This document shows, in pieces, positions 1-64,000 of a stretch of DNA of 64,000 bases (positions are counted from its first letter, which is position 1; each line of letters starts with the position of its first letter). The notes beneath the pieces are model-generated. The model was not told where the DNA came from, made no database searches, and saw nothing but the letters and a program-made list of their open reading frames with translations. Source of the DNA: Beroe forskalii (lineage: Eukaryota > Ctenophora > Nuda > Beroida > Beroidae); assembly GCA_011033025.1 (NCBI GenBank), contig WFMF01000031.1:806001-870000 (forward strand), read 5' to 3'. The position numbers and the translations under genes were made by a program.

Positions 1-141
1 CAGTCCCACTAAATTTCAACTAACAAGCTTACTTCTGTAGTACAGTAAACGGTACAGTTTGTATACAGATAAACTTGGTGACATAAAGCGACAGATCAAG
101 CAATGCGATTATAAATTCCAATATTTGACGAATCTTCCCAC

Positions 142-3100
142 CTCCTCATCCTCCTCTTCCTCAGGCTCCATCTCCACCTCATTACCCTGCTCCTCAGCAG
201 GGGCCTCGGACTTCCTCACCTTCTCATGCCACTTTATGATACCTCTGAGGGGTTAGTCGTCAGATACACCTGTGATCGCGTCGAAGTTTTCACGATTTAT
301 TTAAAAGGAGAATTGTTTAGATCACAAACTTTCAAAATCATGACGTGAATCGTGATTATCGTCGTCAGGCGAAGACTATTTATATATCATCTTATAGAAA
401 CTTAGAGCCTTATAGAGCCTTATTGATTTTGAGTGAAATACATACTTGATCTCTTTCTTGCCCAATACTTTGATATCTTTCAAGGAGTCTTTTATTTCTT
501 GAGTTGTGAGGGGGTTGTTAGCTATCTTCTCATCGTCCAGCTCTGGGGTGGGATTTCAAATCAAAAAGTTTTAACCTTAATGAACTTGAAAAAATAAACA
601 AAGAAATACCTTTTTACGAATTCTTCGGTTCCAGCCGATGAGAAAAGCGTTAGAATTCAAATACAGTTAACAGTAGCGTTCATTCATAGTGCATTGCACA
701 TTTTCCCGTGGTTAAAACATACCGATTGTATAGGCAGTGCTGAGCAGGTCAAGGAATTCGTCGGAGTCGATGAACTGTCGGGCACCGATGGCTTTGTGGA
801 GTGATAGGGATGCGTCGTCTGAGTAACCTTCTCGCTTTCGCGTGATTTTCTGGGAATAGTTCAGCGAATTAGATAAGGTTCCTTCACTTTTAACATGCAC
901 ATTATGCATGTTTATGCAGGCTAACATTCGGCTCACCTTTAATGATAGACCTAACAATAGGCCATCATTTCGATGCATATTGTACGTATAAACTCGGCCT
1001 TGCCTCGTTTAACATATTCTATTGCCCAACGCGTGACAGGGTCAGTTGAGTTAGCATTGTGTCAGAAAAATCTTCAAAACTAATTCTCAATCCCCAAGAT
1101 ATCACTGCTTATCTCCTTCTGGAATTTTCTGGGAATATTATAAATCTCATATTTATCAAGAGATTCTGCCACTTCGAAGAACGTCAGTGTAGAATATAAT
1201 AATTGATATTATGATTAAATTCTCACTAATTGCTATAAGTATTAATATTGCTACAATAATTGTTGTTGCTAAATTTATCCTTCCTAGAATTAGCAACATG
1301 CATCTCTCAGCAGCCTCTCCAAAGGTCTATCAAAAACTCAAAAAGTAAAAAAACATCAATTGCTACTATGTTGCAAGTTTTGAGAGCTCAACAATTCTCT
1401 TCGGAATTTTTTTTATCGCCACATTATTAAATGTTGCCTATTGTCCAACGAATATGCGAAAGAATAAGTCAAAGAAAGAAAATATTTTTTAAAAAAGTTC
1501 CACAAAACAAAGTCTGTTGTGAAATCATGAAGCAGCGAAATACTGAATAAATAATAATCAGTCGATTGCAGCACGTACAAGGTTTAAATCACACTTACAG
1601 AAGGGTTCATGAGGTTCAGCTTTTGATTGTCGTTTGTTTCCTTAGCGACGTCTGCAAACACATTCTTATAGCTGAAGAACTTGGGATCGATCTTATCTGG
1701 AGCCAGATAGTGCTGAAATATTGAATCATATAAAGCCTGATGACACTAAAATTTCGATCCTTATTGGAGTATCGAGACACCAGGGTAATTGATGATAAAG
1801 TGAGGAAAACTGGTAAAAATGTAGCATTATGAAAGTCATTAAGTCATTATTCAGCAAGCATGCTCGACGACCAAGGTGAACCAAACTTTATACCTTAATG
1901 GTATAAATTATGGTTTGTACTTATTAAGGTCATCGGCGACTTTCTAACCTTAAATAGTACACACCTTAAATTGTACAAACCTTAAATTCTACTGACCGTA
2001 ATTTCTAAAATCAATTTTTAACAATTTCAAGAAATTTCCTGTCTCACCCTTCTATCCTTCTTTTAGGTATATCTATATTATCTATCAAACCTCAGCATGT
2101 TTTCGATTCAAATTATGGCATTTTGATTTAATAAAGTATGGTATAGAACATGTGGATAGGCTCATTGACCCATTTGCAAATATGTGTATCCAAATACGTT
2201 TTCATTTAGGTACAATCGTTTTACTCAGGCTAGTTTTTTGAAAGTTTATCAGGAATAAATTCCCATTCAATTGCAAAAAAAATCATCGCCTTTCGTTGAT
2301 TTTGTTAGTGAAAATGAAGAAACTAAGAGAGGCTGCAAATTCGTGAAAATTTGAATGATTTTTGAGAGAATTTTCAGAACCGTAATTAGTACAGACCATA
2401 ATTTGTCTCTCCTTAATAAATACAAACCATAATTTATGCCACTAAGGTAATCTAACTTTCACGCTACATTACCTGGCACACTACGAATATCTCAGCTGAC
2501 TCGTTCCTGGAAGCCTGAGGCTTGGTGGCCATGACCTTCTTGAAGAACTGCTGGAAGACCCAGAGCAGTGCCTGGTAGTCCTTGCTCCGGAAGATCTTGG
2601 TGACGAAGTACCCGCCCTCCTTCAGAAACTCACTCGCCAGTTTGAAGGCGGACAACGTCAGTTGAGCTGCACGGAGGAAGGGGATCAGTTGAATAGAAGG
2701 TAATTTTACCATTAAAAACTGCTGTTACTTGAGATTAGTTGATTGTCACGATGGTCGATGTTTTTAAAGTTACGGACAAGGTTTAATTCTCTAAAAGCCG
2801 TACCCTGACTGAAGGCGTCCTGTGCCCAGGCCTGTCCCACGTTGGGAGCCCCATCGTTCAGCACACAGTCAGCTTTCCAGGTCTGCATCTGTTTGCGGAG
2901 CTTAGATCGGCAGCTGTCCGATGTGATGTCATCGCAGAAGGTGGTCACGTTAGGAATCGGTTTGAGAAAGCGAGAAGATGAGAAGTTGGTGAGAGGGTTG
3001 GTTTATTACAGGACGAGAGAATTAATGTTGATGAGAAAGGAATAGGACTCTTCAAAGGTGAAAATGTTAGGTATAATGCGAGAGTTGGTGGTATGAGATG

Positions 3101-3587
3101 ATTTATTCAGTACTCACTTGATAGGAACGAGATCTACACCAATGATGAGGGATGAAACTGGCATGAACTTGGCAGCCACTTGGCACCAGCCCCCAGGGGC
3201 TGCACACAGGTCTATACAGACCCGTGAGTTCTCCAGGAAGCCGAACTTCCTGTTCAGCTGAATCAACTTGAATGCTGACCTGGCTCGGTAACCTGAAGGG
3301 GAGGTAAGGAGGGAGTGAGTCATGTTGATAGGAGAAATGGGAATCCAGTGGAGCTGAATAACCTAATGGTCTAGGTAAAACCTTGAATGATGACTTGAAT
3401 TAAATGTTCCCGAATGAATCCATACTAAAGATGGTTCATTCATAGGTGCAACAAATCCGGACTCTCCAGTGGGTTCAAGTCTACAACCGTAGTAATGATT
3501 GATGGTGTCATCTCACCCACCTGTCTCCTTAGCTAGCTGGTAGAACTTATCTTTACGAGCCTTTCCAACCTTTTGCTTCTTCCCCAT
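142..3587 (-). CDS. FTSJ3: FTSJ3/SPB1-type rRNA 2'-O-methyltransferase, 5' part (3' end beyond window)
   Basis: This gene encodes the AdoMet-dependent methyltransferase that modifies pre-60S rRNA in the nucleolus (Spb1 in yeast, FTSJ3 in animals). Exons on the minus strand are 3587-3521, 3292-3118, about 2961-2804, 2666-2473, 1712-1599, 849-723, 542-446 and 244-142, and more follow outside the window. The start ATG gives [23 protein letters not shown], the typical opening of the family. Exon 2 carries the RrmJ/FtsJ fold with [15 protein letters not shown] (AdoMet loop). Exon 3 has LNDGAPNVG with the catalytic Asp, and exon 4 has [14 protein letters not shown] with the catalytic Lys. Later exons are acidic and Lys-rich, as in the Spb1 C-terminal region. 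All exon phases match. Oddity: exon 3 has no AG acceptor where the frame requires one (AA at 2963-2962). The family call is firm; the last exon boundary is tentative. Confidence 0.93.
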
Positions 3588-4797
3588 TGTGGAGGCTAGT
3601 ACTCAATTAGTTAATTTAATACATTAAAGTTGGAAGATAATAATAATGATAAATATCCATCAAATTTTAACTTGAACTCAAATAATTTGAGCGGTAATTT
3701 TTCAAGCGATAATTGATGGAAATATTATATACAAACTTCCAAAGGATAAATAGAATGCCCATATGTTTGAATTTTTGGATTTCAAGAAATGGATCAGCAA
3801 TAATGAATACAATACATAATAGAAAATAGATTATTTTCATTTAGCAAAAATGATTTTCAATATTGGGCAGAACACAATTACATTTTCCTGTTCAAACGCA
3901 AGCATATCAATAGCAATAATTCAGAGCTTAAAATTTGGCTTAATCTATGTATCTATAAGCTATATCAGACGTATCAGTTAATCCAACTAAGAAGAAACTT
4001 GAAAAGTTGAAATACTATCAACTCGAAGTACAATCACTGACACTATTTCAGAATTTTTTCTTGAAAATCAATATAACATTTTTATTGAAAGCTTATGTAG
4101 GGAAATAAAAGGTGAACATTCAATATTTAGATAAATTTCGGCTCTTATTATTGAGGATATCAATGAAAATATGTCGCAAGTAGCTTATAATTTCACTAAC
4201 AATATAGGAAACATATAATAATATGAATTAATTTGAAACGAATTTGAGTGAATAAACATAAAATTGTTGTTTTATTTTGCATGTTTATTCCGAACAACAG
4301 CAGTTTCAACTCTTCTAAAATAAATCGGAACCCAGCAGAAACATTCTTCTTTTTAAACAAACATTAATAACAATAAACGAATAAAATATCAAAATTCATG
4401 CTTCCATATGACTTCTTATCTTTTTCAAGATTTATCGATGACACTAATGTTTCTAATACAATATCTACATGTTTCATTGATAAGCTTCGATTCAAAAAGG
4501 TTAACACGAAGTTAATCTCTTTTCTGGTTCAACGGAAAAAGTTCAAATCTCAGTACCTACGGCACTATGCAGTTAATTTACTCCAAAATAGATATATAAC
4601 AGCAATAGATGATAATAATTATACTACTATTATGAAAGTTTTAAGTGGCGTTTACTTTGTAATAACAGCATACAGCAGATAAAGCTTTTGTTTTTATTTC
4701 AAAATTTGAGGTTTTTGTACTTGGATAAATTAGTTTGATACTCAGTGTTAGCAATAGAATACTCACTGTTATCTTATAAGCGTTCACATCTTACAAG
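3588..4797. other. AT-rich intergenic stretch, no gene recognised
   Basis: This lies between the FTSJ3-like start and the 3' end of the bHLH gene. An open frame at 4398-4682 (plus, 94 aa) has no recognisable domain or splice context and may be chance in AT-rich DNA. No RNA gene or transposon end was seen. Confidence 0.5.
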
Positions 4798-5112
4798 CAC
4801 GTGGCAGCATGTGACAAGACGCGCAGCACGTGACATGACGCGCAGCACGTGGCATGACGCGCAGCACGTGACATGACGCACAGCACGTGACATGACGCGC
4901 AGCACGTGACATGACGCGCAGCACGTGACATGACGCGCAGCACGTGACATGACGCGCAGCACGTGACATGACGCGCAGCACGTGACATGACGCGCAGCAC
5001 GTGACATGACGCGCAGCACGTGACATGACGCGCAGCACGTGACATGACGCGCAGCACGTGCCATGACGTGCAGCACGTGACATGGCGCGCAGCACGTGAC
5101 AAGGCACTCAGT
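4798..5112. repeat. 19-bp tandem array carrying 16 CACGTG E-boxes
   Basis: The unit is CACGTGACATGACGCGCAG. CACGTG starts at 4827 and recurs exactly every 19 bp to 5093 (15 copies). One CATGTG variant sits in register at 4808 and one extra CACGTG lies at 4798. Read on the minus strand most units give GTCACGTG, the preferred flank for USF/TFE-class factors. The array begins 7 bp past the stop codon of the USF-type bHLH gene, so it lies in that gene's 3' UTR or immediate 3' flank. It is GC-rich in AT-rich surroundings. Open frames through it come from the repeat and are not genes. Confidence 0.95.
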
Positions 5113-5118
5113 ACGCTA

Positions 5119-8100
5119 CTAGTTGTTGATGCCGGTGAGGCTGGCAATGCTGTGGTTGAGGGGCTGCTTGTTGTCTCCCTGCTCCGGGTCGGGGGACAGA
5201 GTGTCTCGGTAGTTCACCCCGGACAGGATCTCGTTACTGCTGCTGTACGGCGGCGTGAAGCAGTCACTCCCGAAACTGGGGATTTTGAAAGAGATTATGA
5301 ATGTGAGAGAATTTCATTTGAGTTCAAAGATGAAAAGGAATTCTTGCCAAAATTTTGCCTCCCAATGCCAGTTGTAACTTTGTGAAGGATAATTGCTTTG
5401 ATATTGGTACCTTGTATCCTCTGAAGCCCTAATCCTGGTATTGACCTTGTATCCTCTGAAGCACTGGTTTTGGCACCCACCTGGTATCCTCTGAAGCACT
5501 GGTCAGGTAGATGTCCCCAGCTTCCACATCGACCATTGGGTGTTTACCATCATCCTCCTCTCCCTCCCCAACCACAGAGTAGGGCTGACAGATTTGAGAG
5601 ATGGAGAAGTCTGTGACATTCGTGTTCTTAGTGGAGAAAAGCATTAAATCACTGTACACTATCCAGGGAAAAGGAATTGAGCCACACAATCATTTTATTT
5701 TCAAGCATCTCAACCCCAATTTTTACAGAATGCCATCAGATACTAACTTAGTGGGAGGGTTATGTGACTTGGCAGGCACTACAGGAGTAACACTGGTTAC
5801 TGGTGTCATGGTCACAGGGATAACAGTAGTCTGATCTACCACTGGAATGAAGCACTGAGTGGCAGCCCCTGACACCGCTACAGCAGTGCTGTTAATCACA
5901 GTCCCCTCCGAGTTTACTACTTGTAGGACAGCAGGGGTAGTAGTTGCTTGGTGAACTCCTACCATGGTGCCACCTTGAGTCACACCGACCATACCACCCT
6001 GTGTCACACCAACCACAGGGGTGGTGGTTGCCTGGTGCATTCCAACCATACCACCCTGTGTCACCCCAACCATTCCTCCCTGTGTCACACCAACCACTGG
6101 GGTGGTGGTGGCTTGATGCATTCCAACCATGGTGCCACCTTGCTGTACTCCAACTACAGTTGCAGTAGTTTGTCCTGAATATGACGAGGAATGAGAGTTA
6201 AATTGACTGGGAAAAGCCATTTTGAATGGTACCAAGTATTGAAATTGTACATCGATAGCAGCCAGAATGCAAGTTGGCCATTTTTGACACTCAAAGGCTT
6301 CTGTGCAGTGAAATAGGCATCCCAGATGGCTGGAAACAGTCTTATATGAAAGAACTCATTGATATCTATCATTTGCAACAAAAATTATCAAAATCCGACC
6401 TTGCGTTGAGATTTTATGAGGTTAAAACCACCTAAAAATTAAACTTTTCGATTTGTGACATGCGACTCGATTTTTCCCTCACAAAGAGCTCATAACTCAA
6501 AAACTAAAAGAGATACAGCCTTGGGACCTATCTCAAAATTCGAGAAGACCCTCCTACATAAGAAGAGTCTTCACTGGAAAGGTCAAGTCCTTCGTGGCGG
6601 TTGGTTGAGGTTATCAAAGGCGATTATGCTGCCAGCGAGACCGGCCTTCTTAACCTCAATATCCAACACAGAAGAGAAACCAATCCTACACCAAACTGTA
6701 GTACCCATGGCAGCTACAAGTTGACATGGATAGATCCTGGCTACCTGCTTTACTTTTTTCCGTGGTCTGGTCAAAGAGGCGGTATGCTGTAGCGCTAGAG
6801 ACGACCTATTATTCCCAGAGGGAGAGGGCCTGACCTGAAGTTGTCTTACCAACTTGTAGTACCCATGGTGGCTACAAGTTGGTGGCATTAAACTGGTCCT
6901 ACCTCTTTATGTTGTCCCTCAGGGGTTAATCTTAGGCCCGTTTTCCGAAAAACCGGGTTTTTGGATGTCGCGACACAAATTTAGCCTCAAGACCACAACA
7001 GAAGCCAATGAAAACATAATTTGTTACCAAGATGAAGCTGAAACTATCAGGATCACCTCAAACCAAAATTTTGCACAATGGGATGAATTTGTGGCTCTCA
7101 GGTGAGGTTAAGCGATGTCCTCCCGGGAATTTCATCTTAAAATTTGGCCTTGTTTTTGCCTCAAATGAACAACACAAGGTCAGAAACTTCCAACTTTGAA
7201 CCAAGGAAGTATATTCTGACCTCTTGATTAAGATTACATTTCTTTAAGAGGACTGAAGCACCTCCATGAGGTTAAAAATGGCTTAAAACTGTAAAATCCA
7301 GGTTTTTCAGATGTCGCGACACAGTTTTAGCCTCAAGACAGCAACAAAAGCCAATGAAAACAGATTCTTGATGGCAAAATGAAGCTGAAACTGTCTAGGA
7401 TCACCTCAAACCCAAATTTTTTTCACAATGGGGTGGATTGGTGGCTCTCAGGAGAGGTTAAGTGACTTCCTCTCGGGGATTTCATCAAAATTCAGGCCAT
7501 TTTTAGCCTCAAATGGACAACGCAAGGTCAAAAACTCCCAAATTTGACCAAGGAAGTATATTTTGACCTTTTGATTGAGACTGATAACTTTGGGAGGACT
7601 CAAACACTTCTTTGATGTTTGAAGTGGCTAAAAACAGTAAAATCCAGGTTTTTGAGATGTCGCGACAAAATTTAGCCTCAAAACAGCAACAAAAGCAAGT
7701 AAAGACATATTCTTGATACCAAAATGAAGCTGAAACTGTCTAAGATCACCTCAAATCAAAATTTTACTCATTAGGATTTGTTGGCAGATCTCAGGTGAGG
7801 ATAAGTGTCTTCCTTCCCATGTTTTTATCAAAAAATTGGATTTTGTGTTAGCCTCAAATCGACAACGCAAGGTCACAAATTCCTAAATTTTGACCTAAAA
7901 GGTGGATTTTGACCTCCAGATCAAGAAAAAATACTTTGGAGGACTAAAACACTCCTTTGATGCATTAAATGGCCAAAAAGCTGTGAATTTAGGCATTTTT
8001 GCTCAAATCAGCCTCATATTTAACCTCACAGTTGCCACAAATAAGGTAATATCATGTTCAAAAAATTTTTTTGGTCACCACAGATGTCCAAACTAACTTT

Positions 8101-11100
8101 TTATGTGAAAAGATTGGCATTATAACCTTTTTGAAAAAATGATGTATAGTGTGTCCCGTTTAAGTTCGTAAATTTGAAATACACTCTGCATCTACTGCAA
8201 TAGAGATAAAACCCTAAATGGTACTGTAGATTGGAGTAAATGGATGAACATTTAGGCATATCTTGGCCTGATTTGGTTTTTAGAAGTTTGAGTCCATATT
8301 TCTTCACGTTGTCTGGAAGTGTGAAAAATACATGTTATTGAAACGTGCATTTGAGGTCAACACTTTGAAAGATTCAATGGTCGTCCAGGAAGCAACCTGG
8401 ATACCACACCAAAATTTTACCTACCCTTGGTACTCTCCAGTGTATCAATGAAATATTCTGTGACCATGGAACTGCTCATGACAGCGGAAACGACGGGAAT
8501 CATCGATCAAAGAAGCTGAGATGAAAAGTGTGCAAACCTCGTTTCAAATAACCCAGCTCCCGTAACTTCAAAAAACATCAACCAAATATAATTTATTGAA
8601 GCTGAAAATTTCTACGATTGTTCGTCTGAGAATACTGATGGAAGCCCATGAGGCAAAATTTCAAATCTGATTGAAAAACAAGCAGAGGAAGGCCTAGTTT
8701 GCAGCCTGTAGGGGCATGCTTAGAGAATAGCGCATATTACCTTAAGTTTGTTTCCCGGCAAATCATGGTTCTACAGTCATGGGATATCCCAGAATTGGCA
8801 TCAATATTTTTGGACGTTTAACAGGGACACTGTTCAGCCTTTTGGAAGTCGGTTAACACCTATTGAAGTCATGGTTTGAGGCGCTTTTAGCCCTAGAATC
8901 TTCATTTTCCTTAATTATTCCACGAAAATGGCTCCCACAACAAGGTTAACGGGCATATTCACTATGATTATCTGTCCTGGTTTTTGCGTCAGCTGATGTA
9001 GAAACACATGCTGAAGTCGTCATGGTTCATGCAAGTTAGTAGAACACCTCAAATGGCTCTTAAAAATCGAGCCATTATTGACATGCATTTTCGAAGAAGA
9101 GCAGTAAGGAAACACATCTTCGTGTCATGGCCTCCCTACTCCCAAGATTTGACTCCCGTTGATTTCTGGCTATGGCTGACACTCTAAAGAAACATCTTCA
9201 ATGGAAAACAATAGCCGCTTACCACTATGACTCTCCTGGAACGAGCTGTAATGTGGGGATTCAAGAAACTACAAAGGGGTAATTTTGCTCATTTGAAGCC
9301 TTAAGTTGAGAGGCGATGGACAAGTTGTGTCGATAACAACGGTTATAGAAGTTAATTAACCATAAATGTTCATCATTTTACTCTGAAATGATGTGTGAAA
9401 TTTGTCCATAAGTCAATTTTTAAGAATGAAAATGTAACCTTAAAATTTACGAACTTAAACGGGACATAGTATATAAATAAGCCAATGTCACAAATTCCTT
9501 ACATTCTGGCTGCTATCAATGTGTAAAGATTGTAAATCCATGAAAGGATGGTGGGAGTTCTCTAAAACTAAGTCACAATAACTAGTTACCTCCCCCAGGC
9601 ACTTCAACAGTGACAGTCTGTGCTGTTGGTCCAGCTGTTTGCATTCCTTGAGCGTTTTTAGTGGCAGGCTGGGAGGGTATTTGGGCTGCAAGAACTGGTT
9701 GAGTGCCAACAACAACCTGCTGCTGACCTATGAAGATAAGGGAAGTTGATTGAATTCGAATCTTGAAATGAGCTAAGGGTCCCTTAAAAAGGGATATCAG
9801 GTAAAAATATGAAATGCTTCAAAGAAATAAATAGCTGAAGGAAACTAACTGAAAAAGGAATACAAGTTCAATTGACAGAAAATTCACACCTTGTGGCCCC
9901 TGAATGACAGATCCAATCTGTAAGGGGTTCTGGGGGCTTTGATTACCCCCTGATTCAGGGGTCAGCAGAGAAGGGAACTGACTCAGTACCAGTGGGGACT
10001 TGAAGTGGAATGTTGGCTCACACATCACCGGATTAGAAGACATGGTGTTCAGAGGAACAGCAAAGTGAGGTAAACTCCCATGAATCATCATGACCACAGG
10101 ACCATTCTCCCCTGCACCAGCACTGGGGTTTGTTGGGGCTGTGCTGCTGCTGCCGCTGCTACTATGGGAGGTGCAGCAACTATTGGGGTGCTGCTGGCCA
10201 TGTACACACCTCTGCCACCTAAAAAGAACAGGAGTTACAGCAACCTTGCCCTGTCTCCAGCATTAAACAGTACAGTTTTTTAACATGAATGTCAATAAAT
10301 GTTATTACACAATTGAATGTGTTCTGGACACAAAGCACTAAATTGAGATATTCACCATTTTCTGCAGGTATGGTTGCTTGCAGATATGTAGGTACAGTGT
10401 ACAGAGTTTTATTGTTGTTGGCAGTAGTAACAGTGTTATCTGCCCCAAGGAGGGCTTGGATTGAGTGTCCATTGCTCTTCAAAACACCTGTGTCTTTAAT
10501 CTGAGGGATTTGTAATACAATAATGACTGACATTTGAAGATCATACTGTAGACTATAGTGCACATAGAACATGACATATACTACATGCTGAACAGTTTTT
10601 CAAGTTTTCAAAGATTTTATAATAAGACATCAATCATTTCTAAGTTCACACTCACCTGAACATTGGTGAAGACTTGGTGTGTTGTTGTTAAGATGGGTTG
10701 ACCATTAGTAGCTGTGTATGCAGTGGCAACATTGTTCAGGTTGGCAGGGGCTTGTTGTACTCCAGATTGTGTTTGTAGCTTCAACTGAGTAAACCCATCA
10801 TTTCAAAAACAGTAGTAGTAGAAGTAGTAGCATGTTCATGAAAACATGTCAAATAGAAAAATAAATTTCACAATTCTTATAATTTATTAGCAGTTTGCAA
10901 CAAAACCATTTTTCTTGAAACCTGTATAGGCTGTCCAGTGAGCATGGGTTGTGCAGGTACAGTTGATGGATTATTTGTAGCAGCAACAATAGGAACAGTT
11001 GTATTGTTTGTGGCCATCATGGGTACTGTTATCAACTTCTGCTTCTTTGGCTTCTTTGGTGCAGTAACTATTGTCTAAGAGGGAAGAACTCATCGGTAAT

Positions 11101-12274
11101 TAGTGAAAATAACTTGTCTAGAAATCATAAAGATCAAACATGACAAAATCAATAATCATATTCAGTGATAATACCTACTGAATATTGTTGAAGGTGATAA
11201 TAAAATTAATAAGGTAAAATATAGAATATACATCTGAAAACACTTTTCTGTAGCCTACTGGTAAATTTGGAGTTGATGAAGCTTTTGTAAGATTTGACAC
11301 AGAAGCTCTATCCAGAGTGGGAGTCATTGTTGTGTCCTCTCCATCACTGCCTGAGGATTAAATACATCACAGGTACAAATATTGAATGAAGTTTTTATAA
11401 AAGTTTTCAGACAATCTAAGACACTTAAATTTATCATTATCATGACCATTTATGTTTAGTTATCATCTTCAAACTCAAAGACAAGTATAACAAAACTAAC
11501 TTGATGACTGTGATTTTTCATTTCTGTTCTTATGTATTGACATATTCAAGCTCCATGCTCCTTTGCTTAAATTTTGTGCTTCTTTCAGAAGATTCAAGTA
11601 GTGAGCATTCTCAGATGATAGAGATTCCACATTTTTGGTCAGCTTGATTACTTCTGCCTTGAGAGCTTGAACATCATCAGGCAAATCTTTCTCTTGCTTG
11701 AGAAATTCAATGAAGTTAACTGTCTTCTCAAGAATACAGTTTTTACTCAGCTTTCCATTGCATTCAGGAACAAGAGAACAAAGTCTCACTATCCACTTAT
11801 TGATCTTGTCTTTCCTTTTACGTTCAGTTTCATTGTGAATTATTCTCCTTTTATCCTCATCACTGGCATTAGGATTAAGGGCTGGAATAGTCGCTCCAGC
11901 ACTGGTCATAATATAGTATGGAGTTGTGCTTCCAGTTTTGGAAGAGACTGAATATGGAGACCTAAATACAGCAGTCCCAGGTATCTTTGTTGGTGCTGAA
12001 AGGTGTAAGAATAAAAAGTTTTATCTATGTTTCATATGTGTTGTTTACATATGACTTTCTTAGATATCACAAATCTTACAAGCCACTATCTAAGGTAAAA
12101 CCATGGAAAATTTTGATCACTGTTACCCAATTTTCGAAATTATATGCTTTTTTATATGATAGGGATGATGTGACTGTTAATAAAATACTGAATAATCATA
12201 TTACCTCTATTCCTTTGGTACTCTGGTGTACCTTCATCAACAGGGGTTGAATCTGAGAGTAGTTTGTCTGACAT
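5119..12274 (-). CDS. USF-type bHLH-leucine zipper transcription factor, 11 exons
   Basis: A nuclear E-box-binding regulator. Exons (minus): 12274-12205, 11995-11501, 11350-11232, 11074-10922, 10784-10656, 10500-10356, 10218-9890, 9727-9590, 6174-5748, 5651-5481 and 5275-5119 (TAG). All phases agree if one base is missing from the C4 run at 10109-10112; the product is then about 777 aa. The bHLH spans about residues 72-125 with HNETERKRKDKINKWI. The basic region has the H and E of E-box binders, but Lys replaces the class-B Arg (R13). A leucine zipper follows (about 126-160). Downstream are a Lys-rich motif (KKPKKQK) and a long Gln/Thr/Val-rich region, including VGVTQGG/MHQATTTPV repeats, of activation-domain type. 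An N-terminal bHLH with a long tail resembles the USF3 layout more than USF1/2. The class call is firm; the exact orthologue is not. Confidence 0.85.
5404..5480 (-). repeat. Two intronic copies of the 3' end of bHLH exon 10 with donor-like junctions
   Basis: Exon 10 ends GCTTCAGAGGATACCAG followed by GTGGGT (boundary 5481/5480). Within the next 75 bp of intron the motif GCTTCAGAGGATACAAGGT occurs twice (plus coordinates about 5442-5463 and 5408-5427). Each copy keeps an AAG/GT junction that resembles a splice donor. Confidence 0.85.
6849..6882. repeat. Short inverted repeat (11-bp arms)
   Basis: CCAACTTGTAG and CTACAAGTTGG flank a 12-base centre containing CCATGG. A related sequence lies near 6694-6723. 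It is inside the large bHLH intron; the surrounding 6175-6930 is otherwise unassigned. Confidence 0.6.
6935..8060. repeat. About 3.3 copies of a diverged 346-bp tandem repeat
   Basis: The motif GATGTCGCGACA starts at 6964, 7310 and 7656, a constant spacing of 346 bp. It is followed each time by a similar block (TTTAGCCTCAA, AGCAAC/AGAAGCC, AAATGAAGCTGAAACT, GGATCACCTCAAA, CTCAGG.GAGG). A fourth partial unit begins near 7965. It lies in the 3.4 kb intron between bHLH exons 8 and 9. Confidence 0.85.
8146..9474 (+). mobile_element. Degenerate Tc1/mariner-type transposon
   Basis: The ends are inverted copies of about 28 bp (TGTCCCGTTTAAGTTCGTAA at 8152 and its complement ending near 9467), flanked by TA-rich sequence as expected for TA target duplication. 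The plus strand keeps fragments of an IS630/mariner transposase catalytic region, reading SWPPYSQDLTPVDFWLW (about 9126-9176) and, in other frames, remnants before and after. Stops and frameshifts interrupt it, so it is inactive. It sits in the large bHLH intron. Confidence 0.8.
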
Positions 12275-12839
12275 AAACACTGCCCTTACATAAGCTTGGC
12301 TATAAAGATAACTCAAACATCTTATGTAAGAATTAACCAAATGGAGTTCCTGAATAGATATATTTTAATTGGTAGAGTTGAGGGTGGACAAATTGAATTG
12401 CCCATAAAAATGGAATGAAATGAGCTTCTCATAAACTTTTGGCAATTCACTTAATAAGGTCATTGAATTGCATGATATTATCAAGTTTTATGAACATCAG
12501 ACTATAGTAAGTGCATAAAACTGGCTTTAAAAAATCGTTTAAAATCCCATGCATCTCTATCAACAAATGACACACAACTGTTTCTATGATTCACTAAGCA
12601 TGAACACATCTAAAATCTTACAATGGATGTCAAGAATCATTTTAAACCTCCAGTGCCCATGGGAAACCCAAATAAGCATATTATGCAAATGGAGTTTCAT
12701 GAAAACGATAGATAATATAATCATTTCCAATGTTGTATTCTTGAAACTGGCAGTAAATCAGTGGTTTTAAGTAGTTCTGATTTGAATCCATTTTTGCATT
12801 TTTAGTGTTTAACTATAGGGTCTCCTTCAGTCAATGCTA

Positions 12840-13500
12840 TACGCAATCAAGTTTTCCCCTGTGCGCGTAACCAGGGCCCTGGTTAGGGCAAGGTGTGTGT
12901 ACGTGTGTGTAGATGCCGCAAACACAAAACAGGGTTGATGGATTTTTCCCATCCCTGCGCGCAACACTCGGAGGTTTGGAAAACGTTGTGTGCGCGGCGG
13001 AGGGTAGGGTACTAGGGTAACATCCTATCCTACAACGAACAGGGGTATACGGCCGTCATGGCGTCATCTAACCTGACCAGATGCTTTCGCGCGCGGCCTA
13101 CGGTTGCTAAACGCGTATATCCCTGTTATCGTCGCGCGGCGCGCTTCCTCAGAACAGGGAAGCGCGCGGCGCGTACACACACCTATGCGGGCTTAGGAAG
13201 GCCTACGGCTAAATCATTATTTCCGAGAACTAGAAGGGCCGACGAACGCACACAGAACAGTTGCCAGGCCCCATGCGCGCGCGAAAAAATATAGGGCAGC
13301 CGGGCAGACAGCTTTTGGCAACAGAATAGGGCAAGGGTATACGCGTTTAGCAAGTGGCAAGCTGCGCGCGTACGCACACCTATGCGAATTCGTGCACGTG
13401 CGTCGAACGACTAGTCATTCCTAAGCCCGCATAGGTGTGTGTACGCGCCGCACAACGCAAACAGGGATATACGTGTTTAGCAACACTGCCGTACTTACGA
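12840..13500. mobile_element. GC-rich fold-back element
   Basis: This block is rich in CGCG in otherwise AT-rich DNA. 13102-13200 and 13423-13487 are inverted copies (GTTGCTAAACGCGTATATCC against GGATATACGTGTTTAGCAAC; ACACACCTATGCGGGCTTAGGA against its complement). A segment at about 12937-13015 (GGATTT.TCCCATCCCT.GCGCGCAACACTCGGA, GCGGAGGGTAGGGTA) recurs at 31355-31465. It behaves like a non-autonomous inverted-repeat element; no transposase was seen. Confidence 0.65.
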
Positions 13501-14442
13501 GTACGGCAGTGCAGAATTCTATGAAAATGCAGTCAGGAATCTAGAAAGTTGAGATAAGACCTTTGACTTTGAGTTGTACAATTATTGAAACGCAGTTCTG
13601 ACATGATGAGCTCAAATAAAAAATCAGCCATATCATGATATTGAAAATGAACGTAAGAAAAACCGCATCTTTTCTCTGCGCTTCTTTTCTGCAAAATTGA
13701 TTAAGAAAACAGATAATCAGGTGATATCCTAGGAGTAGGTGCAAAGACTCTCATTTCATCTTCTATCGCTTCAGAGTCATGAAGCAACGACATTAACAAT
13801 AACACTATGCCAGTACTTAGCATGTCATGTGATTGCGTATCTGTATCATGCAGAGCTCATACTTCATGATCATTTCATTTGGTATCTCATCTCTCAGTAT
13901 CTTGGGAGGTGGGTACCAGACAACACCAAATACAATAAACTTTAAGCGCCGTATATCTCTTAAACGGCCTTTTTAAACAAACTTTCGACGCGTTACTTTT
14001 CACTGAAGAGCACACATGTCAGTAACACTCTCTCACTCGAAGTCCAATATTTTTCATTAGGTGCCTCATAAAATGAAAAAATGATATCCTTTTTGAAAAA
14101 GGATATCATTACTGAAAAAAAAAGTTTTTTTTTCCCCAGGTCATCATCAAATTTACAATGCATAGGCATGAAGAATAACAGCAACATACGAAGTTCTTAT
14201 TTCTTTCAACCTCATTCCACTTCCAGCAGTCCTAGTCTCAGTCAGTCTTTGCTTCCTATTTGTATATCCTTCAGTATCAGTTAGTGAACTAGTGATTAGT
14301 TTCACATGTTGATGTATACAGTAATCCCACCACTGTAATTTCTTTGTTCTCTACCCCACTCAAGTCTCGGGTTTGTCCATGAGTCCGTTGTACGGCAGTC
14401 TGGGCAGCTGTCTGGTGCAGTCATTGTTCTCCTTGACAGCCT
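13501..14442. other. Intergenic sequence between bHLH and Kv genes with a perfect palindrome
   Basis: No gene is seen. 14080-14110 is a perfect inverted repeat with 15-base arms around a single G (AATGATATCCTTTTT and its complement). It is followed by a shorter A9-G-T9 palindrome at about 14115-14135. These lie in the 3' flank of the Kv gene and could form hairpins in its transcript if the 3' UTR is that long. Confidence 0.7.
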
Positions 14443-17400
14443 TCACCCACCCTCACTCCGGGACACGTTGTTAACTCCTCCATCGTACGGAATGTAGGGT
14501 CGACACACGGCCATGTGACGCAGCTTCCGCGTCATCTCCTTGTTCGCGTTCAGCTTCTTAATCGTGAAGGAGTCTTGGAACTTGGAGATGATGATGGTCA
14601 TGGGGAAGGCAATGACGACGATGCCGAATAGAACGACCATGCTGCCAGCCAAACGTCCAACCATCGTTCTGAGGAATCGACAGTAGGACTGCATATTCTA
14701 CACAACGGGAAAAGAAATCATTTCAAATCAGAAGCATTTTGAAAAATGCAATCAAAGATTCAATCAGCTATAGAATGAGAAATTCTAATATGAATTCCTG
14801 AAGGAATTAAGATACTGATGTTTGATGAGAATTATACAAGACATAGTCTATTACTCACTTTGGATACAAGTCTCCATAGCCGACAGTGGTGACAGTGACA
14901 ACAGCCCACCAGCACCCGTGTAGAATGGAGTTGAAACCGGTGGAGTTTAGCACAATGTTTCCTGATACCAGGTCTTCCTGAGGAGAGGATACATCATACA
15001 CTGCAGAAAACACTATACACATTCTATATTATACACTGCAGTCTATACAATACATTGCAAAATGCACATTGCACAGTGAACTTACATCATTACATCACTA
15101 CGGTGCTCTCATTTTGAGAGGGGGTCTTGAGGTCAATAATCACTCACTTTTGGTACATTAAACTCAATGAACATGCAGGAAATTAAGCCCACATGTTATT
15201 AAGCACCATGAAAATAAGCCCTTTTAGTTTCGGCACATTGAAGTTTGAACTCAATGAACATACTCACTTTGGGCACATTGAACTCGATGAAGTACATGAT
15301 GGTTCCAACTAGGAGGATCACAACGGCTACCACCCCAATGAGAACAACAAACTCTTGTTTGGCTGACGATACCACCTGAAAATGGTGTTACGTTATCATG
15401 GTAACCTTGAGGGTTCTGGCTTACCATGGCAACGCCACTACTTGCTACTGATGACATGGTCAATGTTCAAATCATTGCAACGGTCAGTCAGGCAGTGTTA
15501 CCATGGCAACGGTCAGACAGTGTTACCATGGTAATATTAAGATTTTACAAAAATAGAAAGACGTACACTTCACCTCCATGACTTCTGTGAGCTGGGTGCT
15601 GTGTCTGACTATCTTGAGGACCCGCACAACCCGAACTACTCGACAGATCTGAGGCGGGGAATCTGTTACCCTCTGAGCTATTGGTTGAGTAAAACATACC
15701 TAGCATGGACGAGAAACAAAACCGCAAAGGGTTGAGGGTTATAAATTATAATGGTCAATATTTCATAAGTTGAGAAAGGCTTGTGTCAAATATCTTAAAT
15801 ATCATATAACTATCATATAACAGTCCTTTTTTTGAACAAGAAACAAGAGTCGCTTTTTATCTTTCATATTCATGTTCGTGTAATCGTGTAAATGTGTATT
15901 GTTAAGTCAATGAAAGGTAAAGCTAAAAGCACTCAGGTGTAAGTGTAAGTTCAGTGTATCACAAGTGTTGCGAGTTCGAGAAATGAGAATCATTCTGAAA
16001 CTTCCGATAGCACCATGTATCACTACAATGTTTGTATATGTACGTGTGTTACAGTATCACGCACGTAGTCGTACTATAATGGTGGTCGTGTGGAAGTTTC
16101 AGAATAAACGGAGATCTCAGAACTCGCAACATCTAGGTGATTTCGATAAATTCAAAGATCAGTTCATCACGCCATCACATAGCATTATCAAACCATTATC
16201 ATTTTACAACCGTGGCGTCTCGACCTTTTCACGCGCGTCGTAATGCACCGCGAACGAAAAGGTCGGAACACCACAGTTATATTATTGCCAGTTGAGAATA
16301 GTTAAACGTGGGAATAAAACTTTTTGACAGAACGGAATTTGGACTCTTCAACCATTTTTGTGGAAACTGATCTTTGAATTTAGCTGCATGGGATGAGAAA
16401 GAGATGACGAGTAAGCGAAGGGATACCAGCGGAGTGATATAAAATGTGCTAAGAGAGAAGCAGCCCATACCTATGACAGCTGTATGTGTCGCATACCTAA
16501 ACATTCAGCATACCTATACAGTCAGCGCACAGTGCTTACTGCTCCACAAGGGCGACGATGTGTCAGTGACCCGGGACAGGAGGGACACTGGAGACCCGGA
16601 CAGGAGGGACACTGGAGATCTGGACAGGAGGGACACTAGAGACCCGGACAGGAGGGTCACTGGAGACCTGGACAGGAGGTACACAGGAGACCCGGACAGG
16701 AGGGACACTGGAGACCCGGACAGGAGGGACACTGGAGACCCGGACAGTAGGGCACTGGAGACCCGGGACAGGAGGGACTCAGGGACACTGGAGACATGGA
16801 CAGTAGGGACATTAGAGACCAGGATAGTAGGAACACAGGAGACCCAGGTAAGAGGGCCACTGGAGACCCGGGACAGGAGGGACACTGGAGACCCGGACAG
16901 GAGGGACACTGGAGACCCGGACAGGAGGGACACTAGAGACCCGGACAGGAGGGACACTAGAGACCCGGACAGGAGGGACACTGGAGACCCGGACAGGAGG
17001 TACACAGGAGACCAAGGACAGGAGGGACATTGGAGACCCGGATAGGAGGGACACTGGAGACCCGGAAATGAGGGACACAGGAGACCCGGACAGGAGGGAC
17101 ACTGGAGACCCGGGACAGGAGGGACACTGGAGACCCGGACAGGAGGGACACTGGAGACCCGGACAGGAGGGACACTGGAGATCCGGACAGGAGGTACACT
17201 GGAGCCCGGGACAGAAGGGACACTGGAGACCCTGACATGAAGGACACTGGAGACCCGGACAGGAGGGACACTGGAGAACCTGGACAGGAGGGACACTTGA
17301 GACCCGGGACAGGAGGGACACTGGAGACCCGGACAGGAGGGACACTGGAGACCCGGACAGGAGGGACACTGGAGACCAGTACAGAAGGGACACTGGAGAC

Positions 17401-20400
17401 CCGGACAGAAGGGACACTAGAGATCCGGACAGGAGGGACACTGAAGACCCGGACAGGAGGGACACTGGAGACCCGGACAGTAGGGCACTGGAGACCCGGG
17501 ACAGGAGAGACACTGGAGACATGGACAGTAGGGACATTAGAGACCAGGATAGTAGGAACACAGGAGACCCGGACAGGAGGGACACTGGAGACCCGGACAG
17601 GAGGGACACTGGAGACCCGGACAGGAGGAACACTGGAGACCCGGACAGGAGGGACACTGGAGACCCGGACAGGAGGGACACTGGAGACCCGGACAGGAGG
17701 TACACAGGAGACCCGGACAGGAGGTACACAGGAGACCAAGGACAGGAGAGACACTGGAGACCCGGATAGGAGGGACACTGGAGACCCGGAAATGAGGGAC
17801 ACAGGAGACCCGGCCAGGAGGGACAGTGGAGACATGGACAGTAGGGACATTAGAGACCAGGATAGTAGGAACACAGGAGACCCAGGTAAGAGGGCCACTG
17901 GAGACCCGGGACAGGAGGGACACTGGAGACCCGGACAGGAGGGACACTGGAGACCCGGACAGGAGGTACACAGGAGACCCGGACAGGAGGTACACTGGAG
18001 AACCTGGACAGGAGGGACACTTGAGACCCGGACAGGAGTTACACTGGAGCCCGGGACAGAAGGGACACTAGAGACACAGACAGGAGGGACACTGGAGACC
18101 CTGACATGAAGGACACTGGAGACCCGGACAGGAGGGACACTGGAGAACCTGGACAGGAGGGACACTTGAGACCCGGGACAGGAGGGACACTGGAGACCCG
18201 GACAGGAGGGACACTGGAGACCCGGACAGGAGGTACACAGGAGACCCGGACAGGAGGTACACAGGAGACCAAGGACAGTAGGGCACTGGAGACCCGGGAC
18301 AGGAGGGACACTGGAGACATGGACAGTAGGGACATTAGAGACCAGGATAGTAGGAACACTGGAGACCCGGACAAGAAAGACACTGGAGACCCTGACAGGA
18401 GAGACACTGGAGACCAGTACAGAAGGGACACTGGAGACCCGGACAGAAGGGACACTAGAGATCCGGACAGGAGGGACACTGAAGACCCGGACAGGAGGGA
18501 CACTGGAGACATGGACAAGAGGGCCACTGGAGACCCGGACAGGAGGGACACTGGAGACCCGGACAGAGGGGACATTGGAGACCCGGACAGGAGGGACACT
18601 AGAGACCTACACAGGCGGGACACTCGAGACCCACATAGGAGGGACATTGGAGACCTCGACAGGAGGGACTTGGAGAAGGGGATTAGAAACCCTGGCAGGG
18701 TTATGAAAGGCCACCAATGGACTGGGAAAGGATTTTCCCGAGCCGGACCACCAGTGGCAAGGGATGATTCTTCATAACTAGATGAGGAAAATGACGCACG
18801 AAGAACAAGGCTATCGGGATTAGCAATAAAATGCCCAGGAATGCGAAAAGAAGGCACACCAGGGGCAAGGCTTATGCTATAGGGATTAGCAAGAAAATGC
18901 TCCGGAATGCGGAAAGAAGGCACCCTGTCCCAAGGTCACTCAACACGCAGCTTTTGACGGTTATGCACCATAGACCTGTGTATAACTGTGGGTATAGTTA
19001 GATAAATCCCGACTATTACCACACCTCACTCATCAACCCGCCAGGTGAACAGAGACCCCAATCATACCATATATGGCATAATGGCGTCACCGCCCACCTG
19101 GAGGGGTCACTGAGCTCGGTGCAGTGAAACAGTGAGGGAGATTAACTAAAAAAGACAAATGAAGGAAGCAGGCTAGGTACCCTTAGAACCTTGAGAGCAA
19201 AAAATTGCGGCGGGGGCAGGCCCCGGGTGGTGATGAAGACGACCAACTCCACGTAGAAGGGGGCCACTGCCAGGATGTCCATGATGTTCAGGGGCTTCGC
19301 GAAGAACTTCCTCTTGTTCGGCCATGTGGAGAACCTGGGAAAAGTGTTGGTTTGTGTGCAAAATCCACAGACCATACGCCTCCGCTTATGGGAGAGGCGG
19401 TGGTAGCTGGGGGAGGGGATGGGTGGGGTAGTCTGCGGAGCTGTGTCAAATTTGCTCTTTTACAAAATTATCCATTTTCATGGGAATGGGAATTATGCCT
19501 AATCATTTGTTTCAAAATAGCTCATTTGAACTAAATCTGATAAAAGTAGCAAACCTTATAAGGAGGTCTAGGGAGAAGAAGAGGTTGATGAAGACATCTA
19601 TGCCGTAGATCATGATCTTGTAGGGGACCAGGGGCGTCCCAAAGGGGTCGTCAAAGTGCTTCTGGTAGTCTGGGATGGTCTCTATGACCAACATGGAGAT
19701 GGTGGTGAGGATGCAGAGCAGGTCTATCCCTCCCCAAACCATGCTGAACTTGCTGTAACTCGGGTCTGTGATCTGGAGGGGAGGGAGAGGGGTTAGGGTG
19801 GGGCATGCAATGAGGGGTTTGGATGAGGCATGAGGGGTTAGAATGGGCAGGAGGGGTTAGGATGGGGCATGAGGGGCTGATATGATATGTCATGACGTGA
19901 TACATTGGAAAAAGATGGAGTTGTAGCTTTCTAGTTTAGGATACAGACTATACTTGAAGGTAATGGTGAAGTAGCACAAAATATGAGGGTAAATGGTAAT
20001 TTCTACACTCTAAAAGAATCTAAAGAAAAAAGGGAGAAGTTCAGGTTGCGGGAAAATAAAGTGAAAATTGAGTGTTGAAGGAATTGGGATGTTCACTTGT
20101 GGGAACTCTGTAGTGTTCGAAACCCCTTCCACAAATTAATGTAGATTTAATGAAGGAAACTGATCAAATTACAGCCACGTGCGAGTCACGAGACATTGAA
20201 TTTGATACTAAGATTAGAGTAAGGACTCTATGAATACCTAATTGCATTAGTAGTACGACGCAGGAACATTTGGAGTACTGATAAAAAGCTGGAAAAAGGA
20301 GTCTGGCTGATAAAAGTTCAGGTGGACGTGAAAGGGGTGTTCATCATGTGACGATCAGCTGACGTGACGTCATGGCTTTACCAAGCGGTGATTGGACGAA

Positions 20401-23400
20401 ATTAGCAAATTAGGTTAGTCAAATAAACAACCTCATTGCTCTTAAATTCCCAAGAACTTTGCTTCGTTCCATTAATTGATAAGGAGTTTCAAGTTTCTAC
20501 GCCCTGCTATTGTCTTGTTTGCGGATGCCTGGGGATTCGTGAGCCTTTGAAGCTTTGGCAAAACTGCTCATTTTCGGGAAGTTTTCTCTTTGCCCGGGAT
20601 GTTTGTTCACAACTCCAGTGACGTGAAACCCACGGGGTTCCTGAGCCCTGACGGAGCAATAGTTCCCATCTCACAACACTTCGCTCTGCTCCAAGTCATG
20701 CCGGTATCACTGGTTCCCATCCCTTCCTTCCCCGCTGGAACACAGTCGCCAGTTCTTAGTTTCAACTCCACAGCATCAACACAGCATTTGGTAAGTGGAA
20801 GCTCAGTTGTACAGGCGGCGTCATCAAACACGCCAGCTCTACGTCAAGTCGCACACAAAACTTCCCCATATCAGCAAAGAAATTCTGGAAGGATATCGCA
20901 TGAGCGTAGCGGTCTTTGGTCAAGGAACATTTGGTCTTCTATTCAACCACAGGAAACATCAGAAGCACGCATGAAGAGCAAACGACCACTCCATTATCAG
21001 GGTGGTAAGAATAGGGATCCCCTCTACTCACCTCACCAGACTGTAGTGTTGGAGAAGAGGGAGTACCACTTGAGAAGGAGTAAGGATTGGAGAAGCAAGT
21101 CAGAGGGGGAAGGTCTTAGGAGGATACCACGAACTCACACAACACACAAACCCGGGGAAATAGTTCACGAGATTATTGATATTGAGAGTGATGGGGAGCA
21201 AGTCGAAAACCTTTCATTCCAGTCATGTTCTGGTGAAACAGAAGCACCACTTGAAGTGAAGTGTGAGACAAAAAGGTACGAAATAAAGGACTTGGTTGGA
21301 AATGGGGGCCCTTTTCAACCTATTGAAACAGAAAATATCAGAGGCACAGAGCCGATGGTCTTAGACGAAAAGTTTGCAAAAGTTGAAGCAGATGTTAAAC
21401 TTGGAAAGGTTGTAAAAGTTGAAGCAGAGGTTACACTTGAAACAGATGCCCCGTCAGCAACCAGAAAGAGAAGGAAATCAAGTTCACTTTGCACTTCTGA
21501 AGATGAAATAAGTACAGAAGCAACGACAGCTCCTTGTCAGGTGAAAAGAAAGCCACAGACAGCTCGTAAATCTATCACTCCTTGGTCAAGGACAAAGGTC
21601 TCTTCATCGAAATGTAGGAAGGGAAACACTAAGTTGAAGGGTAAGGGTGGAGATCTTGTGCTGAAAATAAAACAGCAGTATGTCCGATCAGATTCCTCCA
21701 ACTCGAGGAGAAAAGAAGAGTTAGAGGAAGTGACGGAGGAGTTAGAAGTGATTCCTCATAACGAAACTAATAGTAATATTGATAATGATCTGATCCGCCC
21801 CAGGTCTGGTAATGAAACGGGACACATCTCGAATGAGGCAACAGCCACAAGATTACCAAGCCTCTGTCCCAAGCCCCCACCGGTGATTTCCACATTCTAC
21901 ACCTGTGACTCCTGCAGTGAGCGATTCCTGAACCTGATCGCCGCTAAGATCCACTTCTGGACAGCCCACAGCGAGTTGAGCTACTCGGGGGTTCTGCCCC
22001 GGTGTTTGGCTACCCAGCAGGAAATGGAGCGGGGCGTGTGCCCCATTTGTAGGGCGTGTTTCACGGGGGGAGATGAGTTGGAGTACCACATCCTGGTGCA
22101 CCTCCAGCTCTTCCCTTACGTGTGCAACAAGTGTAAGCTGGCTGTAGCTAACCCAGGGCTGCTGGTGACACACTCCTGTGTGGTAGATCAACGTGTGGTA
22201 GATCAACGTGTGGTAGATAACCGTGTGGTAAAGTGCGCAGAGGGAGATGAGGCAGAGGATAGCCAGGATTCACTCATTCGTTCGAAACAGGAAGCTGGTG
22301 ATAAGAGACAACCCAGTTCTGATAAGCAGGAAGATACTCACGAATTGCCACAGATTGATGTTAAACAAGAAGCCCATTATTTGCCACAGATTTATATAAA
22401 ACAAGAAGATATAAAACAAGATGATGACAAACTGTATGGCAGTAAGAAGTCTCCTTTTAATGAGGAAGGGGATGATTTCAAACCAAGAGTAACCCTTTGT
22501 CTTGACATGGATTATCAACTGTTCATAAATCAACAAAAACTCAAAGGCGTGCCCTAAAACTGGTCGGAACAATAAATTGAACCTATAAAATACTCTCATT
22601 TCTCCCAAGATTCGTGAATACCGAATTTAAATTTGAATATTTGTTTTAATGTGTAAATATTTTGTGACTGAACATTCTAACTGAAATAATCAAGAAACAT
22701 GTTTAATCATTTGTACGATCGTATGCCACCTTCTATTCTGCAGGTATGTAAATTCCAATTAATTGCAATTTCCATCGAATCTTAAACCAAGGAATCATGA
22801 AGTTAGCACCTACGCTTTGGTTGATGCGTTGCGTGAGTGTCGGGGGCACCGGAACATTCTTTGCAGCTTCTTCTGCCTCGTAGTTGGCTATCATTCGAGC
22901 TAGGTCGATGTCGAAGAAATCCAGCTCCTCTTCCACCACAACAGGGTCAATTGTTTCTGGGGGTCTGGAGAAGAGAATCTACTGTCAGATTGTAGAATTT
23001 AACTTTTTGACGGATTTGGCAATTCCGATTAATCACACGACATACTAGACGCTTTAAACCTGAGGTGCCAGGTGACTGGTTGAGGATGGCACTACCTACC
23101 TGAAGGTGCCTGGTCACTGGTAGAAGTAGAGGATGGCACTACCTACCTGAAGGTGCCAAGTGACTAGTAGAAGTAGATGATGGCACTACCTACCTATCAT
23201 AGGTATTGGGTATGAGTGATAAGATTTTTCACCATAACTTTGAAGTGGCTAAACTCAAGAAATTCCCTTGTTTTTTTTACCATGTTTCTGCTTCTGGGGC
23301 TCAAAAATAAAATTCAATTGCGTGTATTTCATCAAAATATACGAAGTGATGCAAAATAAACACAATCTGTGAATCAATTTTAAACAAATATCATGATTTT

Positions 23401-26400
23401 TGTTGTTAGTTAGAGGAAACTTCGTAACATTTTGAATAAAACGGAATATTCATATTTCACTGAAAAATTTTACCTTCACCAAAGTGAATATAACCTTAAA
23501 GTCACACGAAAATGTCCGAAATTCCTCACCAAGTATTAACTTCTATCCTTCTCTAGTTCTCTAAATCAATTTCGTTCTATACTGGACTGTTGCTGTTCTT
23601 ATTCTGAAGCTACTGGCCTGATTCTGTGGTTAGCTGTTGGACTGTTACTGTTCTTATTCTGGCTTGATGCTACTGGCCTGATTCTGTGGTTAGCTATTGG
23701 ATTGTTACTGTTCTTATTCTGGCTTGAAGCTACTGGCCTGATTCTGCGGTTAGCTATTGGATTGTTACTGTTCTTATTCTGGCTTGATGCTACTGGCCTG
23801 ATTCTGCGGTTAGCTATTGGATTGTTACTGTTCTTATTCTGGCTTGATGCTACTCGCCTGATTCTGCGGTTAGCTGTTGGATTACTCCTCCAAATCTCCC
23901 AAATTTTGGTTGCCATCTTTTTGTACATTCCACTATAAAAGACTGGGTTGAGCAGACTATTTAGAGGAATGATAATCAGTGCAAATAGCTCAAATACCAT
24001 GGGAGAAGGTTGCTTGTCTTTGAAGAATTCGAAGAATATGATGGTTGAAATGAAGGATATCCAGCAAACTAACTCAGATACAATCATCAGAGCTATCTTT
24101 AATTTCATTGATGTTTTCTGGATGTTTCTTGTCTCGTTCCTTCCGCTTTCTCGCCAAGCTAGTGCAGCCAAAGTCCTCTTGGATCTCTTAACTTTCATAA
24201 GAATCCGGATGTAAGTTGCAAGGACATACAGAAGCACCACTGCCAGCCCTGAGCAATACATTATCTTGTATATCTTGTAGGGCGCTTGTGTTTTGAAAAT
24301 GTTGTGTATGCACAAGCCTGTATTTCCATAATACCCAATTTCTTCGATGTCAAAAATTTCTTTATTTGATGTTATGTTCTTCAACGCATTAATTGCTTCA
24401 TAGGCATCAGATGAGTTGCGATTGAACATGTCCCGATAAACCATGAACAATCTTGTCCTGTTGATTGGACTTTGATTAAAAAATGGGTTTTGCTTCAGAT
24501 TTTTGAAAAATAGCTCGGTTCCAAAGAAATCCCTAAACTCCGAAAAAGGCAAAAGGGGAGGTAAGAATGGAACCAGTTCAGTAGGTTCACTATTCCAACC
24601 AAAGCTAAAGCATATCTCTCTTTTATGTGATTAGCAATCCTTGAGCATGTTCTCCATCTGGTGTGACTGATAAGAAGTATAGTTAGCAAGGAACCATGGG
24701 CAGAAGACGAAAATATAAACCCAAATACTGAACAACCCCAACTTGACCTCCATACACTTTCCCACATGCAATACTTGCCCTTCATTCGGATTATCAGTCC
24801 AACCATTACAATCCCTATCAAGTAGAGCCCCATCATCAAATCGTGAAGGAACAGGTTTATCAAGTAGATCTTCTCGATCTTCTTCGCGTTAGAAGTGCAG
24901 GACTCATTCCAGCAATGGTAGACTTGCAAACTGTTCATGAGAATGATGAGCAGGCCTAGAATCCCAGTTACCACTACCGCTACTTTAGATTGGATCAGGA
25001 ACTCAGCCGATGAAAGGTAGCCTATTTTACAAGTCCCACACTCGTCTGCTCCATTGGTACAGTCTTTAGTGTGATCACAAACTTTATCTAGTTCCACCCA
25101 TTCAGGAGACTCCTTGGGATTGCAGTAAAACCTTCCTGGGCAGCCCATTTCATCTGCACCTGACTCGCAGTCCATTTCACCGTCACAGATTTTTGGGAGG
25201 ACGATATTATGGACTCTTTTTTTTAACCGTGACATTAAATTCACATCTAAACTCGTAACGGATTATGGCACCTCTAATGATGCCATCGCAGAATTTACTC
25301 CAGTTGCCTTCAACAAACCCGTTGGTAGTTACACAATAATATTTGCAGTACGAAACTACCTGTTGCGGCGAGTTCAAAAAAATATTTCCACTATAAGTCA
25401 CACGGTTGAAGCATTCATCAAGGGGATTCGTGGCTCTTTCGTCACCTTGAGTCACATTTTTACACGCCAGGCGAAACTCTTTGAGGCTTTTTCGACTCAG
25501 AATTCCTTGCAAATTTTTCGCTTCAATTTTACAGAACTTATCCTTTGGAGCTATGCAAACATTTTCTCCGTTTAAGTTCTTTTTTACCATATGACCCGGA
25601 CAGAAACACTCATCAGAACCGTCAAGGCAATCCTGAATGTTATCGCACAGCCTGTCAAATGTTACACATCCTGAACGATCGAGACAGTAGAAAACATGAG
25701 CTACAGAAGGAGAATTAGCCCTGGAACACTGGCATTCGTCAGAAAGACATTCAGAGCTTCCATCACAAACAAAACTCCTCTCTTTGGACCTACAAAACCA
25801 ATCAATCGAGGATAACGGTTTTTTATCCATCCCACCATTTACCAGCATTAAATCACCTGTCTCTTGTCCGAATCGGTAATAGAATAAGTCAAAGTTGAAG
25901 CGGCACTGGAATGAATCAGTTTCCAGTGTTTTAGAATAGTTTTTTGGAGCAAATAATTGTTTCTGGAAGCAGGATGGTTTGACATTCCGATCTACTAATC
26001 TCTGTTCAGTTGTACCAGATTCATCGTAGTCCACAACAAAGCTGTCTGCTATCGAAACTCCTACGATCAGAGACAGTCGAATTAAGTCGATTAACTTCAT
26101 GTTATGCCTCAGGAAATGCAACCACTGGGCAACTGGCGTTAGTGCAAAAAGAATCTGAAATAGAGTGTCTTGAGGTCAACTTTCAGAAGTATTCTGATTT
26201 GGCCCAGCTTTTGTAGAGTGCTACCTTTTGAATTCGAATTATCTTTTGTTCAACTTTATTGCGTACTTTATTGCGTGAAAAGTAAATTCGTGGATACCAA
26301 CGCTTTTTTGTGTTTTTTAGAATCTAAAAAGAAGCAGTTTTGGCGTTTTTTAGAGTTATTAATTATACCATATACTTCTTCTCTAGCAAACTGTTCCTTT

Positions 26401-27865
26401 TCCCTGTTCGAATTTTAGTATTTTTCTTCGCTCATAAAAACTATAGACAAGAATTGTGGGGGTATAGAACACGAAATCAGTGGACACGAGATCAGTTGAC
26501 GCGAGGTCGGTGGACACGAGATCAGGGTCAGTGGTGTAGTGGTATCGAGTTGAGCACAGGATCGAAAGATCCTGGGTTCGATTCCCGGCCAGCGCTACTG
26601 AGCTAAGGGTGAGAGATTCATCTTGAGCCTATGCAGCCCGACGGTTCACTCAGCCGAGCGTACAAGAAACTGTGCGGGAGGGTTAAATGAGGAGCTGCCC
26701 ATTGCAGCGAAGTCTCGGGCGAAGAAAGTATGGATTACACTTCCTTAACCGTCACTGGCTTCATTTCACTTGAATCCTTCGATTCCTGTCATTGGCCGTA
26801 CGGCTGTTGGAATAGAAGTAAAACCTTCAAAATAAAAAAAGGGGACGCGAGATCAGTTGACGCGAGGTCGGCGACGGAAACCAGGGTGGACGTTGGCAAA
26901 TCCCCGCTGCAGGGTACGTGGACGCGATGTCGGCAGCCTTTTCCTATTTTATCTCTTTTACCAATCAACCTGAATGTACCAGGTGACTGGTAAAGGATGG
27001 TACTACCTACCTGAAGGTGCCAGGTAGAGGTTGGCACTACTTACCTAAAGGTGCCAGGTGATTGGTAAAGGATGGTACTTCCTACCTGAAGGTGCCAGGT
27101 GACTGGTAGAGGTTGGCACAACCAACCTGAAGGTGCCAGGTGACTGGTAAAGGATGGCACTACCTACCTGAAGGTGCCAGGTAGAGGTTGGCACAACCAA
27201 CCTGAAGGTGCCAGGTGACTGGTAAAGGATGGCACTACCTACCTGAAGGTGCCAGGTGACTGGTAAAGGTTGGCACTACCTACCTGAAGGTGCCAGGTGA
27301 CTGGTAAAGGATGGCACTACCTACCTGAAGGTGCCAGGTGACTGGTAGAAGTAGAGGATGGCACTGAAGAGTTCCTGATGTCTGTCGAAGTAGAGGTGGC
27401 CCGTGGAAGTATCCAGATACTCAGCTCGTCTCTGAAATAGATCGTCTTGCTACATAGATAAAGTCACACTAAAACAATTTGGCAATTCAAGCAAAAACTA
27501 ATCTAACACCATTTTATGCATTGACGCGTTGTAACAGGATTATGATAGGGGAGAACTTTCCGCCTTCGCCTACTGGGTTTTAGCAATGTTTCAGGAGGAT
27601 TACTTAAGGGTTGCCAAGGGTTACTCACCAACTAACCTCAGGTTGCCTAGCAACTTACCGCTGGGTTGCCTAGCAACGTATCAGGATATCTGGAGAGCGA
27701 TGTCTCCGTAGTTACGAAGATCTCGCCGGCACAGTTGATTTTCACTAGTTTTGCGTTCTTAGTTCCGTTCCTGAACTGTTCCTGTGTCGGATCTGTTTCC
27801 TTTCTTCCCAGGAGCATCTGAAGAAACGGCATGTTATGGCGGATATGTTCTGAATGGAGTGCCAA
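14443..27865 (-). CDS. Voltage-gated potassium channel (Kv, T1 + six-TM), complete in nine exons
   Basis: A tetrameric plasma-membrane K+ channel subunit. Exons (minus): 27865-27659, 27431-27325, 22964-22814, 19772-19555, 19334-19181, 15648-15574, 15375-15268, 14977-14859 and 14668-14443 (TGA). Lengths sum to 1365 nt, giving 454 aa with every phase consistent. The T1 tetramerisation domain spans about residues 39-130 ([37 protein letters not shown]). S1 and S2 are in exon 4 and S3 in exon 5 ([17 protein letters not shown]). S4 has Arg/Lys every third residue ([19 protein letters not shown], about 278-296). S5 is in exon 7 and the selectivity filter TVGYGD is at about 371-376. S6 reads [14 protein letters not shown], so the usual PxP gate motif is PMT. 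The C-terminus is short. The start may be a later Met at 27832 or 27817. Two other genes lie in its introns. Confidence 0.93.
15140..15262 (-). repeat. Two intronic copies of the 3' end of the Kv S5 exon plus donor
   Basis: The S5 exon ends FIEFNVPK followed by GTGAGT (boundary 15268/15267). Directly downstream (15262-15226) ATGTTCATTGAGTTCAA and AATGTGCCGAAA repeat it with a small insertion. At about 15180-15142 CATGTTCATTGAGTTTAATG, then TACCAAAAGTGAGTG, repeats it again with an intact donor-like AAA/GTGAGT. Confidence 0.85.
15392..15535. promoter_or_regulatory. Cluster of four X-box-like palindromes (RFX-type sites)
   Basis: GTTATCATGGTAACC (15392), TTACCATGGCAAC (15421), GTTACCATGGCAAC (15497) and GTTACCATGGTAAT (15522) lie within 145 bp of a Kv intron. 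They match the RFX X-box pattern (GTNRCC, short spacer, RGYAAC). The last two share flanking GGTCAG.CAG sequence, so local duplication contributed. Function is inferred only from the motif. Confidence 0.5.
16559..18670. repeat. 24-bp minisatellite, about 85 units, in the Kv S3-S4 intron
   Basis: The consensus is GACCCGGACAGGAGGGACACTGGA on the plus strand, with variants (ATGGACAGTAGGGACATTAGAGACCA blocks repeated at higher order). The unit length is a multiple of three and lacks stops on both strands, so long open frames (DTGDPDRR one way, GSPVSLLS the other) arise automatically. Read in the Kv sense, each unit is a pyrimidine-rich run ending TCTCCAG, like a 3' splice site. Confidence 0.95.
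18671..19180. other. Kv intron remainder with a short direct duplication
   Basis: GGGATTAGCAATAAAATGCC and the following AGGAATGCGAAAAGAAGGCAC (about 18815-18860) recur at about 18878-18925 with a few changes. Nothing else is recognised before the S3 exon. Confidence 0.6.
20340..20400 (+). promoter_or_regulatory. Candidate promoter elements of the nested zinc-finger gene
   Basis: A full CRE palindrome TGACGTCA (20365-20372) followed by ATGGC, and an ATTGG (inverted CCAAT, 20391-20395), lie about 200 bp before the zinc-finger ATG at 20599. Position and motifs fit a TATA-less promoter. No transcription start can be fixed from sequence alone. Confidence 0.4.
20599..22557 (+). CDS. C2H2 zinc-finger protein, intronless, nested in a Kv intron on the opposite strand
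   Basis: A single open frame of 652 aa begins at the ATG at 20599 ([14 protein letters not shown]). A TTG nine bases upstream is in frame but is not a normal start. The N-terminal two thirds is disordered, rich in Ser/Lys/Glu, with basic stretches ([22 protein letters not shown]) that suit nuclear import. Near the C-terminus are two C2H2 fingers: CDSC...H-x4-H at about 435-456 and CPIC...H-x3-H at about 481-501. A degenerate CNKC...HSC follows. A 15-bp repeat then gives [17 protein letters not shown]. An AATAAA lies at 22571, 13 bp past the stop. It is probably a DNA- or chromatin-binding regulator; the family is not recognised. Lack of introns inside a host intron suggests retroposition or independent origin. 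Confidence 0.75.
   Translation: MFVHNSSDVKPTGFLSPDGAIVPISQHFALLQVMPVSLVPIPSFPAGTQSPVLSFNSTASTQHLVSGSSVVQAASSNTPALRQVAHKTSPYQQRNSGRISHERSGLWSRNIWSSIQPQETSEARMKSKRPLHYQGGKNRDPLYSPHQTVVLEKREYHLRRSKDWRSKSEGEGLRRIPRTHTTHKPGEIVHEIIDIESDGEQVENLSFQSCSGETEAPLEVKCETKRYEIKDLVGNGGPFQPIETENIRGTEPMVLDEKFAKVEADVKLGKVVKVEAEVTLETDAPSATRKRRKSSSLCTSEDEISTEATTAPCQVKRKPQTARKSITPWSRTKVSSSKCRKGNTKLKGKGGDLVLKIKQQYVRSDSSNSRRKEELEEVTEELEVIPHNETNSNIDNDLIRPRSGNETGHISNEATATRLPSLCPKPPPVISTFYTCDSCSERFLNLIAAKIHFWTAHSELSYSGVLPRCLATQQEMERGVCPICRACFTGGDELEYHILVHLQLFPYVCNKCKLAVANPGLLVTHSCVVDQRVVDQRVVDNRVVKCAEGDEAEDSQDSLIRSKQEAGDKRQPSSDKQEDTHELPQIDVKQEAHYLPQIYIKQEDIKQDDDKLYGSKKSPFNEEGDDFKPRVTLCLDMDYQLFINQQKLKGVP
22965..23063. 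other. Kv intron 2, acceptor-proximal part
   Basis: Short unassigned intron sequence upstream (in the Kv sense) of exon 3, leading into the exon-derived repeat block. Confidence 0.4.
23064..23200 (-). repeat. Second block of the Kv T1-exon-derived minisatellite (3 units)
   Basis: Three units of about 45 bp match the 3' end of Kv exon 2 plus its donor (GTGCCATCCTCTACTTCTAC, then CAGT, CACCAGGCACCTTCAG, GTAGGTAG in the Kv sense). Two keep the CTACTTCTAC present in the exon but lost from most units of the larger array at 26968-27324. It lies at the far end of the same intron. Confidence 0.88.
23590..23880 (-). repeat. 57-bp tandem repeat encoding the receptor's C-terminal tail
   Basis: Five in-frame units of 57 bp encode a basic, Asn/Ser-rich 19-residue repeat at the C-terminus. 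Units are nearly identical, so the expansion is recent. RRIRP/RPVASS could be kinase or arrestin targets, by inference only. Confidence 0.9.
23599..26121 (-). CDS. LDLa-repeat rhodopsin-type GPCR (GRL101/relaxin-receptor-like), intronless, two frame breaks
   Basis: One uninterrupted block encodes about 840 aa if two single-base breaks are ignored. These are at the T8 run 25217-25224 and at AAAAGGGG 24551-24558. An N-terminal signal peptide ([20 protein letters not shown], second Met) precedes a Cys-rich ectodomain. That ectodomain has several LDL receptor class A modules ([44 protein letters not shown]). Seven TM segments follow: TM1 at [19 protein letters not shown]2 with [16 protein letters not shown], and TM7 with [12 protein letters not shown] (NPxxY). 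The E/DRY box is absent (ISHTRW). The tail holds five 19-aa repeats ([19 protein letters not shown]). No leucine-rich repeats are visible. It lies in Kv intron 2 on the same strand. Either a recent pseudogene or, more likely, a gene with homopolymer errors. Confidence 0.82.
26526..26856 (+). mobile_element. tRNA-derived SINE, copy 1
   Basis: The head has pol III boxes (A: TGGTGTAGTGG near 26532; B: GGTTCGATTCC near 26574). A conserved body follows (GGTTCACTCAGCCGAGCGTA, GGAGCTGCCCATTGCAGCGA, AGTCTCGGGCGAAGAA), then a unique 3' part ending in an A-rich tail (about 26829-26842). GGACACGAGATCAG (26512-26525) and GGACGCGAGATCAG (26843-26856) look like a target duplication, though the site already held related repeats. 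It lies upstream of the receptor gene inside Kv intron 2. Confidence 0.82.
26968..27324 (-). repeat. Minisatellite derived from the 3' end of Kv exon 2 and its splice donor (about 9 units)
   Basis: Exon 2 ends, in the Kv sense, with GCCATCCTCTACTTCTACCA, GTCACCTGGCACCTTCAG and the donor GTAGGTAG (boundary 27325). Directly downstream the same segment repeats about nine times in units of about 27-47 bp, most with TTTACCAGTCACCTGGCACC, TTCAG and GTAGGTAGTGCC intact. Each such unit therefore carries a donor-like CAG/GTAGGT. The exonic template encodes the conserved T1 segment [14 protein letters not shown]. Confidence 0.93.
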
Positions 27866-27969
27866 ATGCCATTATTACCCTCCCGTGGCTCAAACTCCAG
27901 TGTGATAATTATCGATATATCACTCTTTTGTAGGACTATAATGAACAGTGGCAGAATATCGTTAAATAA

Positions 27970-28555
27970 ATTGTTGATTTTATGAAGGAGCACTCGAAAA
28001 TCTATAAAAACGTTGAATTCAGACGAGGGTCGTCAGACCCGAGTGGTAGGGAGTACTGTTTTGTCGGGTAATAATACAATTAACAAACTCATGGATCGTG
28101 TGATATCGAAAATTGTCAAACTCGGCTAACGCCTCGTGTGATAATAAGCGGTTACATGTCGAAGTGGTGACCGTATACCGCAACTTACATGGTCGAGGCG
28201 ACAGCCGAGACTTTGTAAGTTGGATAATGGACGAGGCGTGCCGAGTTCATTATCGAAGGTATACGGTCACAGCTGAGATCATGGAACCGGATTATACCCC
28301 GACCGGAAACAGCTGGGACTTACTATTCTCTGACCAAACAACAGTATTTCTTCCCACTCGGGTCTGACGACCCTCGTCCGGATTCAACGCTTAAGTAGAT
28401 TTTTGAGTGCTCCTTTATAAAATCAACTTTCATTTTTAGCTTTTTTGTACTGTAATTCAGTGGAGACCGTATAACCAAACTTACACGGTCGCTAAAACAA
28501 GCATGGGAGGGGTATAATTTTCGATATAACACTCCCATTCGTTTGTTAATCGTAC
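27970..28555. mobile_element. Nested fold-back (inverted-repeat) element
   Basis: 27980-28060 (AAGGAGCACTCGAAAATCTA, GACGAGGGTCGTCAGACCCGAGTGG) is complementary to 28345-28420. A second pair, 28076-28115 (TTAACAAACTCATGGATCGT, GATATCGAAAATT), is complementary to 28514-28548, and internal segments (ACCGTATACC against GGTATACGGT) also pair. No coding remnant was found. It is probably one or two overlapping MITEs. Confidence 0.75.
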
Positions 28556-28833
28556 AATATATATGATTAACTTGAACGTACTCAAGTCTTATTTTTAATC
28601 GGCCGATCTCATAGGAAAGCTTACTGCTCAGGAATATTCAATGTCAAATTCTAGTCAGGAGGGCATATTTGGATTTTGAAAAAAAATCTCCAAATTTCCT
28701 CTAAATATGAACAATTGTAACCAAACAGTTGCTACCAAAAACATCTCGACTTATAACTGTCATACTTAACAATGCGTTAAATAATCCCAGAACAACGAAG
28801 GAGGATGAACACATTGAAAACATACGTTCTGAA

Positions 28834-29278
28834 CAGGCCCGTAGCCAGGATTTTTTTCCGGGAGGGGCCCTTGCGCCGCGAGCGAAGCGAGCCAGCTGCG
28901 GCAGGGGTCTGGAGGCGCAGCCCTCAGCGGGGTCCAGTGGCGAGCCCCTGCCGAGGGGTTAGGGGGCGGAGCCCCTGAAAAATTTTAGGGAAATTAGGGT
29001 GCTGCAGGATGATTTTTACAATAAAGAAATGTACAGGAAATGTACAGGACGATATTTGTCAAAATTAGAGAATCGAAAAAGTATACAATCAGATATATAA
29101 ACGAGCTATAGCAGTCAGAAAAAGATTAAACTAGTAAACTGACACTATTTAACCAAGCCGAAGAATGTAATTATGATTATCAGTCAAAAAACTTTTATTC
29201 TAACTATTTTTTGAAATGGTACCTTTTCTTCCGAGGGGGGCTGCAGCCCCCCTAGCCCCCCCTCTGTCTACGGGCCTG
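28834..29278. mobile_element. hAT-type MITE with perfect 8-bp target duplication
   Basis: The 445-bp element starts CAGGCCCGTAG and ends CTACGGGCCTG. It is flanked on both sides by GTTCTGAA (28826-28833 and 29279-29286). CAG..CTG ends and 8-bp duplications are hallmarks of the hAT superfamily. G/C-rich sub-terminal repeats (GGAGGGGCC, GCGAGCGAAGCGAGC, GGGGCGGAGCCCC) flank an AT-rich core with no transposase. Confidence 0.92.
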
Positions 29279-29286
29279 GTTCTGAA

Positions 29287-30062
29287 TGAGGCGTTCAATC
29301 ATTTCATAGGCACTGCTAAAACCTTCTCTTCACCAGCAAAAAAACTATCAACAACAGCCGATACAGTTTGACATTGATCTTGATCTGTAACTCAAACCCC
29401 CACATTTGGTCACGTGACTCAAGCCTCTGAGCTATTCCACAGATTACACAAAACATTGGTATGTTTTGTTCCTTTTCATCTTACAGCTATCATTCCCAAA
29501 ACTCGTGCTCTTTGTCATCAACATACCTCCACAAATTTACAGCAAAATCCTCAGACTGGTGTTACAAAGGATATGATATCCAAAGACCAGTGTTCTGGAG
29601 AATCGTGAAGGCGTAAATTAGCAGCAAAATGTTCAAAGCTCTTAAAATGGAGAGCGGCATTATCAAAATGTCAAAAAGTGTGTTGTTGGACTGATAACAG
29701 CTCAACATCATGACGTTGGGGTTGGTCTGAAGTAATGATTTTCAGGTATGTTGGAGCCTTTTTACAAATAAACTTGATAAAAACACGTTGAAAAACATGA
29801 TTTCATCACCCAGCGATTCAGTTTAAATAATATAAATTCCATGTAAAATCTGACATTTCAGCAAGTTATTATCAATACTTTTATACGAAATATTATTCCT
29901 CTGGGCCTGATATGTACAAGTTTTCTGAAAATCAGAGAACCTAAACTGTGAAACTGTAAATTCACAACTTTGTAGCGGAACGATAGCGGATTGTCCTAAA
30001 ATGCATAATGATAATATCTGATTGATATGAGCAAAGCTCCCGTTCATATTCGCATCGCGTTG
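29287..30062. other. No gene recognised
   Basis: AT-rich sequence with only short open frames and no repeat ends seen. Confidence 0.4.
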
Positions 30063-30064
30063 TA

Positions 30065-30790
30065 CCGGGTGGCCCAAAAAACATGTAACATTTTTAAAGT
30101 TTGATAACTTTTTCTGTGTTAGGAGTTTCTTCATGAAATTCTGAGATGTCATAGGTATGGGTTGTAAGTTTTTGCACAAAAAATTTGAAGTGTCTAGCTC
30201 AAAAAATGTCCGAGTTATAAAAGAAAAACCACCAAAACCGGGTTTTCGGTCATATTTCTGCATAGACTCGAGATTAAAATGAATTTCACCTCCAGTTCCA
30301 TGATGTTCTGAAAATGCCTGAATAAGCGAAATTTTCATTAAAATACACGAATCAATGAAAAACAAGGCAAAACAAGCACAATCTGTGAATCAGTGGTAAA
30401 TAAACATCATGTTTATCTCTACATCATGAAATGTGACCTTACATATGGTCACTTTTTTGTGTTGCAAAATTGTGCATATTTCCGAGAATTTTTGAACAAA
30501 CTGAATGAAATTTTCAGGATATGTCAGACAAATGCCGCACAACATTACTTCAAAATTTAGTGAATTTTGGAGCTTTAGAACTTACAAAAACCAGTTTTTT
30601 ATGTCTGAAAAATCGGAAAAACACAGTTTTTCGTTGATTACTCGGACATTTTATGAGATAGAAATTTCAAATTTTTTGTGCAAAAACTTACAACCCATTT
30701 CTTTGACATTCCAGAATTTCAGTTAGAAACTCCAAACACAGAAAAAGTTATTAAGTTTTCAAAATGTTACATGTTTTTTGGGCCACCCGG
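30065..30790. mobile_element. Mariner-type MITE with about 180-bp inverted repeats
   Basis: The ends are CCGGGTGGCCCAAAAAACAT and its complement, each flanked by TA (30063-30064 and 30791-30792), the mariner target. The inverted arms extend inward for about 180 bp (30065-30245 against 30600-30790) with moderate divergence. The core holds no transposase frame. Confidence 0.9.
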
Positions 30791-31032
30791 TATAATGAAG
30801 TGCCACAATGTTTCCATCAAGGATGTTAAATACGTGCAAAAATACGTGCAAAAATCGTCAAAAATAAAAAATACGACGATTTCGCTTCCGAAGAAAAATA
30901 CGCGTATTTTTCATAGGAAGTACGTGACTTCCTATGAAAACTGAATATTTCGATAGGTTTTTTCAAATACGTGAAAATTGAGCTAAAATTACGTGAAAAA
31001 GTACGTGAAAATGGGGCTGATTAAAGATTTAA

Positions 31033-32335
31033 GGGATCGTTCACATATTACGTAATCAGCCGAGGGGGGGAGGGGGTTTCCAAATGATTACGTTTGATTA
31101 CGAGGGGGGAGGGGGGTTTGGCCAATGATTACGTAATCAAAATATCTAAATTTTCATGAAATTTTCAAGGATTTTTATGAAAATTTCACGAATTTTCATA
31201 AAAATTTCAAGAATTTTCATGAAAATTTCAAGAATTTTCATGAAAATTTAAAGAATTTTTTATGAAAATTTAAAGGACTTCCGAATTTTTATTACCAAAA
31301 ATTAACCATTTGCAGAAAAAATTGTCAAAATTTCATTCTTATGATTAAAACTAGATGGATTTCACCCATCCCTAGCGCGCAACACTCGGAAATTTGGAGG
31401 GTCGTGTTGCAGACTAGGAAAAAAATATCGCGCGGAAAAAAATGGCGCGCGGCGGAGGGTAGGGTAAAATCCTACTAGATTAAAACATGATCTACTCTAA
31501 CTCAATATGGTTCAGAATTTATAGTTCCTTTAGTGCTGCCCATATAGGAGGGATGTACTCCATTCGTTGAACTCTTCCAAACCACTTCAGTGCCTCTTTG
31601 TATATAAGGTTGGCTGCTCTGTGCTTGATCAGAGGTTCGGACTCGGAGGCCTTTCTTTCCCTAGAGTTGATGCCAGAGCAGGTCTTGGCGTACATCCGCA
31701 GCTCCATTATCCAGGAATCAATCTTTTTGATGAAGGTGTAGGAAGCTGCAGTTGTCTGTGAAGTTGCCAGACTCTGATCTGGCACTTAGGGGCTAGGGCT
31801 GATCTGGATCTTGGGTTCTGTCGGCTTTGGTGGCAGATGAGCAGGACACGGATACTGAACTTTGGTTCCATCGGTTTTGAAGGAGGTTGAGGTGGGACCA
31901 AGACGTTGATTTCTGGCTCTTTAGTGGAACTGGGGCCTCAGGTGTAGAGGAGGAGGAGGATGATCTGTTGGAGGTAAAGGAGGATGATGAGCAGATGAGG
32001 ATGCGTTGGAGGAAGAGAAAGAGGAGGTGTCCATCTCATTGTCAGAGGAGTTGTCGTAGGCAAGATTTCTGTAGGAAAAACTGAAAGAAGCTTTGAATGT
32101 CATCTTCAGGTCGATGATGTTGATGATTGAATTGAAACACACGATACTGTTCTAATTTTTTGTCAGTTAATATAGTTTTTTGGTGACGTCAAAAAAACTG
32201 AAGGAGGGGGTTGGGCCATGATTACGTAATATTTTCCGAAAAGAGGGGGTTTGGCCATGATAACGTTTGATTACGGAGGGGGGGAGGGGGGTAAAAAATG
32301 CCCAAAAATTGATTACGTAATATGTGAACGATCCC
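31033..32335. mobile_element. PIF/Harbinger-like element with internal cargo
   Basis: The terminal sequence GGGATCGTTCACATATTACG is inverted at 32335, with TAA on both sides (31030-31032 and 32336-32338), matching the TWA duplication of the PIF/Harbinger group. G-rich sub-terminal blocks repeat on each end. The interior carries minus-strand open stretches at 31519-31785 and 31921-32142 (Ser/Pro-rich) that match no transposase I recognise. It also contains a segment (31355-31465) shared with the fold-back at 12937-13015. Likely non-autonomous. Confidence 0.75.
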
Positions 32336-32338
32336 TAA

Positions 32339-35300
32339 GCAAAATTTTGAAATTTAAGAGAAAAATACGGCAGTGTATGTCAAAAATACGTACAGTATCG
32401 TATTTTTGACGTATTTAACAGCTTTTTTTTAAATCAATTTATAGAACCCTCAGACGTTTTCATGCGGTTCTATAGTACACTTGCCTGATGGGGTCTATAT
32501 TTGGTTAGGCCCTACGAATTTAACAATCTTGGTTTCCTTACTATTCGGTGCCGGAGAATGTCTATGAAAAAAAACGGCCACAGAATATTTTGCTTGTACA
32601 GTATACAAATTCAGGTAGGCATAAACATATTTTAACCGACAGAAAAAAGGTTAAATTACCTTTTTAGCCGCTGTCGGAGCAGAGCTCAAAAACACAACAA
32701 AACAGTAAACAAAGATTCAAAAGAAAAATGTGTTTAGTAAGAGCACTTATCCTATGTGAACCTACCCCAGTACCCCAATATATGCATTACGCAAAAACTT
32801 AAGAGGCTATTACGTGTTTCACAGCAGGTTTTCGCTTGGAATTACCGACTACAATTTTTAAACTATGGATTTAACTGAGGAAAAGAGAGGATGATTTTCA
32901 AATTATATTCACAAATGACCATCTAGTTTATATAAAAAAGACATCTGGTTCCATCTTTTCTTTTTCAGTTGAAAAAAGAAATCATGAACAATATTATCAT
33001 TGATTGTAGTGTGATGAAATCATTAAAGCAGTAAATTTATGTGTAATATTTGCCGTCAATTTTAAAAAGAGGAACAAACAAGTTTGATATCGGACGGCTT
33101 TCAGAATTGCAGCAAGTGATATATTGGGTTTAGCCTTAAATTTTTCTATGCTTTAAGTATCAACGATAACTGTGACTCCTATAACATAGCTGCTGCAAGG
33201 CTATGTTAAGTTTCCTTGCTCCCCTTCGGATAAGAATGCTTGCTTCCTCTACCTTAACTATATATCGCGCACTAATTTGGAAATTTCCCTCAAAAGTCTG
33301 TGAATTGTACTGGTAATAAAATGAAGTTTAAGATAATTCAGTTATTTAAACAGAGGTACAGACTACTCATACTAACCTCAGTTTCTTCGGAAAAACAGAA
33401 AGCCCGACGTCTGCGAAAAATCGATTTGAGAGTGATTTTAGTGACAGCTTGTACATAAAGGACTCCCGAATATTATACAGAAAATAAGTACTATAATCCT
33501 GTATATTATAATTAAAAGTCACCGCTGCAGTTTTATAAGAGTTAACCGGCGTGTGTCGTGTATTGATTATCAAACCGACGGTTGCTTTAATGCAGGATTA
33601 ACGGGAAAATCCTGTTGCGAACTGCTAACTATTGTGATGAAGCTGCTTCATAAGCCGCTTGTGTATATTGTAGAAATAGTAACAGAAATGACAGAAAGTT
33701 TAAAAACAGTAACTGGCTTTTTGTCAGAAAAATGTTTAGAAAAATCAGTTTTTATCAAATAGGTACTTAAATTGGTAGTTTCACTTACCAACTTTACGAT
33801 AATTACCGATAGGGTGCAGGTATGCACTTGTTTCATCCACGTGTTGATCATGGTGTGTTCCGAGTACAATCTTTATTCTGTATAATTGAGGAGTAGCTAG
33901 AAACGACCGGTTAACCGAACCGAAACCGTAACCAAATATTTTATTTATTGATAAATGGTAAACATATTTTACTTTCGACTGAAATTCTAAGAAAAGTAAA
34001 TTAAGCGTACTGTAGAATGCGCGTCTTCATCAATCTCTTCATTGATCAATGCATGTGCTCACATATGGCAAGTCCTTTAGAATACGTTAAAAATTTGGCG
34101 ATTTGAGCTGGCCAAAGCTTCCTTTGCGTGAAGGTAATTTCAAGTATATGGAAACAAAAGTATAATAACGACGCAAGTGCAAAAGCAAAAGTATATCTAG
34201 CGAACAAATCTTCTCTCATCGTGCCAGAGGAATGCCTGGAGATCCTTATTCAATATTCATGTCACAGGCCGTAAGATATGTACAGTAAATAAAAGAATAA
34301 ACAATGCTTCACTCAAATCTAACATATGAAACCGACGCCCGTACGAAGGCTTAAAATGTCATTGCAAGACCTTTAAAACTTAAAAGGTGTTCTTTTGCAC
34401 GGATTCGAATTCGCGACACATTGGCTAGTCTTAAATTCCTCAAATTGCTACCATAGCATAGACAATTAACAGTAGTCGGTATTTCGGTAATCGGAGTGCG
34501 CATGGTAGATGCTTGTTGTCTGCCAATTTCCAGCAGGGACGGGGAACGGAGAGCAAAGAACAAACACGCAACCAAATAGGACGTGTACAATGTAGAAATG
34601 TTATCGAAGATTGAAAGCAAACAATGCCAACGACTATAGTTCAAAAGTAAAGATCTTAAATTTTAAGCTGATGCCTGAAGAGTACAGTGTTCAGCGATTA
34701 GGCTGTCGTATGGCTTCAAACGTAAAAAAGAAAATACGATAAACAAAGACGATGGTATATACCTAGTGTTCTTTGACAAGTCTACTGCATGTATAATTAG
34801 CCTAAATGGAATGAGATGTTTGCTTATTGCTTATTTAATTCATAGGCATAGCCTTTGAAGACGAAGAAAGAGCAAAATGATAGTTATTATATTCAAGATA
34901 CTCTTGCGAAGAAAAAAAACTTCGAAGATGTGCAAAGTTATGATTTCAATACTTTGTATTTGTGAATATAATATTTTCGTCAAAAATTTATGATGAGATT
35001 TATTGGGCGATTGACATTTCCACACACTCTGATTGTAACTTTCATGTCTGCGAGTTCCTGGAACAGTTTATTGCAGCGAAGAATTATAAGATTTAATTTG
35101 AATTACTACCTTAAAGTTTAATGCTGATCGCTAAAATGGATTATAGTAAAAATTTAGCCGCATTATACTTTAACAGTAAGTTTGTCGATGAAATTTTTCG
35201 ATGGCCTTACCACACGCTACGCGTCCCTGTTTGTTCGTTAAGCACTTTTTGTGGAAAAACACAAACTTATAGTTATTTTAGTTATTTTGTCTCTTTTCTG

Positions 35301-36779
35301 AAAAGAGGCGTGCACGCAAAAAAGGTTCCGCAAAAAGCAACAAGGAATGATTTGCCTCGCAGACAATTCCTCTGTCTATCGTGTTCGGATAAACCATACG
35401 CACGTCATGAACGTGTTACATTGCGCAATTATTATCTTCATCGAAGGATGTTACCCTATGGTCCCTACCCCGCGCGCAACGTTTTGACGGTTAAAAACAT
35501 TTGAACTCTCGCCTTTCCACTATCCAGTCAGAAAAATAGACGGGCAACGTCCGACGGACATCTTATAAAAATAAATAGACCATTTATTTGGGAGGAAAAC
35601 GGAGTAACAGTATGAATTTGAGAACAAATAACTACGACATTGCTGCATTGAAGCGAATTTTCGTCAATTAACTTATGACATTTTCAAGCTGAAAGGATTT
35701 AATTATTACAATACCTACTGGCAAACGAATAATTGATAACCTAAAGGTATGAAAAACGTCTTACTATCAAACACGTAAAGCACTGTAAAGCAATTCGTGT
35801 TCAAAAGTCAAAAGTCCTCAAAATATTTAAATTAAAAGTTACGAACTATATACAAATTATTTCTCGTATAAACGACTTAGAGTAACACCTTTCAGACCAT
35901 TACCTCACAAACTGGAATTCTATTTGAGAGTCTCTGACAATTTCCCCTAAACTTGATCCTATCCGGGTTTTAGACATTGTCTGATGCAATCTGTGAAATG
36001 TGCGCGGCGCGCATACTTCGCGACAGGGACTATCATCGAGAGTCAACCATTCGGGCCATTTTTTGTTTGAAGTTAGCGCAAAAGTGTAGTTTTTTTTCAA
36101 ACTAGAGAATACTAACAATTTGATGATCGAAATCTTGATGAAAAGAACAGAAACATGTAGAGAATAAGAAAGACAGATATCCGACAAACAAAACACAACA
36201 CAAGCTCCACATTCTCCTCTCCTACTGGACAATAGGGAGTTTTCTACAAAAACACATGCACTTATGTTCCCGAAAATACGGTGAAATTTGACCAATTTGA
36301 TGTGTATATAGTTACTTGGTGACAAGCACAACATGACACAGAGACAAGCAAACTTTTATTTGTATGTCGGTTTAATCGGCTACAATAGGTTTTATACGTC
36401 CAGTGTCCACTACTTATATCATAGATAGCATAATATCAAACGGTGGTATTGTGCCTAAACTGAAACCCCGCGCGCGAAAAATAGGCGGTTCAACGTCATC
36501 AACTTACTGTTGTATTGCGCTGCGATAATTGGATCCCAGTTTACCGCCTATTGCCCGTGTTGGCCTGGGCATATTGAGACAATGCTCGATATTAACTGTA
36601 GCATTACCTGGTAGTGACATGCTCATATGCGACATGCGTGGATGGTCCTATTGTAAATCATAGACCGTGTGCATGCACGTTTGGTGAATCGGGGTGGTAT
36701 AAGATCTGACTAGTATGATAGACTGAGGTCCACGGGAGAATTATCACAAAGAGGAATATACCAAGTATATTGCAAGATG
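32339..36779. other. 4.4 kb AT-rich region, no gene recognised
   Basis: Open frames at 35121-35504 (plus, 127 aa) and 35900-36334 (minus, 144 aa) have no recognisable domains, no clear splice context, and composition like the surrounding DNA. No RNA gene or transposon ends were identified. It could hold promoter or intron sequence of an unseen gene. Confidence 0.4.
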
Positions 36780-39700
36780 AGGAGTGAAGGAGAGTGTGTG
36801 GAGTGTGATAGTGAGTGGAGTGTGAGTGTGTGTGTGTGTGGAGTGGCTAGGTAGCGCAGTGGTTTAGGGCGTCGTGCTTCCGATCGAGAGGTTGGTGGTT
36901 CGATTCCCAGTCGTGCCTATCGTGCTAAGGGTGAGAACTTTCACCTACGCAGCCACACGGTTCACTCAGCAGAGCGTACAGGAAACTGTACGGGAGGGTT
37001 GAATGAGGAGCTGCCCATTGCAGCGAAGTCTCGGGCGAAGAGTGGAGTGCGAGTGTGTGGAGTGAGAGGGTGAGTGGAGTGAGAGGGTGAGTGGTGTGAG
37101 AGGGTGAGTGGTGTGAGAGGGTGAGTGGAGTGAGAGGGTGAGTGGAGTGGGAGGGAGAGTGGAGTGAGAGGGTGTGTTGAGTGCAAGGGTGAGTGGAGTG
37201 AGAGGGTGAGTGGAGTGGGAAGGTGACTAGGTGAGTGTAGTGAGAGGGTGAGTGGAGTGAGAGGGTGAGTGGAGTGAGTGGTGTGAGAGGGTGAGTGGAG
37301 TGAGAGGGTGGGGAGTGGGTGGGAGGGTGAAGTGGGTGAGAGGGGTGGAGTGGGGTGAGGGGGAATGGGAAAGGGTGAGTTAAGTGTGAGGGTGAGTGGA
37401 GTGTGAGTGGAGTGAGGGTGGGTGGAGTGAGAGGGTGAGTGGTGTGAGAGGGTGAGTGGAGTGAGAGGGTGAGTGGAGTGGGAAGGTGAGTGGAGTGGGA
37501 GGGAGAGTGGAGTGAGAGGGTGTGTTGAGTGCAAGGGTGAGTGGAGTGTGAGGGTGAGTGGAGTGAGAGGGTGAGTGGAGTGTGAAGGGTGAATGGAGTG
37601 TGAAGGGTGAATGGAGTGAGAGGGCGAGTAAAGTGTGAGGGTGAGTGGGTGTGGGTGGAGTGAGGGTGGGTGGAGTGAGAGGGTGAGTGGTGTGAGAGGG
37701 TGAGTGGGTGAGAGGGTGAGTGGAGTGGGAGGGTGGAGTGGAGTGGGAGGGTGAGTGGGTGAGATGGTGGGTGGGTGAGAGGGTGAGTGGAGTGAGAGGG
37801 TGAGTGGTGTGAGAGGGTGAGTGGTGTGAGAGGGTGAGTGGAGTGAGAGGGGTGGAGTGGGTGGGAGGGAGAGTGGGTGAGAGGGTGTGTTGAGTGCAGG
37901 GTGGTGGGTGAGGAGGGTGGTGGGTGGGAAGGTGGACTAGGTGAGGTGTGTAGTGAGGAGTTGAGTGGGTGAGGGTGAGTGGAGTGAGTGGTGTGAGAGG
38001 GTGAGTGGAGTGAGAGGGTGAGTGGAGTGAGAGGGTGAGTGGAGTGAGAGGGTGAGTGGAGTGAGAGGGTGAATGGAGTGAGAGGGTGAGTTAAGTGTGA
38101 GGGTGAGTGGAGTGTGAGTGGAGTGAGGGTGGGTGGAGTGAAAGGGTGAGTGGTGTGAGAGGGTGAGTGGAGTGAGAGGGTGGTGGGTGGGAAGGTGGTG
38201 GGGTGGGAGGGAGAGTGGAGTGAGAGGGTGTGTTGAGTGCAAGGGTGAGTGGAGTGTGAGGGTGAGTGGAGTGAGAGGGTGAGTGGAGTGTGAAGGGTGA
38301 ATGGAGTGTGAAGGGTGAATGGAGTGAGAGGGCGAGTAAAGTGTGAGGGTGAGTGGAGTGTGAGTGGAGTGAGGGTGGGTGGAGTGAGAGGGTGAGTGGT
38401 GTGAGAGGGTGAGTGGAGTGAGAGGGTGAGTGGAGTGGGAGGGTGAGTGGAGTGGGAGGGTGAGTGGAGTGAGATGGTGGAGGTGGGTGAGGGTGGAGTG
38501 GAGGTGTGAGGGTGGTGGGTGAGAGGGGTGGAGTGTGGGTGTAGAGGGAGGAGTGTGTGGGTGGGGTGGAGTGGGTGAGGAGGGTGAGTGGAGTGAGAGG
38601 GTGAGTGGGTGAGGAGGGTGGAGTGGAGTGAGAGGGTGAGTGGAGTGTGAGTGGGTGAGGGTGGGTGGAGGGTGAGTGGTGTGAGAGGGTGGTGGAAGAG
38701 GGTGAGTGGAGTGGGAAGGTGGAGTGGGTGGGAGGGTGAGTGAGATGGTGGGTGGGTGAGAGGGTGAGGTGGAGTGTGGTGTGAGAGAGGGTGAGTGGGT
38801 GAGAGGGTGAGTGGAGTGTGAAGGTGGTGAGGTGAGAGGGTGGTGTGGGTGGGAGGGTGAGTGGGTGAGAGGGTGAGTGGAGTGAGGGTGAGTGGGTGTG
38901 AGGGTGTGGAGTGAGAGGGTGAGTGGAGTGTGAAGGGTGAATGGGTGTGAAGGGTGAGTTAAGTGTGAGGGTGAGTGGGTGTGAGTGGGTGGGGTGGGTG
39001 GGTGAGAGGGTGAGGTGGGTGAGAGGGGTGAGTGGGTGAGAGGGTGAGTGGGTGAGAGGGTGAGTGGGTGGAGGGTGAGTTAAGTGAGAGGGTGAGTGGA
39101 GTGGGAGGGAGTGGAGTGGGAGGGAGTGGAGTGGGCGGGTGGGTGGAGTGAGAGGGTGGTGGGTGGAGAGGGTGGGTTAAGTGTGAGGGGGTGAGGTGGG
39201 TGGGAGGGTGAGGTGGGTGAGGAGGGTGAGGGTGAGTGGAGTGTGGTGGGAGAGGGTGGGTGGGTGAGGAGGGTGAGGTGGGTGGGGGGGGAGGTGGGTG
39301 AGAGGGTGAGTGGAGTGAGAGGGTGAGTTGAGTATGAGGGTGAGTGGAGTGAGAGGGCGAGTGGAGTGAGAGGGTGAGTGGAGTGAGAGGGTGAGTGGAG
39401 TGAGAGGGTGAGTGGAGTGTAAGGGTGAATGGAGTGAGAGGGAGAGTGGGGTGAGAAGGTGAGTGGAGTGAGAGGGTGAGTGGATCGAGAGGGTGAGTGG
39501 AGTGAGAGGGTGAGTGGAGCGAGAGGGTGAGTGGAGTGTGAGGGTGAGTAAAGTGAGAGGGTGAGTGGAGTGAGAGGGTGAGTGAAGTGTGAGGTGTGTG
39601 GAGTGAGAGGGTAAGTGGAGTGTGACGGTGAGTGGAGTGAGAGGGTTAGTGGAGTGAGAGGGTGAGTTGAGTGAGAGGGGTGAGTGGGTGTGGGGGTGGA

Positions 39701-41201
39701 GTGGGTGAGGAGGGTGAGTGGAGCGTGAGGTGAGTAAAGTGAGGAGGGTGAGTGGAGTGAGAGGGTGGGTGAAGTGTGTGAGGTGTGGGTGAGAGGGTAA
39801 AGTGGGTGTGAGCCAGTGTGGTGGGTAGGGAGGGTTGAGTGGGTGAGAGGGTGAGTTGAGTGAGAGGGTGGAGTGGAGTGAGAGGGTGAGTGGAGTGAGA
39901 GGGTGAGTGGAGTGAGAGGGTGAGTGGGTGAGAGTGAGTGGAGTTAGAGGTGAGTGGAGTGTGAGAGGTGTGCGGAGTGAGAGGGGTGAGTGGAGGTGAG
40001 AGGGTGAGTGGAGGGTGAGAGGGGTGAGTGGAGTGGAGTGAGAGGGTGAGTGGTGGAGGGTGGAGTGGAGGAGGGGTGAGTGGAGTGAGTGGGTGAGGTG
40101 CAGTGAGGGGGTGAGTGGGTGAATGGGTGCGTGGGTGAGGTGGGTGTGATGGTGGGGTGAGAGGGTGAGTGCAGTGAGAGGGTGTGGAGGGTGGATGGGA
40201 GGAGGGTGAGTGGGGTGAGAGGGTGAGGTGGAGTGAGAGGGGTGAGTGGAGTGAGAGGGTGAGTGGAGTGGGAGGTAAGGTGGGTGAGGATGAGAGGGTG
40301 AGTGGGATGGGAAGGGTGGTTGAGTGAAGGGTGAGGGTGGGAGAGGGGATGAGGTGGAGTAAGAGGGTGGAGTGGAGTGGGAGGATGGAAGGTGGGTGAG
40401 GAGGGTGAGTGGAGGGAGAGGGTGAGGGTTGGTGAGAGGGTGGTGGAGTGGGAAGATGAGAGTGAGGATGAGTGGAGTGGGAAGGTGGAGGGTGGAGGTA
40501 GGTGAGGGAGGGAGTGGAGAGTGGGTGGGGGGGGTGGGAGAGGGGTGAGTGGGTGGGAGGGTGAGTGGAGTGAGAGGATGAGGTGGGTGAGGAGGTGAGG
40601 TGAGGGAGGGTGGGAGGGGTGAGGGTGAGTGGAGTGAGAGGGTGAGTGGAGTAAGAGGGTGAGGTGGGAGGGTGAGTGCAGTGAGAGGGTGAGTGGGTGG
40701 AGGTGAGGGGAGGTGAGGGTGAGTGCAGTGAGAGAGGGTGAGTGGGTGAGGGGGGTGAGAGGGTGAGGGGGTGGAGTGGAGAGGGGTGAGGTGGGTGAGG
40801 AGGGTGAGTGGTGGGTGGGAGGGTGAGTGGAGTGAGGGTGAGTGGAGTGAGAGGGGTGAGTGGAGTAAGAGGGTGATTGAGTGGAGGGTGAGTGGAGTGG
40901 GAGGGTTGAGTGGGTGAGGAGGGGTGAGTGGAGTGAGGTGGGTGAGAGGGTGAGGTGGGTGAGAGGGTAGTGGTGTGAGAGGGTGAGTGCAGGAGAGGGT
41001 GAGGTGGAGTGGAGTGGGAGGGGTGGAGAGGGCAGTGGAGGGTGGTGGGTGAGAGGGGTGAGTGGAGTGAGAGGGTGAGTGGAGTGAGAAGGTGAGTGGA
41101 GTGAGAGGGTGAGTGGGGAGAGGGTGAGGAGTGAGAGAGGGTGAGTGGAGTGAGAAGGTGAGTGGAGTGAGAGGGTGAGTGGAGTGAGAGGGTGAGTGGA
41201 G
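36780..41201. repeat. 17-bp satellite, left block
   Basis: The consensus is GTGAGTGGAGTGAGAGG, repeated over 4.4 kb with many one- to few-base variants and higher-order shuffling. The minus strand of the unit has no stop codon in any frame, so long Ser/Pro/His/Leu/Thr frames (for example 39177-41204) appear. They are artefacts of the repeat. The block starts at the edge of a SINE. Confidence 0.95.
36840..37041 (+). mobile_element. tRNA-derived SINE, copy 2, inserted in satellite
   Basis: The head has an A box (TAGCGCAGTGG) and B box (GGTTCGATTCC) but differs from the head at 26526. The body is nearly identical to copy 1 (GGTTCACTCAGCAGAGCGTA, AGGAGCTGCCCATTGCAGCG, AAGTCTCGGGCGAAGA). It stops at the GAAGA boundary and satellite resumes, so it lacks copy 1's 3' tail. 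Confidence 0.82.
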
Positions 41202-42327
41202 CATACCTCGAAAAAATATTTTTTTGCATGTATCCTGAGGCTGAAATCACAAAACTGCATATTTTTTGCCTAGGCAATTTCTGATTTCAGATACCTACAA
41301 CAAATTAAATTATTCACAGTTTCACGACATCAAATTTCAAAATTTCCTCTCAGTAGCATCCCTAAAAGCTCCCTGCATGTTGGGTTGTTTTCTAATAAGT
41401 GGAGCAGGGCCTGGGGCGGCAGCCCCAGAAGTCAGACGTTTTCTATAAAATAAATTTGCCGCCTCAATAGGATTTTAACTCTTAATTCTGTCCTGTTAGT
41501 TGAGTCCATTGATAACATGTGAAGCAGGGGTCTGGGGCGGCAGCCCCCAGAAGCCAGACGTTTTCTATAAATAAAATTGTCGCCTAAATAGGATTTTAAC
41601 TCTTTCTGTCCTTTAACTGAGTCGATTGATAACATGTGAAGCAGGGGTCTGGGGCGACAGCCCCCAGAAGCCAGATGTTTTCTATGAATAAAATTGTCGC
41701 CTCAATAGGATTTTTAACTCTTAATTCTGTCCTGTAAAGTTGAGTCGATTGATAAAATGTGAAGCAGGGTCTGGGGCAGCCCCATCGAAGCTAGACGTTT
41801 TCTATAAATAAAATTGTCGCCTCAATAGGATTATATAACTCTTATGTCTTTATTTCAGCGTAATTTCAGATCAAGGTAACCTTAGTAAATGAAATGTAGT
41901 TACAATTTCTACAGATGAATATTAAATCCAGAAGATTGGGATCTGGGGGCAATTTAATATTATGCTTAAAATCGTAATTTGTTCAACGTACAATTTCTAT
42001 GAGTACAATTACTATTTTTAATACAAATGAGATTTGAAACATGCATAATTGAAACATGCATAATTTTCATTTCAGTGCTTAAAACATGCACTTTCATTTT
42101 CACAGCTACTGACAAGAAACAAGAATCCTTGATATGGAAAATCGATAAACACAAAAATGCACAATTTTATTTTTAAAAATGCACATTCGTTTCTAAAATA
42201 AAGACAGAACTCAAGTAATTTATGCATTTTTGTCTTGGGAGTTGGAAAAATCTCAAAACTGCATATTTTGAAAAGGATTTTGCATGTATCTAGGATGGCC
42301 AGGATTAAGTTTTTTCGTGGCATGGAG
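41202..42327. mobile_element. 1.1 kb insertion interrupting the satellite, transposon-like ends
   Basis: The ends CATACCTCGAAAAAA and, at the right in reverse, CATGCCACGAAAAAA form imperfect 15-bp inverted repeats. Both sides abut GAGTGGAG, which would suit an 8-bp duplication but is also the satellite itself. Sub-terminal direct repeats (AAAACTGCATATTTT, TTTTGCATGTATC) occur near both ends. No transposase is seen. Confidence 0.6.
41397..41835. repeat. Four diverged units of a ~120-bp tandem repeat
   Basis: Each unit contains GAAGCAGGG(GT)CTGGGG, AGCCAGACGTTTTCTAT, AATAAAATTGTCGCC, TCAATAGGATTTTAACTCTT and TTGAGTCGATTGATAACATG. The units lie inside the insertion at 41202-42327. Confidence 0.85.
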
Positions 42328-42960
42328 TGGAGTGTGAGGGTGAGTGGAGTGAGAGGGTGAGTGGAGTGAGTGGAGTGAGAGGGTGAGTGGAGTGAGAGGG
42401 TATGTGGTGTGAGAGGGTGAGTGCAGTGAGAGGGTGAGTGGAGTGAGAGGGTGAGTGCAGTGAGAGGGTGAGTGGAGTGAGAGGGTGAGTGGAGTGAGAG
42501 GGTGAGTGGAGTGAGAGGGTGAGTGGAGTGAGAGGGTGAGTGGAGTGCGAGGGTGAGTGGAGTGAGAGGGTGAGTGGAGTGAGGAGGGTGAGTGGAGTGA
42601 GAAGGTGAGTGGAGTGAGAGGGTGAGTGGAGTGAGAGGGTGAGTGGAGTGAGAAGGTGAGTGGAGTGAGAGGGTGAGTGGAGTGAGAGGGTGAGTGGAGT
42701 GAGTGTGTGAGTGGAGTGAGAAGGTGAGTGGAGTATGTGGGTGAGTGGAGAGTGAGGTTGAGTGGAGTGAAAGGTTGAGTGGAGTGTGACGGTGAGTGGA
42801 GTGAGAGGGTGAGTGGAGTGAGAGGGTGAGTAGAGTGAGTGCAGTGTGAGGGTGAGTGAAGGTGAGTGGAGTGTGAAGGTGAGTGGAGTGTGACGGTGAG
42901 TGGAGTGAGAGGGTGAGTGGAGTGAGAGGGTGAGTGGAGTGGAGTGAGAGGGTGAGTTGA
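42328..42960. repeat. 17-bp satellite, right block
   Basis: The same GTGAGTGGAGTGAGAGG satellite resumes after the insertion, with cleaner units than the left block, and ends near 42960. Confidence 0.95.
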
Positions 42961-45900
42961 ACCTACCAGAAGAAGAGGAGTAGAAGGGAAATCAGGACTT
43001 TACTTGAGGTCAAAAGTGAGCGGTGCTGAAACTTATGCTATCGGTACAGATTATCAGATGATTGATAAGAGTGGCGGACCTCATTTCATACACGACTGCA
43101 CAAAGTGCTATCGTAATAACGCTCTCAAGTTACCCTGGTGCTTCATCAGCAGTCCATCCCAATGTCATGCATCCTTCCAATAAACACCAGCCCTTAGCCA
43201 ATTTCAATTATGTCGACGAAGGCAGAGTTAAGACATTGATTATCGATTATTACCGATTATAATCTGCTCGCAGCGTGTAAGTCTGGTGCCATTAAATATT
43301 TGTCAGCAATGATTGATGGCATAGGACCTCTGCATAATGTACTGATATTTAAAAGTTGACAAGTCGGTCCTTATTTGATCCCAGATGGGGGTTCAGATAG
43401 TAGGGCAAATCTCATAGTTTTTAGGTCAAAAGCAAGTGTCAATTTTGTCTTTTTGGACCCCCGCAAAAACAGATAGTGGTCACCCCTTAACAATAAGGTG
43501 AGAATAGATGAGTGAAAAATAGTGAAAATTTATTCAAATTATGATTGGGTACATGAATTTAAAACCTGACAAATCTTCCCAAATCTCGACGGATTAAATT
43601 CTTGCCGATTGCTTCGTCGCATAATTTTGCAATTGCGATAACATCACCCTGTATATTCCAAAACTCCCATACCGCATACGGGTTTTATTCTGAATGCCAC
43701 CGTCAAGCTTGAAATTTTGTAATCAAGTTCATCTCTATAGCACAAAGCATTCATCAAAAATGATATCACTTCATTGCCTGCCATACGACGAGGCAAACGG
43801 CAAGATTAAAATCTGTCGAGATCAATAAAAGTATCGGCTATACTTACAGTTGGGATAATTATCGGATATCAATGAAACTATGTCTCTTTGAAGGTTGTAT
43901 ACAATTGTACAACATATTGTCAAGAAATAATTCGTATGTTGGATTCATCTTGATCAATGCCCGCTACAGTTCGAGCTGTCTGCTATTACAGATAGGCCCA
44001 GACACCACTAATCTTAAAACATGCTCTGCAAAAGGCGAATTAACGGAATGAAACGCACCAGATGCTAATTTCCACCCATCCTGTCATCAGCAGAATAGGA
44101 TTATCAATAGCAGCTATAAACGTCAGGGCCGTGAAGGAATAGCATATGAACAGAGAGACCGATTGTGCTTTTTTTTATAGTGTCAACCCCACAACATGGG
44201 ACTCAAACCACGTGTTTCACTTGGCTGAATATGATGATTGTTTGCATCGTTGTTTGGATCGTGACGACATTATCATGATTTAACAATGGATTATAGGCGG
44301 TTGTGTCATAGGACAAGACCTCTCACATTTACCAATATCAAGTATGAGGGGGTAACAGTCGCGATTTGGTTGATATTTCGGTATATCGAATAATCTGAAT
44401 AGTAGCAGGCAGGTATCTATACAAATTATTGATTGATGAGGATGATTTGAAGATGAGTGAAGGAAATACCTTGAGGCTCTTTGGCATGAGGAAGTAGGAG
44501 TTGGTAATTCGGGATGCACTGCACTTCATCTTGGCACTTCAGAGGAGGATGAGAGGAGGAGGAAGGAGGAGGAGGAGGGGGAGGAGGAAATCAAAGCAGT
44601 ATCCTTTGCAGGATTCCTTTTAAGAGGAACCCAATGTGCGGAGAGGTGGCGTAGGACACCAGAACACCGGGAGATGTTTTATGCGACAACTCAAAATACT
44701 TATTGTACTAATGGAGCGGGTGGTTTTTGAGTTCAATATATTCTTTAAAAAACGCAAGTCTAAAACTTAATATTTCTTACAGTTTATAATAATATTAAGT
44801 TTTATGTATATTAAAACATGTGCTACAAAACGTGTCGGATTCATGGTCTAAGAGCAGTGCAGGTTAAGTTGAGAGTTCGGTCAGCAACATATAACTTGAC
44901 CGTTATGCCTACGTCACTAATTGACAAGTCTAAACCATGATAATGACGCTGTCAATAGCCTAGTTTTCCTGGTCTTAAGGAGCAGAGAGTACTACAGGAA
45001 TATAGTATTATACACGCACATATATAATAGTAACACAAATATATATATGGCACGTTCAACTGCTGTAGTAGTTATAATATATTATTTTGAAGGAATATCC
45101 GTAAATATATTTACTTCATTATGCCATGTTTTACAAACATTATAAAGGCATTAAGCCGCGCATCTGGAGAAGGCGGTGGCACGCCAAAGATTCCCCATTA
45201 AAAACCGTGACAATGACGTCACAGCAATGGCAGATAATCGATGTGAGATAAATAGTATCAAGCTTGAGAGCTGCGAGTGAAGATTACAAGTGCTAGATTC
45301 ACATATTGGCATTATAGCTGGTGAATCTAGCTCTCGTATTGGGCAACGGACTCGCATTATAATAGCGTGTCAGTCAGCTGTCAGATAGATCTGCCAGATA
45401 AACCCGGTAATTAGGCACAATTTAGATAATGTGACGTCTGATCGGAATGCAGACTTGGTTAGCAGTAAACACCTCTCAGAGGCTACAGCAAGTGGCTGAA
45501 ATTAATGTGAAAACAATGATATGTGAAATCACGGGGGAAAACTCAAGACAATGAGATATGAAGTTGTGGGGGAACACAATGAGATATGAAGTTACGCCGG
45601 AAGACTCAAGCCAATGAAGTTGTGAGGGAACACAATGAGATATGAAGTAAGAAGTTGCGAGGAAAAATCTACTCGATTATCTTCGTCAAGACTCAAGGGT
45701 CACTGTCTCAGTGTGGGGGATTCCCAAAGATGAACAGTTTGGACCATGATTTTGAACCCTGGTTCTAAGATCAACTTTTAAATTTTCAGCCAATCAATCA
45801 TACATGCCGTCTCTATAATGTAAATTCAAATGGTGGAGGGTTACAGCTGGTCTCAACACCACGTCTAGTTCCAATCATCCAAATGTAATATATCCTTGGT

Positions 45901-48900
45901 AACAATGAGCAGATGAACAATGTATCTATTTCCTTTGTAAGATACAAGGAACAATGATCTAGTGAAATAAGTAGCTATACAGTGCTAAGCAGTGCTGACT
46001 GCTGAGCACTGAGCAGTGCTAAGCAGTGTTACTGTTAGGCAGCGCTTAATACAAGCAGTGGTGTTGGTAAGACTCGTGTGACACACAAACATAGCTGTGA
46101 CAAAGTGCACATCATGCCGTGCTTCAAGTAACCAACATCTCAAATTTTAACAAAAACAGGACAATGAACATGGGTTAGAACTTCGAGACAGGGAAAATGT
46201 AACTCACTAGGAAAACAGTGACAAATGTCTAATCCCATAAACCAAAAATAAATAGAGACAGCAAACCAGAATGTTGGAAAAAGGTGACAATTTTTGTTTT
46301 GCCAGCCCCGCAGACGTCAAAGCGGCACATTGTGAATTCATCAATAGGAAAATATTTGTTTCATAAATTGCCAAAATCACGAATTTCCATGATAAAAAAC
46401 AATTTCTCTGCGCGCTCGAATCGCAAATTGAATCGCAATTTTCTAAAAAATCTCGACGTTCCCGCATCTTCGCTGCAAGGACAGTACCTCCTTTAATTAC
46501 CCTCGTTATTACGAGGGTTGAGGTTTGCAGGGTAATTCCTGGTATACTCAGCTGAGTGGACCAACAGGCAGTGGACTTGTATATGTCCGAGGAACAGATG
46601 ATCATTCTTAGATGGGTATCAAAGAACGTGAAATCAGTGGATTCTGACACAATCTAGCAATAAATCTCATCAATTGAATTTTTTGAGTCCCTATAAATGA
46701 ACCGAAGTTTAAGATTTCAGTAATTTCTAACTCGGCAACTTCTAGCTAATAAATACTACCTATTTTTAAACAAAACAAACGTTATTATTAGGATTAAAAT
46801 GAATAAGGCTCGGAGGATTATTTTCTACTGCACGTTAGAAATCACAAGTAAAGCTTCTCCGTCTGACAGTCAACCGTCAACAGAATGACAGATGGATAAG
46901 TGTACGGCAACTACCACTATATTGGCAGTTCGTAATAAATGACGTCACATGCCCTAGGAAGAGACATGATGAACCCAAGTAGCAAAAGACAAAACACACG
47001 GGAGGGATCGTAGAGAATTAAGTGTATCTGTCAACAAGGAACATCTAGCTGCTGCTCGAGTATAGACATCTACCGAACAGAGGACTCAGGGAGACGAGCA
47101 AAATAATAATAATTTAGATAGCGAGTATGTGTGGATGTATGTGTGTGTGTGTGTGTGTGGGGAGAAATTTAAGAAAAACACATGACCCAGAGTCGGTATA
47201 AATGCTGTCTTCTAAAGGTCGCGCGCGCTCCACGGGAATAAATAAACCACATCAACGTCATCAATTCACTACTCGAGCGCATGATAATGTCGTCACGCCT
47301 CCCACCTATCATGCGGACATATACATATCCCGTGACCAGCATTGGAAATGGAATGGCACACTACAAAAGAGGAGGAGGAAGAGGAGACCACTTCGTGATT
47401 CCCTCCGCGGCAAGCTGTGAAGTGTTGGAATAATTACACGGCAGCTGCGTTATATCGAATGTGCGGCAGTAAAGGAATGCCGATATCACCAGCTATATAT
47501 TCCAATATGGCAGTACTATGACACAAGACAGGAGAGGGAGAACTATGTGACTCATAGTATGTATAAGATGGGTTTTATGACTAGTTCTGGGGAAATTAAT
47601 TATCATCTAGTCTGTTATATATATCAAACGGAATCAGCAGCTGTCAATTCTTGACTTATCCGTCAAAATTGTATGTTCGTACCAAGAAAAATTTATGATA
47701 TTATGCAGTATGCTGCATCAGTATATTTATGTTTCCTGTTTTGTAGAGTCAGCTCTTTGACGCTGGACCAATCCGAGTAGTCCTATATCAGTGTATTTTA
47801 TGAGGCCAAACTAAAGCTAGATTGGAATGGCTATTGGCTATAGACAGTCCGGTAACGATTTGAGAACTGTCTGCCTCGAACTAAGTTGTTTTTTTTTTTT
47901 TTTTAAATTGGTATTTGTACTCCTGACTAGATAACGTTTAAATATCCAATGTGTTTATGATCTCATCGCAGTTTTATAGCTATACGTTCCAGTTGTCAAA
48001 CCGACAAACATAAGTCAGCACATAATTTAACTCATCAAGTTATTTAATATCAACACATTGATCTTCCCTTATCTTGTTAACGACAGACATGTAACTTATT
48101 GGCTGGAAGGTGTTAGTCTACAGTTCTAAACCTTGAATGATAAATATGGAATCGTATGAAAATTTCACATGGCACATTTACGATAAAAGTGTCAATTTGT
48201 TGCATCTGAAATCCACGTAAACGATTATCAAATCCACAGACTATAATTTTGATAAAATAAAAAGGTCATAGCACAAAGTATGAAAATATTGACCTTCCTA
48301 ATTTTCTTCTTAATATTCCACTGTAGATACATATTGTCTTCTGAGATACAATGCTGAAACTATGCTGCGCCTTCCTGCGACGTCCGGTGAACGAATCAAA
48401 GGTTAAAAGGATTCTCATTTGAAACGGAACAAGCCGTTTAGTACTTTAACAGTTAACTCTTCGATAAGTTTAATAGTGATGTGATATAACCCACGGGTAG
48501 ATGAATCATGTAATAGCTTAATAAGGTAACTAGCTTAATAAGGTAACTATCACATATCAAATGATATGATTTCTGGTGAATTTTCGCTGAATCTTCCCAT
48601 TAGGTCGCGAGATGTGACGCATGTCGGAGGCTGGAAGTTCGATGGAACAGCCGTCAAAATGTATATTATTTCATTGTTCTGCAGCCAAATTGTCGCTTTC
48701 CGTTAATGAGTCTAACAATGGATGTCAACACCTCATGCCTTACTCAACTTGTGTCCAGTAAATTGCTCGGAATTCTAATGCGCTATATTTTATTATTATA
48801 ATATCTGAAGCCTTCAATAAAATATTATTCCTTCAAGTCAGAACTCAGAACCAAGATATATTAGAAAATAACTACAGAACGAATCCACATGCTGCCATAT

Positions 48901-49036
48901 CAAGGACAGGATGATCAGTGCGTGAAAAGTAAATCACGGATTTAAATTTTCGAGACCAAGCGTAAACTGGGAATACAAAATGAAGTATTTAGGACTTCTG
49001 GCTTATTCTTCAAATTGAAGAATAAACCATAAACTC
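42961..49036. other. 6 kb AT-rich region, no gene recognised
   Basis: It contains a purine-rich tract (44540-44590), CRE palindromes TGACGTCA (45214-45221 and near 46939), and a 10-bp stem-loop (CTAGATTCAC, 45293-45330). There are minor direct repeats at 45535-45650 and 45975-46050, a short CCCTCGT hairpin near 46499, a (GT)n run at 47140-47158 and a T run near 47887. Short open frames (for example 46207-46650, minus) match no family. It may be intergenic or a long intron. Confidence 0.4.
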
Positions 49037-49048
49037 AAAATTTTCTTA

Positions 49049-49345
49049 CCTGAACCATATTTCCCCGCCAAGAAAGAGCTTTCTTCAAGACTTCTTTCCT
49101 ATCTTCAGGTTCAGCTCCTCCATTTCCACTGGTGTCATGGTTACCACTGGTGTCATGGTTACCACTGGTGTCATGGTTACCACTGGTGTCATGGTTACCA
49201 CTGGTGTCATGGTTACCGCTGGTGTCATGGTTACCACTGGTGTCATGGTTACCACTGTCTTTAGGCTTTCCCAGCAACGTAACCAGCAGGCATTGTGTGG
49301 ACTGTACCCACACCCCCTTCTTTCATCTCCACATCTTGATCTAGA
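49049..49345 (-). CDS. Possible single exon with an 18-bp coding repeat
   Basis: An acceptor-like TTTTCTAG (about 49346) and a donor-like TTCAG/GTAAGA (49048/49047) bracket an open stretch. It includes eight 18-bp units (TGGTGTCATGGTTACCAC on plus, 49128-49257). Two frames are open across the repeat: one reads GNHDTS units and connects to the donor (KKALSWRGNMVQ), the other reads VTMTPV units and reaches a stop (EMEELNLKIGKKS). Which frame, if any, is used is unclear. No flanking exons were found and no function is recognised. Confidence 0.3.
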
Positions 49346-49726
49346 AAACAAGGATCATTTCTTAGACTCACAACGTTAGAATTATTGCAAAGTATGAAAA
49401 GTTACAATTCTCAATTTCAGAATAATTTAGCAATCGGAGGATTAAAAACATCGTAAACTGGGGTGGGCGTTGGGCATTTCTATAGAATATGCAGCATAGA
49501 AATATTTAGGGAACACTGGAACAGGGAATGTGAGATTACTGATTAAGAGATAGACGTATGATACCAAAGAGGTTTCTCTAAAGCTCTATTACTGCCGTGC
49601 AGTGCAGAGTAATTCGAGTTTGTAGGATACAAATTGTTAAACAAGAATTTAGATCCAAAACTTCCAGGTTCTCAAACTTTCAGGTTTAAGCAAGAAAGAT
49701 AAATGATGTGATATTTCATGGCATAA

Positions 49727-49843
49727 CAGTGGCACTTCGAACTGCAGTTTTGTGTGCGCGGCGTTATTTTGCGCAGCGTACAGACAATATGTTATTTATA
49801 TGTTTGTACGCCGCGCACACAAAACTGCAGTTCGAATTGTCAC
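49727..49843. mobile_element. Short palindromic MITE, copy A
   Basis: The arms CTTCGAACTGCAGTTTTGTG, TGCGCGGCG and their complement are about 33 bp each, separated by about 45 bp. A related copy is at 59585-59700. No flanking duplication is obvious. Confidence 0.8.
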
Positions 49844-49849
49844 CGTGAG

Positions 49850-51140
49850 AGTCAGATGCCAATTATAATTGACTGTACTGTAACAAGGTTTGCCATAAGG
49901 TACCCATCAGAATATAAGGTACAAAATAAACCGAATTTCATTAAATACGATCGTGTAGATTTGTATTTCATTCACTAATTCTTTCTTTAGAATTGGTGAT
50001 ATTTCTTTAGAAAATAGAATTTCTAATTCATTGGAATCTGCATCAAGTCAAAGTTCAAGCTTAGGTAGGTAAGTAGCTAAGGTTTGATTTATACGAATTT
50101 AACAAAATAGATAGAACTTCGATGACAGCTCATCTGATCATAAACTACATGGTCCAAATATCTGTTTTACTTTTACATGCGATATAAAGCAAAAATAAAA
50201 GCAGAAATTAATAATACTATAGAATAGAATATATGGAAATATGTAATTGCTTAGAATGAGAGAAAAATGTTAATAATGATTTAAAAATAATACCTATTTC
50301 CGATATTTTCAAAGGTAAGCATTTAACTATCTGAGTATTTAGGGGGTTTAATGTACTCACTATGAAATTATCAACTTATCAGATAAATTATCACTTTTGA
50401 TAAAATCTAAGAATCCTACCCTAAGGACCTAGCTCAATTAATTAAAGATTTGAAAGAGTAGAATTCGAGACCGAACAAAGTGCACATGGTTATTTCTTGA
50501 CCCTCTAAGGTCTTCTCGATTCTTAGAATCAGAAATCTTAGAGGTTCGATTTACATTATATACCCTGTATAAACTTAGAACATCTAAGTAGGTATGTGGG
50601 GAATTCAAGGTGAGGCTGAAATAATTATCACAAGCCTTGATGAAGATACCGCCTGAAGGGCAGATACGTTTTAAAACAACACAAAGCGGCATTTCTCGGT
50701 GTACATTCGATGGATATAAGTTAGTTGATCAAAAAGAGCTGACTTTCAACGTGGCTGAACGGAATAAATTTTCCAGCCAGCGACTATTTGATCCATTAAA
50801 ATGGGGCATTACGTACAAACAAACTTCGTGAATTCTTACAATCGGCAAACCAGACGCAAGAAAAAACACAGCACTGAATAAATACAAAACAAAGCCAAAT
50901 GATATGTTTTATGGGTGTTAGGTTCATGTTTTTGTGGTATGCGCGTGGACTCTCTTTCTACCTCTCTCTCTGACTCTCTTTCTATCTCTCTCTCTGACTC
51001 TGGCCGTCTGTCGAACGACGTACGATATTCTGTCCAATGTGTTTTGATATAAAATATAAAACCTCTCTAGCGAGTGACGTGGGTTCCTCGTTAGCACCTA
51101 TATTGAGTATAACACTGCGTATATAGTGGTGGTAGGAGTA
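49850..51140. other. No gene recognised; CT microsatellite
   Basis: AT-rich sequence with a pyrimidine microsatellite at 50947-51000 (CTCTCTTTCTA/CTCTCTGA). Short open frames only. Confidence 0.4.
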
Positions 51141-51149
51141 CAACGAATA

Positions 51150-51560
51150 GCACATGCAGCACGAACTTCGCAGCAACACTTCACACGCAGGCAACACTTC
51201 ATAGCAACACTTCACAACAGCACTTCACACAAAGCAACACTTCACTACAGCACAAACTTCGCAGCAACACTTCACACGCAGGCAACACTTCATAGCAACA
51301 CTTCACAACAGCACTTCACAACAGGACTTCAAACGCCAGCAACACTTCACACGCAGGCAAGACTTCACAACAGCACTAACTTCATAGCAACACTTCACAA
51401 CAGCACTAACTTCATAGCAACACTTCACAACAGCACCTTCACAACAGAACTTTACACGCAACAAAACTTTACACGCAAGCAACACTTCACAACAGAACTT
51501 TACACGCCAGCAACACTTCACGGCAACACTTCACACGCAGGTTACACTTCAGCAACCAGA
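51150..51560. repeat. Irregular minisatellite (GCAACACTTCACA type)
   Basis: About 28 units of 13-17 bp built from GCAACACTTCACACGCAG and CACTTCACAACAG variants. The open frame 51126-51587 (LHNSTNFIATLHNST) follows from the repeat and is not supported as a gene. Confidence 0.85.
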
Positions 51561-51589
51561 ACTTCCCGTGGTTTCTCAAACTTTTAAGG

Positions 51590-54500
51590 CGCGGGTACTC
51601 TCATGAGGCGTGTTGCATTGAAAGCACTTCGCGCGCTGTCACGCGCCGCAAAAAGTACCCAGGCGCGGCGTAATATGGCGCGCGCCTCAACTAATGAATA
51701 CAGTGCAAATCAAAGTTAGACCTTTTGCAGTTTGAGGTTTTAATATTTTGCAACTCAATGGGATTTATGAGCTACCTATGTATGTAATGATTTAAATTCA
51801 CAACCAAGCAATTAAATCAGAGTGAGCTACAATTTTTTGATAAGGACCTGTCATAGCTACCTTAAAATCTCATTAAAATTGAAGAATCTGGCTCTCCAGT
51901 CTCCACTCTAACTTATTTGTTCTATCACGACAAAACAAGCAAAGAAGCAACCTTAGGATATTGACATGATGAGATGTGACATTTGTCCAAAAGAGCCAGA
52001 ATTCGGGACGTATGACTGACATACATCCTGACACCAAACCATTAACCTCACATTAACAGGTGACCAGTTGCAGCTTTGTCCAAACAGGCCCCGGTTTATC
52101 GATATTCGTCACCACAACAGGCCCGGTATATAACTATATCGTTATTCGTTATTAGTCGACACATTTGAGGCGTTATTACTATCAACGTCGACACGTTGTA
52201 TCATATTACGTTAAGTACTACAAAAACACCGATGTCAACTCATAATTCAAATTGGCGGTCTCGAAGGCACTAAATTATCCCCCAAAAGGCCTAATTACAT
52301 CGGGTGAAAAAGTACCTAATATGTGTGCGGGTATACAAGGAACTATTGCGTGAAGTAGCACGGTACTGGTAAGACGGCTGCGGGTTCACAAAAGCCGGAA
52401 TAGGACTGTCATCGCTGGAACATGCGGGGTTATACTGACACTAGTTGTGTATGGAAATAGGCGATGTGACGTCATTAATTCAACTTCCTAAAACACGAGA
52501 TAGTGACGTCACTGAGGACTGTCAAGTGCTTGCACGTGGCCAGTGAAAGTTAAAATGTGTCATATGGAATTTACAGCAGATCATATAGATATGTATTGAG
52601 AGTGAAACTTTCCGCGTGAAATAGATCAAAATTATTTCAACGAAAAAGGCAAAAGCCGCGCGCGCGCCAACACTCGGCAAGTTCAAGTGATGTCACTGTC
52701 ATGGTTAACGATGCTCGATCTCTGAGGTCACGACGCCATTGGTGCGCGCGTGACCCACAACAAACACTAAGTACTTCATTCAGTAGAGTTGTATTATAAA
52801 CTCATACGAGAAGCGCTATTAATTTTCAGGGTATGCAAGAGGGTTCAGGATGTATGCCATCAATGCCGTTTTAACACCAAGTCAGGCTTCCTCAAACGAG
52901 AATTTATCTTAGTCTATTTCATACATTAATTTCAAGGAGAGAAAGGAAGTACGGGCTGTGCCAATGTGTATAACGATAAGACGTAATTTTATAATACACA
53001 GCTAAGTTTGTGTGTTTGTTTATTGTGTGTGTGTCAGTCTGTTCAAGTTTGTGTAAGTATGTAAATTAAGGTTAACGACTGTGTCATTTTTTTGTCGCAG
53101 ATTGTATGTTTATTGCTTATTTAATATTCATGTGTTTGTTTCAACGAATATTAGTTTATTTGTGAAATTGCAAGTGTTTACAGGTAGAGAAGAAGAAGTC
53201 GATATAACGGGAATATGACAAACAATAAACAGCAGTAGTAGAGGTGGTATTATATCACAATATATATAATATTTTAACAGCACTATACCTCTCACAGACT
53301 GGAGTTCCCAGGAGTTTCATCGGACCGCTGCTGCTCGTTTACAGCTGGTTTTACTATCTCCCACACAGCACATGTGTCCATAACTTCACACACATGTGTC
53401 CATAACTTCAACTACTCGTCGGTGTATCAGAATGTAGCAGTTCTCTGCAAGAAACATTAAATAATAGTGCGTGCTATAACAGTGGTGTTACAGTCACGAT
53501 TCACACATCATTAAATCAAGATTTAAAGCGAATTAAGTAAAAAAGTGAACAAGGGTTCTATTTCCTGGACACTGGAAGCCTTCCAGAATCTACATAGACC
53601 CTCATCGATCAACAAAAATTCTTTGAACCCAAGACAATAGTTAAATAGTTAAATGTAAATGAATCCTTTGATTTATAAAATATCACCTACATGAAGTGCG
53701 TATATTTTGATTTTTAACCATTGTTGGGTACGGAACTGTTTGATTTCCGTTTAAGCAGTGGACGGTTTTGGGGCGAGGTCACATCAGCCATCGTATATTC
53801 CTTGCTTGCAACTAGACATCCTATAGAAAAGGTAATTGTGAGACATGACATCAGATCTTAGAAGAAAAGAAGAGTTTGGTATGAATACAGATTGAATTTG
53901 GCGAATACCAACTTTCGCATGATCAAGTGTTTGTTTGATCCGAAAACAATATATATATTCAGCTTGAAACTTCCTAGTAATAGACAAGAGCACAAGATAC
54001 AAGAAGATAACATATACTTGGATCATTTATTGATAACATATAAAAAAGGATTAAAAAAAGGGTTTTTGGTAAAAATTAGTGAAAACCTTCCAAACGACAA
54101 CCCCAGAATCAACTTTATTTACATAGAAACAGGAATTAAACTGGGCTGTGATCCAATGGCTGATCATTGTTCTCCATCAACTTGTACACTGAATTCAAAA
54201 TCACAAATCAAAGTAACGCCAATTTTTTCACTCCTAATGTTTTTTTCATGCTTTTATCAGCAAAACAGAAAACCACATCTTTTTTAGAAGTCTATGTTGA
54301 AGGGTTTTTGAATGTTACTTCGACATGGTTATATCCATGCTTTCTGCTTCGTCACCCTGTAATAGAGGAATATGTGATAACCTGATTAAATTAGCGGCAA
54401 ATAGACACTACACTCAAAGAAAAAAGAAAAAGAAGTCACGAAACCTGTGTTGGGCGGCGATTAAGATGCATAAGCATTGTAACGGTGATGATACACTTGA

Positions 54501-55188
54501 TAATGTAAGATAAGCCATGCAAGATACAACATTTCGCATAAAGTCTATGCACCAATAAAGCAACGACTGGGGGTAGCAAAAGACGTTGTATTTCATGAAA
54601 TCAGTAAGTAAGTCAGTATTTTAATTAAGTAATTCTAATTGTGCCTAAACGTGTTTCAGGCAGTAAGTCACTAACTTTTTGACCATTTTCTTCCTTGCAC
54701 TGCCAGGCTTCACTAGCTTTCCCTGCAACTGGACGAGTAAAGTTTAGCGAAACAGTGCTTATCGAGCAGCATGGTTTCTGCTTTTTTAGCGTTTTAAGTG
54801 TTAGTGAAACTGAATGAAACCATGCATAAGGTCTCAATGATGGGAAACTTAATTTAAAACAATTCATCATGATGCATGCATCAATGAAGCTCCCTATTAC
54901 ACATTTAGCATGCCACGTCAAAGCCATTAACTAGCTGCAAATAGCTGGAAATTCAGAAATCAGGACGACAATATTGGTAGCATTTCACCTCAGGAATTTC
55001 CAAAAAAATGCGTTACTCAGAGGCCTCAGAAGCGGGCTGGCGCATTACTATAGCGCAGCAACACTTAGCATTATAGCGACATCTAGATGTCATAAACTCT
55101 GTATTCAATTTCCGCTCAACCTAAGAGCTTAGATAGCGACCTAGACAATCAAGGGGGTACCTAAGGGGAGTTAAGGGGTCACCTAAAG
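51590..55188. other. 3.6 kb, no gene recognised
   Basis: CG-rich islands at 51590-51690 and 52650-52760 (GCGCGCGC) sit in AT-rich DNA. Full CRE palindromes occur near 52468 and 52503. The open frame 53892-54287 (plus, 131 aa) has no recognisable domain. This is the 3' flank of the CP110-like gene. Confidence 0.4.
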
Positions 55189-57751
55189 CTATCGGGATTG
55201 CAACTCATTAGAATACGGAACCTCTTTCATTTGCAGTTCGTTCCTGGCAGCCCTGGTGTTCCTGATGTAAGACATGCGTTCCTCTGTCGTAGTGGTGAAG
55301 AAGATGTCGTGAACCTTCTCACGGGTTTGGGACAGCGTGTCTTTCAGCCTGGGGAGACGATTACGTCATGATGGTAAGTAGTCCATCGCTTGAACTCTTG
55401 AATGAACGAAATTTTAATATGCACACTATGTAAGTTTTGTACCCGATTTAAGCATCAAAAGCTCCTCCGGATCAACATTTTCCACACCCGATGTCACTTT
55501 AGACAAGCGAAGGGCCCATGCGCGCAGGTCCAAAGCAACGGCGTCAAGCCTGCCAAAGACCCGCGTCAAACCTGCATTAGACCTGCACTAAACTGGCATC
55601 AAACGTGCATTAGCCATCGCCAGGCCAAAGAAGCATACGAATGTATGCCTCTTAGAGGCCCCCTTCACTCACCTGTTGTAGAAAGCGAGGTCCTGCTCAT
55701 TCAGGTCAGCCTCAGCTCCGTAACTCAGCAGGATCTCATTGGTATCCTTAATCGTCTTAATGTGCTGCTGTACCTTGTAACTGTTGTACAGGGCTCTCGT
55801 CAGGAAGCCACGGACTAGAGCACTGATCTTACTCGCACGGGCATCAATAATCTGTTGCGGTGATTTCCGTGAGAAGTAGAAATGGTGTTCTCAATAGAGC
55901 TATGTGGAATCACAATTTCTTATTGTCTACACTCTACAACCAAAGAAAACTAGTGTCAATAAATATGATTTGCATTTTCATTGATTAAATGTAGTTTGTA
56001 GATTAAAATATACAGCTGATGAATCGGCTTCAAATCGCTGATGATCTGACCGTGCTGTTTCGAGTGGAGTAGGAGTTGTTCCTGACTCTTCTCCCAGATT
56101 TGGAGGGTTCACCGCCCCCACTCGCGGGCAGCTGCCGAGGGGGTAGCAGCCGAGGGGGCAGCAGCCTCAGAAGGAGGGGGCTCTAGATTGGGTGCAGGAT
56201 CCAGTGAGGGTGCAGAGGCTTGGTTAAGTGCAGCAGGGCTGGAACCTCTACGATCAGGATGGGCTGAAAACAGAAATAACATTGAATTTTCAAATCATAG
56301 ATGGAAATTCCATGACTACAGAATTTGAAAATAGCACACAACTTAACCGAACTTAATCATATTGAGCAACATTAAACAGTGCTATTATTCCTCTGACTCA
56401 CGTGAGAGCCTGCTAGCTGAAACCACGGGGTGGGGGCTGCACAGCTTCCTCAGCGAGGAGGGGGTGCGAGGGGAGGCCACCCCACTCCGAGGGGAGCTGC
56501 GAGGGGAGGAGGGGTTCCCCTGCAGGAGGGTGCGAGGGGAGGACGGAGTGGGCAGTGAGGTGCGAGGGGAGGCTGGAGCAGCGTTACCAGGTAGCAGTGT
56601 GCGAGGTGACGCTCCTGCTGCGATGGTATTGCGACGGGGACTCCGGGGAGACCCCATGCTCGGACTGTCTACCTCCACGAAGAAGGAAATGCTGCGGCGG
56701 GGCGTGGTACAGGGGGATTCGGAGCCGTCAGAGTGGCGCCTGCTGCTCCCAGACTCCTGAGGGAGGGGGTTTGCAATGAACAGGGGGGTTGAAAGGGGGT
56801 AGGTTTTGGAATGAGCAGGGGGGTTTGCAATGAGGATGGAGGTTTGGAAGGAGGAGGGGGTTAGCAATGACCAGATGAGCAGGGGGTTTTTGGAAGGAGG
56901 AGGTTAGGAATGAGAGGAGGGGGTTTGTTAAGAGGATGGGTTTGGAAGGAGAAGGGGGTTTGAAAGGAGCAGGGGTTTGGAGGGGGCGGTGGTTTTGGAA
57001 GGAGGAGTGTGTATTGGAAGGAGCAGGGGGTTTGGAAGGAAGAGGGTCGGTTAAAATGAGCAGATGGTTTCAAATGAGCAGGAGGTTTGCAATAGCAGGG
57101 GTTTTGCAATGAGCAGGGGGTTTGGAATGAGGATGGGGGTTGGGAAGGAGGATGGGGTTAGCAATGAGCAGAGAGGGTTTGCAATGATCAGGGGGTTTGC
57201 AATGAGCAGGGGGTTTAGAAAGAAAATGGGGTTTGGAATGAGGATGGGGGTTGAGAAGGACGAGGGGGGTTGCAATGAGCAGAGGGGGTTTGGGATGAGG
57301 AGGCCACAGCGGGTTTGGGAATAAGGAAGGGGCTAGGAGTGAGGGTTTTTTGGAATGAGTCGAAGAGTTCGCAATGAGCAAGAGGGGTTTGGAACGAGCA
57401 GGAGGTTTGTAATGAGGACTAAGGATGAGGGTTGAAAGGAGCAGGGGGAGGAGGATTAGGGGTCTCTCACAGTAAATTGTAAGATAAAAATTATCCTATC
57501 CAATCAAAGAATCATATCTCACTCACCCCCGACAAGTTGAGTGATATGGGTCGCAAGACGTCACTGGGGGAGGAGGGAGGGGGCGGGGAGCTGAGATCCA
57601 GTCTCCGTTTGGCTGTGGAGGTGGCAGTGGGCGTTGGCTGGGTGGATTGCATCGTCATGTCCAGTTCAATGGCCGCCTCCAGGGCCTCCAGGTGGAGCAG
57701 AACCTGAGGAAGAGTGACGGGTGATTTTGGGAAGGAATCGCTGACTTCCAA
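55189..57751 (-). CDS. CCP110: CP110-like centriolar protein, C-terminal exons
   Basis: CP110 caps the distal end of centrioles and restrains ciliogenesis. Exons (minus): 57703-57527 (possibly from an ATG at 57751), 56756-56402, 56263-56014, 55851-55673 and 55348-55189 (TAG). The last two match the conserved C-terminal CP110 region: KISALVRGFLTRALYNSYKV, then QQHIKTIKDTNEILL, ending EKVHDIFFTTTTEERMSYIR. Upstream, TAKRRLDLSSP resembles the CP110 KRRLDL motif. The 56756-56402 exon is dense in SP/TP sites with arginines (SPRTSLPTPSSPRT), fitting Cdk control. The frame is continuous only if one base is missing from the C5 run at 56115-56119. Animal CP110 is usually far longer, so N-terminal exons are probably missing or upstream. 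The start is uncertain. Confidence 0.8.
56760..57470. repeat. G-rich minisatellite in a CP110-like intron
   Basis: Imperfect units of about 20-25 bp (GAGCAGGGGGTTTGGAATGA type) fill the intron between 57527 and 56756. Runs of four to six G recur at short spacing on the plus strand, so G-quadruplex formation is possible. The open frames here come from the repeat. Confidence 0.88.
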
Positions 57752-58489
57752 TTTTCATTGTGTTCAAGTTTTGCTTCACTAGCTCTAAATGAGAATAAAT
57801 TGGCGGCAACGCGACTTTGTTCATTTAACCCTGGGGAAGTGAAGGTTGATGCTCACATACAGCAGTAACGTTACAGCAATGCGAGGTCTGAGAACCAAGC
57901 CCTCGGGAATTTCTGTTAAACCGCTACTACGGATTTATTAACAGTATAGCATCAAGAGGCATGTATGGTGTAACAATCATACACGTGTGAGCAGGGCACT
58001 TGTGAGCAGAGTATATACAAGTTCGTTCATAGCACCTCGCAACTCGGAAATTTCCGAAAGATTCTCATTTCTCACCTATGCTATTGAGGAGAAATCACTT
58101 TTGTTTTGTTCAAGTTTTGCCCAAACCAGCTCCACATGGGATTGTGTGCAATGCAATTTTCTAAAATTCAATTTAAATAGCTAACACCTTATTGTGTATA
58201 ATTCAATCAACAAATCTCAACTTTCCTGATCAGTAGATTAAAACAGGAATTTAGATTTTCGATGAAGTAGAAAAAAATTCTTGAAATCCTCTAAATCCGT
58301 AGATCGCCTCAATTCTCAATTTACAAATGTAGTGTAACAAAGCTCGCAAATTATCTCAATTTTCTTTTCACAATTTGAATTTGTTTTGAGTCTCGTTACG
58401 ATGGTCTGAGCAGTCGAGCTAAATCGAAAATAACAAATTTTCGAAACTGACAGTTTTAAACAACTTTTTACACCCAACATCGAGCCACC
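57752..58489. other. Upstream region of the tetraspanin gene
   Basis: No exon is recognised. It would contain the tetraspanin promoter and, if the CP110-like gene extends further, part of its intron. No clear TATA box was seen near the ATG. Confidence 0.4.
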
Positions 58490-59182
58490 ATGTCTCGATG
58501 TTTCTTCCTCGGAATTCTCTACAACTCTGCAGTATGTCTCCTGGCCCTGGCTGGCCTCCTCCTAATCGGTACCAGCACCTACATGTGGCTGGAATTCCCA
58601 CAATACGGCACGGCTCTGGATCTCTACTCCTTCTCCAGCGTGGGAATAGTGGTGGGGGGAGTAGCGGTGCTACTGGCATTACTGATGCTGGTTGTCATGT
58701 GTTGCCAGCACCGCTGTATGATGTACACAGTAGCCCTGCTCTCCACACTGATCGTGTGCTTCCAACTCGGGGCAACTCTCTGGATCTTTACACAGGAAAA
58801 TGATGCTAGAATAGCGGCAATAGATCTGGAGACTTACACGGAGGAGCCGCGATACGTTGATAATGTGCAGGCAGCGTTTGGGTGTTGTGGGGTTAAAGGG
58901 CCAGGAGATTGGGCAGATACACCGTGGGGTGAAAAGGCTGAAAACGCGAACAAGCTCCCCAGTTCCTGCTGTGTAACCTCGCCAAGTGAGTCCTGTGCAG
59001 CAGATAAGGCGTTTGTGAGTGGGTGCGGAGTGCCTCTACTCCGGTATATGGAAATCTGCTACGATATCGTGCTCATAACTTCATTCCTAGTTCTGCTGCT
59101 GCAGTTGGTCTCAATCATACTCTCCTGTTGTGTGGCCCGGGCTCTTAGGGAGAGGGCCTATGAGAACATTGACAACGAATGA
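58490..59182 (+). CDS. Tetraspanin, intronless
   Basis: A four-TM membrane scaffold protein of 230 aa. TM1 is about residues 12-34, TM2 about 46-70, TM3 about 76-99 and TM4 about 195-220. The large extracellular loop carries the diagnostic CCG (FGCCGVKGPGDW, about 132), PSSCC and a later GC (SGCGVPL), enough for the conserved disulfides. The length is typical of the family. Cys residues near the membrane faces (MSRC, MCCQHRC, LSCCVARAL) suit palmitoylation. The start context GAGCCACCATGTC is a good Kozak match. It is oriented opposite to the CP110-like exons to its left and the unidentified exons to its right. If those belong to one gene, this one is nested. The absence of introns fits retroposition. 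Confidence 0.92.
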   Translation: MSRCFFLGILYNSAVCLLALAGLLLIGTSTYMWLEFPQYGTALDLYSFSSVGIVVGGVAVLLALLMLVVMCCQHRCMMYTVALLSTLIVCFQLGATLWIFTQENDARIAAIDLETYTEEPRYVDNVQAAFGCCGVKGPGDWADTPWGEKAENANKLPSSCCVTSPSESCAADKAFVSGCGVPLLRYMEICYDIVLITSFLVLLLQLVSIILSCCVARALRERAYENIDNE

Positions 59183-59584
59183 TGGATGGAAATACTTTCT
59201 CAAGATTAGGTCCACAAACTTTGGTTAAAAGGAAATTAACTCATTGGTTATCATGTACAATTCAATGGACTAAATATGTCTATCGGTCCTTTATTGTCAA
59301 CACAAACTGGAAAGTGAACATTTAGTCTGAACTATCTTTTTTGTCTGATTGGCATCTTAGAAAAATCTTTTTTATTTGAATCAACGTATCGTGGTGTCGT
59401 TATAATTATATTATAGTATTGTTTTTTAGAATGATAGTACTTATTCAAATGAAAAATTTTACTTAAAAACTTCAATTTGACCACGGAAACTTCACTCGAG
59501 TCTTCGTCACAGATAGCTGAAGCATCCTGTGCACGCGTCTTCTTTGTTTTCAAGAATTGTAACCTAGCCCATTATTTCGGTGAC
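59183..59584. other. 3' flank of tetraspanin, no gene recognised
   Basis: AT-rich sequence. A short minus open frame (59332-59553) is not supported. Confidence 0.4.
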
Positions 59585-59700
59585 AGTTTCAACTGCAGTT
59601 TGCGTGTCTTTTGTGTGCGCGGCGTTCAGACATAAGTCGGTACGCAGCATAAACTTGAGCCGCGCGCACAAATACACACACAAACTGCAGTTCGGACTGC
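59585..59700. mobile_element. Short palindromic MITE, copy B
   Basis: Arms AACTGCAGTTTG...TTTTGTGTGCGCGGCG and GCCGCGCGCACAAA...CAAACTGCAGTT match copy A at 49727 in sequence and layout, with a different centre. Confidence 0.75.
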
Positions 59701-60494
59701 CCTCTTATCTCTCTGCACATGATATAGATTCAATGTGAGCTTATTGTAAGAGCTCATTAACTTTATTCCAGTTTTTGTCAATTGTATCAAGTCCACATCG
59801 GCTGGATAAACCTTCAAGATGACTGCTTCGTGATAAGGACTTCTTATTTTGCGATGCGGTACATTGTCTACTTTCTGGAAATAGTAGACCTTCTGTGATT
59901 CATGGTATTTCACATAACGAACTATATGATTCCATGACTCAGCCACGGACATTTCCATGTTTCAGGTTTCTAACATTTTTCATGGCAAACTCATAAATTT
60001 TGTTCATAATGTTGTGTTGTTGTAAAGCATACTGTTGACGGTTCTTATAGAACTCAGTACTGGTGATACCCCAATAAAGACTAGAAAAATGACGAGGCTC
60101 AAAACCCCTCAGTAATCGAAAAGGTGACACTTTTGTTGCTAGATGTACTGACGTAATCTTTGTGTGAATTAAGTTAATATCAATTAGTTAAGTTAATATC
60201 AATTATGAATTTAGTTAGGTATATTACACAGATAACAATTAACAAAATACCTGTTTCGATGGGGGGCTCTTTTCAGTCGTGTTCCTGGTTGAGAATTGAA
60301 ATGTTACTAATTTTGTTAAAAGAAGTTCACATATTCATTCCTTAACCAGCTTGGGGTGAAGGGTTTTTTCTAATGATTACGTCTTGATTATGAGGGAGGT
60401 AGGGGTTTGTAATTTGACAAAAGTTGTGACTAAACTAGGACGGAAACGTGCATTGAAATTCATTATTTTCGTCCGGGGAATTTCCCCAACTCAC
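59701..60494. other. No gene recognised
   Basis: AT-rich DNA with a minus open frame at 59626-59958 that begins in the MITE and has no recognisable domain. A short TCAATTAGTTAAGTTAATA-type direct repeat occurs at about 60165-60205. Confidence 0.4.
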
Positions 60495-61242
60495 AGCAAT
60501 TTGGAGCTTCTGGAACTAGCAGTGCTAGCTAGCCCGGCGAGCAGTGAGCCAGTGCTGGATGCGTCAGTAGGAGCAGTGTTCATCTTGGTCGGTGCAGTGT
60601 TCCTCCCTGCACTACTTTCCACTGCACTGCTCTCCGCTGCACTGCTCTCCACTGCACTGCTTTCCACTTCTGATTCTTTAGCAGATCCCGTCACTTCTTT
60701 GGTTGGAGCAGTGATCGTTTGAGCAGGTTTCACTGTAACGGCAGTGGGTCCAGGTAACTCGCTGTGAGACATGTGACCGTTCTGTGTTGCAGTAGAGGCA
60801 CTGGCAACCTGCTGTGGGAATACATAGTGTTGCGAGGTGGTGTTTTATTCATATCAACACTAGACTGATAAATCTGTGTAGATTAAGCTGAGCCTATCAT
60901 GATAATTCTACACGAATGTGATCAGGTCGCAAATCAAAAAGCAATCAACAAAAATATCTGGGTACAGAATTTGATGTAAAGCTTTGAAGTTTAGTGAAGC
61001 GATGCGGTTTCGCGGTAGTACCTGTTCAGCACCATCAACCTCAGTGAGTTGAGGGAGACCAGCATCTTCCTCAAAGACACTGTCATCTTCCTCGGGTTTG
61101 TGTTTTCCTGGCACTGCCTTGGCGGTGTCTTCTTTCTTGACGGTGTCAAATGCCTTGGCGGTGTCACTAGTTTTGGCTGCAAGGGGTCTGAAGGCCTTGC
61201 TTATCATAGGAGAGCTGCTGTATTGACACTCTGGAACAGTAC
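60495..61242 (-). CDS. Two exons of an unidentified gene with Glu/Ser and Asp-Thr-Ala-Lys repeats
   Basis: Exon A (61242-61022) and exon B (60811-60495) have good splice sites and matching phases (A ends in phase 0 and B begins in phase 0). Exon A encodes a Lys/Asp-rich stretch with DTAKAFDTVKKEDTAKA and an acidic EEDDSVFEEDAGL. Exon B encodes a Thr/Ser/Ala-rich stretch with VESSAVESSAAESSAVESSA from a 15-bp repeat. Both look disordered. Exon B ends in phase 2, which does not fit the 57703 exon of the CP110-like gene directly. They are therefore either upstream CP110 exons with an unseen exon between, or a separate gene. Function unknown. Confidence 0.5.
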
Positions 61243-61784
61243 CTGGGCATAGGATAATTTACCAATGAACGGTAATTGGAACGGTGCCAAATGTCAAGTC
61301 ATGCGACTTGAATGAAAGCAAATATTTTAATCAAATTTTGAGTTTTATCAAGTTTAAATGGAACACTTGAACATTGCCCATTATTTACCGGATTTTAATG
61401 TATGACGATTGCTTATCTACATCGTGTCAAGCCTTATCTGTCAAATTTATGGACATTGATTCGATACTATGCGAAAATCGATCGATCGGTCAAAGCGCGC
61501 GCGGCGGGATCGACGCGACCGCGCGCGCCAAATTAATTGCAAACAGAGCGCGCGGAAAGACAAACTGTGTCACTGCGCGCTACATTTAATGATCACGTAA
61601 CGAGTGACCGGCACAAAACGTAACGGCAACATGTTCCGCCACAAGTGGAACAATTGTTGCAAAATGTAACCAGCGTTTTTCTGCAAAAATGGATGTATAG
61701 TTTCTAGTTTCAAGATACTTCTGAATACCATTGGCATTAAATAGTTAGTGACAATGATCAAAGTCCCCAAAACGTATTGGGAAA
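61243..61784. other. No gene recognised; CGCG-rich patch
   Basis: A GC-rich cluster (GCGCGCGCGGCGGG, GCGCGCGCC) at 61490-61580 in AT-rich DNA. No gene is seen. Confidence 0.4.
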
Positions 61785-62128
61785 ATGGGATGTGGAATGC
61801 ACGCAAATCAATATTCGTCATACGCCAATGGATATGAATGGTGTCAACGTCATAATGGATGGAATATGGAATGCGTACGAATCAAAATACGTCATACGTC
61901 ATAACACGCAAATGGTGTCAACGTCATATGGCTGGAATGTGGAATGCGTACGAATCAAAATACGTCATACGTCATAGCATGCAAATGGTGTCAACGTCAT
62001 ATGGCTGGAATGTGGAATGCGTACGAATCGAAATACGTCATACGTCATGAGCTACGAATGGTGTCAACGTCAGAGGATTGGAATGTGGAATGCGCGCATT
62101 CGTCATGTTTGATTGGGTGTCAACAGAC
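61785..62128 (+). promoter_or_regulatory. 73-bp tandem repeat with ten CRE-like ACGTCA sites
   Basis: The landmark ATGC(G)TACG starts at 61797, 61871, 61944, 62017 and 62090, a 73-bp period. Each full unit contains TACGTCATACGTCAT and GTGTCAACGTCA, giving ten ACGTCA hexamers between 61847 and 62072, the ATF/CREB half-site core. One unit also has an ATGCAAAT octamer (about 61979). The array stops just before a TATA box, an enhancer-plus-core arrangement. Confidence 0.75.
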
Positions 62129-62130
62129 AC

Positions 62131-62139
62131 ATATATAAA
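62131..62139 (+). promoter_or_regulatory. TATA box
   Basis: ATATATAAAG follows the CRE-like array immediately and precedes the tandem block by about 35 bp, a spacing that would start transcription near 62165. It is the clearest core-promoter arrangement in the window. Confidence 0.55.
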
Positions 62140-62164
62140 GCCCCCCACTGCGGGAGGAGTCATT

Positions 62165-63230
62165 ATTCTTTACATTTGTTGACCACTCCTGCTCCTACCA
62201 CGCCTTCCTCGACGAGTGCTGACCAGCCCCTCCTACCACGCCTTCCTTGACGAGTGATGACCAGCCCCTCCTACTCCTACCACGCCTTCCTTGACGAGTG
62301 ATGACGAGCCCCTCCTACTCCCACTACGCCTTCCTTGACGAGTGATGACCAGCCCCTCCTACCACGCCTTCCTTGACGAGTGATGACGAGCCCCTCCTAC
62401 TCCTACCACGCCTTCCTTGACGAGGGATGACGAGCCCTCCCTACCACGCCTTCCTTGACGAGTGATGACCAGCCCCCTCCTACCACGCCTTCCTTGACGA
62501 GTGATGACCAGCCTCTCCTACTCCTACCACGCCTTCCTTGACGAGTGATTACCAGCCTCTCCTACTCCTACCACGCCTTCCTTGACGAGTGATGACGAGC
62601 CCCTCCTACTCCTGCCATGCCTGCCTTGACGAGTGATGACCAGCCCCTCCTACCACGCCTTCCTTGACGGGTGATGACCAGCCCCTCCTACTGCTACCAC
62701 ACCTTCCTTGACGAGTGATGACCAGCCCCTCCTACTCCTACCATACCTTCCTTGACGAGTGATGAACAGCCCATCCTACTCCTACCACGCCTTCCTTCCT
62801 TGACGAGTGATGACCAGCCCCTCCTACTTCTACCACGCCTTCCTTGACGAGTGATGACCCTCCTACTCCTACCACACATTCCTTGACGAGTGATGAACAG
62901 CCCCTCCTACCACGCTTTCCTTGACGAGTGATGACCAGCTTCTACTCCTACCACACCTTCCTTGACGAGTGATGACCAGCCCCTCCTACCATGCCTTCCT
63001 TGACGAGTGATTACCAGCCCCTCCTACTCCTACCATGCCTTCCTTGACGAGTGATGACCCTCCTACTCCTACCACACATTCCTTGACGAGTGATGAACAG
63101 CCCCTCCTACCACGCTTTCCTTGACGAGTGATGACCAGCTTCTACTCCTACCACACCTTCCTTGACGAGTGATGAACAGCCCCTCCTACCATGCCTTCCT
63201 TGACGAGTGATTACCAGCCCCTCCTACTGG
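62165..63230 (+). repeat. Tandem array of ~31-44-bp units downstream of the TATA box
   Basis: About 25 units of CCTTCCTTGACGAGTGATGA followed by CCAGCCCCTCCTACTCCTACCACG, with or without the TACTCC segment. A higher-order duplication is visible (about 62846-62990 resembles 63047-63190). There is no consistent reading frame because unit lengths vary. If transcribed from 62165, the product would be a repetitive RNA. Confidence 0.9.
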
Positions 63231-63507
63231 GGCTAGTGATGAGCAGGGATTGACCTACTCTCGAATATGGTCGGGGTCTTCAGACTATCAAGTTGAAACA
63301 TTTGTGATGCTGTATATCTGACGGGTCTGTAAGAAGGACCCAGCCAAACCCTCTGTCCCATGAGTCAGATATACTTGCTCACAGCGTTGGCAACGGTATG
63401 AATCAACTTGGTAGTCTAAAGACCCTGACCATATTCGAGTGTAGGTCAAACCGTCTCTATCACTAGCTCCAGTAGGAGGGGCTGGTCATCACTCGTCAAG
63501 GAAGGCG
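63193..63507. repeat. Long hairpin (about 105-bp arms) closing the tandem array
   Basis: 63193-63294 (tandem-unit sequence, then GGGGCTAGTGATGA, CTCGAATATGGTC, ACTATCAAGTTGA) is complementary to 63403-63507. The right arm ends with an inverted tandem unit. Parts of the 108-base loop also pair (TGTATATCTGAC against GTCAGATATAC). Confidence 0.85.
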
Positions 63508-64000
63508 TTTGATCACTAGCGAGCGTCGCTTGAAAGGAGTTGCCACAATGCTGTCTGTATAACGAAACAATCAGGTATATCTTCCTTGACGAGTGATTAC
63601 CACCTCCTCCTAATCGTCCTTAACAATTAGTGTGAATTATCACCTCCTACATCTGCCACATCTTCCTTGACGAGTGAATGGGTGACCATCCATACAACTC
63701 TACCTAATACATCATTTCGTGCGTCGTGTTTTTTGTTTCTTGGAGTAGGAGCACAAAGCAAATAAACCTATTTCCGATCACCCACACGTGCAGCTCTTGG
63801 CTGCTTTGTGCTCCTGCTGGCCAGGCTAAAAACTTCTTGTGAGAGCTCTAAAGAGGCATTTCCTAACCGCCTGTGTTGTGCAACCAGGGATTATTGAAAT
63901 AACCTAATTAGGGGCACCGATGAATGGGCCAATATATCTTTGAAAAGCTGTTGCTCAAATGACTTTCATATACCCACATATACTAAATTATCAGCATATC
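63508..64000. other. Right flank with AATAAA and a stem-loop
   Basis: A few isolated tandem-unit fragments (TTCCTTGACGAGTGA) persist to about 63680. AATAAA occurs near 63760. GGAGCACAAAGCA (about 63746) is inverted near 63800 (TGCTTTGTGCTCC), bracketing the AATAAA. Otherwise nothing is recognised. Confidence 0.5.

Follow-up and report, generated by a model that had tools for sequence, protein, structure and literature searches.

CACGTG is the plant G-box kind of E-box, and several described systems bring this hexamer, or repeated factor sites more generally, into settings comparable to the one reported here. One of these is hTERT-VNTR2-1st, an intronic human minisatellite. Like the array described below, it is a tandem minisatellite in a gene, and many of its repeats hold the CACGTG of MYC-family factors; it differs in that its host gene is, according to the accessible part of the report, MYC regulated and not bHLH encoding, and its unit and species are unrelated (PMC2915984). 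In another early-branching animal, Amphimedon queenslandica, G-box-like E-boxes are enriched around transcription starts, but there they are a promoter motif, and the portion of the source available describes neither arrays nor clusters at USF genes (PMC4773876). Short insertions at factor sites frequently prove to be tandem duplications, by which homotypic clusters gain further copies of the site, although these data come from the human germ line, and the factors named in the text at hand are CTCF, NRF1, and PRDM9, not E-box binders (PMC8559717). Finally, in the holozoan ribosome-biogenesis E(CG) regulon, CACGTG lies ≤600 bp from the 5' end in about 50 to 90% of the genes, as given in the accessible text (PMC2570694).

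The locus that we compare with these systems belongs to the ctenophore Beroe forskalii and was analyzed within a stretch of 64,000 nucleotides (contig WFMF01000031.1, positions 806,001 to 870,000; here, the window), whose features are collected in Table 1 with positions counted from its first letter. It is an E-box minisatellite in the same sense as hTERT-VNTR2-1st, being tandem, having a CACGTG-holding unit, and lying in or beside a gene. The first-pass annotation had reported sixteen CACGTG sites, 15 at exact 19-bp spacing plus one more, and both the motif count and TRF bear this out; the array itself thus stands, while the right edge given for it (5112) falls slightly past the TRF edge. The unit preceding 4827 carries CATGTG in place of CACGTG. 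Most units had also been said to provide the form GTCACGTG, and 13 of the 16 sites do so; T/A-flanked CACGTG is usually taken to favor USF and MITF over Myc. The middle of the array consists of 8 consecutive identical units (4899 to 5050) with variant units on either side, i.e., it is homogenized, which is the usual look of such a tandem array.

Table 1. Positions of the array and of neighboring features in the window
Feature	Position	Strand	Remark
19-bp minisatellite, unit GCAGCACGTGACATGACGC, 15.7 copies, 96% matches	4804..5101	.	TRF
15 CACGTG at exact 19-bp spacing	4827..5098	.	Motif count (site starts 4827-5093)
Sixteenth CACGTG, 29 bp ahead of the regularly spaced ones, within a truncated unit	4798..4803	.	
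Last coding exon of the USF-family gene, ending ...LNHSIASLTGINN, stop TAG 5119-5121	5119..5273	-	Acceptor by eye
First AATAAA downstream of the stop, without an earlier ATTAAA	4693..4698	-	Use of this signal would make the array part of the 3' UTR
Part of the bHLH-zipper exon, HNETERKRKDKIN, Lys at basic position 13	11499..11909	-	
Presumed USF-family promoter, rich in CpG and GCGCGC; holds a single CACGTG (13395)	12901..13500	.	
FTSJ3/Spb1-like gene (FtsJ domain) on the downstream side, start codon by eye	3585..3587	-	1.2 kb beyond the array

Because the units are copies made by tandem duplication, their 16 CACGTG represent one event, not sixteen. The window holds 25 CACGTG against 9.6 expected, a count reached by none of 100 shuffles, whereas the window without the array holds 9 against 9.0 expected and shows no enrichment; the excess is therefore due to the array alone. 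A serious rival, which we regard as a real possibility, is that the array is a neutral minisatellite, one among the many tandem repeats of this genome, with a CACGTG that is coincidental to its unit and has no effect. The window alone yields 70 overlapping TRF rows, including several much larger arrays, and a homogenized middle is as expected of slippage or unequal exchange. Among the array units, changes occur at 1 of 96 positions within CACGTG and at 9 of 208 outside it (P = 0.12), so that the core is not significantly spared and selection on the sites is not demonstrated. Against neutrality, a single 19-mer unit would hold CACGTG by chance in only ~0.27% of cases at the background density of the window. 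The CpG observed/expected ratio of the array bin is 1.43, compared to ≤0.30 in 16 of 24 gene-body bins and 0.41 to 0.71 in the other 8; this high value may perhaps reflect just the youth of the copies. CCAAT and TGACGTCA are absent from the 300-bp bin of the array.

The gene beside the array had been called a bHLH-zipper gene, a call that we can uphold: its product contains an HLH domain (PF00010; 45.6 bits against a cutoff of 20.7), its best PDB match is USF2 (E = 3.1e-15 with a profile), and 1an4 ("upstream stimulatory factor") is also among the closest structures. Of the 8 local bHLH peptides searched with it, the closest is that of USF-a, one of the two USF genes introduced below, and by best match the gene belongs to the USF family. 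It spans about 12.3 kb down to 5119 on the minus strand (intervening exons by eye), and its presumed promoter (12.9 to 13.5 kb) has a CpG observed/expected ratio of 1.33 to 1.37. Seven relatives, 68 to 97% identical, were recovered from the protein collection; a search for their contigs confirmed none in 329 pattern stretches of genome contigs and found none in 199 of viral contigs. Of the three residues of a group B basic region (His5, Glu9, and Arg13), the first two are present, but position 13 is Lys in all 8 aligned sequences (the gene and its seven relatives), so that the caveat attached to this residue by the first-pass annotation proves to be real. Judged by the alignment, Lys13 is a subfamily trait, and presumably the gene resembles vertebrate USF3. 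According to the part of the source available, group B proteins invariably have Arg13, the residue that specifies the central base (PMC8431614); given an invariant Lys13, binding of the array by the product of its own gene is doubtful.

The E-box nearest the stop codon ends at 5098, 20 bp away, and since the first poly(A) hexamer comes only at 4693, the array is probably within the 3' UTR. It might, then, exert an effect at the mRNA level, through the structure of the 3' UTR, for which one could cite that none of the three minus-strand frames meets a stop within it and that its transcript is able to self-pair. We consider this extremely improbable, as the fold has a z score of only -0.66 versus dinucleotide shuffles, 27 of 100 of which fold equally well, a value that also suits a neutral repeat, and a scan of positions 3500 to 6300 against Rfam at gathering thresholds produced no match.

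The USF-family gene is followed on its strand by the FTSJ3-like gene, which we take to be a ribosome-biogenesis gene. The array could accordingly be an upstream E-box element of this gene, read by Myc/Max: the orientation is the same, the distance is 1.2 kb, the array (GC 0.63) is the sole GC-rich stretch upstream of the gene in surroundings of GC 0.27, and a CACGTG near a gene of this class, where the motif is common, is what the locus shares with the E(CG) regulon in the accessible part of its description (PMC2570694). We nevertheless judge this reading improbable. The fly flank consensus (MAACACGTGYG) fits 0 of the 16 array sites, although the opposite "anti-flank" form likewise fits none of them, and the array lies beyond 600 bp from the ATG, though the transcription start may be nearer to it. 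A 5' UTR intron of the FTSJ3-like gene that would reach the array was considered on account of a GTGAGT seen by eye below the array, yet no donor in 3600 to 5130 scored above the cutoff (>4); this donor test is weak because a stricter cutoff gives only 5 donors in 14 kb.

The same genome encodes bHLH factors that retain Arg13, namely, those of two USF genes (USF-a on contig C405 and USF-b on contig C1033), a MITF-like gene, and Max, the best PDB matches of these local proteins being USF, USF, MITF, and Max, respectively. The USF-b exon begins inside the basic region, and Arg13 is within its visible part. In all, 24 HLH matches were found in the genome, apparent duplicates included. Two nearly identical Max exons lie on different contigs (C99 and C368) and represent either a duplicated gene or uncollapsed haplotypes. 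Both Arg13 USF genes have a dense CACGTG cluster on their 5' side. The USF-a cluster, which lies 1.25 kb upstream of the bHLH match, has 12 CACGTG within 321 bp at spacings of 12 to 63 bp and includes 4 CCAAT/ATTGG; the USF-b cluster, which lies 2.0 kb upstream, spreads its 12 CACGTG over 541 bp and includes one TGACGTCA and 8 CCAAT/ATTGG. Alignment between the two is limited to short words, and both are nontandem and irregular, in contrast to the strictly tandem array of the window. The USF-a cluster was partly visible in the 3.2-kb locus before extension, whereas the USF-b locus was extended before any cluster was visible.

As controls, we used 15 regions of ~3.1 kb (one of them, L057, of 2.85 kb) located upstream of the exons of 8 kinase and 7 homeodomain matches, taken from the top of the 135 kinase and 104 homeodomain matches, respectively. 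The maximal CACGTG count per 350 bp was 12 and 9 in the USF clusters, compared to 6 in the best control, 4 in the next, and ≤1 in the rest, so that 0 of 15 controls reach 9 or more, in a control set that is small and with a threshold of 9 per 350 bp that was chosen post hoc. On the available upstream side, CACGTG numbers 0 for MITF, 0 for Max, 1 for SREBP, and 0 for the bHLH gene of C882 (710 bases to the contig end); a cluster is thus not a general property of genes for CACGTG binders. Among the 21 other bHLH loci (~3.1 kb centered on the exon; four of the 21 also further upstream), two have smaller clusters (4 and 5 in 350 bp) and one has 3. Because most of these 21 loci were scanned around the exon only, the fairer test sets the two USF genes (2 of 2) against the upstream controls (0 of 15; P = 0.007), the comparison with all 36 loci (P = 0.0014) being less fair. 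Within the limits of these low numbers and of a threshold fixed after the data were seen, dense clusters therefore accompany USF rather than CACGTG binders in general.

Similar E-box groups elsewhere in the genome, whose existence was one half of the refuting condition that the first-pass annotation had set for its own proposal (the other half being the lack of any cluster in close relatives), are indeed found. Counting triplets (three copies at 10- to 40-bp spacing, where overlapping triplets rather than loci are counted and tandem arrays inflate the numbers), CACGTG gives 5,890 genome-wide, more than every control hexamer counted: GTGCAC, the reverse of CACGTG, gives 1,992; CAGCTG gives 1,866 and its reverse 196; and CTCGAG, which has the same composition as CACGTG, gives 361 and its reverse 200. 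The first 2.49 Mb of contig C1 contain 28 separate CACGTG clusters, from which we extrapolate about 2,400 in the genome; no CAGCTG or CTCGAG triplets on C1 are among the matches listed. When each cluster is assessed by its first triplet, 25 of the 28 look nontandem, and two pairs among the 28 (760753/2350422 and 1004156/1207134) each resemble copies of one dispersed element. With ≤1 mismatch, the composite GTCACGTGCTGCGCG has 93+132 matches, whereas the reversed pattern has 4+6; the exact form of the composite accounts for 17 of the matches listed, 11 in the array and 6 elsewhere. DNA searches with the array recovered E-box arrays of other periods (21 bp at C25 and C837, 18 bp at C358, and 15 bp at C314), and a 22-bp minisatellite with a unit near ACCCTGAGAGACATGGCACGTG (C680:533500-543400, positions 3438 to 5700) packs 98 CACGTG into 2.3 kb and is far larger than the array of the window. 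Among the matches listed for GTCACGTGCTGCACG, there are 11 inward-facing pairs, 3.0 to 6.6 kb apart by eye (e.g., C110:429830/433367, C236:477683/481079, and C252:263512/267378), which are perhaps the ends of a DNA transposon family carrying E-boxes. Four CACGTG in 47 bp at 13- to 15-bp spacing, with TGACGTCA nearby, are also seen in the stretch immediately before the window (C370:796101-806000, positions 4636 to 4682).

The array is therefore not unique, and E-box clusters are common in the genome that holds it. The much bigger E-box minisatellite of C680 is in keeping with a neutral repeat, whereas the excess of CACGTG triplets over all control hexamers counted, and the position of the array next to a USF-family gene, given that the two others identified both have dense clusters, argue against one. 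The same inventory weighs on the suggestion that the array is a putative decoy titrating the factor or a putative gene loop, to which the many sites in little space would lend themselves. Sixteen is a small number compared with all the clustered sites that the genome contains, and the 98 of C680 would titrate more; loop-anchor motifs of other early animals are GC rich, GTGT, or transposon ends, with none given as CACGTG in the accessible part of the source (PMC12221973). We hold either form of this suggestion to be very improbable.

The interpretation that we favor, with moderate confidence, is that of a young 19-bp E-box minisatellite that follows the coding part of a USF-family gene, either within the 3' UTR or in the downstream flank, and is possibly bound by Arg13 factors. 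One composite site (GTCACGTG plus CTGCGCG) would have grown into the array by tandem duplication, yielding a CpG-rich stretch that the USF-a, USF-b, and MITF-like proteins could bind. If active at all, this stretch would serve as a homotypic E-box cluster feeding local transcription, and cross-regulation inside the USF family would be more likely than self-binding by the Lys13 protein. The self-regulation originally proposed survives, then, in a USF-family version, supported by the Arg13 USF genes with their dense upstream clusters; in its literal version it is countered by Lys13, by the single CACGTG of the gene's own presumed promoter, and by the similar clusters elsewhere. The self-binding story is thus weak, and the USF-family story is stronger than a reader of the sequence alone could know. 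Auto- or cross-regulation of USF is plausible at USF-a and USF-b, on the strength of their clusters, and unproven via the array of the window. Among the literature matches on USF autoregulation with CACGTG, none, judged by title and the start of the abstract, deals with USF controlling its own gene, and among those listed that name sponges or ctenophores, CACGTG appears in none.

A further-reaching version, which we think rather unlikely, is that the USF family forms an auto- or cross-regulatory circuit of its own. Each of the three members found would then have a dense homotypic CACGTG cluster (two 5' and one a young 3' minisatellite), in a genome that has built very many E-box clusters by local duplication and through E-box transposons, and the array would be a freshly amplified arm of the circuit. 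If USF genes do control themselves via E-box clusters, the irregular clusters of 12 and the tandem array of 16 would form a natural series for the way in which repeat growth makes or tunes enhancers; this would also bear on how one promoter-type motif became so often clustered in one animal genome.

Several other features of the window were recorded. A tRNA scan of the whole window found none. Without the array, the window has 31 GCGCGC against 1.2 expected and 6 TGACGTCA against 0.8 expected. The large intron of the USF-family gene (6300-9480) contains a 346-bp tandem repeat (6948-7962; TRF) and an apparent decayed mariner-like element near 8100-9480 (by eye), and one of its coding exons contains, at 5932-6130, an 81-bp (27-codon) repeat of 2.4 copies that is rich in Thr, Gln, Val, and Gly. 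A voltage-gated K+ channel gene occupies 14400-19700 on the minus strand (pore TTVGYGD by eye), and between its exons lies a 24-bp minisatellite of 2.1 kb (16568-18676; TRF).
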